A stretch of DNA of 64,000 bases from Lytechinus variegatus (taxonomy: Eukaryota > Echinodermata > Echinoidea > Temnopleuroida > Toxopneustidae): positions 14,328,778 through 14,392,777 of the forward strand of contig NC_054755.1 in the NCBI RefSeq assembly GCF_018143015.1, written 5' to 3'. The notes beneath the pieces were generated by a model that saw only the letters and a list, made by a program, of their open reading frames with translations, had not been told where the DNA came from and ran no database searches. Position numbers and translations under genes: made by a program. Positions 1 to 64,000 of this stretch are shown here, piece after piece (positions within the stretch are counted from its first letter, which is position 1; each line of letters opens with the position of its first letter).

Positions 1-258
1 TCAGCACTGCTGCAATATTGAATCGCGTGATGCAGGTGAGACCGCCAGAGGCATTCCACTTGTTTTCATGTACACTTGCTAAGAACACAAAGAGTTTCCA
101 AATAAAAAATCAGAGCAATTGGAGCTTTATTCAGAGAGTTAGAGGGAAAAGTATGATTTGTGGCATTCAGCCTCCCATTTGATTGCATACAGCAAGCTAA
201 GTAGGCATTGTACAAAAAGTAATTTATATTTCTCATTGTTTGTTTACTTTTTTTGTAG

Positions 259-349
259 ATTATTTGTGCAATGTAGTTGATGCTCTTGGGATACATCCAT
301 CTAAGAATCTGAAGCACATTGAAGAACTACTCAAGCTTCCTCTATCACA
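259..349 (+). CDS. COG7: COG7 penultimate coding exon
   Basis: Coding exon of subunit 7 of the conserved oligomeric Golgi (COG) complex, a cytosolic tether for retrograde vesicles within the Golgi. It is bounded by a T-rich acceptor (ttttttgtag) and a gtaagc donor. It starts in phase 1 (one base from the previous exon completes Asp) and ends two bases into a codon. It reads DYLCNVVDALGIHPSKNLKH and then IEELLKLPLSQ. From memory of the family, this matches the conserved COG7 C-terminus, where vertebrates have a DYLxNVxDALG block followed by a helix with LLK. Joined in phase to 3263-3341 it gives an open reading frame to a stop. The upstream exons lie off the left edge. Positions 1-34 end in a donor-like CAGgtgaga, but their reading does not resemble COG7, so they are not called. 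The identification rests on recall, not a search. Confidence 0.72.
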
Positions 350-370
350 GTAAGCTTCCTCCTTGCATTA

Positions 371-1474
371 CGACCATCAATTGATACCATCAATTACTAC
401 CATCAATTACTACCATGAATTACTATTATGAATTACTACCATGAATTACTACCATGAATTACTACCATGAATTACTACCATGAATTACTACTATGAATTA
501 CTACCATGAATTACTACCATGAATTACTACCATGAATTACTACCATGAATTACTACCATGAATTACTACCATGAATTACTACCATGAATTACTACCATGA
601 ATTACTACCATGAATTATTACCATGAATTACTACCATGAATTACTACCATGAATTATTGCCATGAATTATTACCATGAATTACTACCATGAATTACTACT
701 ATGAATTACTACTATGAATTACTACCATGAATTACTACCATGAATTACTACCATGAATTACTACCATGAATTACTACCATGAATTACTACTATGAATTAC
801 TACTATGAATTACTACCATGAATTACTACTATGAATTACTACCATGAATTACTACCATGAATTACTACCATGAATTACTACCATGAATTACTACCATGAA
901 TTACTACTATGAATTACTACTATGAATTACTACCATGAATTACTACTATGAATTACTACCATCAATTACTACCATGAATTACTACCATGAATTACTACTA
1001 TGAATTACTACCATGAATTACTACCATGAATTACTACCATCAATTACTACCATCAATTACTACCATCAATTACTACCATCAATTACTACCATGAATTATT
1101 ACCATGAATTACTACCATGAATTACTACTATGAATTACTACCATGAATTACTACCATGAATTACTACCATGAATTACTACCATGAATTACTACCATGAAT
1201 TACTACCATGAATTACTACTATGAATTTCTACTATGAATTACTACCATGAATTACTACCATGAATTACTACCATGAATTACTACCATGAATTACTACCAT
1301 GAATTACTACCATGAATTACTACCATGAATTACTACCATGAATTACTACCATGAATTACTACCATGAATTACTACTATGAATTACTACTATGAATTACTA
1401 CCATGAATTACTATCATGAATTACTAACATGAATTACTACCATGAGTTACTACCATGAATTTCTACCATCAATG
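371..1474. repeat. 13-bp minisatellite in the COG7 intron
   Basis: About 85 head-to-tail copies of a 13-bp unit, consensus ATTACTACCATGA. Variation is confined almost wholly to a C/T in ACCAT/ACTAT and to CATGAA versus CATCAA. The CATCAA variants cluster (for example around 1035-1095), the usual sign of local unit duplication or gene conversion. Because 13 is not a multiple of 3, the array has no reading frame. It starts about 20 bases after the COG7 donor. Confidence 0.97.
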
Positions 1475-2474
1475 TACTATTAAAAACTAGCTAATATTTT
1501 CAAAAGTTATTGCATTTGACTACCCATAGATGAAGGAATTGCAGGCCTTGTAGCCCCCTCACACCTGACCGGATGAATGGTGACGGATGGGAAAAATGCA
1601 CGCAAATTCAAGGAATAAAAATAAAATTTTAGTCAAATCATATCAAATTTTATCAACGAACGGTAAGCGAAAAATAAATATGACATGCGAAGGATGTCAA
1701 TTTTTTAGTTCACCTCTTTCACTAAAAGGGTTGATATAACCCAACAAGATGAACGAACAGTGAGCAATGGTTTAATATGGTGTGCAGTTAGAAACGAAGA
1801 TGAGGAAATAGATCAAGCGCTCTTGTACTTTTGTGAGCAGTCCTTGGCGTGTAAACTTATCGTGCATCTTTCATGTGACTGAAGAAACTTTGGGGTGAAA
1901 TGTATGATATATGAGTAGCATCACGAGTTGCAGGTCACAGTAAGCAGCTCCGAACTTGCCAAATTATTTGTCTGGTCATTCGTTAGCTATCCATAGTTTG
2001 TCTTAGTATCTCTAAGCCTTGTCTTCATGTATGTATCGCTATTAAGATTTAGTAGAAGTTAGTATTGGTTTTCCCTCGCATGAAGATTGCAAGCGAAAAT
2101 TTGTTTGTCATAGTATCTTTGTTTCCATGCGCAACTGCAATTTTGTCATTGTGTTGCTTTGTTAAGTGTTCTTTCGAGATCGTTCCACTTTGGCAAAAGC
2201 GCGATGAGGGACTATGCGCGGCAATAACACTCGAACGATAAACCAACGATTACCACAGATTAAATAAGATATGCGAATTCAAACATATGACCAGTGATTT
2301 TTCAATTCGTCAGGAAATTTCTGCGTAAATTTGAATAATCGCAACTTTTAGTTTTGAGGGTATATGAACCCAAACACAAAGGGTAAAGATGATTTACTAT
2401 TAGTTTCCATTGAAAACATTTTTTTTAATTGCCTTTCGCCAGCCATCGCAAGGCATATTTCAGGCAATTCGGTT
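1475..2474. other. COG7 intron, no further feature seen
   Basis: AT-rich intronic sequence between two minisatellites. I see no coding signal, no inverted-repeat element and no RNA gene. Short ORFs here lack splice sites or family resemblance. Confidence 0.5.
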
Positions 2475-3006
2475 AGGTGTGAGGGGGCCTTTAGGTGTGA
2501 GGGGACCTTTAGGTGTTTAGGTGTGAGGGGACCTTTAGGTGTTTAGGTGTGAGGGGGCCTTTAGGTGTGAGGGGACCTTTAGGTGTTTAGGTGTGAGGGG
2601 GCCTTTAGGTGTAAGGTGTGAGGGGGCCTTTAGGTGTTTAGATGTGAGGGGGCCTTTAGGTGTTTAGGTGTGAGGGGGCCTTTAGGTGTGAGGGGACCTT
2701 TAGGTGTTTAGGTGTGAGGGGGCCTTTAGGTGTGAGGGGACCTTTAGGTGTTTAGGTGTGAGGGGACCTTTAGGTGTTTAGGTGTGAGGGGGCCTTTAGG
2801 TGTGAGGGGGCCTTTAGTAGTGAGGGGACCTTTAGGTGTTTAGGTGTGAGGGGACCTTTAGGTGTTTAGGTGTGAGGGGACCTTTAGGTGTTTAGGTGTG
2901 AGGGGGCCTTTAGGTGTGAGGGGGCCTTTAGTAGTGAGGGGACCTTTAGGTGTGAAGGGGCCTTTAGGTGTGAGGGGGCCTTCAGGTGTGAAGGGGGCCT
3001 TTAGGT
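2475..3006. repeat. Compound 18-bp/8-bp minisatellite in the COG7 intron
   Basis: The array is built from an 18-bp block, GGTGTGAGGGGRCCTTTA, and an 8-bp block, GGTGTTTA, used singly or together so that 18-bp and 26-bp repeats alternate irregularly. R (G or A) is the main variant; GTAGTGAGGGG and GAAGGGG versions appear toward the right end. The - strand reading KGPLTPKGPFTPKGPLT is an artefact of the array. G-runs of 4-5 recur every unit on the + strand. Confidence 0.95.
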
Positions 3007-3262
3007 TTTGATATTTCGGGGGCAAGACCACATAAAACCAGCACATTTTTATTTTACAGCTCAATGACTCTAATTTATTAGCCCCCACAAGCAAAAAATA
3101 ATAAAGAAAGTGCATTGTTGGGGTTTTTTGCCACAAAAAAATGAATAGGTTCAGTAGCTTGGATGGACTTGTGTCAAGTTTTGCTGGGAAATATTTGTAA
3201 GAAAAAAAATTTAACATGTTTAACTTGTGCTTTTTGCACCTTTAAACATTTCTTTGCTGCAG

Positions 3263-3341
3263 GTATGGTGAAAAGAAAGGAATGATACCAGATAGATTAA
3301 TGCATGCTGTAGCGAGTATGAGGAGCCAAGCAGAGTCATAG
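3263..3341 (+). CDS. COG7: COG7 last coding exon and stop
   Basis: Terminal coding exon of COG7. The acceptor is tttctttgctgcag and the exon begins in the phase left by 259-349. It reads YGEKKGMIPDRLMHAVASMR and then SQAES before TAG (3339-3341). The basic KG-x-P-x-RL run followed by a helix ending in A-x-MRS is how I recall COG7 proteins ending. The protein therefore ends at the family's usual place with no visible break. Its role within COG lobe B is known for the family, not seen here. Confidence 0.72.
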
Positions 3342-4855
3342 ATTGATCTCAACATCATCCTGTATTCTACATGAATTATTCAGATTTCATCTACATAATT
3401 GCAGTTGATTCAGCTTATGCATTGAGAAAGGCTTCGTAATATATTTATGCTTTTTGCTCAGGGTGTTAAAGGCCCTGTCACACGATTCTGTCATGTTGGT
3501 TTAGTTTAGGGCAGTTACAACTCACCCACAACAAGTTTTGAGCAAGTTTAAAGGTGTTCTTTTGATAAATTAGACTTCTGTGCACTCCTGTGGCAACTGT
3601 GTTTGAGTTACATATGAGATACTGTCAATGATGGACACCGACAGGTGACTAATAAATCTATTTATCCACAAATTACATGCAAGGCTTGCACGGAATGATG
3701 TGAGAGCGCCATAAGTAAATACAAAATCAAGCACAGTCCTGAAATTTGCATAGTCCTCTTTAATATATCCCTCCTGATTTAAACCTATTTTGTGAATTCG
3801 GACCATTTGGTCTGAGAACGTGACTTCACTCTTACATGTAGCATGGTATTCTGTGTGGTAAGATTTTTACCTTTACAAATTTTATGACAGACAAATGAAA
3901 TATTCTAAATCATTGCTTGTAAAGCACAGAGGTGGGCTTAGTCCTTAGGTATCACAATCCATAGTTTCATTCCCATTATGTGTACTAATGTTCTTGGTAA
4001 GGCATTTATCTTAAGGTCTTTTGAAGACCTCTGGTTAACAAGCATTCCTGCTCTCCTAGCAGTTCGGTACAAATAAATTACTTCCACCATACCGTGAGAA
4101 TGAATTATTCTCTATTCTTCATAATTGAATATTTTGTACAGATTTTACCTATATTTTTTTATACATGTAGCTTACATGTATAAAGTTGAATCACATTTAG
4201 TAAAGTCACTCATTTCTCCACAAGTTAAGTTTTCATGATTGCATAAGTGGAATGTATTTAAAGTATATTGTTCAAATCCCTTCCATAAGAATTCGGAAGT
4301 CTTTCTCTTAGTATCAATTTGTGATTAGGCAGAAATATCCAGAAGAAAGATATCTTCTACATCAGGGCAACATTTGGAAGGGTGCTTTAGAAATCAAGAA
4401 ATTTGACCTGGACAGATTCAGCTGTGTTTAGAATGCAAGTTGAATGGACAGAAAAAGTCACATAATGGTATTTTATGTGCATTTTTGGCTCATTCTGGTG
4501 ATAATGTGACTATTAAGGTAGAAATTTGGGATGGAATTGATTGAGTGGGTTGATCAGTCTACACATTGTATCTAATGCCATTAATGTCTATCCATAGCTA
4601 GTGTAAATAAGGTGACCCATTGTTTTCTTCATGCAAATAAGAAACACACTTCATACATTCATCTGAATGTTGCCACTTGGGTTGCCAAGAAGTCAAGCTT
4701 AGCTTATAGTGGCAACCCCTGCAGCCTTCTATAAATCAATATGTTTTATTTGTTTAATGTTTTGCTTGTCAGTTATATGTATATTATTGTAAGTTATTTG
4801 TTAATGTGTTTATTAAAAGTGTTGCAGAAACCAATAAATGAAATGAAATCTGTAT
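3342..4855 (+). other. Probable COG7 3' UTR and downstream AT-rich DNA
   Basis: No coding signal follows the COG7 stop. Candidate polyadenylation signals are AATAAA at 4072-4077 and at 4833-4838. The second is followed by ATGAAATGAAATC, which could also be the simple-repeat tail of an old LINE 3' end, so the true cleavage site is open. Confidence 0.4.
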
Positions 4856-6686
4856 AAATGATATAATTAATTCATATGTATCATTTAATTGGGTGTTAGA
4901 ATCATGAGGATATTACATATTAGCCATTTTGGATTTTCTCTTCTTAATACATTACCTTTCGCAATTCTACAAGAGTTATTCTTTCTAACAATGATTTAAA
5001 TCCCTTTCCAGTTATATGCTTTTCACACTGCACATATTTTCCTTAAAGGTATCGTTTAACTTTGTGAGCAGCCGATTTAAAAAATTCTCAAACCAAGATG
5101 AAACATGTGTACAAGTGCATGTATTAGAACTAATAAACCCTGAAAACAACCGTTATTGAGAATGAAAAGCTAAAACTACAAGGCAAACCCCGATTTTGTA
5201 AATAGGCGTCTTGTAGACACCTAAATACTACACATAAGTGTATGAGATGAAATTGAGATGGTGTTTCCGGTCACTTTATATTTCAATTTTTGAAGCACTA
5301 AATAATTATTTTCAAACACAATTTTTTCTGGGCTTCATTTTTGTAACATGTCACAGACACAGGTGACAAGTGTGACCTTCTAGCTCATATTTTTTAAAAG
5401 TCAAACCAATGTTAACCAATCACTTTAACCCCAGGAAATTGTTAAGGCTTAGGGGCTAGTTTGGTCACGTATTGTATAAACCAAGTATACCACCAATTTA
5501 CACAAACCACATTATTGGTCATTTCTATATTTATTTTCGCTGCTTTAAATTTATTATTTGTTTATTCGTGTATTTATCTTTTAATGTTCTATCAATTATT
5601 TTTATTACAGACCAGTTCTGGGCATGTAACTTGGTCGGGGAGGGAGATCCTCGGGTCACAGTTATCAAGTTAGCTTTTCCCATACCCAGGCAGCTAAGCT
5701 ACATTTACCCATCTACGGCTCTGCTTAATATTTATATTTTGTTGAAATTTATTGTATATTGTAATTGCTGAATTCATAATAAATAAAATGAGAATATTCA
5801 TAACAAAAATACTTATGTCAAATTTATCAAGCAAAACTATAGATCGTGAGAGATTTAGCAGAATTGAAAGGGCGAAGGAGAGCAGAGATAGAACAGAAAT
5901 GTGAGAAAGAAAAAGAGAGAGGGCGAGGAGTGGCAGATAGAGGAGAGAGAGAAAGGGGAGAAGAATAGCAGAATGTTGTAAGAAAAAAGGTACAAACGTG
6001 AAAGAAGTAAAAGCATTAAGTTGTAAGAGTGCAAAAATTTTACGCTAGAATAAAAAAAAATGGAAGAATTTGAAAGCAAAATATTGTTAGTAAATTAAGA
6101 GCCTTTTTTATAGGAGGAAATTATAATTTGTTAACAAATTTTCGGCATATACTCTTATTTGTTTAAGATCAGAGTGCTCGATCTCTACCTTTTGGTGAGA
6201 ACATGAAATATAGTTTATAAGAAACCCGTAAAACTTGTGTGCGTCAGAAGTTTAGCTTGAGAAAAAATGAGCAGTACTTTTTCAAGAAAGTTAGAACTGG
6301 TAAACAAATATTTTCCTGTTATAATTCCTGTAGAAGTATTGATTAAGTATTAATCGATCATTGGAAATGTTAGATATGTCTTATCATCACATAACAATAT
6401 CATCCTTGGTCCAGAATGTCATTTACTGGTATACACTTATTGTATATTGAGAACACGTGTCAAGGGGGGGGTCAGTAGTATCAACAACAATGAAAGAGAG
6501 AGAGAGAGAAAGACAAACAGCAGGAAGAAAGGAGTTGCAAAGAAGGGAAAGGAATATAGCACAGAGATCATTAGATTTCATCAAGTAAGAAGTACAATTA
6601 ACTAAAATTGACCAATTTCAATTTAAGATTTATTAAATGGGTCTGTTTAATCTCTACATGTATGTATGCACAACAACGATTACCTT
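4856..6686. other. AT-rich intergenic DNA
   Basis: No gene is recognised. The stretch at 5455-5795 (short hydrophobic ORFs ending near ATAATAAATAAAATGAG) could be the 3' end of a decayed LINE but has no identifiable reverse transcriptase residues. A purine-rich GA tract lies at 5855-6080 and a GA microsatellite at about 6493-6512. Confidence 0.4.
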
Positions 6687-7277
6687 TTAAAGGGATGGTT
6701 CGGGCTGAAAATATTTATATCTAAATAAATAAGAGTAAAATTCACAGAGCAAACTAATGCTGAAAATTCCATTAAAATCGGATAACAAATAACAAAGTTA
6801 TTGAATTTTAAACTTTATCAAAATTTTATGAAAACACATTGTCATGAATATTCATTAGGTGGGCTGATGATTTAACATCTCCACTTTAATTTTTCTTACG
6901 TTATTACACATAAATCTTTAGTGTTTCATTTTTTCATGCATGTTTATTAGGATGTGTCTCCACTATGATGAAATAAGTTGCGGCAGTGAATAACTAATGC
7001 ACTTAATCAGTTTCAATCCAATTGTTTTAGTTCTTGGTTGAAAATACTTCATTAAATCTAATTTCATATAATGAAATACTAAAGAACAAGTGGGGATGTG
7101 GCATCATCAGCCCACCTATAATGCCTAGAACTGTTTCACCGGAATAATGCATATCTTTAAAATTCAATAACTTCGTTATTTGTTATCCGATTTTGATCCA
7201 ATTTTCTGCATTTTACTTTGTGAATTTTACTCTATTTATTGAGATATAAATATCTCCAGCCTGGACCATCCCTTTAA
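6687..7277. mobile_element. TTAA-flanked MITE, family B, full length
   Basis: A 591-bp non-autonomous DNA transposon with no coding sequence. It begins TTAAAGGGATGGTTCGGGCT and ends with the inverted counterpart (CCTGGACCATCCCTTTAA). The subterminal block (AAAATCGGATAACAAATAAC on one side, GTTATTTGTTATCCGATTTT on the other) extends the terminal inverted repeat to more than 100 bp. The ends coincide with TTAA on both sides, consistent with a TTAA-targeting transposase. Further copies of the same family lie at 23099-23674 and 41428-42033. Confidence 0.88.
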
Positions 7278-7341
7278 ATTCTCTTCAACATGTGTTTACT
7301 GTCTAGCGAGTGCAATTATTAAAAGTAAACGTCTATCCATC

Positions 7342-7870
7342 AGGGCTGGACGTTGATTTAAATCGTGATTTGAATCGCGATTTAAATCACTACGATTTTT
7401 TTTAAAATCAATGATTTAAATCACTTCCATTGAAACATGTACAAATTAATGATTTTTTTTTTGGTGTAACGGTTTTACATTTTGCATATGTAAAAAAAAA
7501 TATCAACTTTATATCATGAGAACATGAATTAATCCTTCATATCTACTAGACACAATTGAAACCCAGGGAATAAAATCAGGTTAATCTTTCAAAACCAAAG
7601 ATGTATATTCAAATCACTATGATTTTTTTTACAAGAAATCATTTCTTTTAATCACTTCCCTTGGAACATGTACAAATGACTGACAACTTTTTTGTGTGTG
7701 ACGTAAGTGCAGTTTTATTTTTTAACACCAAGAATATTTTATAGTGAATTGTATGCCATCAAAACATGAATAAATCCTCCAGACCTACTCATAACAGTTG
7801 AAATCAGATCAATAAAATCAGGTTAATCTTGCAAAACCAAAGATGTATACATGTAGCCTATACGCGGTTA
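7342..7870. mobile_element. hAT-like relic starting AGGGCTGGACG, with internal duplication
   Basis: It begins with AGGGCTGGACG followed by palindromic GATTTAAATC words, a pattern like widespread hAT-type ends (AGGGTTGGCGATTTAAATC). Two direct copies of about 200 bp follow: 7425-7605 and 7660-7850. Both carry 'aacatgtacaaat', 'aacatgaat(t/a)aatcc' and 'aaaatcaggttaatctt'. No transposase is visible. The opposite kind of end, in reverse orientation, is at about 56985-57085. Confidence 0.55.
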
Positions 7871-8006
7871 ACACTTAGATCCTAGCTACACTTTTATAAG
7901 ACAGTGTTCTTATAAAATATTCCCTGTGAAATTTGACTTTGTTAATATAAACTAAGTTCTTTGTGTCAACATAAAAAAGTGCTTTAGAGGAAAGTTTTCA
8001 AGAAAA

Positions 8007-9937
8007 TATACACAACAAAAAAAATAAGTCCCCCTTAAAAACACATCAGTAATTTCCTAACCAATGCGAGTTTTTAATATATTAATATATTTTTACATGA
8101 GCTTGTAGGTAATTTTATAAGCTATCCTCCGAACAAATATATGGACGTATTTTACGTCATGCTTCAGTGAGCACCGTCAGAAGGCAAAAATGTCACTTTT
8201 CAAAAGTCACAAGCCAAATATCATTAATTACTTTGATTCCATTTTATTGGAGCTAATTCCACATTCTCATCATGAAAAAAAGTCAGAAGGCTTGTAAAAG
8301 GTACTTTCTAAAAGATGATACTTTTTTGGCTAAATTTCACGGTTGAATAAACACAAGTCCAAATTGCTATAATTAGATTTTTTACATATTTCTATCAATA
8401 AAAATGAAAGAATATGATGACAGTTGTTTTTGGGAAGAGCATCTTCAACAATATCCATCGTTTCACGGTTCAATGAACATTTATTGAAAACAAAAAATAC
8501 GATTTTCAAATATCATAGGCATGTATTGTTTCTTTTTGGTAACTGAAAGTGATCTTTTCTCAACTTTTTCGTTATGTTCATGACCAATTAACATGCTTTA
8601 ATGATTCAAAGGTGTTTAATTAAACATTCACGCTTGAATGAACATGTGGAATGTGATAAGCTCTTTTTTACGTTATTGGAAAAAATGCAATTTGTAACTG
8701 TGGGTGAGTGACCCCACCGGGTATCTGTCGCAAAGCTCCTTGCATAGTTCATTTGATTTGATTTTTATAAAAATCTGAAGACATGTGCTAAGTTTCATGA
8801 AATAACTGTTCGCAGAAGTAACAAAAACCGTCCATGAAACAAACCCTCATTTCATATTTGTTAAAATTTTGACTTCCTCTCTCATAGACTTGTGTGCATT
8901 AAAGGTGCATATGTTTAAGAATAAGTAACCCCTTATTAAATATGATGGAACTTTTTCACGATTGTCTTTAGCAATGTCATTTGGCAGTAATGTTTATCAA
9001 CCTATATGGGCAGTCTTTCTGTGCAAAAATAAAAAATCGATTTGTTTATTTATGGATGAGTGAGCACGCATCAAAGTGGGAAAATTGGTAATTTAATTGT
9101 CAAAGACTTATTTTAAAGGGTAATAAAGTGAATATTAGGGGCTAATTCGGTTTCAAATATGACTTTAATTGCTGTTGTTTTTATCAACCATCATTTCTAT
9201 CACCACACACTTTTCGAACTTTAAACATTTTCATGGTTGAGCGAGCACATTCGAAAACTGAGGAATAAACACTCTTTATACTGCATAAATTCATTATTTC
9301 CCTAACAATTTCTCATAATCAGTTTAATTTATGGGCAAATCTGTGGTGGATCCAGAATTTTGAAATGGGGGAGGAGCCTATAGTCGGGGGAGACATCAAC
9401 ATTTTCAAATTTTAACATGATCTAACAAGTTTTAGAGGATACTACCATAAACCCATATGATGATACGTCACAATACAGGGCCCGCGGAACCGTTTTCGAA
9501 GGGGGGGGGGCTGACCATTTTTACATTTATGTACATGCTTTTGGAAAAAAGTGAGGGGCTGAAGCCCCCAGCCCCCGCGGCCCCTGCAATACACTGTGCT
9601 CACTCAACCATGAACATTCAATATCAAAATTGTGTGTGGAGTGGTTAAATGATGGATAGTAAAACAGCATAACACCATAAAATTCACCTAAAAACAATTT
9701 TTGCCCAACTTCGTATTTGCACAATCTGAAAGACGACTCTTGTGACGTTCAAAAATGGTCATTTTTAATTCAATCTTTAATCACTCATGCATGACACAAC
9801 CGATCAAGCTCATTTTTCACCAGGAATTGCCTAATGAGTTCAGAAAACCACCTACGAAATATCATATCTCAAAATAGTTCCGTTCAAAAGTTACAGTAAT
9901 TTGATTTAGGGGGGACGTACTTTTTTGTTGTGTGTAT
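8007..9937. mobile_element. 1.9-kb TIR element (TATACACAACAAAAAA ends) with degenerate internal repeats
   Basis: The left end reads TATACACAACAAAAAAAA, then AAGTCCCCCTTAAA. The right end is its inverse: TTTAGGGGGGACGTAC, then TTTTTTGTTGTGTGTATA. The similarity runs about 50 bp inward. The interior has no coding potential. It carries a loosely repeated phrase of the form CAYGGTTGARYGARCAC about every 100-250 bp (8165, 8340, 8465, 8630, 8700, 9055, 9235). A younger G-rich segment at 9340-9595 (GGTGGATCCAGAATTTTG, poly-G) looks inserted and resembles hAT-type ends. Confidence 0.65.
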
Positions 9938-10272
9938 AAAAGAAAAAGGTTGTTGGCAGTTCTTTTATTTGACTGGCAAAATTTATTTATCTTGCAAAAC
10001 CATAGACTACTTTTGCCATGTCAAATGGATGAAGATATTTGTCAACAGATTTTGCATTAATAATCCTTGTTATCAAATATCTCATGCTTTCAACATGGAA
10101 AGAAATACCAATGCAGCTGAAGTCACAATTTGTTGTTGAAACATATCGCTTATAAAGTTTTTTTAACGTCACTGTTGGCTCATTTCATTCTCAGTTGCAG
10201 TGCAGACTATATTTGTAAATATAAATAGAAATTTTGCATCTGCTTCAATATATGCAAACAGTTGCGTATATG

Positions 10273-11153
10273 CCCTTATAAAAAAAATTGAATGGTATAC
10301 CATTGACTACCATTCATCATACACCATTGATATACCATTGATATACCATTGGAATACCATTCGCACAGCACCCACCATACACCAATGGTATACCATTCAA
10401 GCCTCAATGGTATACCATTCAAACTAATTTAAATAATTGGGACGTTACTATTACCATATTCATGAGCACCATTTACCATTCATATACCATTGATCAAACA
10501 CCATTCACCATTGATCTACCATATGGCCACTATAGACAGGTTTACCATTGACCACCATTCACCATTCAGCCACCATTCACTGGCCTACCATTTACCATTC
10601 AGCCACCATTCACTGGACACCATTGGCCTACCAATTGCCTTACACCATACACCATTCGCCTACCATTGACCATTGACCATACACCATTCATGTACCATTC
10701 ACCATCCGCGTATCATTCACCGTACACCATTCGCGTACCATTCAACATACACCATTCGTGTACCATTGAGCGCTCACCATTCAACTACCATTCGCCGTAA
10801 ACCGTTCACCATTGATTGACCATTCTACCATACACCGAACACCATTGACCTACCATTTACAGTACACCATTGGCCTACCATACACCATTGAACTAATATT
10901 CACCGTACACCGTAGGCTTACCATACACCATTGGCTTACCATACACTGACACCATTGACCTACCATTTACCATACAATACTGTCATACCATACACTATAC
11001 TATTAGTCAACCATTCAAATAACACCATTGGTCATACACTATAGACGACAAGTGTACATTCAATGGTAGACCAATGGTAGACAGTAGAACAAAGATGTGC
11101 AATGTATAGTAAGCCAATAAAGTACAGTGAATGGTAGACCAATGGTGAACAGC
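10273..11153. repeat. ACCATT word array 1
   Basis: Dozens of ACCATT words separated by variable spacers of about 4-20 bp, including the 14-bp palindrome AATGGTATACCATT. At the right end (11055-11153) the word switches to its complement AATGGT. The left end CCCTTATAAAAAA...GAATGGTATACC is the reverse complement of the right end of array 3 (43930-43974), so it looks like a true element terminus. There is no fixed period, so this is not an ordinary satellite. Confidence 0.85.
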
Positions 11154-11937
11154 ATATCTCTGGGGCTAATGGAAAGCTTAATAATGGAATAAGTACCCCG
11201 GTATACACAAGAAAAAAATGAAAGCAGTTATTTCAAGAACGTCATTAAATTGCTTTTACTATAAGAAGTTTAAGTACAGCATAAATGGCACAGAGTATTC
11301 ACAAGTATAGACTTTATGATTAAAGCACATAAGTTATTAATATATATGACTTAGCTATTCGTTGATATCTCTGTCAATCTTGCTATGAAAAAAATAAACA
11401 TGTATCAAGACAGATCGAGTTTGAAAAACACAACAAATGAAGACTAACATTTCCAAAAATAAACCTGTTCTCTCTTATTGCTTTTTACATGGATTGCGTA
11501 CTTGGCAAAACCACTGTTCTGCATACAAACCTGATACTTGATGTTAAATCTGTTGTGTGTAATTGCTTTCAACAACATTAATAAACATTTTTTTACTAAT
11601 AAGTTCAAGTACAAAAGAGTATTGACAGGTATGGCATAAAAGCACCATATTATGAATACATGTGACTACGCGACACTACAAGAGATCAATGATTGCACTC
11701 CACATAGATATTATGTTAATTTTCCTATAAACAAATTTACATGTAAGACAGAATTTGGACAACAAACTAATGAACACCAAATTTCGAAGATTAAACTCAA
11801 AATGTGCGATAGCCTTCACATGGCCAAATGAATAAAGGGTACCACACCTAGAAGAAATGAAATATCCCCAAAAGGGGGCAAAATAGTACCCCCAAATTGT
11901 TCTCTTTTTTTCTTTTCACCTAAAAAGATATATCAAT
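11154..11937. other. AT-rich DNA, nothing recognised
   Basis: No coding signal, repeat unit or inverted-repeat element was seen. Confidence 0.4.
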
Positions 11938-12473
11938 GGCGTGTTTCTACAAAGAATTGTTAAAAAGTATTACCCGCCTAAGTATCCAGAATCCTGGATA
12001 AGTTTCCTGTAGAAACAGACGCGATGTGGTTAATTGATAAATTGCATCGCACAAAATACGGTTTCTCATTTTTCTTTGAGAGGTGGTTATTGCCATGTTA
12101 ATCCGTTTAACTTTCTGTAAAACATAGGGCAAAATAGCATGCATGTCTGGCTTAAGTGCTTGAACCCAGAAGTGCGATCTCACAGTATACATATATTCTG
12201 GCCTGTTTAATCTCGCCAGCTGATCGCGAAACACGTATACCTGCTACAATGAGTGAGATCTACCATGAATTTTGAAAAATTTCCTAACGAGACATACCGA
12301 AATGCAATGTTGATGTTATAGGTTGAATTTTCCGATTTCTGCCCTACTTGCTAAGTGAAATGCAAGTTAATCAGATTATTCGGCCCGTAGAAACAGGTTG
12401 GTTTAAGAGCGATAAGAATATTCGAGTCCGGAAAAGATAAACTGTTTTTAATGATTTACTGTAGAAACACCCC
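11938..12473. mobile_element. 536-bp inverted-repeat element (GTGTTTCTACA ends)
   Basis: The ends are inverted: GGCGTGTTTCTACAAAG on the left, GATTTACTGTAGAAACACCCC minus its last base on the right. The motif GTTTCTAC or its complement GTAGAAAC recurs inside at about 12009 and 12385, giving a nested double-ended structure. A 95-codon open frame on the - strand (11947-12234) runs through the terminal repeat and shows no protein family resemblance. No clear target duplication is visible. Confidence 0.6.
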
Positions 12474-13060
12474 AAAAGTTTATAATAAATACAATAAAGA
12501 TACATTAAGAAATAAATAATATATCACACATAGAAAGAAAATATAATGAAAATAGGGAAAGAAATTATTCAATTTGGAACACTAAAAAACAGAAAAAATA
12601 GAGACCTCTTTTTGCAAAATATATAGAAAATAATATATACAAGATACCCACTTATTTCTTTTCTGTCTATTTTTGCTGTGCTGAATCAGATGAATAACTC
12701 AACTATGTGTGAGAAATAATATGATTATTGTCTTACACAGAATCAGTAGTCAATTGTAATTTTTTACAACCTAGCTTGGACAAAATTTGAATTCATATAA
12801 TACAAAAAATATATAAATTGTGATTTTGTATATTCATGAGGACTTGAAGAGAACAGTTTTACCAAAAAATAACAACTTTAATTCGTCATAACTTCGTTAA
12901 TCCTCAACAAATTTTGATGAAATTTTCAGTGCTTTTTGTTTGTCTGATGCACACTTTGAATTATATCACATAACTTTCAGTCTCGAGTACCTCTAGCCCT
13001 TCAATCAAATGGGTTGGACGACCGGTTACATTTTACACATAAAATAGTTATGAGAATGAA
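12474..13060. other. AT-rich DNA with a decayed MITE fragment
   Basis: Most of this stretch is featureless. Positions 12860-12950 ('aacttcgttaatcctcaaca...gatgaaattttcagtgc') look like a degenerate subterminal piece of the family B MITE. Confidence 0.35.
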
Positions 13061-14003
13061 GGGGACCATAGAAAGAAAGCATAGAAGAGGGGAGATTTTG
13101 GTAGGGAGAGAATGAATCAGAAAAACATCATGCTGAAAATTTCGTTAACATCTAATAATAACAAAGTTATTGAATTTGAAATTTTAACAATGTTTTGGTA
13201 AAAAACTAACCTAATGTACACATGATTGTCAGGAATATTTGCTAGGCTCATTGTATGAAATGAAATCATAATTATTTCATATTTTCATACATGTGTGTAT
13301 GATATGTCCCAAGTATCATATCATTATTTCCAGCAATGCATATCTTCACATTAAAGGTCAAGTCCACCACAGAAAATGTTGTTTTGAATCAACAGAGAAA
13401 AATCAGGCAAGCATCATGCAAAATATTTCATCAAAATCGGATGCAAAATTTCGCTTATATTTCACAAAATAGTTATATGCACAATTTACCCACATGCATA
13501 TGAGAGAATCGATGATGTCCCTCACTTTTTGTTTTGTTTTTCATTGTTTTACTTCTACAATATTTCAATTTTTACAGATTTGACAATAAGGACCAACTGG
13601 ACTGAACCAAATAATGTTAAGCAATGGTAACTCCACATATTCAGTGAGAAATAAAACTTTATTTCAAAGGTCAATGGGGAGAAAATTATATTTCATATTT
13701 AAAAAAACAAAAGAAAAGTGAATGAGTGATGTCATCAGTTCCCTCATTTGCATACCGACCAGGATGTGCATATAACTATTAAGTGAAATTGAGTGAAACT
13801 TAAAAATGTCATACCTTTCTTATTTTTCATCCGATTTTTATGTTTCATTTTTCTCTATTTAATCAAATCAACTTTTTGTTAGGGTGGACATGTCTTTGAA
13901 ATAAATTTTCACTCCATTTTTTATAGTCCTCGGAGGACAAAGTGTAAATAAGCATGACTTCTTGTAATAAAATACAAAAGAACAAGAGGGGATATGACAT
14001 CAG
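13061..14003. mobile_element. Family B-like relic split by a family A MITE
   Basis: Positions 13080-13350 ('atgctgaaaatttcgttaac', 'aacaaagttattgaatttg', 'catacatgtgtgtatgatat') and 13945-14003 ('acaaaagaacaagaggggat', 'atgacatcagctt') align in order with the family B MITE. The intervening 13351-13900 is a family A element inserted at a TTAA, and a SINE begins at 14003. So three insertions are stacked here. Confidence 0.6.
13351..13900. mobile_element. TTAA-flanked MITE, family A, full length
   Basis: A 550-bp element with ends TTAAAGGTCAAGTCCACC and the inverted GGGTGGACATGTCTTTGA (the final TTAA has eroded to TTGA). Subterminal inverted blocks contain AAAATCGGATG and its complement, and TGATGATGTC / GATGTCATCA. 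There is no coding sequence. Other copies are at 26524-27140 (full), 36759-37036 (left half) and 52889-52928 (left tip). Confidence 0.85.
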
Positions 14004-14185
14004 CTTGGGTACGTCGTGGTCTAGTGGTTCTGACTCTCACCTTACAAACAGAGGGTCATGAATTTGAGTCCTAGCCATGGTGTGTTTTCCTTGAGCCCGA
14101 AATTTATCCACACTATGCTGCACTAGACCCAGGTGAAGTGAATGGGTACCCGGCAGGATTAATTCCTTGAAGCTGTAATAAGAAA
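14003..14185 (+). mobile_element. tRNA-derived SINE, + strand
   Basis: The RNA polymerase III A box is GTGGTCTAGTGG and the B-box-like block is GGTCATGAATTTGAGTCC. They are followed by a body with ACCCAGGTGAAGTGAATGGG and TACCCGGCAGGATTAATTCC. The body matches, in reverse complement, the SINE at 45918-46190, so the two share a 3' module but have different tRNA-like heads. The copy is diverged in its B box and is not a functional tRNA. Confidence 0.75.
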
Positions 14186-14598
14186 TATTAGATGAAAACA
14201 ATGCAAAGGACAGTATATTAGCTAAAGGTTCAAAACATCAATGCTTGTCGTGTGTTTAAGCTTTCTTTAGAAGTTCTTATATTTTTTTAAATATCGAGAA
14301 ATTTGCAGTATACACTACCATTCAATTGAACGGTACCAATTAACAAATATCAACATTTTGTAAAATATGATAAATAAATTTATGTTTAACCATAGATGGG
14401 AAGAAAATAACCTATTATCTAATGGGAGGCCCCAATGATGACAAATACCACAACAAATGAATACATGAGGACAAAGTGTCCACCCCTCAGCCAACATACT
14501 GATTTTTTTTTTCAGCTATGCCACTGCAGGAATACAATCTGTTTTATCTCATGAAGCTTTGCAATTTTTCCTACTGAAGAAAATTCTTACACACATAC
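14186..14598. other. AT-rich DNA, possible intron
   Basis: No features were seen. If the exon at 14599-14718 is real, this is the following intron on the - strand. Confidence 0.3.
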
Positions 14599-14718
14599 CT
14601 TTCATAAACTCCATTTTTTTCTTGTACACGGCACGTTTTCTGTGTTCAACACCCATCGTGTCATTCCCATGTAAGGCTGGACCATCTACCTTATCATCCA
14701 GTGTATCCGTCGTCCAAA
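14599..14718 (-). CDS. Orphan internal coding exon, function unknown
   Basis: A 120-nt stretch on the - strand bounded by a good acceptor (tttcattttcaaag, just above 14718) and a good donor (AAAGgtatgtgtg, just below 14599). One frame is open throughout: phase 1 in, one base left over. It reads WTTDTLDDKVDGPALHGNDT and then MGVEHRKRAVYKKKMEFMK, an acidic to strongly basic composition typical of real protein rather than of the AT-rich background. I do not recognise the family. No adjoining coding exon was found in the window. The CpG-rich segment at 17.3-17.8 kb with a - strand donor at 17440 could be the 5' end of the same gene. Confidence 0.55.
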
Positions 14719-15090
14719 CTTTGAAAATGAAATAAAATCAATTTAAGTGTTGTAAAATCTGCATGTATGTGCAGATACAAACAAAAATAGAATACTAATA
14801 TAGTAATAGAAAAAGAATGATCTTAGAACTTTAATTTTAGAGATATTTTTCATGGATCTCTGATTACCAGCCCACAATTCAGGAATACAATAATAAAATG
14901 TGATATTGTTCAGCTTAGTTCAGACAAGGCTGTATTATAAATGTGCATGCTTTATACTAGTAATAGCTATGTCATCTGAAATCAAATTTCCAGAGCAGCA
15001 ATTTTCAAAAGGAGGGTAATCGATGACATAAATTCCATTTCCCTGGTATTGACAATCCCAGAAGCGGATCCAAGTGGGCACATTTGACCT
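14719..15090. other. AT-rich DNA, possible intron
   Basis: Nothing is recognised, apart from a weak hAT-like GCGGATCCAAG near 15062. Confidence 0.3.
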
Positions 15091-15239
15091 GGGGTCCGTT
15101 GTATATTTTGAGTTGCAATAAATCGCAACTCTAAATATCATACGCAACTTGATTTTCAACCAATCAACAGCGCGCATTTGGGACTTGCGATTGATTTTTT
15201 GACCTGGGTTTAAACGCAACTCTTTCTGCAATGGACCCC
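15091..15239. mobile_element. 149-bp MITE (GGGGTCCGTTG ends)
   Basis: The termini are GGGGTCCGTTGTA and the inverted TGCAATGGACCCC. The interior repeats GAGTTGC / GCAACTC in both orientations (15110, 15125, 15145, 15217), making it a small multi-hairpin element. There is no coding sequence and no clear target duplication. Confidence 0.65.
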
Positions 15240-16063
15240 TGTGCCCCCACCTTGAGAGCAAGATAAAAATGTGGCTTTCTTACACAAGTGTTCCCCCCCC
15301 CCTTCGAAAGTTACAGCAAATATTTATATTGAAAATATTGTCTCATACAAGAGTGAGGATCTCTTTTTTGGTTTGCTTGTTATATAAAATTTCCTTGGGA
15401 AAATCTGCCCCACTACCCCCTTTGAGAAATCATGGATCCGTTCATGGACAATCGTATGCCAGTGGATGAATTCCAGACATTGTTTTAGGCAAGTTTTGAT
15501 CAGTAAATAAATAAAAACAGATAAAATGTGATCACAGGACAAACTTAAAAAAGGATAAAATTTACTTTAAAAATTGATATGCCTAGCCCCATGAAATGAT
15601 CTAATAATAACCTCCCGCATTAATGCTTCACAAGTTTCACACCAGCCAACTTCGAGCAAAACTCCCCACCAGAAATTGTCGTATTTGTCTACACACGTTT
15701 TGAGGTCAATACACAATATGCCCACCACTTTTCAAAATATTGCGGATCGCTTGGATTTGCCGTCATGTTGAAATGGACCGAAGTTATGCGACCAAAAGAT
15801 TCGCATGCGGCATGCTGGCTGTTTGTTCGCCACATGTTAGCATGATTTGTTTGCTAACTTCAGTCCCAATAAACATTACAGCGAATCCAATCCGCGAAGT
15901 GATTTCTACGGATTAGATCAACCATTTGTCAACGCCTCGAGATCTAAGACTAAATACAGCCGTTCCCGATATTTTGAAAAGAGGTGGTATTAACATCGAA
16001 ATGTGACTGAGAGACCTGTCATGACATTTGGGAACAAATTTTGGTGATGAGGTATGCTGGTAA

Positions 16064-16761
16064 CACAACGAACAATTGTGTACAACGGATAGCGGAGCGT
16101 GAACGTAGCGGTCGTGTACATTTTTGCTTATTACATGACGTCATCCAGCCCCTGCCGAGAACCAATTTATGAATGAAAATATAGTAAGCATGCGCAGTGC
16201 AAGCCTTTTATTTCCCCACACAGAATTCCACCAAAACAAGTGTGCAATTCTCTATCACCTCGTACCAAAATCGACCTAGAATTTCACTTTCCCGTATTTT
16301 ATATGAATTATGAAAGGTATTCTCGGAGGATCTATTTTCTCACCGATACTGCACAGGTAAGCAAATTTCGATTACTTCTTGCTTTTCTGTCAAAATCTTA
16401 CGAATTAGCGTCTATATGCCATCGTGTTCGTTGGAATTTGTAGAGTCTATCGCAACGTGCGCAAAGTCAATTGGCTTCCGGTTTCGGAGCGTAGCGTGAA
16501 TATGCATGAAATTGCAGAGTTTCGATAATTTTCGATCGATACCGGAGCGATCCGATCACGAACCAAAACTATTTACAGCGTACACAACGTGACCGGATAT
16601 CGTTATCGCGATCGATACTTCCGCACGCAGTCCGAAGGAATTATTTTTGGGACCACGTGGTCATGACGTGATCTGCGCGATTGACCAATCAGCGGTCTTC
16701 GAATCGCTGTGCGGAGACGATCTATCCGTTGTACACAGTCTATGGACAATTGTTCGTTGTG
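16064..16761. mobile_element. 698-bp element with CACAACGAAC ends and 5-bp target duplication, nested
   Basis: The left end CACAACGAACAATTGT and the right end ACAATTGTTCGTTGTG are perfect inverses over 16 bp. A second inverted block, GTACAACGGATAG, follows after a short gap on one side. GGTAA flanks both sides (16059-16063 and 16762-16766). The uninterrupted relative at 48685-48715 has a single GGTAA at that place, so the duplication is demonstrated within the window. A CAC start plus a 5-bp duplication fits the Transib/ProtoRAG group (inference). There is no transposase: it is non-autonomous. Confidence 0.8.
16137..16356 (+). promoter_or_regulatory. Promoter-like segment and exon-like donor inside the nested element
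   Basis: A CpG-richer block carries a perfect cAMP-response palindrome TGACGTCA (16137-16144) and an NRF-1-like GCATGCGCAGTGC (16188-16200). Downstream is a strong donor CACAGgtaagc (exon end at 16356). On the other side lie CCACGTGG (16653-16660), a TGACGTG and an inverted-CCAAT-type CCAATCAG (16685-16692). The motifs are seen; promoter activity is inference. Confidence 0.3.
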
Positions 16762-17269
16762 GGTAATCGGCCGGTGCAAAACTGCATTAGCGCCACTTTT
16801 CTCTGCATAATTATTGCAGCCTCTGTAGAAAAATTGAATAGGAATCGTTTGTCACTCTGTCCAGTCACAGTTCCACACACAAAGTGCACATTTCACCCTA
16901 TGTGCGATGAGTGGTGTGTACAGTGTAACTTTATAGGGGCTGCGTAGTCTTTATCATTTTTCAAACTTTAGGACCCCTACCATGTTTCACCTCCATTTTA
17001 TCTCATTTACCAACATCTATCAACAACAACAAATTATAGACCTAATTCCAAAACAATATTTGTCGGCAAGTTTTCAATTTCAGTGAATTACGTTGTGCAG
17101 TGCAGTGTTTCACAATTAACGCTTTGACAGTCTTGACATTAGCATTAACATGAATTCAACGTATTCAGAGATGGTTTTTGTAAAACATTGACAATAAACA
17201 TCAGGCAATACGAGCGAATTACTAATCTATTCCATGCTCGCCGAGCTCAACTCAGCCAACACAAAGCAT

Positions 17270-17760
17270 AAGCACTCCCTATCGTCATAGCCACGTCCCG
17301 GCCAGTAGAGCAGCGGCCAGCGCCAACGGGGCATGCAATGGCGGTGGCAGTGCAGTGCAGTGGTCGTGGCAGTACACCGACATCTAATATTTTGAGACAA
17401 TTTGAGAAATAAATCAAAGAAAATTGTTATAGAACTTACTGTTTAGCCTTCTACAAATGACTTTGAAGTCGCTGTCCGAATCTGACCCGTGTTCCTTTAG
17501 TTTTTTGATGAATTATCGACGAACTTATCAACAGCAAAACGGCGGTCCCGGTAGATGGAGTTTTCTTTTTCAAATATTGCAATTGGCGGTTAGACGTGCG
17601 CGCGCGTACGTGCGTGCGATAGAGCTAGCTAACAAGCAGCCAAGCGGCCCTGCTTGCCAACGCGAAAGGGAGGGGGGGGGGGGGGGGGAGGGGGGTGAAT
17701 TAAACCAAATCAGGGGTGTCTTCTTTTTCCTCTCGATTGGCTCTGGGTTGGAAACCATGA
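17270..17760 (-). promoter_or_regulatory. CpG-rich candidate promoter with a - strand first exon
   Basis: This is a locally GC- and CpG-rich stretch (GCGCGCGCGTACGTGCG on the + strand near 17600) in otherwise AT-rich DNA. On the - strand a donor reads GGCTAAACAgtaagttc, with the exon ending at 17440. The frame before it is stopped upstream and has no ATG, as expected for an untranslated first exon. A G-run of about 17 lies at 17671-17700. The open frame on the + strand (17457-17933) ends in T-rich simple sequence and is not taken as a gene. It could serve the orphan exon at 14599-14718. Confidence 0.35.
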
Positions 17761-19054
17761 TGGCGTGTCACTGTTTTCCTTGGATCTTGGAATCTATGAA
17801 AAAAGTTTTCGATCCCTTCACTTTTTTTTCCTGTATTCTCTTATTTTCTTTTTTATTTTCGTTGTCTTTTTTCTTTTCTGTTAATCTTTCTTTTCTTCAT
17901 TGCCTTTTTTCTTTTCTTGTTTTTTCCCCTTAATATATATTTTTTTACTCACTCCTCATCTTCCCTTTTAATTTGCTTTTGTAATGATAGAAATTGAGAT
18001 TTCATTCAGTAGATTTCTTTTCTGTTACATTGTACTATACCCTGATGGCGGCAGGGAATTTTGATAGGGGTGAGGGAGCAAGACCATGTGGATAAATCAT
18101 TTCAATCAAGTAATGATCGGCCTATAGAATATCTCTCCTCTTTATAAACGCTGTCCACAAGTGGGAAAGAATAATTAGGGCCTAAAAAATAGAATTAGAA
18201 TTTTGAAAATATCATTTGTAAAAAAAAAAGAGAGAAATAATTCATGATTGGAAGCAGCTATAATAGTGTACAAATGGGTTCAGAGGGGGCTTTTGACGTT
18301 GCAGACAGACCAAATCAGGGTTTGCGGATGGGAATTTGATAGAGGTTGGGGGACCAAGACAACCAACAGTGAATTCATTTTGAGCAAAATATGGGGCATT
18401 GCAAGAAACTTGCAATCGAAGCAATCGAATGCAAATTAATTTCAGACTCCAAAATCATGAGAGTCATACTTTTCATTGCAAACTTGCAACTGATCCATAA
18501 AAAAATCAAAATTGTTATGTTCTAGATAAACTTAATGTTTATCATCACCTGTAAATTTGCATCTGATCGAATTTTGGGATTGATTGCAAATATCTTCTTG
18601 GAACACTCAATATATAGTTTTTTTATAAAAAGCGGCCATAAACAAGCAAAATTATTATAAAAATAGAATAAAACTTATTAATTAAAAATCAAAACCCTTA
18701 TTATCAAAAAAGATTTCATTGACCGATTGATTTTATTTTTGCACCCATTGCATCAGATTTAAATTTAGAAAGTAACATGTACAATTGTAAAATATAACAA
18801 ATTTATAATGTTGTATTATAACCACTGGATCAATAATATTTAAACACATATAGACCTTTTACTTAATAAGGAAAAAGACAATTTAAAAGAATGCAAGATA
18901 CCATGTTTACAATCATGAGCGATTACACTTGATTTGGGGAAGCTGCTCGCATAAAAGTCACAGCTCAAATATTTAATTAACTCTAAATACCTTTTAATCT
19001 TTGATATATTTTCTTTAAATCTTCGGAATTATGATAATGGGTAATGCAACTGGG
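17761..19054. other. AT-rich DNA with a T/C-rich tract
   Basis: 17815-17960 is a pyrimidine-rich simple stretch (TTTTCTTTTC). The rest shows no gene or element I can support. Confidence 0.4.
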
Positions 19055-19673
19055 CATACCATTCACCATATAATGGCATTCATTAGGCAAACACCACTAA
19101 GCCACTATGGCTTTACAATTATCCAACATGATTATATATACCACTAGGCACATACTACTAAGCACCATATTGGGTATATGGTATACCATTGATACCAATC
19201 ATACCATTATAGAGGCACATACTACTGAGACACCATTGGGTATATGGTATACCATGCAGTCATACCATTAGAGGCACATACTACTCAGCACCATTTGACA
19301 CCACTGAGACACCATTGGGTAATGGTATACCATTCACCATACTAATCATACCATTATACATGTTATAGAGGCACATACTACTGAGACACCATTGAATACC
19401 ACTGAGACACAATTTGGTATATGGTATACCATTCATCATACCAGTCATACCATTATAGAGACACATACTACTGAGACACCATTGAATACCACTGAGACAC
19501 CATTGTATACCACTGAGACACCATTGTATACCACTGAGACACCATTGGTGTATGGTATACCATTCATTATACCAGTCATACCATTAGAGGCATATACTAC
19601 TGAGACACTATTGAATACCACTGATACTCCATTGTATACCAGTGAGACACCATTGGTGTACGGTATCACTATG
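19055..19673. repeat. ACCATT word array 2
   Basis: Variable-spaced words such as ATACCATT, CACTGAGACACCATTG and the palindrome ATGGTATACCAT. From about 19370 a longer unit of roughly 110-170 bp appears (TACTACTGAGACAC..., GGTATACCATTCATTATACC) that is nearly identical to units in array 3 (43446-43960), in the same orientation. The right edge GGTATCACTATGAG is the inverse of the left edge of array 3 (TTCATAGTGTATACC). Confidence 0.9.
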
Positions 19674-20034
19674 AGATCCCCGGCCAAAATCTCTCCATAC
19701 TCTCTCGTTATTAACTCATCAATGTCACGAATGGCCTCCAATTCGACTAATTTTCTACTTGGCCAAAATCACTCGTTTTTATCTCGTCAGGGTGAAAGGG
19801 GGTAGTTGTAAAAAAGTTGGAAAAAGGATATATTTGAGATTTTTCATACATCGTTGAGCCAATGGCGAAGGTCAGAGAACTTCAATTCCTCTCAAATTTT
19901 GACAACGGTCGTAAACCATTGCTGAATCACTAGAAACCGTCCCGATTTAATGTCCCTTTTTACGAGCGGCCGAAGGGCGCTCACTCCCCAGATAGGTCAT
20001 CAAATAGTCTGTATATTCATACATTGGATTGGAT
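19674..20034. other. Unique-looking flank of word array 2
   Basis: This is moderately GC-rich sequence with no recognised gene. It may be the non-repetitive part of the element carrying the array. Confidence 0.3.
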
Positions 20035-21455
20035 ATGATAATGGCATCGACCAACATGGCCAGCATTTTCTATTCTGTAAGTAATATAGTTAATGAATTA
20101 ACAATGAAATGAATCAATGTATCATATACTTTAATTCATTTTTCCACCAACACCATTGTTTATTGTTTTTTTATCTGACATTCCCACCAATTTGGTCTGG
20201 ACAAACAACTGTACGTAGACTATGAAGTCTGGCCCCGATATAAATAGAAGGTCATTGGTCTGGGTGAAGTATAGAAATTAGCTAATCATGATTATTTCCC
20301 TATCTCATTTACATGATATCGACTAAACATGTAAAAAAATGAATAGAGTATGAAATTTCATGTTAAAACAAACTTTAAACGAAGGAAATTGATGCACGAG
20401 AAGTCGACTTTCTGCACATGGAACATAGCCTCATGTCAAGACTTTTGGTATCGGTTTATTATTTTGTTCTTTTGGTGGCAGCCCCATAATAAGGCTATTT
20501 CTGCTGCCTTCTGAGCTGTCTCCTCATTTCACAAATCATTTCGATTTCTTGTGTATCTCTCGCATGAAGAAATATTAAGCTTACCAACTAAAACTTTTAA
20601 AGCAATTTCCGCCAACATCTAAATAATTCTGGCACTATGGTGGTTGTAGCAGGGTTTTTTTTCAATAAACCTCGCCTGAATTGAATTAAATCAGTGGCGT
20701 AATGACCCCCCCCCAAAAAAAAAAAAATAATAATAATAAATGAGGGAGCTGTATAGCTTTTCGGGTATATTTATGAAAAAGATTTCAACATTTCAAAACA
20801 AATTTACGATATTGTGATAAATGTTGGCATAATACTCAATGACACTTCTCTATTTTTTCATTCTTAATCGTGATTTTAATTTCTTTTGGGGTGGGGGGTA
20901 AAGCGCCCCAAGTAGGGGGGGGGGCATCTGTGCGCCACTGAAATGATAAAGCTTTAAGTTGAGCTCCCCCACCAAACTTCGAGGAAAAGGGGCCCAACTG
21001 CATAAGGCTCTAAAATACCATAAACACGATTCCACCTATTATAATGATCATGGTACTGCATCCGTATTCATTGAAAATATTACGCAAGCTTTGTTTTCAA
21101 GAAAAAAAAATAATAAAAATGATTTTTAAATCATTAAATAATTGATTTACTTATTTATTCAATCATTTATCTATTTTCATGTACAATGAAAATGTTCAGG
21201 ACAGGCCTAACGGAAGAGCTGTTTTGATTAAATGCAGAGACGCAGTCATGTGAAAATTACATTTATTCTTGACGTTTGTTTAGAGAACCTCTATTCGTAT
21301 GCTTATAGTATGCAAATATATTTCTTTCAGGAAGGATTTCCCTTTAAATTAATACAATATTAGGTCTATAGGATATATATATATATATAGGTATATTCTC
21401 AAGCATCAATGCGCTCCGCTGGTCATGCATTCTATATTTGTACAGGTCTAGAATT

Positions 21456-21740
21456 CACTGTTAGAAAAAATAGAAGAAGTTCCTGCAGCAGAGTCTCGAG
21501 AACACCTGTAATCTTACCGAATTGCGTAATCTTACAGGAAATTGGTATTTGATGTATGGAATCTTACAAATTTCCTTGAATAAAACACCCTTTTCCCCCT
21601 TTTTAAACAGACCTGTTCTGTTAAATTGCAGAAAAATACTTGTTTTATGAATTTACAGAATGATTATTACGCAATTCGGTAAGATTACAGGTGTTCTCGA
21701 GACTCTGCTGCAGGAACTTCTTTCATTTTTTCTAACAGTG
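21456..21740. mobile_element. 285-bp hairpin MITE (CACTGTTAGAAAAA ends)
   Basis: Near-perfect inverted arms of about 80 bp: CACTGTTAGAAAAAATAG... and AGAAGTTCCTGCAGCAGAGT versus ACTCTGCTGCAGGAACTTCT and TTTTTTCTAACAGTG. The high arm identity implies a young insertion. The second copy of the host duplication (near 24870) lacks it. No transposase is present. Confidence 0.88.
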
Positions 21741-23098
21741 TTGGTATACATTAAATTGTCATCGCCATGAGAGTCATGTACAGACGCTGGCGCAAAAGCA
21801 TATTGAAATTCCTCAGTTTATTTTTTCATTGGGTAACTCCCGCCACCACTTATGGCAGTTACAAGGGCGAAATTTTGAGTTATTGTATATCCTTGGTTTC
21901 GCCATGGACACATCCGTTGAGAATACACGCATGTATGTGAAAGAGGATAGAGAAAGGGAGAGATGCGTGATTGATTCAATCCATATGTTGGCATTTCATT
22001 GTAAGTTTGTGCTCCAACTCTTGGAGCTTGGAGTGTGGTAATATCTGTTAATAGCTCTATGGTAATATTGATAGAGAAAGTCATTAAACTTCTGTTTATT
22101 CTAGTGTAGATCTAAACACTTCGTTTTGTCCAATATAAAACAGATAGACAAACAATCAAAGTATAGACACACTGGCGTGAATGTAAGCGGTGGTGTCATA
22201 CCCTGTCATCTTTGTGGAGGCGGATGATATTTTTTACAAAAAAAAGTCCTATCCCATACTGCAAGGCAATCAAGAGTGTATGATGAGATTACATTGATCA
22301 AATCAACCCGTTAATGACACATTACGTTTGGACAATATTTCCCATATAATTATCTTTGCAAAGTATCCAATATATATGGTGACTGCATCATTTTTTAATA
22401 TAAGTTTAAAATCTGTCCTATAAATTTTTATTTTTATTTTAATCATCCTGCTATTTCCACGTATTTATATAAGCCTGTTGTGGCCTGTGGTGGATTATAA
22501 TTATTTCATAAGGCATCCTAGATAATGACAACAACCAATTTGACCAGCAATAACTATTCTGAAATTAAATATGCAGTTTTTAAATTAGCAATTAAATGAA
22601 GCAAAGTGTAATAAATATAACACCAACGCCATTGTTTTTGTTTTGTTTAACTGACATTCCCTCCCGACTGGTCTGGACAAACAAGAGCGACTGAAATCTG
22701 GTCCAAATAGAAGGTCATTGGACTAGGTGAAGTACAGATGGCTAATCTATTTCCATTGCTCATTTACACGATTTCGAAAAAAAATATGCAAAAATGAATA
22801 AAATATGAAATTTTATGTTTAGATAAACTTTGAACAAGAAAATTGACAAGTAAGCTTTTCTCCACATTGAGCATAGCCTCATGCCAATGCATTTGATATA
22901 GATTCATTTTTGTTCTTTTGGTGGCAGCACCAATAAGGCTTCTCTGTATTCTATGCCTTCTCATCGTTTATAGTATTAAGCAAACATATTCGTTTTTATT
23001 CATTTTTATCTATATTTTCAATTGCACACATTTTATCTCTCTTCTTTATCATTTACTATTGTGAATATAAATCATTTTTAATTCTCAATTCATTTTTC

Positions 23099-23674
23099 AA
23101 TGGGTACTCCAATCTGAACAATATTTACATCTAAATGAATAGAGTATAATTCACAGAGCAAAATGCTGAAAATTTAATCAAAATCGGATTAGGAATAACG
23201 AAGTGATTGAATTTCAAGTTTTATCAATATTTTGTGAAAATAGTTATCTGCACGTTTAATATTCATTAGGTGGGCTGATGATGTCACATCCCCATTGTCT
23301 TTTTTAAAATGTTATTACATTAAATCAATACGTGTAAATGATGTGTTTCCCTTTTAATGAAATCAGTTGAAGCAATGAATATCTGATGCACTTAATATGT
23401 TGTCAATGCATTTTTTTTTCAGTTCTTGCTTGAAAAAGAATGTATAAAGCTAATTTCATATAATTAAATACAAAAGAACAAGTGGAGATATGACTTCACC
23501 TTGCTCACTGAATATTCATAAAGACATGCCTAGAACTGTTTCACCAAAATAATTCAAATCTTTAAAATGCCGAAACTATTCCTTATCCCATTCGGATCCA
23601 ATGTATTGTTTGCCTGATTTTTATTTATCTCTTTAAATTATATTATTTTCAGCCCGGCTGGAGTACCCCTTTAA
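23099..23674. mobile_element. TTAA-type MITE, family B, diverged copy
   Basis: The ends are GGGTACTCCAATCTGAACAA (left) and GCCCGGCTGGAGTACCCCTT (right), followed by TTAA on the right. The interior matches 6687-7277 (ATGCTGAAAATTTAATCAAA, TTAGGTGGGCTGATGATGTC). It lies only in unit 2 of the tandem duplication, so it arrived after the duplication or was lost from unit 1. Confidence 0.8.
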
Positions 23675-26523
23675 TTGAATTGAATATGTGGCATAATGAG
23701 CCATTTTTTTGTAAGGGCTGGATATTATACTATAGTAAAGTATTTATTTTCCGTATATTAAAAAAATGCAAAACGGATGGATAGCCCATTTTCAGTTTAG
23801 TCTACATGACTATACTGTTCTTTCATGGGTCCATATATACAAAGAAAAAAGTAAACACATATGGAACATATACGGTAAATCAAACAGAATAACAAAAGTG
23901 ACATGATATATGTTGTTATAAGAAAAGATCATAAAATTAAATAGTTTGGCAAGAATTTACACTAAATATTTAATAAAATTGAATGAATTAGGCTGATACC
24001 ACGTTATTGAAAAGGCTTTCACAAGGAGCAAGGAATAATAAAATAGGTACAATGATTCAAAATGAATATGTAATTATTGGAAACTGTCATCATAACACAC
24101 AATTCTGGTGCACGCATACAATTTTAAGAGGACAAACAATATAAGAGTGTAAAAATATTGAAAGGAATTCAGGATAAAACTACAGATTGCATTGAGACAA
24201 CATCAATATAAATATATAAAAACATGTATATACACTAATTGGAATCATATGAGGGGTAAAAAATAAAAAGTGAAAAGGATCATGGCTTATTAGACAACAT
24301 TTATGAAAAGTTGTCAGCGTGCAAGCAAAAATTCTGACATAAGTATTATGATAAATTTTGACATATTCAGAAAATGTATTTCACATTTCTCTCTTTTCAA
24401 TTTCTTTTTTTCTTGGTCGTGATTTTTTTAGTCAGGAGCAAGCGCCCCAAGGCCAAGTTCTCCATATGCACGCCACTGAGTTGAATAAAGTTTATGTTGA
24501 CTCCCCGCCCCCCCCCCCCCCCCGCCTTCATGGAAAAGGGATCAACGCTCAAAAACATCAAAATGATGAATCCTCCTGATATCATACTGCTCGCGCATAT
24601 TCATTCATTCAATTGTATTTACTCTTATTTACAATGGCAATTTACAGGATTTATTAGGCAACAGGCCTAATAAACGAGCTGCTTTAATTTATGAGACGCC
24701 AATCATGTGAAAATTACATTATTATGTTGACGTATGTTTCGAAAACACATATATATTGTATGTGGTTATAATTATTAAAATTTACTTTTCCTTCGGGACG
24801 AATACAATTTATAGGGAAAAGGTATACTCACAAACATCCACGTGTTCTGCTGGTCATTCATGCTACTGGTGGACAATTCGTCGCCATGATATATATCACA
24901 ATATTAATGTACAGAAGCCTGCGCGAAAGCATATTCCCTCAGAGTTTCCCAGTGAGATAGTTCCCGCCACCACTGACAGTCACGTTACGCGCGAAAGTTA
25001 TATCCGCGCATCCCGGGGTTATATCCCTGCGTGAACCCAGCTGGGTTCACCGTATAAAATACACACATACATGTGTTTAGAGGATGGAGAGCCAGAGAGA
25101 GAGAAAGCATGATGGATTGTTCAATGAAAATATTAATCCATATATTGTTCACATTATTGTAAGTTTGTGCCAGATGATCCAACCATCTTGGAGGATGGCA
25201 ATATCCATATAGAGGATAGTCATTCGTCTATGTGAAAATATCATAACGTCTTTATTTTGTCCAATATATGGTCCACGGTATGACCATAGACCAATAAATT
25301 ATAATACAAATGTTCATTTCATCTACTTCAGACCTTGTAGTTTGAGCTAGGGGTTAAACCCTTGACCCATGGAGCTATTAGCCCCATTCTCAACCACTGC
25401 CAGGAGGACTGGACATGACTTGTGTCATGCAGAACATGGATATATAACTTCCACATCCAAGTAGGCAATATATGCAAGCATTGCCCGCCAGTAATAGTAT
25501 TTTCATTAGAGATAATCAATACGCACCTTGTGAAGAGAAATGTACTTAAAAGAAAAAATATTAATTGATTAATGTTCAAATAATAACGCGTGAATTCATA
25601 ATTTAATGCACTCAAAATGTTTTATTTTGCCTATTATTTTGCATTCTAAAAACGAAAAGTTCCTCTGCGGTCTTTCCGCTTTTGCAGTCAATCATGATAT
25701 AATATTTTTTTTTGTTTCTAATTCATTTTATCTCGATTTTTAAGTATACATATTTTTTTTATTTATTGTGAATATCAATCATTTCAGATTCTCATTATTC
25801 ATATGTTACTGTGTACATAATATTGTGCACAATTAAGTCTATGACCGCAATCATGTTTCTTATTATCATTAACGGCTCCGTATATTATGAACTGTATGAT
25901 TTCATTAACTTTAATAATATAACTTTGATCATGAACCGAACCATCCTGACATTCACTGGCGTGGATGTTAGCGGTGTGTGTGGAAGCGAGTGACATATTC
26001 TTTTCTTCTTTTTTTTTAATACTTCAAAACAGTTAAGTGTATATATATGATCAATGTCATTAATGAAACACTTATACGATAGGACAACAACATTTCCGAC
26101 ATATCTCTACAATTTTATTCATTTTATAGGGTAATTACATCATCTCTGCATAGTTTTAAAGATTGTTCAAACTCTGTCCTTTTCGCAATATTTTCCTTTT
26201 CATTTTAATCATCGTGATATTTCCAAGTTTTTTGTTTGAAGTTGTGGCCTGTAATGGCATAATCATTTCATAAGACATCCCTATACCCGATAACCATCGT
26301 CTAAATATCTCACCTCTAAAAAGTTAGGAAACTAGTTTTCATTTCAATTTTAGTTTTATTTTATTGTTCACATGGAAATTTGTTCTGCTCATTATATTAA
26401 CATTTGTAATAATTACCTAATACTTAAATGATTCGACTTCAAAGAGCAATTTGTTTTTGTTTTTTATCCTTATTTGCCAACTGTGATGTAACAACTAATT
26501 TATACTTCGTTTTCCTATTCTTA

Positions 26524-27140
26524 TTAGAGTTCAAGTCCACCTCAGAGCAATGTTGATTTGAATCAATAGAGAAAGATCAGACAAGCACAATGCTGAAAAT
26601 GTTATCAAAATCGGATGTAAAATAAGAAAGTAATGACATTTCAAAGTTTCGCTTATTTTTAACAAAATAGTTATATGAACGAGCCAGTTACATCCAAATG
26701 AGAGAGTCGATGATGTCACTCACCCACTATTTATTTATTTTGTTTTATTGTTTGAATTATACAATATTTCACTTTTTACGAATTTGACGATTAGGACCTC
26801 CTTACCTGACGCACACAATGTTAAAATAATGGAACTCCACGTGTTCAGGTAGGAATAAAACTTCATTCACATGACAATGATGAGAAAATAAAAAATATTT
26901 CATATTTCATATAACAAAATACAAAAGAAATAGTGAGTGAGTGATGTCATCAGTTCTTTATTTGCTTACCGACCGAGATGTGCGTATAGGCCTAACTGAT
27001 TTGTAAAGTGAAGCGAAACTTTAAAATGTCATAACTTTCTTATTACATCCGATTTTGATCAAATATTCAGTGTTATGTTTGTTGAATTTTTTCTCTTTTT
27101 ATTCAAATCAAGTTTTTGTTGGGGTGGACTTGTCCTTTAA
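26524..27140. mobile_element. TTAA-type MITE, family A, full length
   Basis: The ends are TTCAAGTCCACCTCAGAGCA and the inverted TTGGGGTGGACTTGTCCTTT then AA. The interior carries AAAATCGGATGTAAAATAAG and its inverse, and two GATGTCA blocks. There is no coding sequence. Confidence 0.85.
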
Positions 27141-29142
27141 GTTTTCGTTCTTCTTGCACTTACTTTCTTCTGTAATAATATGCACATTACTTTCTAAGCA
27201 ATCTTCAAGGCTCACTCACTACGCTCGCTTACATACCCCTTGAACGACGTTTTAGGTACTATTCTGCCTTTAGCTGCTAAAGATCTAATTTCCATAGCAA
27301 TAGCCATCTGGAAAAAAAAAATCGAGAGAGGCCTTATCTGTTAACACGATATTAAATTCAGAAATGGTAGTATTATTGTTCACGGAGCCCCATATGCGTG
27401 TGATAAATACTGTAAACTACACATTACTTGAAATATGGTTTGGACAACATAATTCTGTCCTTTGATGTAGTAATAATTGAAAACTGTTTCACTCGCCTAG
27501 TTCCCACATTGATTTATAATTATCATTTACGCCATCAAATAAATAAAGGCACAATCTATCTGGGTCGAGGGGGGGGGAGGAAACTTTCCATCTCCTGCGA
27601 TCAAACGAAGTCGGGAAACTCTTTCATGAAATTTGTAGACGTGTTTCGTAAACAATAAAATCTTGCTAGAAGTCAGTGCTAACAATAATGGAACCCCGCC
27701 TTGACCCCCTGACCCATGGTCTGCACGCTTTATGGTAGGTCTAGTATTAATAGCTCTATGGTCTGAGGCATTTATACTTTCTGGCAGGAGACGATTTTTT
27801 TACATGCTATACATGCATGGAGGGAAGGAGAGGGGGTGCAAATGGAGCTTCAAAGCTTACCACTTAATATTATACATCTCTTTCGGAACATAGCCCCTTG
27901 ATTGTTATACCAGTGAGAAGAAAACAAAATAAAAAGAAAGTTGCATAACATATGAGAGAGGCAAAATAATTTTTCTATTAAAAAAATACTCCCTGCTAAC
28001 ATAAATAATTGTTTATAGCCTAAATGATTCGTAAAAAATATTTTTAGCCAACACGCCAAATTTAGACTCTAAAATAGTATATTTTGCTTTAGAATTCAAG
28101 GATGAGACCCCCCCCCCCCCCCCACTTCGGATCGTCGGGTGTGCCAAAAATGTGGCAGCCAAAAGGCATATGCAGCGTGCAACGATCTTTGGTCGATATC
28201 ATGGTGCGTGTGCTTATCTGATTTATTTTTACATGAGTCATGGCAGGCATAACTTTAACATAGGGGCAATGATTTTCTTTTCTTCAGCTGATTTTGTTTT
28301 CTGTTATGTTGTCAATTACAGCTGAGATTCCGAAAAAAATATACGTTAATCAAATGTAGACCGTGAGTGTAACCCCGGGGAGTGTAACCCATCAGTATGT
28401 CAGTGATCTTATAAATTTGCAAGGAATCCTGTCCTCCTAGCGCCGAACAGTATTGGATTAAACGAAATAATTAGAAGTACAGCAATCACACCACATTGGT
28501 TTGCATAGCTTAATACAGTTAGCATTTAAAAACAATCAACAGGAACCATGATCGTAATATTAAGGCTGTGTGAAACATTTTAAGCCAGAATACTATATTT
28601 CCTACGTTTTTCAGTTTCATTTTTCATCACAGCTATAAACGTTGTATCGATATTTTTTGTTGCTTCCCAAACTTTCTGTTGGCCAAGAATTATTCATTAT
28701 CGTCACAGTTATTATCATTGTGTTGTTGAATAACTATCATTGTTTTCTCGTACAAGATATATTATTCCAGAGGTCTTTTTTTAATTTACTTAATCTACTG
28801 ATGGGTTACTTTTCTGTACATTGTTAATCCATAGATCTGTAATTAAACTTTTATAAAGGTGCACCCCCGCACGGACCTCAACATTTCTTAACTACAAAAT
28901 ATGAAGACTGGATTCCCCTTAAGCCCGCGGTGCAATCCGAAAAGCAAATAAATTGTAATAACATTTGATGCAAATTTTATTAACATTACATCCAATAAAA
29001 TCTTAGCGTTCAAAGTAGTGGTAATGAAATCGAAATTCTATCTTGTTCGAGCCTTTGTGTACGAGAACAAATTTATTTTGATAATGAAATTCATCCCTAT
29101 AACCTCTAAATTATTGATTGTCCTACATAGTAAAAAAAATAT
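27141..29142. other. AT-rich intergenic DNA, nothing recognised
   Basis: There are only poly-G/C runs (27573, 28110) and short shadow ORFs. No splice-bounded coding segment was found. Confidence 0.4.
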
Positions 29143-29323
29143 ATACAATGCTGTTTACTATACGAACCTTACAGTAATTGTGTAAAATGATTAAACAAGG
29201 GTTAGTGTTTTACTCTTAAGCAACAAAGTTTAATTTTCAATATCTTATCTTCAATAAATTAAACAGGATTGTTTAAATGGTTAAACAAATACTGCAAGGA
29301 TCATATAGTAAACAGCGTTGCAT
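29143..29323. mobile_element. 180-bp MITE (CAATGCTGTTTACTATA ends)
   Basis: The left arm CAATGCTGTTTACTATACGA, then ACCTTACAGTAATTGT, is inverted on the right as ACTGCAAGGATCATATAGTA, then AACAGCGTTGCAT. The arms are about 40 bp with a few mismatches. The AT-rich loop has no coding sequence. Confidence 0.75.
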
Positions 29324-30084
29324 AAAGTCTTAAAACATACCCTTGTTTACTTTTGATAAATTTTCAATTTGATAATGTTCTAATAGCGTCCCTTTTCCTT
29401 TTGCACAAGTTTTCCTACTACATGTATAAAGATTCTGGAAACACACATTTTAAATTACTAAATATTATATCGAGCCTCGAGGAAAACGAGGCTGTTGCTA
29501 AAATCAAATGATAAGCTATGTACATTAGTTTCATGTCAAAGCTTTGTGAGTGCAGTGAGTGCCATTTTGGGAAAAAAATGTGCCCTTAACCCTCCCCCTT
29601 TTCAACTTCGCTCCACCACCCCTGGAATTCCGTGAGCTCTTATTAAGCCATACGGGCCAAATATGACTTTCCTTGTCTGATGACAGTTCACCGTTGATTT
29701 CCTTCAATTTAAAGGTACACATATGCAAAATGTTAGGAAAAATACTGTCCACACAAAAATTGATTTGAAATTTTTATCCAACTCTGGGTAGTTTTCAAAC
29801 AAAGCACACATTATTGGTTTAAAACTACCCAGAATTTGATAAAGTTTTAACCAATTGTTGTGTGGACTGTATGTTGCCAAACAGTTTCGAGAGTGGGTTT
29901 TATAACACTTCTCAAACGCATGGTTTGACCGATGTAGATTACTGAAATTAAATTGTTAAATGCTGTAATTTGAATTAAATCATCTTGATCCATATCCCAT
30001 TATTGCATACCAATGCAGATTTTCTCTTAAATATGATCGACTGTATTTTGTTTAAATAATAATAATAACACATTGATATAAAGT

Positions 30085-31298
30085 CATTTTATATATACTA
30101 TTTAATTTGTATTCAACTTTGATCCTGCCTCATTTAAACTATGGTATAACAGCATGGGGGAATTGTGCTGACTGCCTCCTGAACAGAATTTTACTTTTGC
30201 AGAAAAAGGCTATTCGTATTATTTGTCATGCTGATTTTCGTTCACACACTGACGAACTTTTCTATAAATATAATATTTTAAAGATTGGTGACTTGTATAC
30301 AATCTCGGAAAACTCATGTATAGTTTAGATAAAAATGAACTTCCAAATATTTTTTATTCCATGTTTACTAAAAATGTCGATATTCATCATTATCCTACTA
30401 GGTCTGCCGGGCTCTTTCATCCACCAAGAGCTAGAACAATCCTCTTGAATAAAACATTTATTTTTACAGGTATCAAACTATGGAACTCCCTTATAGAATC
30501 ATTACGTAACAAACCAACACATTTAAGTTTCGGTCGAGGGTTGAAGAAAATTTTTATCCTTCAGTATAAACCCCAGAACTCAAACATTTCTGTGTAAGCA
30601 GCTACCACCTCTTTTGTTCTTCTTCCCTTCTTATTTTCTTCCTTCTTATCTTTCTCCCTCTCCTCTCACATTTCTTTTTTCTCTCTCTCTTCCTGTCATC
30701 TTTATGTCTAGTTCTATTGCTTTTATAATCTTTCTGTCCGTCTATGTTTTGTAGTGTGTTTTGTTATGTTTCTTTTCCTTTTTTCTGCTGTCTTGTCCTG
30801 TTCTGTTTTGTTTTTGTTTGTGTGTGTGTGTGCCATTTTGTTTCTTTTCCTTTTTTTGCTGTCTTGTCCTGTTCTGTTTTGTTTTTTGTTTGTGTGTGTG
30901 CCGTTTTTGTTTTTGTCTTTGTTTTGTTTTTAGTATTCGTCCTCTCTTGTCCACGGTGATTGTCTGTTCAAACACTCCTGAACTTAGGTTTTTTTATTTA
31001 TACAGCAGGGGCACGATATAACATTTTTTTCTGTTAATTGTAACTTATTTAGTAAACATAAAAAGCTTGACCCCACTGGTATTCTTTTTCATTGTACAAA
31101 CCTTTTTAATTTACGAATTGAATTTCATCGATCAAAGATATACTTTAACTATTTATTGCAGGGAACCCATACTAACAAGCTTTGCTTTCCAGTGGGTTCC
31201 CTTTTTTCATGTCTGTATATGATATTTTTGTGTTATGCTTTACATTGTAACTTTTGTTAAATTTGGAATGAAAAAGAATAAATGCAATCAATCAATCA
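30085..31298 (+). mobile_element. LINE 3' end, CR1/L2-group non-LTR retrotransposon, 5' truncated
   Basis: The C-terminal part of a reverse transcriptase ORF reads YSTLILPHLNYGITAWGN, then LQKKAIRIICHADFRSHTDE (30110-30320). In the next frame it continues to RSAGLFHPPRART...FTGIKLWNSL and a stop at 30597. The frame change near 30316 marks a decayed copy. The 3' UTR holds two tandem copies of a T-rich block of about 70 bp (30755-30910) and ends in a (AATC)n tail at 31286-31298. 5' truncation and the simple tail are typical of target-primed insertion. The clade is assigned from motif recall. Confidence 0.88.
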
Positions 31299-32672
31299 TT
31301 TTTCGGTGCTCTTCCCACCAATTATTACCACTGCAACTTGGCTGTTATAGAGCTGTGGGATAACTTTGTATTCTTGATATTAAACAGATCATACTGGTGG
31401 AATTTTTTTAAAATATATCTTACCAACCACCAACAAATACAAATTTCACAAATACAAATTCAATTTAAAAGGCTTCGGTTCATAAATAACTCCATCTGTA
31501 TGGTGATGTGTTGTTCTAATAGGGAATACACGACTATGTTTGTGTTCTCTTTAATCCGTTTCAATTATGCAAATTAACTTTTAATGGATGTCATGTAAAT
31601 TGTATAATATCCAGTTATCTCTATAATTCATATAAACAATCTTATCCTGGTTTTTCTGTAAAATGTGCAAAGAATTCTAAATCATGTCAAGCCTGGCAAT
31701 TCAAGCCTGCTGCTTCTACGGCTACGCCTGACACATCCCGCCTTGAGTTCCGGGGGAATTACAGTCCGGGTCGGGCATCATTCCTGCTGGATATTTTGAA
31801 AGATTTTATGCCATACGTAATATTTATGTTTTCTCCTTGTTTTCGATAAGATCCGTATAATTGTCCCGTTAACAATATAATCAAATGTCATTTCAACAGA
31901 GTTTTCGTTAAATTTGCTCCTCTGAAATTACATGCAACATGTTTGGGCCTATAAAATGAGGTCATTTTGAAAGCTGTAAAGAAAATCAACCTTTCTCCAG
32001 TTTCTTAATCAAAGCACTCGCTATTCGATAAAAAGAAATTTTACAAGGCTGATTTTTTTTATGCTGACTAATTAGACATATCAATAATTTATTTCATTAT
32101 TTGCATGATTTTATTTGCATTTGATGATTTTTAAACAAATATTTCTGTTTTGAAATTTTACGCCCTCTATGGTTGAACATTGATTCAGTATGAATATTAT
32201 AGAATTATTGTAACAGTTTTCTTTCTTAAAATAGTTTAAAAGTAACATGATTTTATACCATAATACAATGATATTATAGTGCATTCCTTTCCCATCTTTT
32301 TAAGACTGGATTCAATGTATAAAAACTTCTGAAATATGGTCATTTTGTGATGTTTGAAGTCAAAAGGCCTACTTTTTTTCCATTACATTATGCATGTACT
32401 GGTAAAAGGGCGAATGGGATGTTTTTCCTTGTCTGATTATACTTCACTGTTGCTTTCTTTAAATTTACAGGTTCACACATGTACTGTAGTATAAACTTCT
32501 CAAACACACCCATGCATCAAACCAAAGTTTGACAGACTTCCCAAATGAAATTGTAAAATGCTATCATTATTTTGAATAAAAGTTAATAATCTTGATCCAT
32601 ATCCCCGTTATGGCATCGACCAGATCTTCTTTTGAATAGGACTGTATTTTTTTATAATAATAACTAAAAATA

Positions 32673-32862
32673 CACTCTTAAACTGTTGGGTAACAAACTG
32701 TCCACACAACAATTATTAAAAAAATCAAATTCTGGGTAATTTTCAACCAGTACTGTAGTTTCACCCAAAGCACACATTATTGGTTTAAAACTACACAAAA
32801 TTGATTTTTTTTTAACCAATTATCGTTGTGTGGACAGCATGTTGCCAAACATTCTAGGAGTG
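32673..32862. mobile_element. 190-bp TA-flanked MITE (CACTCTTAAA ends)
   Basis: The left arm CACTCTTAAACTGTTGGGTA then ACAAACTGTCCACACAAC is inverted at the right as GTTGTGTGGACAGCATGTTG then CCAAACATTCTAGGAGTG. TA precedes the left end. Related copies are at 29733-29890, 34268-34410 and 35060-35169 within the tandem units. Confidence 0.78.
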
Positions 32863-34267
32863 TGGGAAACATTCTAAATATCATATATTGCCAACCACCA
32901 ACAATGTTTGACAACTGTTCGCTATTCAGGAACACCTTTCACAAATACAAATTTAATTTAAAAGGCTTTGGTTCATTTAAAATAACTCCATCTGTATGAC
33001 TGAATCTCTGATATATCGAGATCTTACATCAATACATTTATATATTATATACATTATATAGACATCTGTTTTATTTCTTAGATAGCCCTTAGCCTACACT
33101 TTGAGAACCACCTAAATGGAAGGGTCACGGTGATGTGTTGTTCTGATAGGGAATTACACGACTATGTTTGTGTTCTCTTGAATCTGTTTCAATGAATATG
33201 CAAATTAACTTTTAATGGATGTCATGTAAATTGTATAATATCCAGTTATCTCTATAATTCATATAAACAATCTTCACTTGATTTTTCTGTAAAATGTGCA
33301 AAGAATTCTAAATCATGTCAAGCCTGGCAATTCCAGCCTGCTGCTTCTACGGCTACGCCTGACACATCCCGCCTTGAGTTCCGGGGGAATTACAGTCCGG
33401 GTCGGGCATCATTCCTGCTGGATATTTTGAAAGATTTTATGCCATACGTAATATTTATGTTTTCTCCTTGTTTTCGATAAGATCCGTATGATTGTCCCGT
33501 TTAACAATATAATCAAATGTCATTTCAACAGGGTTTTCGTTAAATTTGCTCCTCGGAAATTACATGCAACATATCCAGGCCTGTATGAAAATGAGGTTAT
33601 TTGAAAGCTGTAAGAAAATTAACCTTTCTCAAGCTTCTATAACAAAGTATTCGCTATTCGATAAAAACAAATCGTGCAATGTTGATTTGTTATTCCTATT
33701 GATTAGACAAATCAATAAATTATTTCATAACTTGTATGATTTTATTTGCATTTACTGATTTTTAAACAAATATGTCTGTTTTGAAATTTTACACATTCTA
33801 TGGTTAAACATTGATTCAGTATGAATAAAATTGAAAGTAATATGCCTTTATACCATAATGCAATGATATTATAGTGTATTCCTTTTCCATCTTTTTAAGA
33901 CCGAATACAATATATAAGAACTTCTGAAATATGGTCATTTTGTGATGTTTGAAGTCAAAGGCCTATACATTTTTCATTATAGTTATGCATGTACTGGTAA
34001 AAGAGCGAATATGATGTTTTTCCTTGTCTAATTATACTTCACTAGTGCCTTCGTTCAATTTACAAGTTCACACATGTATATACACTTCTAAAACACGTAA
34101 AATGCATGCATTCAATCCAAAGTTTGACAGACTTCCCAAATGAAATTGTAAATTGCTATAATTTGAATAAAAGTTAATAATCTTGATCCATATCCCCATT
34201 ATACAGCAGTATCAACCATATCTTCTTTTGAATAAGACTGTATTTTTTGTAATAATAACTAAAAATA

Positions 34268-34410
34268 CGCTCGTAAAATGTTGGGTAACAAACTGTCCAC
34301 ACAATTGGCCAACAATAGTTTTCAACCGGTACTGTAGTTTTCACCCCAAAACTACACAATATTTAATACAGTTTTAACCAATTGTTGTGTTGCCAAACAT
34401 TTTAGGAGTG
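34268..34410. mobile_element. 143-bp copy of the CACTCTTAAA MITE
   Basis: The ends are CGCTCGTAAAATGTTGGGTA and GTTGCCAAACATTTTAGGAG then TG. It is shorter than the copy at 32673 because the middle and part of the right subterminal block are missing. Confidence 0.7.
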
Positions 34411-34456
34411 TGGGAAACATTCTAGAATAACATGTCTTGCCAACCACCAACGTCAC

Positions 34457-35781
34457 AGTTATATAGAGGTTATTTCCAAGCCTCGCCTACACTCTAAATT
34501 ACAGGGATTTAAAATAAGTCCACATGGACTGTAGTTAGGGACCAATCGAATTCCGGATTTAGTTTGAATCCTTAAGATTCATTTCTAAATCTCGAAAGAT
34601 TTAAATTTAAATCATTTGAGATTTAAATTTAAGTCTTTGTGATTAAAACTAAGTCCAAAAATCGATTGGTCCCTAACTACAGTCCATCTGGACTTAATAT
34701 TTTAAATCCCTGTAATTTAGAGTGTACATGGAAAAGTAAAAGTCCCGCATCTAGCTTGCAGCATGTATATGCCTTTCATAATCATGTTGAGCTCTTTTTT
34801 CTTCGTACTCGAGTTATATAAAGAATATCAAAACTAGAGCAGGTAAAAGTTTCAGAAAAAGTTCTAAAATTCAGAGCTTCAACGCCATTCGCGGGAAGGA
34901 GTATTTGCTCCCTTTGCACATTTTACAGACAGATCAAGTGAATATTATTTATATGAATCACTGAGATATAAACTGGATAGTATACAATTTGCATAACATC
35001 CATTAAAAGTTAATTTGCGTATTTGAAACGGATTAAAGAAAAAAATGAACACAGTCGTTCACCCAAAGCACACATTATTGGTTTAAAACTACACAAAATT
35101 GAAAAAAAAAAGTTTTAACCAGTTATTGTTGTGTGGACAGCATGTTGCCAAACATTTTAGGATTGTGGGAAACATTTCTATATATCATATCTTGCCAACC
35201 ACCAACAATGTTTGACAACTGTTTGCTATTCAGGCCCACCTTTCACAAATGTGAATTCATTTAAAAGGCTTTCGGTTCAATAATTAAAATAACTCCATCT
35301 GCATGATCTGTATATCACTGAATCTCTGAATTTATCGAGATCTTACATTTGAGAAACCCTATACGTTTGGAAGTGTGTCACGGTGATGTGTTGTTCTGAT
35401 AGGGAATTACACGACTTTGATTGTTTCCTATTTTAATCCGTTTCAAATATGCAAATTAACTTTTAATGGATGTCATGCAAATTGCATAATATCCAGTTAT
35501 CTCTGTAATTCATGTAGATAATCTTCACTTGATCTGTCTGTAAAATGTGCAATGGGAGCAAATACTCCTTCCCGCGAATGGCGTTGAAGCTCTGAATTTT
35601 AGAACTTTCTCTGAAACTCTAACCTGCTCTATAGTTTTGATATTTTTATAAATTTATAACTCGATTACGAAGAAAAAAAAGAGCTCAACATAATAATGAA
35701 CGGCATGATGCAAGCTAGATGCTGGACTTTTACTTTTCCATGCAGGCGAGGCATGGAAACCTCTGTAACTATAATTAAAAC
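34457..35781. repeat. Large inverted duplication with about 350-bp spacer
   Basis: The left arm 34457-35058 is inverted in the right arm 35408-35781. Matching blocks are GCCTCGCCT...CATGGAAAAGTAAAAGTCC, AGAGCTTCAACGCCATTCGC, GGGAAGGAGTATTTGCTCCC and TTAACTTTTAATGGATGTCA-type sequence. The left arm is longer because it holds a 235-bp MITE at 34490. The spacer 35059-35407 contains another partial copy of the local tandem unit. Confidence 0.85.
34490..34724. mobile_element. 235-bp TA-flanked hairpin MITE with an empty-site control
   Basis: Near-perfect arms of about 75 bp: CACTCTAAATTACAGGGATT ... TTAGGGACCAATCGA, then the inverse. The flanks are TA on both sides (34488-34489, 34725-34726). The opposite arm of the inverted duplication (near 35745) has the same flanks (GCCTCGCC...CATGGAAAAG) without the element, which fixes the ends and the 2-bp TA duplication. 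TA duplication and CAC ends fit a Tc1/mariner-type MITE. Confidence 0.92.
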
Positions 35782-36449
35782 ACTATTCAAAACAGACAGG
35801 AGATGGATGTGCAGCGATATAAAAAGTTTCATCACATATACATTTTCATGTAGCATGACACGAATTAAATGCCTCCGCCCCTGTGAGCAGATACTTTGCT
35901 CAAAAATTGCTTGCTGAAAAGCGGAAGAAATAGTATTTTGGAACTCGGGGAGTGACGGAAGTGTTAATCCGCTCCGAACAGAAGAGCCGAAATTTTGTGT
36001 ATTTATGTGCAATGAAAAAAATACTTTTCATACCCTTACATCGTGTATACTTTACAATTTCTGGCAAGATAGGGGAAAACTGAGTAGAAAAAAGGTGTGG
36101 GAACTAATGGAAACCAAAATTTATATGGAGAGAGAGAAGAATATAGGTTTTATTCTTTGGACAGAAAGAAAAAAACACAAAGCCATATAGAGGACTGTGT
36201 ATTAAACGTTTGTTCTATCATGTGCAAAGGGACCGTGTTCATTATTAGCTGCCATGGCATTTGAAGCTTCATATCCCAGAGCAACAAATAGACAAGGTTC
36301 TTATTCCCCGGTCTTATTCGCGTTTCACTGTTCATTTGAAATCATGATCATGTTCACAACTTTTACTATACATGGTGATCGGTCCAAACACACCCATCTT
36401 TCGAGACGGTGGCACCTTAGTCTACATGCAGACCCACATCTGCACCTCA
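35782..36449. other. Intergenic DNA, nothing recognised
   Basis: Short ORFs only, and no splice-bounded coding stretch. Confidence 0.35.
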
Positions 36450-36625
36450 GCTGATTCAACGAGTCTGCACAGCAGACTAGGTCTACTGAGGCTGCAGAAG
36501 ATGGATGAGGCTGCAGAAGAAGGCTGAAATGGCTCGCTTCGCTCGCCCTTTCAGGCTGGTTTGCTTCGCAAACCAGTAGCAGATCCCACCTCACGAGCCA
36601 TTCAGAGTCTGCATAGCAGACTAGT
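36450..36625. repeat. Cluster of short palindromes
   Basis: A run of separate hairpin words: GAGTCTGCACAGCAGACTAG, GGCTCGCTTCGCTCGCC, GGTTTGCTTCGCAAACC and AGTCTGCATAGCAGACT. The GTTTGCACAGCAGACT end recurs in the dispersed repeat at 40591-40742 and 45173-45333. Confidence 0.65.
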
Positions 36626-36758
36626 GGCACCTTTGTTTTCCCTCTGAAGTACCCATAAAAAGGCTAAGGGTTAAGGTCGAGAATAGTTTACCTACATCAT
36701 GGACCCTACCACGTAATAGGTCCATGATGTGACCATAGAGCAATACATTGGGAACAAC

Positions 36759-37036
36759 TTAAAGGTCTAGTCCACCTAAAAAATAGTGTAATTTGAATCA
36801 AAGAAAAATCAGACAAGAATAATGCTGACAATTACATCAAAATCGGATGTAGAATGAGAAAGTGGGGACATTTTAAAGTTTCGTTTATTTTTCACAAAAT
36901 ATAGTTATAGGGCCTATGCACAATTTAGTCACATGCAAATGACAAAATCGATGATGTCCCTCACCCTCACTCACCACTTCTATTGTGTTTTATTGTTTGA
37001 AATCTACAATATTTCAATCTTTACAGATTTGACAAT
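36759..37036. mobile_element. Left half of a family A MITE
   Basis: It starts TTAAAGGTCTAGTCCACC and follows the family A interior (AAAATCGGATGTAGAATGAG, CGATGATGTCCCTCAC) to about the middle, then stops at TTTGACAATAG. The right half is absent. Confidence 0.75.
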
Positions 37037-38099
37037 AGCTCTATGCTGTGACTAACAATTATTTACCATGTCATTACCGAGTCATAAAAGGTTTATTGTT
37101 TGAACATGTTTCTTAATAAGAATAAACAAATCAATCACTCATTTCATCATTTGGATAATTTTATTTCCATTTATTGAAAGACGTTCAAGTGCTAATTGAT
37201 GCCTCTCCATAGCCATAAGACACAATATGAACAGGCGCGATTCTAGACGAAAGTGTTTTTTTTTATTTGGTGGGGGGGGGGGGCGCTTAGTTGGGAAAAT
37301 TTTGACGTTGGTTTACTCATTACACTGAAAATGACCTATTGCTGCTAGCCTTATACTGACCAAGAAGCTGTACACCCCCTCCATTAAAATATTTGTAATA
37401 TGCGAGGGAGCGTAGCGACCGACAGACGAAAAAAAAAATCAAACTTTCAAAATGCTTGAGAACACCCTAATGGGTGTTAGGGCATTTAACGATAGGGGGG
37501 GGGGCTGTGATTCATGGGACTGGTACGTTCAGGATTTTTTTAAGAGCGATATTCTCATATTTTAGAGCCCTTAAATGCAAAAAAATGTATTATACAGAAT
37601 AAAGCAAGATATTGGGTTTTAATGTCAATGACACCCTTTTATTACGAGGGAATGTGGTGACCAGGTAGAAACATTTTGAAGTGAAACCTTAATTGCATTT
37701 GGAGCACTTTATGAACATCCGAATACATCTGCAACATCGTTAAGTTACTTAATTGTATACTCAGCATGTATACAGGCTGCAAATGAATGCACCCCAATAA
37801 TCACTGCCTTGTATACATAAGTCAACACGATCGAGTATTGTAGAAAATAGAATCAAATCATTCTACATGTTATGATGTTGCTTCTATCAGGAGGCCGCGC
37901 GATCTCGTGAGACCGCGACGTTTGTAGAACGAGCTGACAAAGGTGTGAACATATAGGTATATTACAGGCAAAAATAAGTATGTCCCACTGTTTTTTCGCA
38001 TGTTCTTACAATAACAAACCATGGTTTTTCATTTGCTTTCCTCGGATGAATAAAAGTTTTGGCATTGAAGATTATAGCTCTTTATTTTCAATTAGTCTC
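37037..38099. other. Intergenic DNA with decayed G-rich transposon ends
   Basis: CAGGCGCGATTCTAGACGAA at 37225 resembles the hAT-like end at 59973. It is followed by poly-G (37272) and GCGAGGGAGCGTAGCGACC (37401). No coding exon is supported. Confidence 0.35.
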
Positions 38100-38215
38100 A
38101 AGCCAATTGCCAACTCGTCTATCATAATTATGATTTACCATCAGCCTTTCCACTATCTACATGGTCTAATTGCCAATGTATCCACTCACCATATTAACCA
38201 GTTGGTTAAAAAGCC
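38100..38215. repeat. ACCAATTGG-type word array fragment
   Basis: The phrases CAATTGCCAACTCGTCTATC, GATTTACCATCAGCC, GGTCTAATTGCCAATG and ACCAGTTGGT match, partly in reverse complement, the array at 54011-54312. The 119-codon frame through it (37980-38339) is therefore probably not a protein. Confidence 0.5.
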
Positions 38216-38388
38216 TGTAGTATTTTCAAAATCTTATCGCTTTCCATTTCTCAAATTTGCCCATCATCTTCGAGAGGACATCACCCTTGGATACAGGTTA
38301 CCTCCACTCCTTGGCAATAAACATGCCAACAAGTGGTGACTCTCAAACACCGCACACTCACCTGTGACTCATAAATTCTCTGAATTGG

Positions 38389-38419
<31 letters not shown>

Positions 38420-39470
38420 TTGTTTACATTCTCCATCTCATTTGGGATGAAAAGTATTCCATGTACATGTACTTTCTTTTCTGGCACACTTCTCAAGGTT
38501 TCCTACTTTCGTAAACACGTGTTTTGAGAACGTCGTCAAATTACTTTATACCCCAGGCTTTATATTATGTGGACTTCCATCATCTCACTTGGAGCAAACT
38601 TCATCCACTTCATCTCACATACCAGTTATCGTACTACCCTTTTTCTCCGTCATTTCACTCAGAGAAAAATCCCAAATACCGCTTGTGCTAGTCAAGTTAT
38701 TTTTTGGTAATCTGTGTGATCTTGTGTATATTTTATACACGTATAAATACAAATACTGGGATCGTGCAATAATAATTGGACACATTGAAGAATTGTCTGT
38801 CGGATTTCTCTACACGACGCATAAAGTCGGTAAGTGGAGATTGGCTTCCATTTCCGCTTCAAGCCAATTACTCCATATAGCACTTGGACTAAATAGTTAT
38901 CGGCTTGGCCTTTAAAAGTCAAGGACACTTTCCCCTCAGTACACCGTTATTCAAAAGCAGAACTGAACCAAAGAAATATCAAGATTGCTTTCGTGATTCC
39001 GACCATGTTCCAACCACATACATTAACAATTGTGCCACGCCCATCCACACCCTTTCGATCGGTCACTCTGCCAGCAGCCACTGCCCTGCAAATATGGTCA
39101 GTCCAGCATTCAGTGACTACTAAGTACTGAAGCTAATGAAATATGGAGAATAATACCAACCACGTTCCGCCAAAAGAGGCAAAAACAGTGCAATGCCCTG
39201 CCAAAGGAAAACTTATCCGGCACGGTAAGTGGATCAGTTATCATATTTTATGTTTGGGTGTGCGTATGGGTGTATGTGCGCGGGTGGTATGCCTTTAAAA
39301 GAAAACTTGCAAATTAACTACAAATAACAAAGCAGGAACTAGGGACATGTACATAATGGTGTAAAAAGACATAAAATATTGGAGAAGTGGATGATTGTAA
39401 CAGAGTAGTTCTCCCGGAGACGCTACACATTATTGTTATATGCCTTTACTGGCATACCTTGGGTTGCGGC
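38216..39470 (+). other. Possible untranslated exon region, with a CT microsatellite
   Basis: (CT)n lies at 38393-38421. Two strong donors are seen on the + strand: TAAAGTCGgtaagtgg (about 38828) and CCGGCACGgtaagtgg (about 39221). A TATA-like GTATAAATAC lies at about 38740. No frame upstream of the donors is convincingly coding, so at most these are untranslated exons. Confidence 0.25.
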
Positions 39471-39830
39471 ATTGAAGGGGGGGGGGGGACCGGCAAAAAT
39501 TCCAGGTATTTACTTTGACTGACCTATTAGGGACAGTGCCATTGAACGGATATGTATCTCACTCATCAAATAATGCGAGCGTGATGCGCAATCTCAAGTT
39601 TTGATATTCAGCCCTGAAAAGGGACATTACAGCAATTTTTGTAATCACGATACGTACCTGTTTAGCTAAACAAATAATGCAAGCGCGAAGCGCGACCTGA
39701 CATTTTCGTGTATGACCCCAAACAGAGACATTTGAGGAATACAGTTTAGGAATCCATTAAGAATATATAGGCCTACTGTATATATAACCATAGCCATCTT
39801 ATGCGAGTGCCAAGACCAAAAAAGGAAAGA
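39471..39830. mobile_element. Poly-G element fragment with GCGAAGCGCG repeats
   Basis: A G-run of about 11 is followed by GACCGGCAAAAATTCCAGG and three loosely repeated blocks of about 110 bp, each with ATAATGCGAGCG / AATGCAAGCGCGAAGCGCGA / ATGCGAGTGCC. This is the reverse orientation of the array at 55690-56360. Confidence 0.5.
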
Positions 39831-39992
39831 GATAAGGGTGAAGTATGATATTTTATTTTCTGAATATTATGTCAAAATCTATCACAAAATTTGATCTTTT
39901 TTGTTTGCTCGCTTTGCCCCATCGCAACTTTTTTTTAAAAGATAATTTCTTTCCGATACGCCATATCTGACCCCCTCAAAAATTTTGCCTCA

Positions 39993-40487
39993 TTAAAGGG
40001 GAAGTTCACCCTGAAGAAAACTTTGTTGTAAAAATAGTAAAAAATATTGGTGAAGGTTTGAGGAAAATCCGTTAAAGAGTATAAGAAAGTTATTAGATTT
40101 CACAATTTTGGATTTGTGACGTCATAAACGAGCAGCTGCCCCATGTGTTATATAATATAAAATGTATGAATTTCAAATTTTGTATGGTTCATGATGACTT
40201 AATTTTGTTTTCTTTTCATGATCGGGTGTGAAATGATTTGTCTATTGATATACAAAAGTTACAGTGAAAACCATTTTCAATTTTCTGAGAAAATGGTATT
40301 TCATTGATTTTTTACCATTCGCTATGTAGGAATGCTGCTCGCATATGACGTCACAAATCAAATAATTGAAATTCTAATAACTTTTTAATTATTTGATGAT
40401 TTTTTCTCAAACCTTCGGCAATATTTTTTATCATTTTTTCTGCTATTTTTACAATAAACTTTTTGTCAGGGTGAACTTCCCCTTTAA
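39993..40487. mobile_element. TTAA-flanked MITE, family C, full length
   Basis: A 495-bp element with ends TTAAAGGGGAAGTTCACCCT and AGGGTGAACTTCCCCTTTAA, which are exact inverses. Subterminal inverted blocks include GACGTCA (GTGACGTCATAAACG versus ATGACGTCACAAAT) and a GAGGAAAAT-type helix. There is no coding sequence. High terminal identity suggests a fairly recent insertion. Confidence 0.9.
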
Positions 40488-40590
40488 ACCACTGCCCGTT
40501 CATACCATGATATGACTGGTAAATTTTTGCCCCCCCCCCTCCACCAACGACGCCTGTTACGCCCCTGCACACAATGACCTAAATAGTTTG

Positions 40591-40742
40591 CAGGCACAGA
40601 CCCTGATTGAAACTGATCAACAGGTGTGTCTCCACGCAAAGACTAGCAAATACAAAACTTTCTGTTTCACACAAGGCATATAGGCTGCAAGTCAGACCCT
40701 TTACTCGAGTAAGGGTTTGCACAGCAGACTATGTCGTAAAGG
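40591..40742. repeat. Dispersed repeat, copy 1
   Basis: It shares with 45173-45333 the blocks CTCCACGCAAAGACTAGCA, ATACAAAACTT, AGGCTGCA and AGGGTTTGC.CAGCAGACTA. Identity is about 80 percent by eye. The nature is unknown; the end resembles the palindromes at 36450. Confidence 0.7.
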
Positions 40743-41427
40743 GCTTACACGTGATGAGATTTATCTTTACCTGGTTTTTTTTTTGTAGAATCTGATCTAA
40801 AGTGGGCATGTTGAAGGTCGCACGCGCCCGATGATGTCGCTAATCACGGACCCTACTAGTATTTCAGGGGAATCCAACCCAAATACAAACGGTTTTGACT
40901 TTAAGAAAAAGAAAAATCAGACAAGTTGAAAGGGGAGAGTTGAATAGCGGACAAAGTGCTTCTCTAACTCCTTTACACCATTCTGTTTTATTTATTTTGC
41001 CCTTTCTACCACGACATTTTATGATCAACGCTGGATTCCCCTGTCCATATTCAGGGGGGGGGGATATAGTCCCTCCATACTTACAAATGTTGGTGTATAT
41101 GTAATAAACACACTCACACAAATCACACACTCAAATGGACCCCGCCCCCACATACAAATTATTTGACCCTGGGATTTGACCTATATTCATCGTCAGTTCT
41201 ACTCAAATCTCATCGCGTAATATTCGTAATATTAGTGCAACATAATGTTGAATTATTAATTTTTACCATGGATCCTATAGAACCATGATTTTACAAAAAG
41301 AAACCTCTGCAGATTATAAGTATGTTTAATTTTAGACATTCCCTAGACAGTCTCTTTTATTCAAACATCCTTTATCGATCGAATCTTGCCATATATACTC
41401 GGGTATAACCACCAAGAATTACCCTAC

Positions 41428-42033
41428 TTAAAGGAATGGTCCGGGCTGAAAATATTTATATCTAACTAAATAAAGTGAAATTTTCAGTGCAATATGCTGA
41501 ATATTTCATCAAAATCGGATAACAAATAACGAAGTTATTGAATTTTGAAGTTTATCAATATTTTGTGAGAACAGTTATATGCACATCGTCATGGGGTGGC
41601 CGATGATGTCACATCCCCACTTTCCCTTTTCCTTGTGTTATTACATGAGATCATAAGTGTTTCATTTTTCCATGCATGTGTAAATGATGCATGTCTCTCA
41701 TTTATGATAAAATAAGTTGCGGCAGTAAATAACTACATGTAATGAATTTAATCGGTTGTCCATCCAATTGTTTTAGTTCATGTTAGAAAATTTTTGAATA
41801 AACCTGATTTCATATAATAAAATTCAAAAGAAGAAGTGGGGATATGACATCATCAGCTTACCGAATGTTATAAAGACATGCCTAGAACTGTTTCACTGGA
41901 ATAATGCAAATCTTTAAAATTCAATAACTTCGTTACTGTTATCCGATTTTGATGAAATTTTCAGCATTTTGCTTTGTGAATTTTACTTTATTTTTCAAGA
42001 TATAAATATCTCCAGTCTGGATCATCCCTTTAA
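41428..42033. mobile_element. TTAA-flanked MITE, family B, full length
   Basis: The ends are TTAAAGGAATGGTCCGGGCT and AGTCTGGATCATCCCTTTAA. The interior matches 6687-7277 throughout, including AAAATCGGATAACAAATAAC and the inverse copy. It lacks the AATATTCATTAGG part next to the GGTGGCCGATGATGTC block. There is no coding sequence. Confidence 0.88.
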
Positions 42034-43445
42034 CAATTTATTTTGAGAAAAAGTGTCGCCTGCCTGCAAAGAACTCTTACAACATTTACGTAGGACCCGT
42101 TTATACTCACTACGCCCCAATGCTTCCTGTCAATAGAACTAGCTTGTAGCTTGATCGTGCCCCCTTGATTAGATGCCTCCATTATTGTTGTTTCCTTCTT
42201 CTGTTGTATCATTTTCTCTCTTTTATTGAAGCCCCACTCCATTTATCCATGGCCATCTGCTAAAAAATTTCGTCCGTTTTATATTTGCGTTCATTTTGAG
42301 TGTGATAAGCCTCTCGCTCCTTTGCTGTTGATCTCATTTTAAACGCATTCATTCAATATGTCATATATGCCTAATTTCAGAATTGTTTAGTTTATCTTAT
42401 GAAAATGTCGATATGAGATTATTGTATTGAGTTTGCTTTGCTATAACACGATGATTTGCATCTGTACGCTCATTAACTTTGCTGACTTTGTTTAAAATTG
42501 AAAATAAAACGAATAGGTGAAAACTGGGAGTAATAATTCTTTAGGGTGTTGTCTGAGCTAATGTTTCCTTTATTTTTTTTATTCGCTGCGAATAATGATT
42601 GTTCAGCCACAGGTGCGATGAATGCATGCAGTATGTACTTTACAAAGCAAAAATATACTTGGGTATACTTTGTATTTTTTTTTGCATCTATTTTTTCAAT
42701 TTACAAGAACTGAAGAAAAATCAACTGTAACTTTTAACCCTTTTTTGCCATTACGCTTTCTACAGGGATCTGTGGAAAATAGCACAGAACAGTAATTGAT
42801 TTAAAATGTGATAAAGTTATAATAACATTTACAAATTCATGAAATATTATTGAAGTCATGCTGTGATATGATACTATTCGAAGACAATTATGATGAAGAG
42901 TTTTCCTAGTAAATTTCAGATATGAGAACAGCCACTATCTAACAGCACAATTTTCTTTCCTGTTCGACGGTGCCACAAAATTCTGGGCCTTTCAGATCCG
43001 CAGAAGTATCAAACAACACAAACGTGATACTGCCAAAGGATGCTGCAGAACACCGTCTATCAAAAGCTCTTTTCAATTTCAAACTTATTCTAATAATTTT
43101 TTTATATCGGTTTTTATGTACAGTTCACTGCATAAGCCTGCACTTTTTTTTAATTTCATGAAAGCCTGGGACTGAGATTAAGCGCACTAGTGGCCACGAC
43201 CGAGAGGGAACGGATACTCCCTGTAGGATCGTAAATCCCATCAGCGAAGTGATTCGCTTGGGCCATTCAGGGCCAAACGGCCATTAAATTCTAGGTGTGG
43301 CCTTCGAGAGGATCATAAAAACTAACTTTTCTCTCGAAAATTTTGAGATGAAAATCCGTTAAAAATAGTTCAAAATGAGACACTTTTTCGGGAGAAGTGG
43401 CTCTCGTTTTATTGAGAGTAAAACGAGAGCAATTCCTGCTCGTGT
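42034..43445. other. Intergenic DNA, nothing firmly recognised
   Basis: AT-rich to about 43180, then a more GC-rich flank (GGCCATTCAGGGCCAAACGG) with CTCTCG/CGAGAG words near 43390-43430. That flank may belong to the element carrying word array 3. Confidence 0.35.
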
Positions 43446-43974
43446 TCATAGTGTATACCATTGATCATACCAATCATACCATTACAGGCACATACTACTG
43501 AGACACCATTGAATACCACTGAGACACCATTGTATACCACTGAGACACCATTGGTGTATGGTATACCATTCATTATACCAGTCATACCATTAGAGGCATA
43601 TACTACTGAGACACTATTGAATACCACTGAGACACCATTGTATACCACTGAGACACCATTGGTGTATGGTATACCATTGATCATACCAATCATACCATTA
43701 CAGGCACATACCACTGAGACACCATTGAATACCACTGAGACACCATTGGGTAATGGTATACCATTCGTCATACCAATCATATCATTAGTCACATACCGCT
43801 GAGACACCATTGGGTATATGGTATACCATTTACCATTAAATAAACTACCAATTACCATTAAGAACTTACCATTGAAACACCACTTAAATACCATTCGCGT
43901 ACCATTTACCATTCACATCACCATTCAACTACCATTCGGCACCATTCAAATACCATTGGCGATTTTTATAAGGG
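43446..43974. repeat. ACCATT word array 3
   Basis: Longer units (ACTGAGACACCATTGAATAC, GGTATACCATTCATTATACC) repeat with a period of roughly 160 bp, then break down into simple ACCATT words from 43830. The right end reads ACCATTGGCGATTTTTATAA then GGG, the inverse of the left end of array 1. The open frames on both strands (up to 167 codons) are by-products of the repeat. Confidence 0.9.
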
Positions 43975-45135
43975 TGGCAAGCCGTTTGTACCATAAAGGC
44001 GATAAACCGAGTTTATCGCCGATAAACTCGGTTTTTCGGTCGATAAACAGAGTTTATAAACTTAGTTTATCGATAAACAGAGTTTATCGACCGAAAAACT
44101 AAGTTTTTCACCGATAAACTCAGTTTTTCGGCGATAAACTCAGTTTATCAAGTGATAAACTGAGTTTATCGCGAGAAACTCTGTTTATCGTCGAAAAACT
44201 AAGTTTATCGCCGATAAACAGAGTTTTTCTCGATAAACTAAGTTTATCAAGTGATAAATTGAGTTTCTCGAGATAAACTCTGTTTATCGGCGATAAACCG
44301 AGTTTTTCAGCGATAAACAGAGTTATTTCGATAAACTATGTTTATCACTCGATAAACTTAGTTTATCGCCGAAAAACTAAGTTTATCGCCGATAAACTTA
44401 GTTTTTCGCTCGATAAACTAGGTTTTTCGAATTGAAAAACTTACTTTATCGAAATTGAAAAACCTAGTTCATCACTTGAAAAACCTAGTTTGTCGCCGAT
44501 AAACTAAGTTTTTCAAATCTGATAAACTAATTTTTTCGAATCTGATACACTGAGTTTATCGAAGAATGCCATTTGTCCCATAAAGGCGATAAACTAGGTT
44601 TTTCAAGTGATAAACTGAGTTTATCGAAGAACGCCATTTGTCCCATAAAGGCGATAAACTAGGTTTTTCATGTGATAAACTAGGTTTTTCATTTTCGATA
44701 AACTAGGTTTTTCGATTTTGATAAACTAGGTTTTTCGATTCTATAAACTAGGTTTTTCAAAATTGAAAAACTTAGTTTATCGAATAACTCTGTTTATCAA
44801 GTGAAAAACTTAGTTTATCGCGAAAAACTCTGTTTATCGGCCATGTAGTGGGCGATAAACATAGTTTTTCGCCGATAAACAGAGTTTATCTCGATAAACT
44901 CTGTTTATCACTTGATAAACTTAGTTTATCGAGAAAAACTCTGTTTATCGGCGATAAACTAAGTTTTTCGAAGATAAACAGACTTTCTCGCGATAAACTC
45001 AGTTTATCACTTGATAAACTGAGTTTATCGCCGAAAAACTGAGTTTATCGGTGAAAAACTTTATTTTTCGGTCGATAAACAGAGTTTATCGGCGATAAAC
45101 TCGGTTTATCGCCTTTATGGTACAAACGGCTTGCC
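43975..45135. mobile_element. Foldback element made of GATAAAC/GTTTATC palindromes
   Basis: A 1161-bp element whose ends are exact inverses over at least 50 bp: TGGCAAGCCGTTTGTACCAT, then AAAGGCGATAAAC, and the mirror at 45070-45135. Between them are several dozen short palindromes built from GATAAAC or GAAAAAC, a 2-4 base centre, and GTTTATC or GTTTTTC, spaced by 2-6 bases. Two internal partial copies of the terminal block (CCATTTGTCCCATAAAGGCG at 44570 and 44632) show internal duplication. It lies at the end of ACCATT array 3, inside that element's ATAAGGG/CATATGCG junction. There is no coding sequence. Confidence 0.92.
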
Positions 45136-45172
45136 ATATGCGTAGCTACTGTTTAACTCGAGCCTAGTCTGT

Positions 45173-45333
45173 AGGTACAGACCCTCATTGGAACTTTGAT
45201 CAACAAGTGTGCCTCCACGCAAAGACTAGCACATACAAAACTTGCTGTTTGCAAGAGAGCCTTCAGTGCACAGGGCATGAGTAGGCTGCACATTCAGACC
45301 CTTAACTCGAGCGAAGGGTTTGCCCAGCAGACT
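45173..45333. repeat. Dispersed repeat, copy 2
   Basis: The counterpart of 40591-40742, longer by a TTTGCAAGAGAGCC insertion, and followed by a C-run of about 14. Confidence 0.7.
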
Positions 45334-45407
45334 ACCACCCCCCCCCCCCCCATCGGCTGGCCAAAAAAGGGGAAGGAGAAAAAGAAGGAGAAAGGAAGAG
45401 AAACGTA

Positions 45408-46236
45408 CCCTGATAGCAGACATGGTCATAATCACGTGATAATTACGTCGTATTCTCGGCATACTGGTCGTAGACAATAAATATGACGTCTTTATGACGT
45501 AATTGCGACCATTTTTAACGCCGAGTTTATGTTGCATTTTTATTTGACCAGATTATGACGTGATTATGACGTCATTAATTCACCAGTCAATGACGAGTAA
45601 ATTTAAGATTTTGCATGACCAGAATATGATGTGATTATGACGTCATTTATTGACAAATCAACGACGAGTCTATCCACAATTTTACATGACCAGATTTTGA
45701 CGTGATTATGACGTCATTAATTGACCATTCAATGACAAGTAAAGTTAACAGTTTTGCATGACCAGAATATGACCTAAATATGACGTCATATATTGACAAA
45801 TCAAAGACGAATATATTACAATTTTATATGACCAGATAATGATGTGATTATGACGTAATTAATCAACCAGTCACGAGTAAATTTACTATTTTGCATGACC
45901 AAAATATACAACGTGATTATAATAATAATATGCAACATTTATATAGCGCTTAATACAAATGTTTCTAAGCGCTGCATACCATTACCCCGGCTTTAGCACG
46001 GCTACCCTGATCGGGCGCATCGAGCATTCCAAGGAATTTCTTCCTACCGGGTACCCATTTACTACACCTGGGTCGAGAGTGGCAATTGTAGATAAACGCC
46101 TTGCCAAAGGACGTGCTGTGGTGGGATTTGAACCCCGGTCCTTGTGGTTCACAGTCCGTAGACTTATCCACTAAGCCACAACACCTTCACGACGAGTGCA
46201 TTTACAATTTTATATGACCTCATTATGAAAACATTT
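45408..46236. mobile_element. TGACGTCA tandem array, left arm with CCCTGATAGCA end
   Basis: It starts at CCCTGATAGCA and continues into about six copies of a unit of roughly 80 bp with ATGACCAGAATATGACGTGA, TTATGACGTCATTAATTGAC and CAATGACGAGTAAATTTAC. Full TGACGTCA (CRE-type) palindromes occur in several units. A SINE (45918-46190) is inserted in the last unit. The array at 54800-55332 is related but runs in reverse. Confidence 0.85.
45918..46190 (-). mobile_element. tRNA-derived SINE, - strand
   Basis: Read on the - strand: A box TGGCTTAGTGG, B box GGGTTCAAATCCC-like (GGTTCAAATCCCACC), then a body with ACCCAGGTGTAGTAAATGGG and TACCCGGTAGGAAG, an AAGCGCT...AGCGC hairpin, and a short (ATT)n tail at 45918-45932. 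The head is well preserved, so the copy is younger than the one at 14003. It is not a tRNA gene: no acceptor-stem closure is visible. Confidence 0.85.
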
Positions 46237-46689
46237 ATATATATATATATATATATACAACCATAGGCAGCGAAAGCGCGGGGGGACAGAAGGGGGGACG
46301 TTCCCCCCTTCTAATTTGTTTGTTGATATAATAACCTTTTTTTTGCTTGTCTACTTTGTTTCCTGCATGCATCCCCCTTAATTCACGTGGGCCCCCACCC
46401 CTCCCTGAAATGTTTGTGTCTCCCCCCTCCCTAAAATTTAGGTTGATAACCCCCCTTTTTTTGCTTGTCAAATATTTTTGGTAATCCACTCCCCTAAATT
46501 CAAATGTCAATTTTTTTGCCTGCGTCCATCCCTAAATTTCAGATGGACCATGCATGCATCCCAAAATTTCAGATGGACCCCCCCCCCCTAAATTTTGTTG
46601 GCTTCCGCCGCCAATGCATACTACAAATACGTTTTCAAAATGTTCCCTTTATTTTTCTCCCGGTGTTTTCTTTAGCATAAATGTTTAAA
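46237..46689. other. TA microsatellite and C/G-rich decayed repeat
   Basis: (TA)n lies at about 46237-46257, followed by several similar lines of the form CCCCCCTAAATTTCAGATGG (46380-46600). These look like a loose tandem repeat with C-runs. Confidence 0.4.
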
Positions 46690-46944
46690 GGTTCTGTAGG
46701 TCGCCCGGGTAGGTCGTCGTCGAAAATTGATATTTCATTTGACACTTCAACCAAAACATGTTTCGAATGAAGACTAAATGCCAAGTCCGATCGTCAGCAG
46801 AGCGCGCACGTGATTCGTGTATTTGAAAATGCAACCGTTAATGAACGAAGTCGAGTCAAAGTGCTGGATCGTGCAATCGACGTCCGTAATAACTTGTTCT
46901 CAATTGACTGCCTGCCCTTTTTTGACATGTCAAGACACTTCAGG
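46690..46944 (+). other. Possible 5' exon, CpG-richer, with donor
   Basis: A CpG-richer stretch (GTCGCCCGGG, GCGCGCACGTG) ends in a consensus donor CTTCAGGgtaagc. One frame is open across it from 46810 but matches nothing I know. It could be exon 1 of the exon chain listed at 48975-51712. Confidence 0.25.
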
Positions 46945-47594
46945 GTAAGCATTTACATGTATACTAATATTCTATATATGTCTAAATTAGCTGGAGTATC
47001 AGTAGAAATCAGAATAACCTATCACTGATGAAGTTATTTCAAACTGCGGTATCGTGCGTGCCGGCGTAAGTCCCGCACGGTACGGTACGTGAAGTCGAAC
47101 CCTAGAGTTGTGGCGATGACAACGGCTCTCGAGCCGTGGCGTTTGCTGTTTTGACTGTGAACATGTAAAAACTTTTTCTTTGCTTTCATCTTTAAAACCA
47201 ATCATCAAACGTTGAAATACATTCTTATGACTTCTTAAATTTGATCTCAAAGAATAATTTTAGACCCTATTGATTATTCTCTAATTTGTATGGTGTGGAC
47301 GTTGTCAGCCATGGCATGGTGGTGGTGCTCTGCACAGTGCCCTTTCCTTGCCTTTTTCATAGGCCTAAGGCTTTGGCTTGGCCTACATTACATGTACCTT
47401 CAATTCAATTGATGTCTGTGCAGGCTCCACTTAACCACCGCTACACTGCGCTCCACCTACCCGAACCTCAACTCGGTGAACTTGTAATTTCGGATACTCC
47501 GAGTTTCAAAGGTGGGAAAAATAAAATGAATAGGCCCTATTTATCGTAAAAATTACTCCCCCCGGCCCCCAACCAACAATGCATTAAAGTTTAA
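46945..47594. other. Intergenic DNA, nothing recognised
   Basis: No supported features. Confidence 0.3.
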
Positions 47595-48721
47595 GGCGCT
47601 AATGCAGTTTCGCACCGGCCGATTACCAGCACACCTAATCACCAATACTTGTTACCAAATGTCATGACAAGTCTCTCAGTCACATTTCGATGTCAATACA
47701 TCCACCACTTTTCAAAATATTGTGATCGGGAATGGCTGTATTTCATCTTCGATCTCAACGTCGTTGATCGACATCGCTTCGCGGATCGCTTGGATTCACC
47801 GTGCACCGTAATGTTAATATGAACTGAAGTTAGCAACCAAATCATGCGAGAATGTGGCGAACAAACTGCCAGCATGCCGCATGCGAATCTATGCTCGCAT
47901 GATTTGGTTGCTAACTTCAGTTCATATCAACATTACATTGCACGGTGAATCCAAGTGATCTGCGAAGCGATGTCTACGCCGTGTCGCTACGCGGATCGCT
48001 TGGATTCACCGTGCGCCGTAATGTTGATATGAACGGAAGTTAGCAACCAAATCATGCGAACATAGATTCGCATGCGGCATGCTGTCAGTTTGTTCGCCAC
48101 ATTGTCGCATGATTTGGTTGCTAACTTCAGTTCATATCAACATTACGGTGCACTGTGAATCCAAGAGATATGAACGGAAGTTAGCAACCAAATCATGCGA
48201 ACATAGATTCGCATGCGGCATGCTGGCAGTTTGTTCGCCACATTCTCGCATGATTTGGTTGCTAACTTCAGTTCATATCAACATTACGGTGCACGGTGAA
48301 TCCAAGCGATCTGCGAAGCGATGTCTACGCCGTGTTGCTTCGCGGATCGCTTGGATTCACCGTGCACCGTAATGTTGATATGAACGGAAGTTAGCAACCA
48401 AATCATGCGAACATAGATTCGCATGCGGCATGCTGGCAGTTTGTTCGCCACATTCTCGCATGATTTGGTTGCTAACTTCAGTTCATATCAACATTACGGT
48501 ACACGGTGAATCCAAGCGATCTGTGAAGCGATGTCTACGCCGTGTCGATCAACGACGTTGAGATCGAAGCCGAAATACAGCCATTCCCGATCAAGATATT
48601 TTGAAAAGTGGTGGATATATTGACATCGAAATGTGACTGAGAGACTTGTCATGACATTTGGGAACAAATATTGGTGATGAGGTATGCTGGTAACCGGCTG
48701 GTGCGAAACTGCATTAGCGCC
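47595..48721. mobile_element. hAT-like foldback element with 8-bp target duplication and multiplied hairpins
   Basis: A 1127-bp element flanked by a perfect AAGTTTAA on both sides (47587-47594, 48722-48729). The terminal inverted repeats are GGCGCTAATGCAGTTTCGCA then CCGGC..., and their mirror, more than 150 bp long including CATTTCGATGTCAATA / ATTGACATCGAAATG. The interior holds three to four large palindromes of about 160-175 bp: arms GGATTCACCGTGCACCGTAA ... GTTAGCAACCAAATCATGCG around a GCATGCGGCATGC centre, separated by GATCTGCGAAGCGATGTCTA spacers. The 8-bp duplication and GC-rich ends fit hAT-type MITEs. There is no transposase. Confidence 0.93.
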
Positions 48722-49720
48722 AAGTTTAATTTCTTACTCTTGACTTAGACTTGGTCTTAGAGCCAAGGTACTTAATACATAATGTGTGGTGGGTATGTGC
48801 CGCAGTGGGGACCCCCTTTTTTACACTCAAATTTCCATTCCAAGGCATAGCATTTTGTATTATTGAGGTAACCGGAGGATTAGAGCAAGAAATCTAGCTT
48901 TTATTTATTGTTGATGTCTTTTAGGGGATATTTTTTACAATAAATATGCATTTTTCCCCACCTTTGCCACTCAGAGTATCTGAGCGAGTTCACCGACTTG
49001 AAGTTCGGGGAAGTGGAGCGGTAATGAAGAGGAGAAAAGCCTGCTCGAACATCACTTGAGGTAGGCTTGGCCTTGCTTATAAATGTAATTGTACATAGAC
49101 CCTATTCAGAAGAGATGTGTTTTTTCTAAAAAATAATCCCTGTCTGAAAATTGGTAGTGATGGACACTAACCAAAAGTGGCAAATCATATATTAATTTAC
49201 TATGATTAGAAATATCTCAAACCAAAATATCGCTTCCATCTTTTCCAAACACCTTTGAATTTTGCCGCCCGATTTTGAAGGTGTCCTTATAGCTACTACA
49301 CACTCGATTTATCATGCAATTTTTTTTTCTTGTTCCTCAGTTCTCAGTTTTTAAAGCATTTTCTATTGTTGGAAAAAATAAATGAAGGTGCATACACCTA
49401 AAAAACTGCATTTTTTGTTTTCTCTACAATTTGCAATTTTATGTACAAAATATTAATACTAAAGGAGTTGTTTGTCACACTACAGTCACGAAGATTGTGC
49501 ATTTGCCATTGAAATTGCATGTGCAATGAGTGGTGAGTACCTGAAGCTTTAGGACATGTATACCTCGATAGACTAAATAAATAATCATTTCAATTTCAGT
49601 GACATCATCTGGGACAGTTGGAACAACTCTACGCTCCACATTTAATTCAGTGTCAATCCTGATTTCATCAACATGGACTGAAGGAACAAAAGTCATGCAA
49701 ATATGCTGTTTTGTGTAGTG

Positions 49721-51627
49721 GTGAGTACAATTATCACTTTTGGAGGGGATTTTTTTACATGAACATGAGCTCCATGTTTGATTCAGTTTATTTGTTCCAA
49801 AGTTAAAATGAGAATGAAGGAAAGTTATGTAATCATTGACAGTGACTGATACTCCAACATTATTCCTGTAGATTAACTCTAAATCTCCTGGGGTATTTTG
49901 ATTCTTGGGGGCATTAGGGCCCCCCTTAAGATCTCAGCCACGGATTGCGCTATCACAATGAAAATTTGCATGATGGTAGAGAGTGACATTTCCAACGCAG
50001 TTGCATTGGTAAATTTCACCGAATTCTTTTATTTTTATTTTATAGGAATTAATTTTCTAATTTATTCATGAAACTTATGTATTTTATTCATGAAATCATA
50101 CTTTTTGCTCTGATTCACTAAATAAAGCTCACAGAATGCTATTTTTGGTGAAATATTCTTTATAGCATTCCTAACAATTGTGAATGAAAAAATCCTGATG
50201 CCAAGACCGATTTCTTATGTACTTTATCGCTTTTTTAATTTCTTATGTATTTTTTTTAAACAAGGCAAAATTACTAATGTTTAATTAGTAAAAGTAGAAA
50301 TAATGATTTCTGAATTTTTTGCTAAATACCCGGTACACTATTTGCATTGGATTTGTACATGAAAAATACACTTACATTTTGACGTGTAATGTCGTAACCG
50401 CGCACCCGGGTGTCACAAATTTGGTCTCATAATTTATGCGAGACTTAAAAGTAAAAAGTCAGTAAGCGGCGAGGTCAAAAAAATTTGCGCAGCAGATATC
50501 GCAAAAATTGTCGAGGGGGGGGGGCATTATGGCCCTCTCCCTCCCCTGGCAGAATTAGGGTTAATGAAAAATTTCAAAAGACTGTAGTTTAATAAATTTT
50601 TCTCTGAAATTATGCATAAAATGATGCAAAAGAAAGTGACATCTTAACAATGATAAGAGTATTGTTTGTTTTTGCAACTTAGACAATTTTTATGATGCGA
50701 AATAGACATCTAAACAATGATAAGAATAAGAGTATTGTTTGCTTTTGCAAAGACAATGACAATGATTTTATTGGACCATGTTACACTCTTTCGGGGATTA
50801 GGGACACTATCAAAACGACATTACACATCAATTATGCAATTTTACATATGTAACTAATTAAAAGATTAAATCCACATCTGGCGTAAAAGATTTTCATTGG
50901 ATGAATGAGATGAGACTGCTGCATTTTATTTACAGCCTTTCTCATTGGATGTTGCTTCACAAATGGGTGTGTCTTAGAGAGATAATAAAATGAAGATGAA
51001 ATTATCTCTCTAAGACACACCCATTTGTGTCTTAGAGTGATAATAAAATGAAGATGAAATTGTTCTTAGAAGAATATCAATTCAAAGGGATTTTAAGGGA
51101 TTCTTTTTTCAGAGATGAAATGGATCTCAAAATACTACCCCTGTTCCCTTCTATGAGTTTTTCTTTTAATTGAATATTGATTCAAATTGTCTTTATTGCA
51201 CTCTTGCGCTCCTTTTTTTATAGTGAAATATCTCTTCTGCAGTGTCCCCTCTTTCACATCTTATTAAGTGCCCCATTTATGCCCTCATTTATTTTTTTTT
51301 CTACTTCTAAATGTTTAGACTGGTAAACAAAGGTGAATGCAATTAGCACCCTTTCATTTTTACATATTTCATATAACAGAATATAAAAGTTTTCAGCTGA
51401 GCGATTGGAATAAAATAAACTGAATAAGCAAATGTCCTCCCTCACCTGATGTTGATATTCATATCAATGGATATTGATATCGATAGTGATAATGTAGATC
51501 ACTGACTTTTGGCAATATGCGATAAAAAGAATTGATAATTGAAACCATTAAGTTTTGCATGCAGATGAAATAGTTTGGCTATGTTTGTTATAAGTTTCTC
51601 AATACCCCCCCTTTTATTTTTTTACAG
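49721..51627. other. AT-rich DNA around a perfect hairpin
   Basis: Apart from the hairpin at 50961-51026 and poly-G at 50515, nothing is recognised. Confidence 0.35.
50961..51026. repeat. Perfect 26-bp inverted repeat with 14-base loop
   Basis: The arm AAATGGGTGTGTCTTAGAGA then GATAAT (50961-50986) is mirrored exactly at 51001-51026; the loop is AAAATGAAGATGAA. The loop and part of an arm are repeated directly just downstream (51027-51061), so the hairpin seems to arise from an inverted plus a direct local duplication. Confidence 0.9.
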
Positions 51628-52888
51628 GTGTCACAAGATAAAGTACTTCCTTGATGAGTTCAGAGATGGATGATCAATCAAACATAGAATATGGTTTCTA
51701 GCAACCCTGCAGGTATCCTTCATACGCCAATGAGAGTGCATAAAGCTTGCACATATTATAAACGGTATCTGTGCTATCCCAAATATATAACATTAGACCA
51801 ATTACATTGCCAAATTACAATGGAGCCTATCAAAGAAAAGGTAGACTCCAGCAAAACGTAATTTGAATATTAAAATAGAGAAAAACCAAAGAAGCACTGA
51901 TAATTTCATCAAAATCTGACTAAGATAAGAAGGTTGTGAAATTTTGAGTTTAAAAAAACATTAATATGCAAAACACAGGTCAAATGAGGATCAAAGACGT
52001 TCTTTTGTATTTTATCATATGAAACATAGAACAGATCCATTGTCTTTGGCAGAGAGTAATTGGTCTACCGGTAATCTTATACTTAGGGGGATAATAATTT
52101 AAGAGATGCTTTACATAGGAATAAGTAATTATGTAGTACAATACATTTTTCAGGAGCAACTTGGTCTGCTCATCATTAGAGTGCAGTGGGCTGATTCATA
52201 AATCTGTTAGTAAGTTAAGATTGATTTTAAGAACGACTAGTGAACCTTTCCTTTGTGCTAATTGATTATTAACCCTAAATAGACTGGGCTATTTCAACAC
52301 CTAAGAAGACTGGGGGGGGGCCTGAATCAGCCCCCCCCCTTATGATCTCGGTCGTCCATCGCTCGATCGCGACGGAAATTGGCACGCGCGTTACCCATGG
52401 CATTATCTACAAAATTTCAATATATATAATTCTGTGAAAAATCTCATTGCTCATTAATTTGCCAATATATGCGTAAAATCATAAGTTTGCTCTAATTAAT
52501 AAAATAATGCCCCTAAAATGCTACTTTTTGTTTCACATAATCTAGATAGGCATCTGATCAAATTTATTTTTTAAAAATTTCAACATCACATTTATTTTCT
52601 TAAGCATTCTATTGTTTTCTAAATTTCTTATGTATTTCTCTGTTTTTCGACTTTTTGTTTTTTATTGTTTTTTTCAATGGAAATTGTCAGGGACTTCATT
52701 TTGACCATAAAAAAGATAAATTTAATTGATTTTAAGCAGTAAATGGAAAAATGATACAATTTATGAATTTTGACTAAAAACACTATTTGCATTGGATTTG
52801 TACACAAATTCACGTTTTTGAGTTATTTTGGGTCTGCATGCACTTGCAAAATGATGGGTCGTTCGCACTGATCCTTATTGTTACATAC

Positions 52889-53520
52889 TTTAAAGGAGAA
52901 GTCCACGCCAACAAAAAGTTGATTTCACTTAAAGGAGAATGAAACCATTGGAACAAGATAGCTTGTGTGAAAACAGAAAAATCAAAGAAACAGATCAACA
53001 AAAGTTTGAGAAAAATCGGACAAATAATGAGAAAGTTATGAGCATTTGAGTATTGCGATCACTAATGCTATGGAGATAGCAAATTGGCAATGCGACAAAG
53101 ATGTGTGATGTCACTTGTGAACAACTCTAGATATATTTCACTTGAATTGCCTCTTTTATCACATCTATCCATAGATCATGTGTTCTTTCTACATGAGGGC
53201 ATGTAATACATATTTTTTAAGAATACATCATGGATAAAGTTTGTATCATCATAAGAAAAAGCAAAAAGAGACATTTTGAGGGTATTTTATAGTCCACCAA
53301 AGGGAAAGTTGTCCATCAGTGACATCACACATCCTTGTCGCATTGCCAATGGGAGGATCTCCATAGCATTAGTGATTGCAATATTTAAATGCTCATAACT
53401 TTCTCATTATTTGTCCGATTTTTCTCAAACTTTCTTTATTCTTATTCTTTGATTTTTCTGTTTCTACACAAGCCTATTTGTTCCAAAGGTTATATTCCCC
53501 TTTAAAAGAGAAAATTTATT
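52889..53520. mobile_element. Family A MITE tip carrying a family D MITE
   Basis: 52889-52928 is the left 40 bp of a family A-like element (TTAAAGGAGAAGTCCACGCC ... AAAAAGTTGATTTCAC). It breaks at TTAA, where a family D element starts, and resumes after 53505 as AAGAGAAAATTT, which fits the family A continuation. Confidence 0.7.
52929..53505. mobile_element. TTAA-flanked MITE, family D, full length
   Basis: A 577-bp element with ends TTAAAGGAGAATGAAACCAT and AAAGGTTATATTCCCCTTTAA minus its first base. Long inverted subterminal blocks include GAGAAAAATCGGACAAATAA / TTATTTGTCCGATTTTTCTC and ATGAGAAAGTTATGAGCATT / AATGCTCATAACTTTCTCAT. There is no coding sequence. The target TTAA is visible on both sides. 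Confidence 0.9.
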
Positions 53521-54010
53521 TTATGTGGTATTTGATTTACTCATTTTGGTTAAATTTTTGATACTTGTAAGCAATTATTTCTTATATTTATCAGCATTAT
53601 ATTCACGCAGTACAACTCATGCTACACAATATCGAGAAATATTTTAACTGGGTAAGGCTCTGGTGTCAGGAATTTCACTCATGTATGCAAGTGAAGTATT
53701 CACCTTAAACTTGGGTGTTTTTCATTATTATGTATATATGGAAAACTGCTGTTACCAAGGTGAAACTTTTAAGCGACAATCACAAACCATACTTAGTTAA
53801 AATGAATACATGTTGCTTACATCCAAATAAATATGAGCTCCCATTTGAGTATCGCTGCAAATCTGGTATTATTTTCACAGACATATTGTTCAGGGTAAGC
53901 CATTTCTTGTTTAAAATAAGGTACTTGGAAGCCATATTTCTTGGACATCAGTATTGTATTTACCTTAATATCTCAGACTCTACATGGGTTTATCAGTCTA
54001 ACACTATCAT
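53521..54010. other. AT-rich DNA, nothing recognised
   Basis: A 99-codon frame at 53715-54014 shows no family resemblance and runs into the word array. It is not called. Confidence 0.35.
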
Positions 54011-54312
54011 TTGATTTACCATCAGTTCGTCCACCCACCATTTTTTCTGAATAACCAATTGGTTTAATTTCCATACCATTTGGTCTAATTGGACTTAGTG
54101 TAATAAGTGTTAATCGGACAAAATGAAGGAAAAGAAAATTGGTATTAGATCAACTGGTTATGAGATGAAATGGTCATAGACAAGCTGGTGATTAGAAGAT
54201 TATTGGACCAAATGGTTGTTAGATATTTCGTTGATGGACCAATTGTCATTTGACTAAATGAGGTAGGCCATGATCACAGTGGACGAGTTGGCAATAGATG
54301 AATAGGCAATTT
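54011..54312. repeat. ACCAATTGGT / ACCAAATGGT word array
   Basis: Short phrases repeat in both orientations with variable spacing: ACCAATTGGTTTAATTTCC, ACCATTTGGTCTAATTGG, ACCAAATGGTTGTTAGATA, GGACCAATTGTCATTTGAC and GACGAGTTGGCAATAGATG. It is a relative of the short stretch at 38100-38215. No reading frame. Confidence 0.75.
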
Positions 54313-54799
54313 ATCCAAATTGTATCTCTGTATTTGTTAACAGACATTGTAACTGGTTTCATAGTTCTTTGACCAGACACGGAATGGGGGGGGGGGGTGC
54401 CAATTCTGAAAGCCAAATTACCTTTTTTTAGCTTGTCAAACTTTTGGGAAAGCAATCCGCACCCTGTAAGAGTAAAATCCAACTTGTATGTTGTATTTAC
54501 AAGAATACACCACACACTGTATTCTTAAAGGAAAAAAAGTTTTGTTACGCGATTTCTTGAATTTATTAATAAAATATTTGTAACTGAGTTCATAATTGAA
54601 ATGTGTATTTGATTTATCGTTTAATGTGTGTGACTGTGTGTATGGGTGTTTGTGTTTTGTCTGTTCTTGACAAGTCTTGGACCTACAGTCAATCTTGCAA
54701 TCGTAAAAATATTGGAACTGATTAACCCATGATTTGATTTCTTTAATATTTTGAACTAAGCTAGGTTAACTGTACGTTCGAGTTGTGTTTTCATGTACA
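54313..54799. other. AT-rich DNA, nothing recognised
   Basis: A poly-G run lies at 54386. No gene seen. Confidence 0.3.
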
Positions 54800-55332
54800 A
54801 TTTCATATGTAAATCATTATCACGTCAAAATAAGTCAAAATTCCGTCATTATGACATCGTAGTCGACTATTAAAGACCTTAAAATCATGTCCAGATGACG
54901 TCTAATACTGGTCATAAATATGTTATAAAGTGACTATTAATTACGTCATAATCACGACATAAAAATGTCATAAGTGACCATTAATGACATAATAATCACG
55001 TCAATATACGACGTCATTCTGACGTATAATACTGGTAATGAATACGTTATAAAGACGTCATAAAGACGTTGTAAGTAACCATTAATGACGTAATAATCAA
55101 GTCATAAAGACGTGTAATACTGGTCAGGAATATGGCATAAAAACGTCATAAAGACGTCGTATTCGACTTATTAAGACGTCATAATCACGTCATTTTACGA
55201 CGTTGATATGACGACGTGCGTTGGTGCAAATTCTTGACTTTAAGACGTCTTTTTACGACGTCAAAACGACGTGATACTCGTCGTAAAATAACGTCAATAT
55301 GACGTCTTTTTACCCAGTTTTTGCTATCAGGG
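54800..55332. mobile_element. TGACGTCA array, right arm with TGCTATCAGGG end
   Basis: A dense run of GACGTCAT, ACGTCATAATCACGTCA and AAAGACGTCATAAAGACGT words ends in TGCTATCAGGG (55322-55332), the exact inverse of the start of the array at 45408. Its reverse complement contains TGACGTGATTATTACGTCAT, matching TGACGTGATTATGACGTCAT of the left array. So the two arrays are in inverted orientation. Confidence 0.85.
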
Positions 55333-55689
55333 GTAGTGGGAAAGAAAAAGTTATTGTTCATAATAATGTCATATCATAATGATTATATTATGTTACATTG
55401 CATAAGAAACATTTTTTCATACTTTATGAAACATAATTTACTCAGGGCCTATGTCTTCATTGTTCTTGATGCTTGCGTTGTCTGTTTAACGAGATCTATA
55501 ATCCTGCTGTACTAAAACCTGTTTTCAAGTCAATGTACACCAAAGATATCTCCTCGCACTTCGAGTTGATTGTTTTATGTAGCGACTTAGGCTTCTTTTT
55601 CATGACTAGTTGATGAAGTGATTGGCCCATTTTAAGGTCTTACTTTTCCCGTCCGTGCTTACGTTCGCATTAGTGGATTGGTAAGATAT
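55333..55689. other. Intergenic DNA, nothing recognised
   Basis: No supported features. Confidence 0.3.
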
Positions 55690-56360
55690 GTTTGCTCTTT
55701 ATGAATTCCTAAAATAAGTCTTTAAATTGTCCCCTTTTCTGATCTGAAAAAAAATTCAGCTCGCCCTTCGCGCTCGCATCATTTGGTCAGTGAAATAGCA
55801 ATGGTCTAAGTGCTTTCCTACAAACAAGCCTTAGAATGTCCTAATCACATCTGAATGTCCAAATTTTAAGCTCGCGCTACGCGCTCGAAATATTTGACTA
55901 GTTAGATGCGTATGATAATCATGATTACAATGGCTACAAAAAGTGCTTCATGTGTTTAGATGTAATTCTAACAAAATGAGCATGCGCTTCGCACTTGCAT
56001 TATAGATGACGATGGTGAGATATGTATACTCTTAATGGATTCCTTAAATATAGTCCATAAAATGTCCTTGTTTCAGGTCAATATACACAAAAATTTCAGC
56101 TCGTGCTTTGCACTCGCATTGTTTGTTTTGCGAGATAAGTACGTCATGATTACAAAACTTTGCTTAAAATGTCACTTTTTAGGTCTGAACATTAAAAAAA
56201 TTCAGCTGGCGCTGCGCACTCGCATTATTTGATCATTGAGATACATATTCGTGAAATGGCACTGTCCTTCTCATGTTTCTAGTAGATCAGGATACCTGGC
56301 AACTGAGCGCGCTCACTAAGTGACTAAAAAATTTTGCTGGTGCCCCCCCCCCCCCATGCC
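55690..56360. mobile_element. Poly-G element with five GCGCTTCGCGC blocks
   Basis: Five tandem blocks of about 105-120 bp each carry a variant of CAGCTCGCGCTTCGCGCTCGCAT (written here as CAGCTCGC, GCTTCGCGC, TCGCAT), at about 55758, 55868, 55977, 56096 and 56202. They are followed by a C-run (56343-56356). The same block in reverse occurs at 39471-39830, and shorter echoes at 37401, 57550 and 62975. It is a decayed, structured transposon; the family is unknown. Confidence 0.65.
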
Positions 56361-57947
56361 ATGACCCACGGGACGCCATTGTATGGAAATATGCTGAAAG
56401 TTTCGATGCTACATTTAAAAATTAGCAATCAATATCAGTTATAACATGTGTCAGGTTGACCAAAAAAAATACTTTTTTGTAATACACATAAAGCTTTGCT
56501 GCAACAGATTTTATCCTTTGAAAGAAAAGTAATCAAACTCGGTATGCTTGTGCTTCTTTTTGTATCACACATACTTTTTTTGTAAATATACTGCTGTTTG
56601 ATTGCAAAATAATCACAATAAGTGTACACCCTAAATGATATTTAAACAAACATGTGATTTTCAATCCTTGGCCTGAAAATAACAAAATATTTTTCTTTAG
56701 AGAATTTAAATCTCCGAGTCATGTAATTCTTCCAAATAAACTGATCCTCATTTCATCATAAGAGCTTTGAATATGAACACCATATACACCCGATAAGCAG
56801 ACACAGCAGAAAAGTCATCATCTTCATGATATTGGTATTTTCTATAAATTCTATTTTGACTGGATTTATTCATGGAATGGTTGTTCAGAATAATTTTAGT
56901 AGTGGAATGTATGATCTTAGAATTGATATCAGTAAAAAGGATAATATTTTTGGTATGTGCGCTCTGTTTAAAAAAAATTGTTTATTCTTTTTAAATCTGA
57001 TTTAAATTTTAAAAATATGATCTAAATCAAATAAATCCGATTTTGATTTATTTAGAAAAAAAATCGCCAACCCTTTCCACCATTTTATCCATGAAAAAAA
57101 CTATAAGAACATATTTTCAAAATGTTTACAACCGTATATATGCACATTTTGCACCTCTGGATTTATAAGTAATGTAAAAAAGTGTGTTTTGTATTTTTGT
57201 TCTCAAATGGAGCCTAGACTTAATATGCGCTAAGATGGGTCTATGAACCAATGAGGTTCAGCAATTCCCATGAGCATTTAATCGTCGTTTTTAACTGATA
57301 TAGAAAATCGAACAGATAATTGTTTTGGTCTTCCATTAACTTTCATATCAGTTATAAGGATGAACATCTATTTTTATTTGAATGATGCAGATAACTTCCT
57401 TTAATCAATTTTAAGGCTTTTCATCCATTTAACGAGGCTGAAGATGATCCAATTGCATGTATTGTGTTTTTTTTAGTGGTGTAATGAGCCAAACATTTTG
57501 AGGGGGCCAGAATTGGCGTACTGAACAAATTTCCTTTTTTCAAGGTGCAAGCGAGCGATCTAAAATTTCGGCATTTTAATATGATTTTTTTTTAAATCAT
57601 ATTATTTGATAGATTTTGGCACAAAATATTCTGGTATCATGTTCATACTCCTCTATTTCCATTTTTTTCTTCTTGTTCTTGAAATATTGGGTGGGGGGTC
57701 CAGCGTCCCCTGTCTGTACGCCACTGGACCAAGACCCTCCCCGTTAACTGGAATTTATTAGCCTCTTCCACATACTACATGTAGTACTCAATGGGCGTCA
57801 TCTTCAAACAAAGAATATCGTTGCTTTAAAGCCTACACCGGTACGTTACTATATTTTTTTGTTATTTCTGAAGTACAACAAGTTTGTTGATGGTTAATGA
57901 ATATTCTTTAACATTGTTTTTAATATCCTACAGTCAACCGTCAGGTA
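56361..57947. other. AT-rich DNA with two transposon relics
   Basis: 56985-57085 has GATTTAAAT-type words ending AAAATCGCCAACCCT, an inverted hAT-like end matching 7342. 57475-57725 has AGTGGTGTAATGAGCC ... TGTCTGTACGCCACTGG, a G-rich relic with TIR-like ends. Nothing coding was seen before 57948. Confidence 0.45.
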
Positions 57948-58752
57948 TCATATGTTTTCTTTGATGTATGCGACGATTTCCTTGCGCATTTTTTCACCGA
58001 TTGTGAAATTAATATTGGCGCCACTCAGCCACAGTATACCATGAAATGCTTCTTCATAATGGGACCATTTGACAGACACACCAGCCTCATGCAGGCGAGT
58101 CTTGTAAAAGATACCGTCATCTCGAAGCGAGTCAAAACCACAGGTGATGATGAAAGCAGGGGGAAGTCCCGTAAGATCGCTCCTCATCAACGGCGCTATT
58201 CGAGGATCAAGTAGGATCGGTGATATACGCTTAAAAAGGGCTGCATTGCCTGTTTCAGGATCATTCCTCGTCTTGTAATACCTTGGATCACGGAATTCCG
58301 CTGGGATCTTGTTGTGATCGAGGTACTTGTATTCAACTGTTGTTTTCTTGAAATCAGAAGATATATGGTTGTTGTTGGCTACATGTTTCATGAATTCTGG
58401 GTCGATCTTACCTACTGTAACTAAACTCGCGAGAGTGACGCCAAAATGTAACGGAATAACTCCTGATGAGCCGAAATCAGCCCTATATTTCTGATATGAT
58501 GGGGTGTTCAGATCAATCTTCTGTGTTGAGGGATAGATAAGGACTTGAAGCTTAAGGTCTGGTAGGGAAGGATCATCGTGGATACCAATGGATACAGACG
58601 CAGAGAGCTGACCACCAGCACTGTCACCACCGATGGCAATGCGACGCTCGTCGACGCCAAACTCCTTCTCAGCATGTTGTATGAAATAACGTGTGGCTGT
58701 TAAGCAGTCTTCATAACCTGATGGGAATGGATGATCTGGAGCAAGACGATAA
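57948..58752 (-). CDS. AADAC: Arylacetamide deacetylase-like hydrolase, last exon
   Basis: Terminal exon of a hormone-sensitive-lipase-family carboxylesterase. Family members are ER-membrane enzymes that deacetylate lipid and drug esters. It starts after an acceptor (ctctgcacag) and encodes 267 residues to TGA (57948-57950). Numbering from its first Tyr: YRLAPDHPFP at 1-10; GGDSAGG at 41-47 with nucleophile Ser44; acid Asp207 in CGFDSLRDDG; His237 in EEAFHGI. The Asp-His spacing of 30 equals that in human AADAC as I recall it. Residues 80-160 form the lid-side insertion. The C-terminus (VAYIKENI) aligns with the family end, so the exon looks complete. The closest paralogue (AADAC, AADACL or NCEH1) cannot be fixed by eye. 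Confidence 0.93.
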
Positions 58753-58827
58753 CTGTGCAGAGGCAGAAAACAAAAGAAATCATTGAAAGTAAGACTTGGA
58801 AAGCACAAAATACACTGCATGCAGTTA

Positions 58828-59205
58828 TCACCCAGGGAGGGGTCTATTTGACGATCACCCAGGGGGGTCTATTTGACGATCACCCAGGGGGGGTCTATTT
58901 GACGATCACCCAGGGGAGGGGTCTATTTGACGATCACCCAGGGGGGGTCTATTTGACGATCACCCAGGGGAGGGGTCTATTTGACGATCACCCAGGGGGG
59001 TCTATTTGACGATCACCCAGGGGAGGGGTCTATTTGACGATCACCCAGGGGAGGGGTCTATTTGACGATCACCCAGGGGGGTCTATTTGACGATCACCCA
59101 GGGGAGGGGTCTATTTGACGATCACCCAGGGGAGGGGTCTATTTGACGATCACCCAGGGGAGGGGTCTATTTGACGATCACCCAGGGGAGGGGTCTATTT
59201 GACAA
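58828..59205. repeat. GC-rich minisatellite in the AADAC-like intron
   Basis: About 15 copies of a 24-28-bp unit, CACCCAGGGGAGGGGTCTAT plus TTGACGAT. The unit is variable because GGGGAGGGG alternates with GGGGGG or GGGGGGG. Each unit brings one or two G-runs on the + strand (C-runs on the transcribed pre-mRNA). It starts about 75 bases upstream of the last exon's acceptor in transcript terms. Confidence 0.95.
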
Positions 59206-59627
59206 TCGACAGCATACATTAGATAGAAAAGCGGAAAAGGAAGTGTTTAGGCGCGGAACGCGAAAAGAGAGTAAAAAAACCCGAAAAATAGATGAAAACC
59301 CCTATGATGATGCCCTAAAACGCAAATAAAGTAGGGCTATGTTTTTAGCATCGACTGCGGTACATACAGTTAAACAGGTCTATTCCTCTCAACTTTGGTG
59401 CATTATCTGAACTAGAGTAGAAAGCATCATAAAACTGTGAGATATCCTGAGATAAAAGCAGAGCTAGATAAGATTACCAATTGGACCCCATTCGCTTTCA
59501 TATTCATGAATTTTTTGAATATCTTGGTTTAGGGTATAAATTGATGAAACCCCTGTTAATATATCCCTGTATAAATATATAGGGTTGTATGCTACCTTTA
59601 TATTGTAATACAAAAGTGAAAACGTAC

Positions 59628-59691
59628 TCTATCGAAACAACTACAGTATCGAGTTCTTCAGCCAGGGTCCTTGTTAGTCCATCGTATGAAT
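59628..59691 (-). CDS. AADAC: Arylacetamide deacetylase-like hydrolase, penultimate exon
   Basis: A 64-nt exon with acceptor cattttag just above 59691 and donor GATAGAgtacgt just below 59628. It reads SYDGLTRTLAEELDTVVVSI. It starts two bases from the end of a codon and ends two bases into one. Joined to 58752 the junction codon becomes Asp, giving VSIDYRLAPDHPFP, the family's conserved VSxDYRLAPExPFP. The preceding exon should carry the oxyanion-hole HGGGW. I could not find it between here and the right edge, so it lies beyond the window or is too diverged to see. Confidence 0.9.
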
Positions 59692-59972
59692 CTAAAATGA
59701 AACATTGCATGTAAGAAGACTTCATATTAATTCGTTGGACAAAATGTGCGTGAATTATAAGCCTACTATATATGCAATATGAGATCAATAAAACAGTGTG
59801 GACTAACAAATATTTAAAAATCGTTGAAAATCATATACACAACGCTAATCAAATCATTTTCGAATTAATATGGCGCCTTGAGTGTCATTGGCAGATAATT
59901 ATGTGCGCGATACAAATCTTTAATTATTATTATTCAATTCAAGACCTATGTACATGTAAATCCTAACAAAGT
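59692..59972 (-). other. Upstream intron of the AADAC-like gene
   Basis: AT-rich, no feature seen. If the gene continues, 59692-64000 is all intron (over 4.3 kb). Confidence 0.4.
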
Positions 59973-60583
59973 CAGGCGCGGTTCTGGACTAAAAAAATAT
60001 GTTGGGGCTTCTGGGGGCTTGAAATTTTGTGACGATGGTTCATTCCATAAAATGAAAATAGCCTATTGTGGCAGCATATTGTAGTCATGGGAGACTGATA
60101 TCACCTAGCAGCTAGTCCCCCTTATTTTTTCACCCCCATCCGAATTATCGACATTCCTGGCTCTTAATTATATGTTTTTAATTAGCTTTAGCCTCGGTCA
60201 TATAAGATAACAGCGACAAAGCCATTTTCCCAACAACAACAAATCATATAACTCATGACAAAATTTCAGAGCGCTTTTGACAAATCATGAAAACTTCAAT
60301 TTTACGGCATAATATACATCGTGGTTGAAGTGAAGAGGCTAAGGCAGACTACTGTATAGTAGAGGATGCTGTACTTACAGAGAGCATTTGTATTTTGTAT
60401 TTGGATATTATTTTGCAAAGAAGCGTGTAGCGATTGAGGGAGATTTTTGTTTTATTTGAATTGCAAAATTTCAGAAGACTTGAATGCAATACAGGGCCTA
60501 CATATTCATGTACGTGTTTTCTTTGTGGTCAAAAGTTTTGGTAGGGGCTTGAGTCCCCAAAGCTGCCCCTGGAACCGCGCCTG
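59973..60583. mobile_element. hAT-like MITE (CAGGCGCGG ends)
   Basis: A 611-bp element. The left end is CAGGCGCGGTTCTGGAC and the right end CCTGGAACCGCGCCTG, which are inverses. Inner blocks TTGGGGCTTCTGGGGGCTTG / GTAGGGGCTTGAGTCCCC mirror each other loosely. The 8-bp flanks AACAAAGT and TACACAGT agree at 6 of 8 positions, an eroded hAT-type duplication. There is no transposase. Confidence 0.75.
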
Positions 60584-60611
60584 TACACAGTAATACAGAA
60601 TAATAAAAAAA

Positions 60612-61335
60612 TAAACGGGTCTGGCTGAAAGACTATGCTATATGTCCATGTTATCCAGCATTAATAAGATTATGGGGTCTTTATACTGTTTTTGTTGTTG
60701 TATTGTTGTATATAATTTTGGAATAACAGGTTTTGGAGAAAAGACTGAGCTCGATTTTCATTTTTATTCCACTGGAATATCATTATGGGATCTTAATTTT
60801 TGAAATAACTGGGTCTGGAAAAAAGACTTTGAACTTATGTTGTAAATATTTAATTAACCAGGTCTGGAAAATAAGACTTTGCACTTTTGTGCTATATAAA
60901 CGCATTACTATAGGGTTTTAGTTTTAAGTAACCGGGTCTGGAGAAAGACTACGCTTGATTCTCAATTTACTCTTATAGCGCATAATACGCACCGTATAAG
61001 TTAAAACAACAGCAAAGGCATTTATTCCACCAGTTTGAATTAAGTCGGTCTGGAGAAAAGACTAAGCTCGATTCTCATTTGTATTCCACCGAAATATCAA
61101 TATTGTATCTTAGTTTGGACTTATATTATAATTTTTGAAATAACCGGGTCTGGAAAAAAGACTTTAGACTTACATTATGATTTTTTTAAACAACTGGGTC
61201 TGGAAAAAAAGACTTTGGACTTATATTATAATTTTTTAATTAACCGGGTCTGGAAAATAGACTTTGGACTTATATTATAATTTTTTAATTAACCGGGTCT
61301 GGAAAATAGACTTTGCACAGTTGTGCTATATGAAC
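60612..61335. repeat. GGTCTGGAAAAGACT array
   Basis: Ten copies of a core GGTCTGGARAAAAGACT (60619, 60730, 60812, 60861, 60934, 61047, 61147, 61198, 61247, 61297) sit in units of about 50-110 bp. The later units share GACTTATATTATAATTTTT and run at a steady 50 bp. GTCT...AGAC in each core is an imperfect palindrome. Confidence 0.88.
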
Positions 61336-61359
61336 GCATTACTAAAGGATTTAAGTTAA

Positions 61360-61645
61360 GAACGCATTCGCCAAAAATCCCTTCAATTTTATTACATTTG
61401 TGGGTTAAGTCATTATTGCATTTGTTGGCGATAAAAAATTATTACATTAGTTGGTAAAGTGCATTATTACATTTGTGGGTGAAACTATTACATTAATTTT
61501 GTGTTATTACATTTGTTGGCGTTATTGCATTTGTGGGTAAAGTGTTATTACTTTGTGGGCGTTATTACATTTGTGGGTGCAACAACCCCCGAAGATCCCG
61601 GTTGTGAGACGGACGCTCTACCAACTGAGCCAACACACCGGTTAA
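61360..61645 (-). mobile_element. tRNA-headed element with ACAAATGTAATAA repeats
   Basis: Read on the - strand, 61643-61583 gives a tRNA-like 5' half, TGGCTCAGTTGGTAGAGCGT (A box) and CCGTCTCACAACCGGGA. The T-arm is not recognisable, so it is not a tRNA gene. It is followed by about ten loose repeats of ACCCACAAATGTAATAACGC down to 61370. A SINE-like structure with a repetitive body; the family is unknown. Confidence 0.6.
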
Positions 61646-62570
61646 GTGAAATCATCTGTTACTATATTACGTTATTATAAACAAATCTAAATACTGTTTG
61701 GTTTAGTTCAGGAATCACATGATTCTTCATGATTTATTTTTATTTAACCAGTCACTATTAATTATTGTCTGTTTTTATATTTTTGATTGCTTATAATAAT
61801 TTAAGCATTATTTGCTTTAAGATAACTAAGGGCATTAAAGGGATGACAATGTTCATTCAATGAATTACATTTATTAGGCCAACAATTTAATGAGTTTATA
61901 TTGCACATATTCAGATTAAATCTTATATTGATTTATATTATTCATTACCAATTAATCATTATTTACCAAACAACTATTATTAAACTCAAATCATAGGATC
62001 AACTTATCCAGGTTTCCTTTAATCATGTTAATATCCTTGACCGTTGTATATTTCATAATTAGTATCAATATACCCTGTGGGTATATTTGAAGTTATTTAC
62101 AAGTTATTCAATCATGTTTGAATTATGTTATTGTTGACAAATGAATATTAACATTGTGTTTATATGTTTATTTGTTTGGTTCAGCGAGCCGCGCAATCGT
62201 TGACGTACTGGTTGTTGACATTGATGTTGGTTAAAGGTTTTTTTCACTGGTCGTTGGTTATGTCGACCTAGAAACTTGAGCAAATGGGTTTATCTCATAT
62301 GGTATCAGACGATCAGAAGGTTTGACCGACTGCTACTGCTTGACCAAGTGGATATACCCCCCCCCCCACACACACACCCCAAAAATGAAAATAAAAATAG
62401 ATCAAATAAATAAATGATAATAAAAGATGATAATGTACACACACACCCTTGCCAACACAGCACTCACCTTTAACACGACGAACATACCTCTACCACAAAC
62501 AACTATATCTACACACACCAGGACACCATACACTACACAGTAGACTGGTGCATGGTTGAAGACAATAATG
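61646..62570. other. AT-rich DNA, nothing recognised
   Basis: No features apart from a C-run at 62348 and a CA-rich stretch at 62430-62540. Confidence 0.35.
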
Positions 62571-62635
62571 TGGTTTTAGGTTTCTTTTTGCCCACAAACT
62601 GGCACAAAATGCTTACATTTTGAGATCAGCACTTG

Positions 62636-62840
62636 CAGCACAAATTGTGACGAGGCGACAATTTGTGATGTCAGTTTTAGCACAAATTGTCGCGGGGTGA
62701 CAATTTGTGATGTCAGTTTTAGCACAAATTGTCGCGGGGTGACAATTTGTGATGTCAGTTTTAGCACAAATTGTCGCGGGGTGACAATTTGTGATGTCAG
62801 TTTTAGCACAAATTGTCGCGGGGTGACAATTTGTGGTGCA
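62636..62840. repeat. 42-bp tandem repeat of a palindrome
   Basis: Nearly five copies with a 42-bp period. Each contains the palindrome CACAAATTGTC-gcggggt-GACAATTTGTG joined by ATGTCAGTTTTAG. The last four copies are almost identical; the first has GACGAGGCGAC in the centre. The period is a multiple of 3, so all frames stay open, but the predicted peptides are artefacts. Confidence 0.93.
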
Positions 62841-63969
62841 ACAGGAGGGTGTACAAATGTCGAACATTTTTGGGGTGCTTTCTGCCCTGCAAAATTATCT
62901 TAATAGAAAAGTAACAATTGTTTCGTAACAATTATACCAAGTTTAATTGTTTTAATATCTTAACAATCCATATAGTGCGAAGCGCGAGAAAAAAATATAC
63001 TGACCTGCAAAAGGACCTTAAGGAATTGGGCCAATTTATACAGGCAGTTGTGCGTCTTTCAAACCCTAAACATGTGTGATATCGTTTAACGTTAACGATT
63101 TATGATCTTTGAGTATAGTAAGGCTAAAAGAAGACCCCCAACCCCTCAAGAGATTAGGAAAAAGATATTGGAAAATAAAAAGGAGGAAAAAAGAATAGCA
63201 GAGGCACGTGGAAAATTATCCGGTCACCTAAGGAAGTGGGAAAATGTTCACACTTCATGACGACGAGGCACTCCGAATCCATTTGTTTTTTTTTAATAAA
63301 TGCATGATATGCACTTATTTTCATGACAGCTGCCTTAACACATATGCGGACAGATGAAATGCATTTGATCTGGTGGATGTATGTATGTGTGTGTGAGGGT
63401 ATGGGAGGGTGCGTGTAAGAGTGTGTGGGCAGGTGGTGTTTGTGCGTGAATCTGTTTTGAGTGTGATTGGGGTGGGATGTGAGTGTGCGGGAAGGTCCGA
63501 AGATTATCAATAGTAAATCTTCTCTCATAAATCTCATATTATTTAATAAACTTACAGGTTTCTTTACAGAGTTTTCTTTGTGATACAACCATCAAGAAAT
63601 GGTGAATGATTTGATTTTAGGTTGTACTTTTTTTTTCTTCAATTAGAAATATGTATTATGTATAAAAATGTAAGAGAAAAGAATGTATATCAGACACTTT
63701 TACAACAAATTGAATTGATTTTAGAATTTATTTATGACATTGTTTAACTTCATTTTTGTTAAATTTAATCATTGTCAAATGTAATTATAATATTTGTACG
63801 TTCAAATCAAACTTTTTAATAATGGTTAATTTGTTTCGATATCGCTTTTTAATTTATAATCATGAATGTTATATTTTACTATGTTCAATTTTGTTTTATG
63901 AGAGAAGAGAATAAAAGATTACTAAAAAAGAAGATTTGTGTGTGTGTGTGGAGATGGATTTCGAGAGTG

Positions 63970-64000
<31 letters not shown>
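62841..64000. other. AT-rich DNA ending in a TA microsatellite
   Basis: No gene was seen. A GT-rich tract lies at 63380-63480, whose - strand shadow is a 144-codon low-complexity frame. (TA)n lies at 63970-64000, running off the window. Confidence 0.45.

Follow-up and report, generated by a model that had tools for sequence, protein, structure and literature searches.

A probable foldback variant of IS3EU-type transposons from Lytechinus variegatus whose arms carry an ordered array of dimer-like palindromic sites

Introduction

Why are the arms of foldback transposons filled with short repeats? The role of these repeats is an open question, and in the available text on the Drosophila element Galileo the function of its arms, which exceed 1 kb, is called uncertain by the authors themselves (PMC3688188). 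The question is raised anew by a 1.16-kb foldback DNA transposon at positions 43975-45138 of the window, i.e., of the whole 64-kb stretch of Lytechinus variegatus DNA that was analysed here. The element is built of the 17-bp palindrome GAWAAAC-NNN-GTTTWTC. An earlier note, made from the sequence letters, had set it apart from both a plain satellite and a plain MITE, a distinction that is upheld here, and had proposed that selection or a copying process acts on a hairpin-forming word.

A foldback element built of palindromic units

The window element has long inverted arms that consist largely of short repeats, and it is a genuine element rather than an artefact; its description as a foldback is upheld, and genomic copies with the same ends exist. 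With mismatches allowed, it contains 53 units (38 exact, 10 with one mismatch, and 5 with more), two of which, at 44561 and 44626, are really relic ends. The exact 17-mer, present 38 times, was absent across 300 shuffles. Of the 54 GAWAAAC words in the 64-kb window, 46 lie inside the element, as do 43 of the 58 GTTTWTC words, while Markov shuffles of the element (n = 500) hold 1.25 words on average and six at most. The high density of the words noticed earlier is thus confirmed; the statement that almost every base belongs to a palindrome was slightly strong, given a unit coverage of 76%.

The two ends of the window copy are identical over 55 nt, beyond the 30 bp that terminal inverted repeats of IS3EU exceed. 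The outer 81 nt of the arms are 91% complementary and the deeper arms of 238 nt 93%. The true element ends are TA, two bases beyond the limits first assigned, and in the window copy the left TA has been lost together with the left target duplication (Table 1).

Table 1. Parts of the foldback element, in window positions
Feature	Position	Strand	Basis or remark
Whole foldback element, window copy, left TA lost	43975..45138	.	Ends and genome copies
Left terminal 26-mer TGGCAAGCCGTTTGTACCATAAAGGC	43975..44000	+	Same sequence at both ends
Left portion of the GAWAAAC-NNN-GTTTWTC array	44001..44560	.	Unit list
Left inner arm, 238 nt	44071..44308	+	93% complementary to 44854-45091
Relic internal end (..GCCATTTGTCCCATAAAGGC), like the older-subfamily tip (L079, L080)	44561..44587	+	
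Two units separating both relic ends	44588..44625	.	Unit list
Second relic internal end	44626..44652	+	
Right portion of the unit array	44653..45110	.	Unit list
15-nt spacer in the right array, recurring in right arms of other copies	44839-44853		
Right inner arm, 238 nt	44854..45091	-	Complementary to left inner arm
Right terminal sequence, reverse complement of the left end, with outer TA at 45137-45138	45111..45138	-	
TGCGTA, surviving right target duplication, without left partner	45139..45144	+	Position from comparison with other copies

Several other features of the window were recorded. Arrays of ACCATT words with irregular spacing lie at 10291-10973, 19146-19655, and 43453-43968, the last of which adjoins the left end of the element, where the target duplication was lost. 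Arrays rich in TGACGTCA-like words are found at 45545-45920 and 54913-55193, and another foldback, with ends GGCGCTAATGCAG and the 8-bp repeat AAGTTTAA on both flanks, occupies 47595-48721. On the minus strand, an open frame at 57951-58868 encodes an alpha/beta hydrolase domain (Abhydrolase_3, E 2.4e-40), beside which lies a 28-bp tandem repeat (58827-59207). A tRNA search of the window found none.

Genomic copies and target duplications

In the 869.6-Mb, 33-contig assembly, the exact end 20-mer occurs 38 times (17 forward, 21 reverse) against 0 for its reversed control; a shifted end 20-mer, at up to three mismatches, yields 185 matches, 97 plus 88, compared with 17 for the control. In the stretches retrieved, the GAWAAAC family is represented by at least 19 two-ended copies: both 20-mer ends are exact in 16, one of the ends has a mismatch in two, and each end has one in L074. 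The single-ended members L031 and L032 make at least two more. Copies elsewhere with the same ends, whose absence would have spoken against the earlier note, do exist.

The target duplication, which that note had proposed to look for, is an exact 6-bp repeat outside TA..TA in 15 of the 19 two-ended copies (12 of the 16 with exact ends, both one-mismatch copies, and L074), the length known from IS3EU; L009, L016, L017, and the window copy have no exact 6-bp duplication. A single insertion, duplicated in inverted orientation, accounts for both L021 and L022, so that the 15 copies with target duplications represent 14 events. Leaving out L074, position 3 of the duplication is C in 13 of 13 events and position 4 is G in 9 of 13. 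The 16 exact-end copies have the termini TATGGC..GCCATA, which conform to the IS3EU form TAYGG..CCRTA, except for L009, with a mutated end, and the window copy, with its left end lost. In L009, TT stands for TA at the right end and the 12-bp repeat CGCAGGTGCCGG, instead of 6 bp, lies on both flanks. The GAWAAAC foldback family is mobile and generates 6-bp target duplications.

Some copies form subfamilies. The unique interior of L012, L023, and L027, about 0.8-0.9 kb long, is common to the three at 97-99.5% identity, and a portion of it matches other genomic repeats at 73-77%; L011 and L014 have another common inner part of about 0.6 kb at 92%; neither inner part contains a long open frame. 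Nested in L027 (L027:764-2101) is an unrelated, word-built foldback of 1338 bp. Its ends are CCCAGGACCAAAATCCA, its words are of the CCARTTGG type and frequently stand about 10 bp from one another, and TA flanks the insertion on both sides.

Architecture and evolution of the unit array

The 18 two-ended copies measured contain 25 to 64 units each. Among their 777 unit-start spacings of up to 26 bp, 580 amount to 19-21 bp (mean 20.4), and in 16 copies the gap between facing words is exactly 3 bp in 596 of 602 cases, with linkers of 0-13. Spacing, previously called uneven, is hence uneven in the linkers, but fixed at the centre and rather regular from one unit start to the next.

When 32 arms were written out and compared by eye on their variable letters, most followed a common order of about 13 units, interrupted by deletions and insertions, beyond which each arm continues in its own way. 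Since this order is common to copies and arms, the array has been inherited, and recent amplification of one unit, i.e., the finding of a single tandem unit amplified once that the earlier note had named as fatal to its view, is ruled out. The majority arm is a tiling of 14 contiguous units, among which the 12 word positions show 0 of 1092 pairwise differences, compared with 83 of 182 at the W positions and 135 of 273 in the centre. Changes private to single arms, by contrast, are distributed more uniformly, affecting 62 of 4912 word cells, 21 of 819 W cells, 21 of 1239 centre cells, and 23 of 1228 linker cells; in a set of arms that includes the duplicated insertions L016/L017 and L021/L022, they slightly spare the words (62/4912 versus 65/3286 in other cells), a modest, nominally significant effect (p 0.013). 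The simplest reading of these sequence patterns is that purifying selection would act on the words in the moving lineage, with near-neutral decay after insertion.

Every unit is palindromic and the arms are able to fold back on each other, so that hairpins or cruciforms might themselves be selected, for replication or as precursors of small RNAs. We regard this as highly improbable: in exact units, the two W positions match in 255 of 596 cases, below the 331.6 expected were they independent, and no Rfam family was found in the window at the gathering threshold. The absent covariation disfavours selection on the hairpin-forming word as formerly proposed. Invariant words, variable centres and W positions, the fixed 3-bp centre, and the lack of covariation between the two W letters together fit a site for a dimeric protein rather than a hairpin or a single recent tandem amplification, and a dimer with two half-sites, each tolerating A or T, would fit better than a hairpin.

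The array might also have arisen with no binding role at all, from palindromic words multiplied by template switching or unequal exchange within the foldback, in which case the conservation would reflect homogenised copying. Duplication did occur in the array, as is evident from higher-order repeats of about 99 bp within the arms and from the two relic ends 65 bp apart, and the same genome has other arrays of palindromic words. Homogenisation would, however, need to halt at the edges of the 7-bp words while sparing diverse 3-bp centres, W positions, and linkers; moreover, unit order is inherited, not newly made, and centre length is fixed, but linker length is not. This origin is considered unlikely.

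A relic with a probable transposase exon

A single-ended copy at C3:51176700-51178300 carries, immediately interior to its end and array, an open exon of 175 aa; beyond the exon follows a shortened inverted array, and the unit order is that of the family. The exon matches the NCBIfam model transpos_IS481 (E 2.4e-6, 27.3 bits, below the cut-off of 224) and Pfam rva_4 (E 6.5e-4, 19.9 bits, below the cut-off of 26), and matches to helix-turn-helix (HTH) models are weak. A THAP domain match was not reported for this one exon, the models matched being those for integrase cores and HTH. GTAAGG directly after the exon is a likely splice donor, but nothing recognisable as a further catalytic part follows, and most of the catalytic domain is missing. 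The autonomous partner with the same ends that the earlier note proposed to look for may be represented by this relic and its transposase exon; no intact transposase was found.

A search of 5.8 billion proteins identified six homologues of the exon. The top two have 64% identity, and in four of the six the sequence stops at the same place. The assembly holds one copy of the exon plus five matches at 40-47% identity. The rva_4 model matched 35 times in the assembly; 14 control genomes yielded no match. Neither exact units nor the end pair were detected around rva_4 matches in 39 overlapping loci, and a looser test of five 10-kb rva_4 loci returned no repeated 7-bp inverted pair and no end pairs better than 5-6 mismatches in 16, the level expected by chance; since the majority of loci extend no more than 1.5 kb on either side, the ends could lie beyond them. 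An array of inverted short words of the TTCCGAAGGTTCGTTATTCC type was seen near one rva_4 transposase match (L073:1-577). The predicted model of the exon consists of helical bundles at moderate confidence (pLDDT 64.5). A PDB sequence search with the exon returned nothing, and a PDB fold search with the model returned nothing significant, the best match being the Pax-6 paired domain (E 0.34). Through one truncated relic with the same end and arrays, the family thus appears linked, with support that is real but thin, to an IS481/IS3-type transposase.

Related elements with other palindromes

Two other element types, whose tip is almost that of the window family and which likewise have a 6-bp duplication, carry different palindromes, TTCTTGATATCAAGAA and ATTATTTATAAATAAT, in sparser and more degenerate arrays. 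They come from eight stretches chosen by tip type and pairing among about 100 of the 185 relaxed end matches, which are not a frequency sample. L077 has the tip TATGGCAAGCCGTTTTAACA, the duplication CGCGCG, and 18 units scored for TTCTTGATATCAAGAA, three of them exact, with 20 or 21 bp in 8 of its first 11 steps; L078 agrees with it in tip and word and has six units (two exact), but the 6-mers on its two sides do not match each other. L075 and L076 carry the tip TATGGGGCGCCGTTTGTACC, the duplication CTAATC, and the word ATTATTTATAAATAAT, with nine units in L075 (three exact); having the same flanks, they represent one insertion duplicated with its surroundings. In the ATTATTTATAAATAAT array, three successive steps measure 31, 32, and 31 bp. 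Units cover 16-37% of the L075-L078 types versus 76% of the window copy, and some of these units are due to chance, as units with up to 4-5 mismatches in 16 were accepted. One-sided unit changes outnumber compensated ones—31 versus 1 in L077, 7 versus 0 in L078, and 11 versus 2 in L075—which again speaks against selected hairpins. The forkhead-factor site, offered in the earlier note as a suggestion, gains no support, the conserved object being a 17-bp palindrome with a fixed centre, which is replaced by other palindromes in elements whose tip is almost the same.

An older subfamily is recognised by the tip TATGGCAMGCCATTTGTCCC of L079 and L080. L080 contains an old GAWAAAC array, and L079 one unit-like stretch beside the tip, with no exact unit. 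As both relic ends of the window element resemble this tip, its array probably took in ends of the older subfamily. The tip TATGGCACGCCATTTGTCCC has at least five matches within 165 kb (G000:C4, about 0.999-1.164 Mb), L079 among them. Behind the L079 tip lie open frames of 121-176 aa; Pfam searches with three of them gave no match.

These relatives raise the possibility, which we hold only tentatively, of an IS3EU-type foldback lineage with cutting tip and address as separate modules. The tip (TATGG...GCCGTTT) would be near-constant, while the arms would carry family-specific palindromes near whole helical turns, at about 20-21 bp for two words and about 31 bp for the third. Divergence between families would come from a joint exchange of the entire array and of the DNA-binding specificity of the transposase, yielding an address code against cross-mobilisation of co-resident families. 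The low unit coverage, the permissive scoring, and the AT-richness of the third word, ATTATTTATAAATAAT, count against this view of the relatives.

A possible docking function of the array

Considering the combined evidence, we moderately favour the view that the window element is a non-autonomous cut-and-paste transposon of the IS3EU type, in whose arms a series of palindromes, passed on in a set order, would be recognised by a dimeric DNA-binding protein, most likely the family's own transposase. The transposase may bind the units through its N-terminal helix-turn-helix part, and cleavage would fall at the conserved TATGGC tip; the sites, spaced by about two helical turns, could load many transposase subunits, and the loaded array may help to pair both element ends. 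Taken by itself, the sequence reveals only a fixed dimer-like site, and a host transcription factor or chromatin protein exploited by the element would explain the units equally; the other words beside nearly the same tip would then fit different host proteins. The long arrays, however, adjoin the cutting ends, as do transposase sites in Galileo according to the available text of PMC3688188, and we judge a host protein in place of the element's own transposase to be quite improbable. Family-specific docking sites for the transposase are thus the best reading of the palindromes.

The window family offers a clean test of what repeats inside foldback arms do, as its dozens of ordered units have one invariant dimer-like core in common and a few relatives combine an almost unchanged tip with other words. 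Should the transposase indeed recognise the words, an exchange of arrays between families would reveal which of the two, tip or array, directs mobilisation.

Comparison with known systems

The sea urchin TU elements, reportedly described by Liebermann in 1983, are said to be foldback elements with short arm repeats; compared by this description only, they resemble the window family in both respects and differ in their 15-bp repeats and 8-bp duplications. In Ac/Ds and Spm, many short transposase-binding motifs are present near both ends. These elements belong to other superfamilies, and their motifs are scattered, in contrast to the continuous, ordered palindrome array described here.

Mutator-type foldbacks and Tetris have long arms with internal repeats and non-autonomous copies, as found here. 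A Mutator-type foldback is rejected because the duplications are 6 bp long; for Tetris, the available text of PMC4079207 gives duplications of 8-10 bp and repeats of about 220 bp, compared with 6 bp and 17-bp palindromes in the window family. A precedent is provided by Galileo, a foldback-like element of the P superfamily in Drosophila, whose transposase binds, through its THAP domain, sites in the internal repeats of the long arms, as stated in the available parts of PMC3688188. According to the same parts, Galileo has a different transposase superfamily and three sites in one Galileo-G arm, versus dozens of contiguous palindromes here (PMC3688188).

The closest agreement is with IS3EU, for which the consulted portions of two sources give the termini TAYGG..CCRTA with a 6-bp target duplication (PMC12730594) and TA..TA ends with a duplication of usually 6 bp (PMC10045372). 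IS3EU (with GingerRoot) and the window family have in common 6-bp duplications, TAYGG..CCRTA ends, and inverted repeats longer than 30 bp. IS3EU elements also encode a DDE transposase related to IS3/IS481, to which the relic exon, with its matches below the curated cut-offs, may correspond. As described in those portions of PMC12730594 and PMC10045372, however, IS3EU has neither palindrome arrays in its arms nor a foldback structure, whereas the window family has both. In the open-access literature, a link between IS3EU and foldbacks led to one oyster satellite survey, whose available text describes no such element. The window family appears to be an IS3EU-type transposon lineage in a new, foldback form, with an array of dimer-like sites in its arms and with relatives that seem to retain the tip while the palindrome differs.
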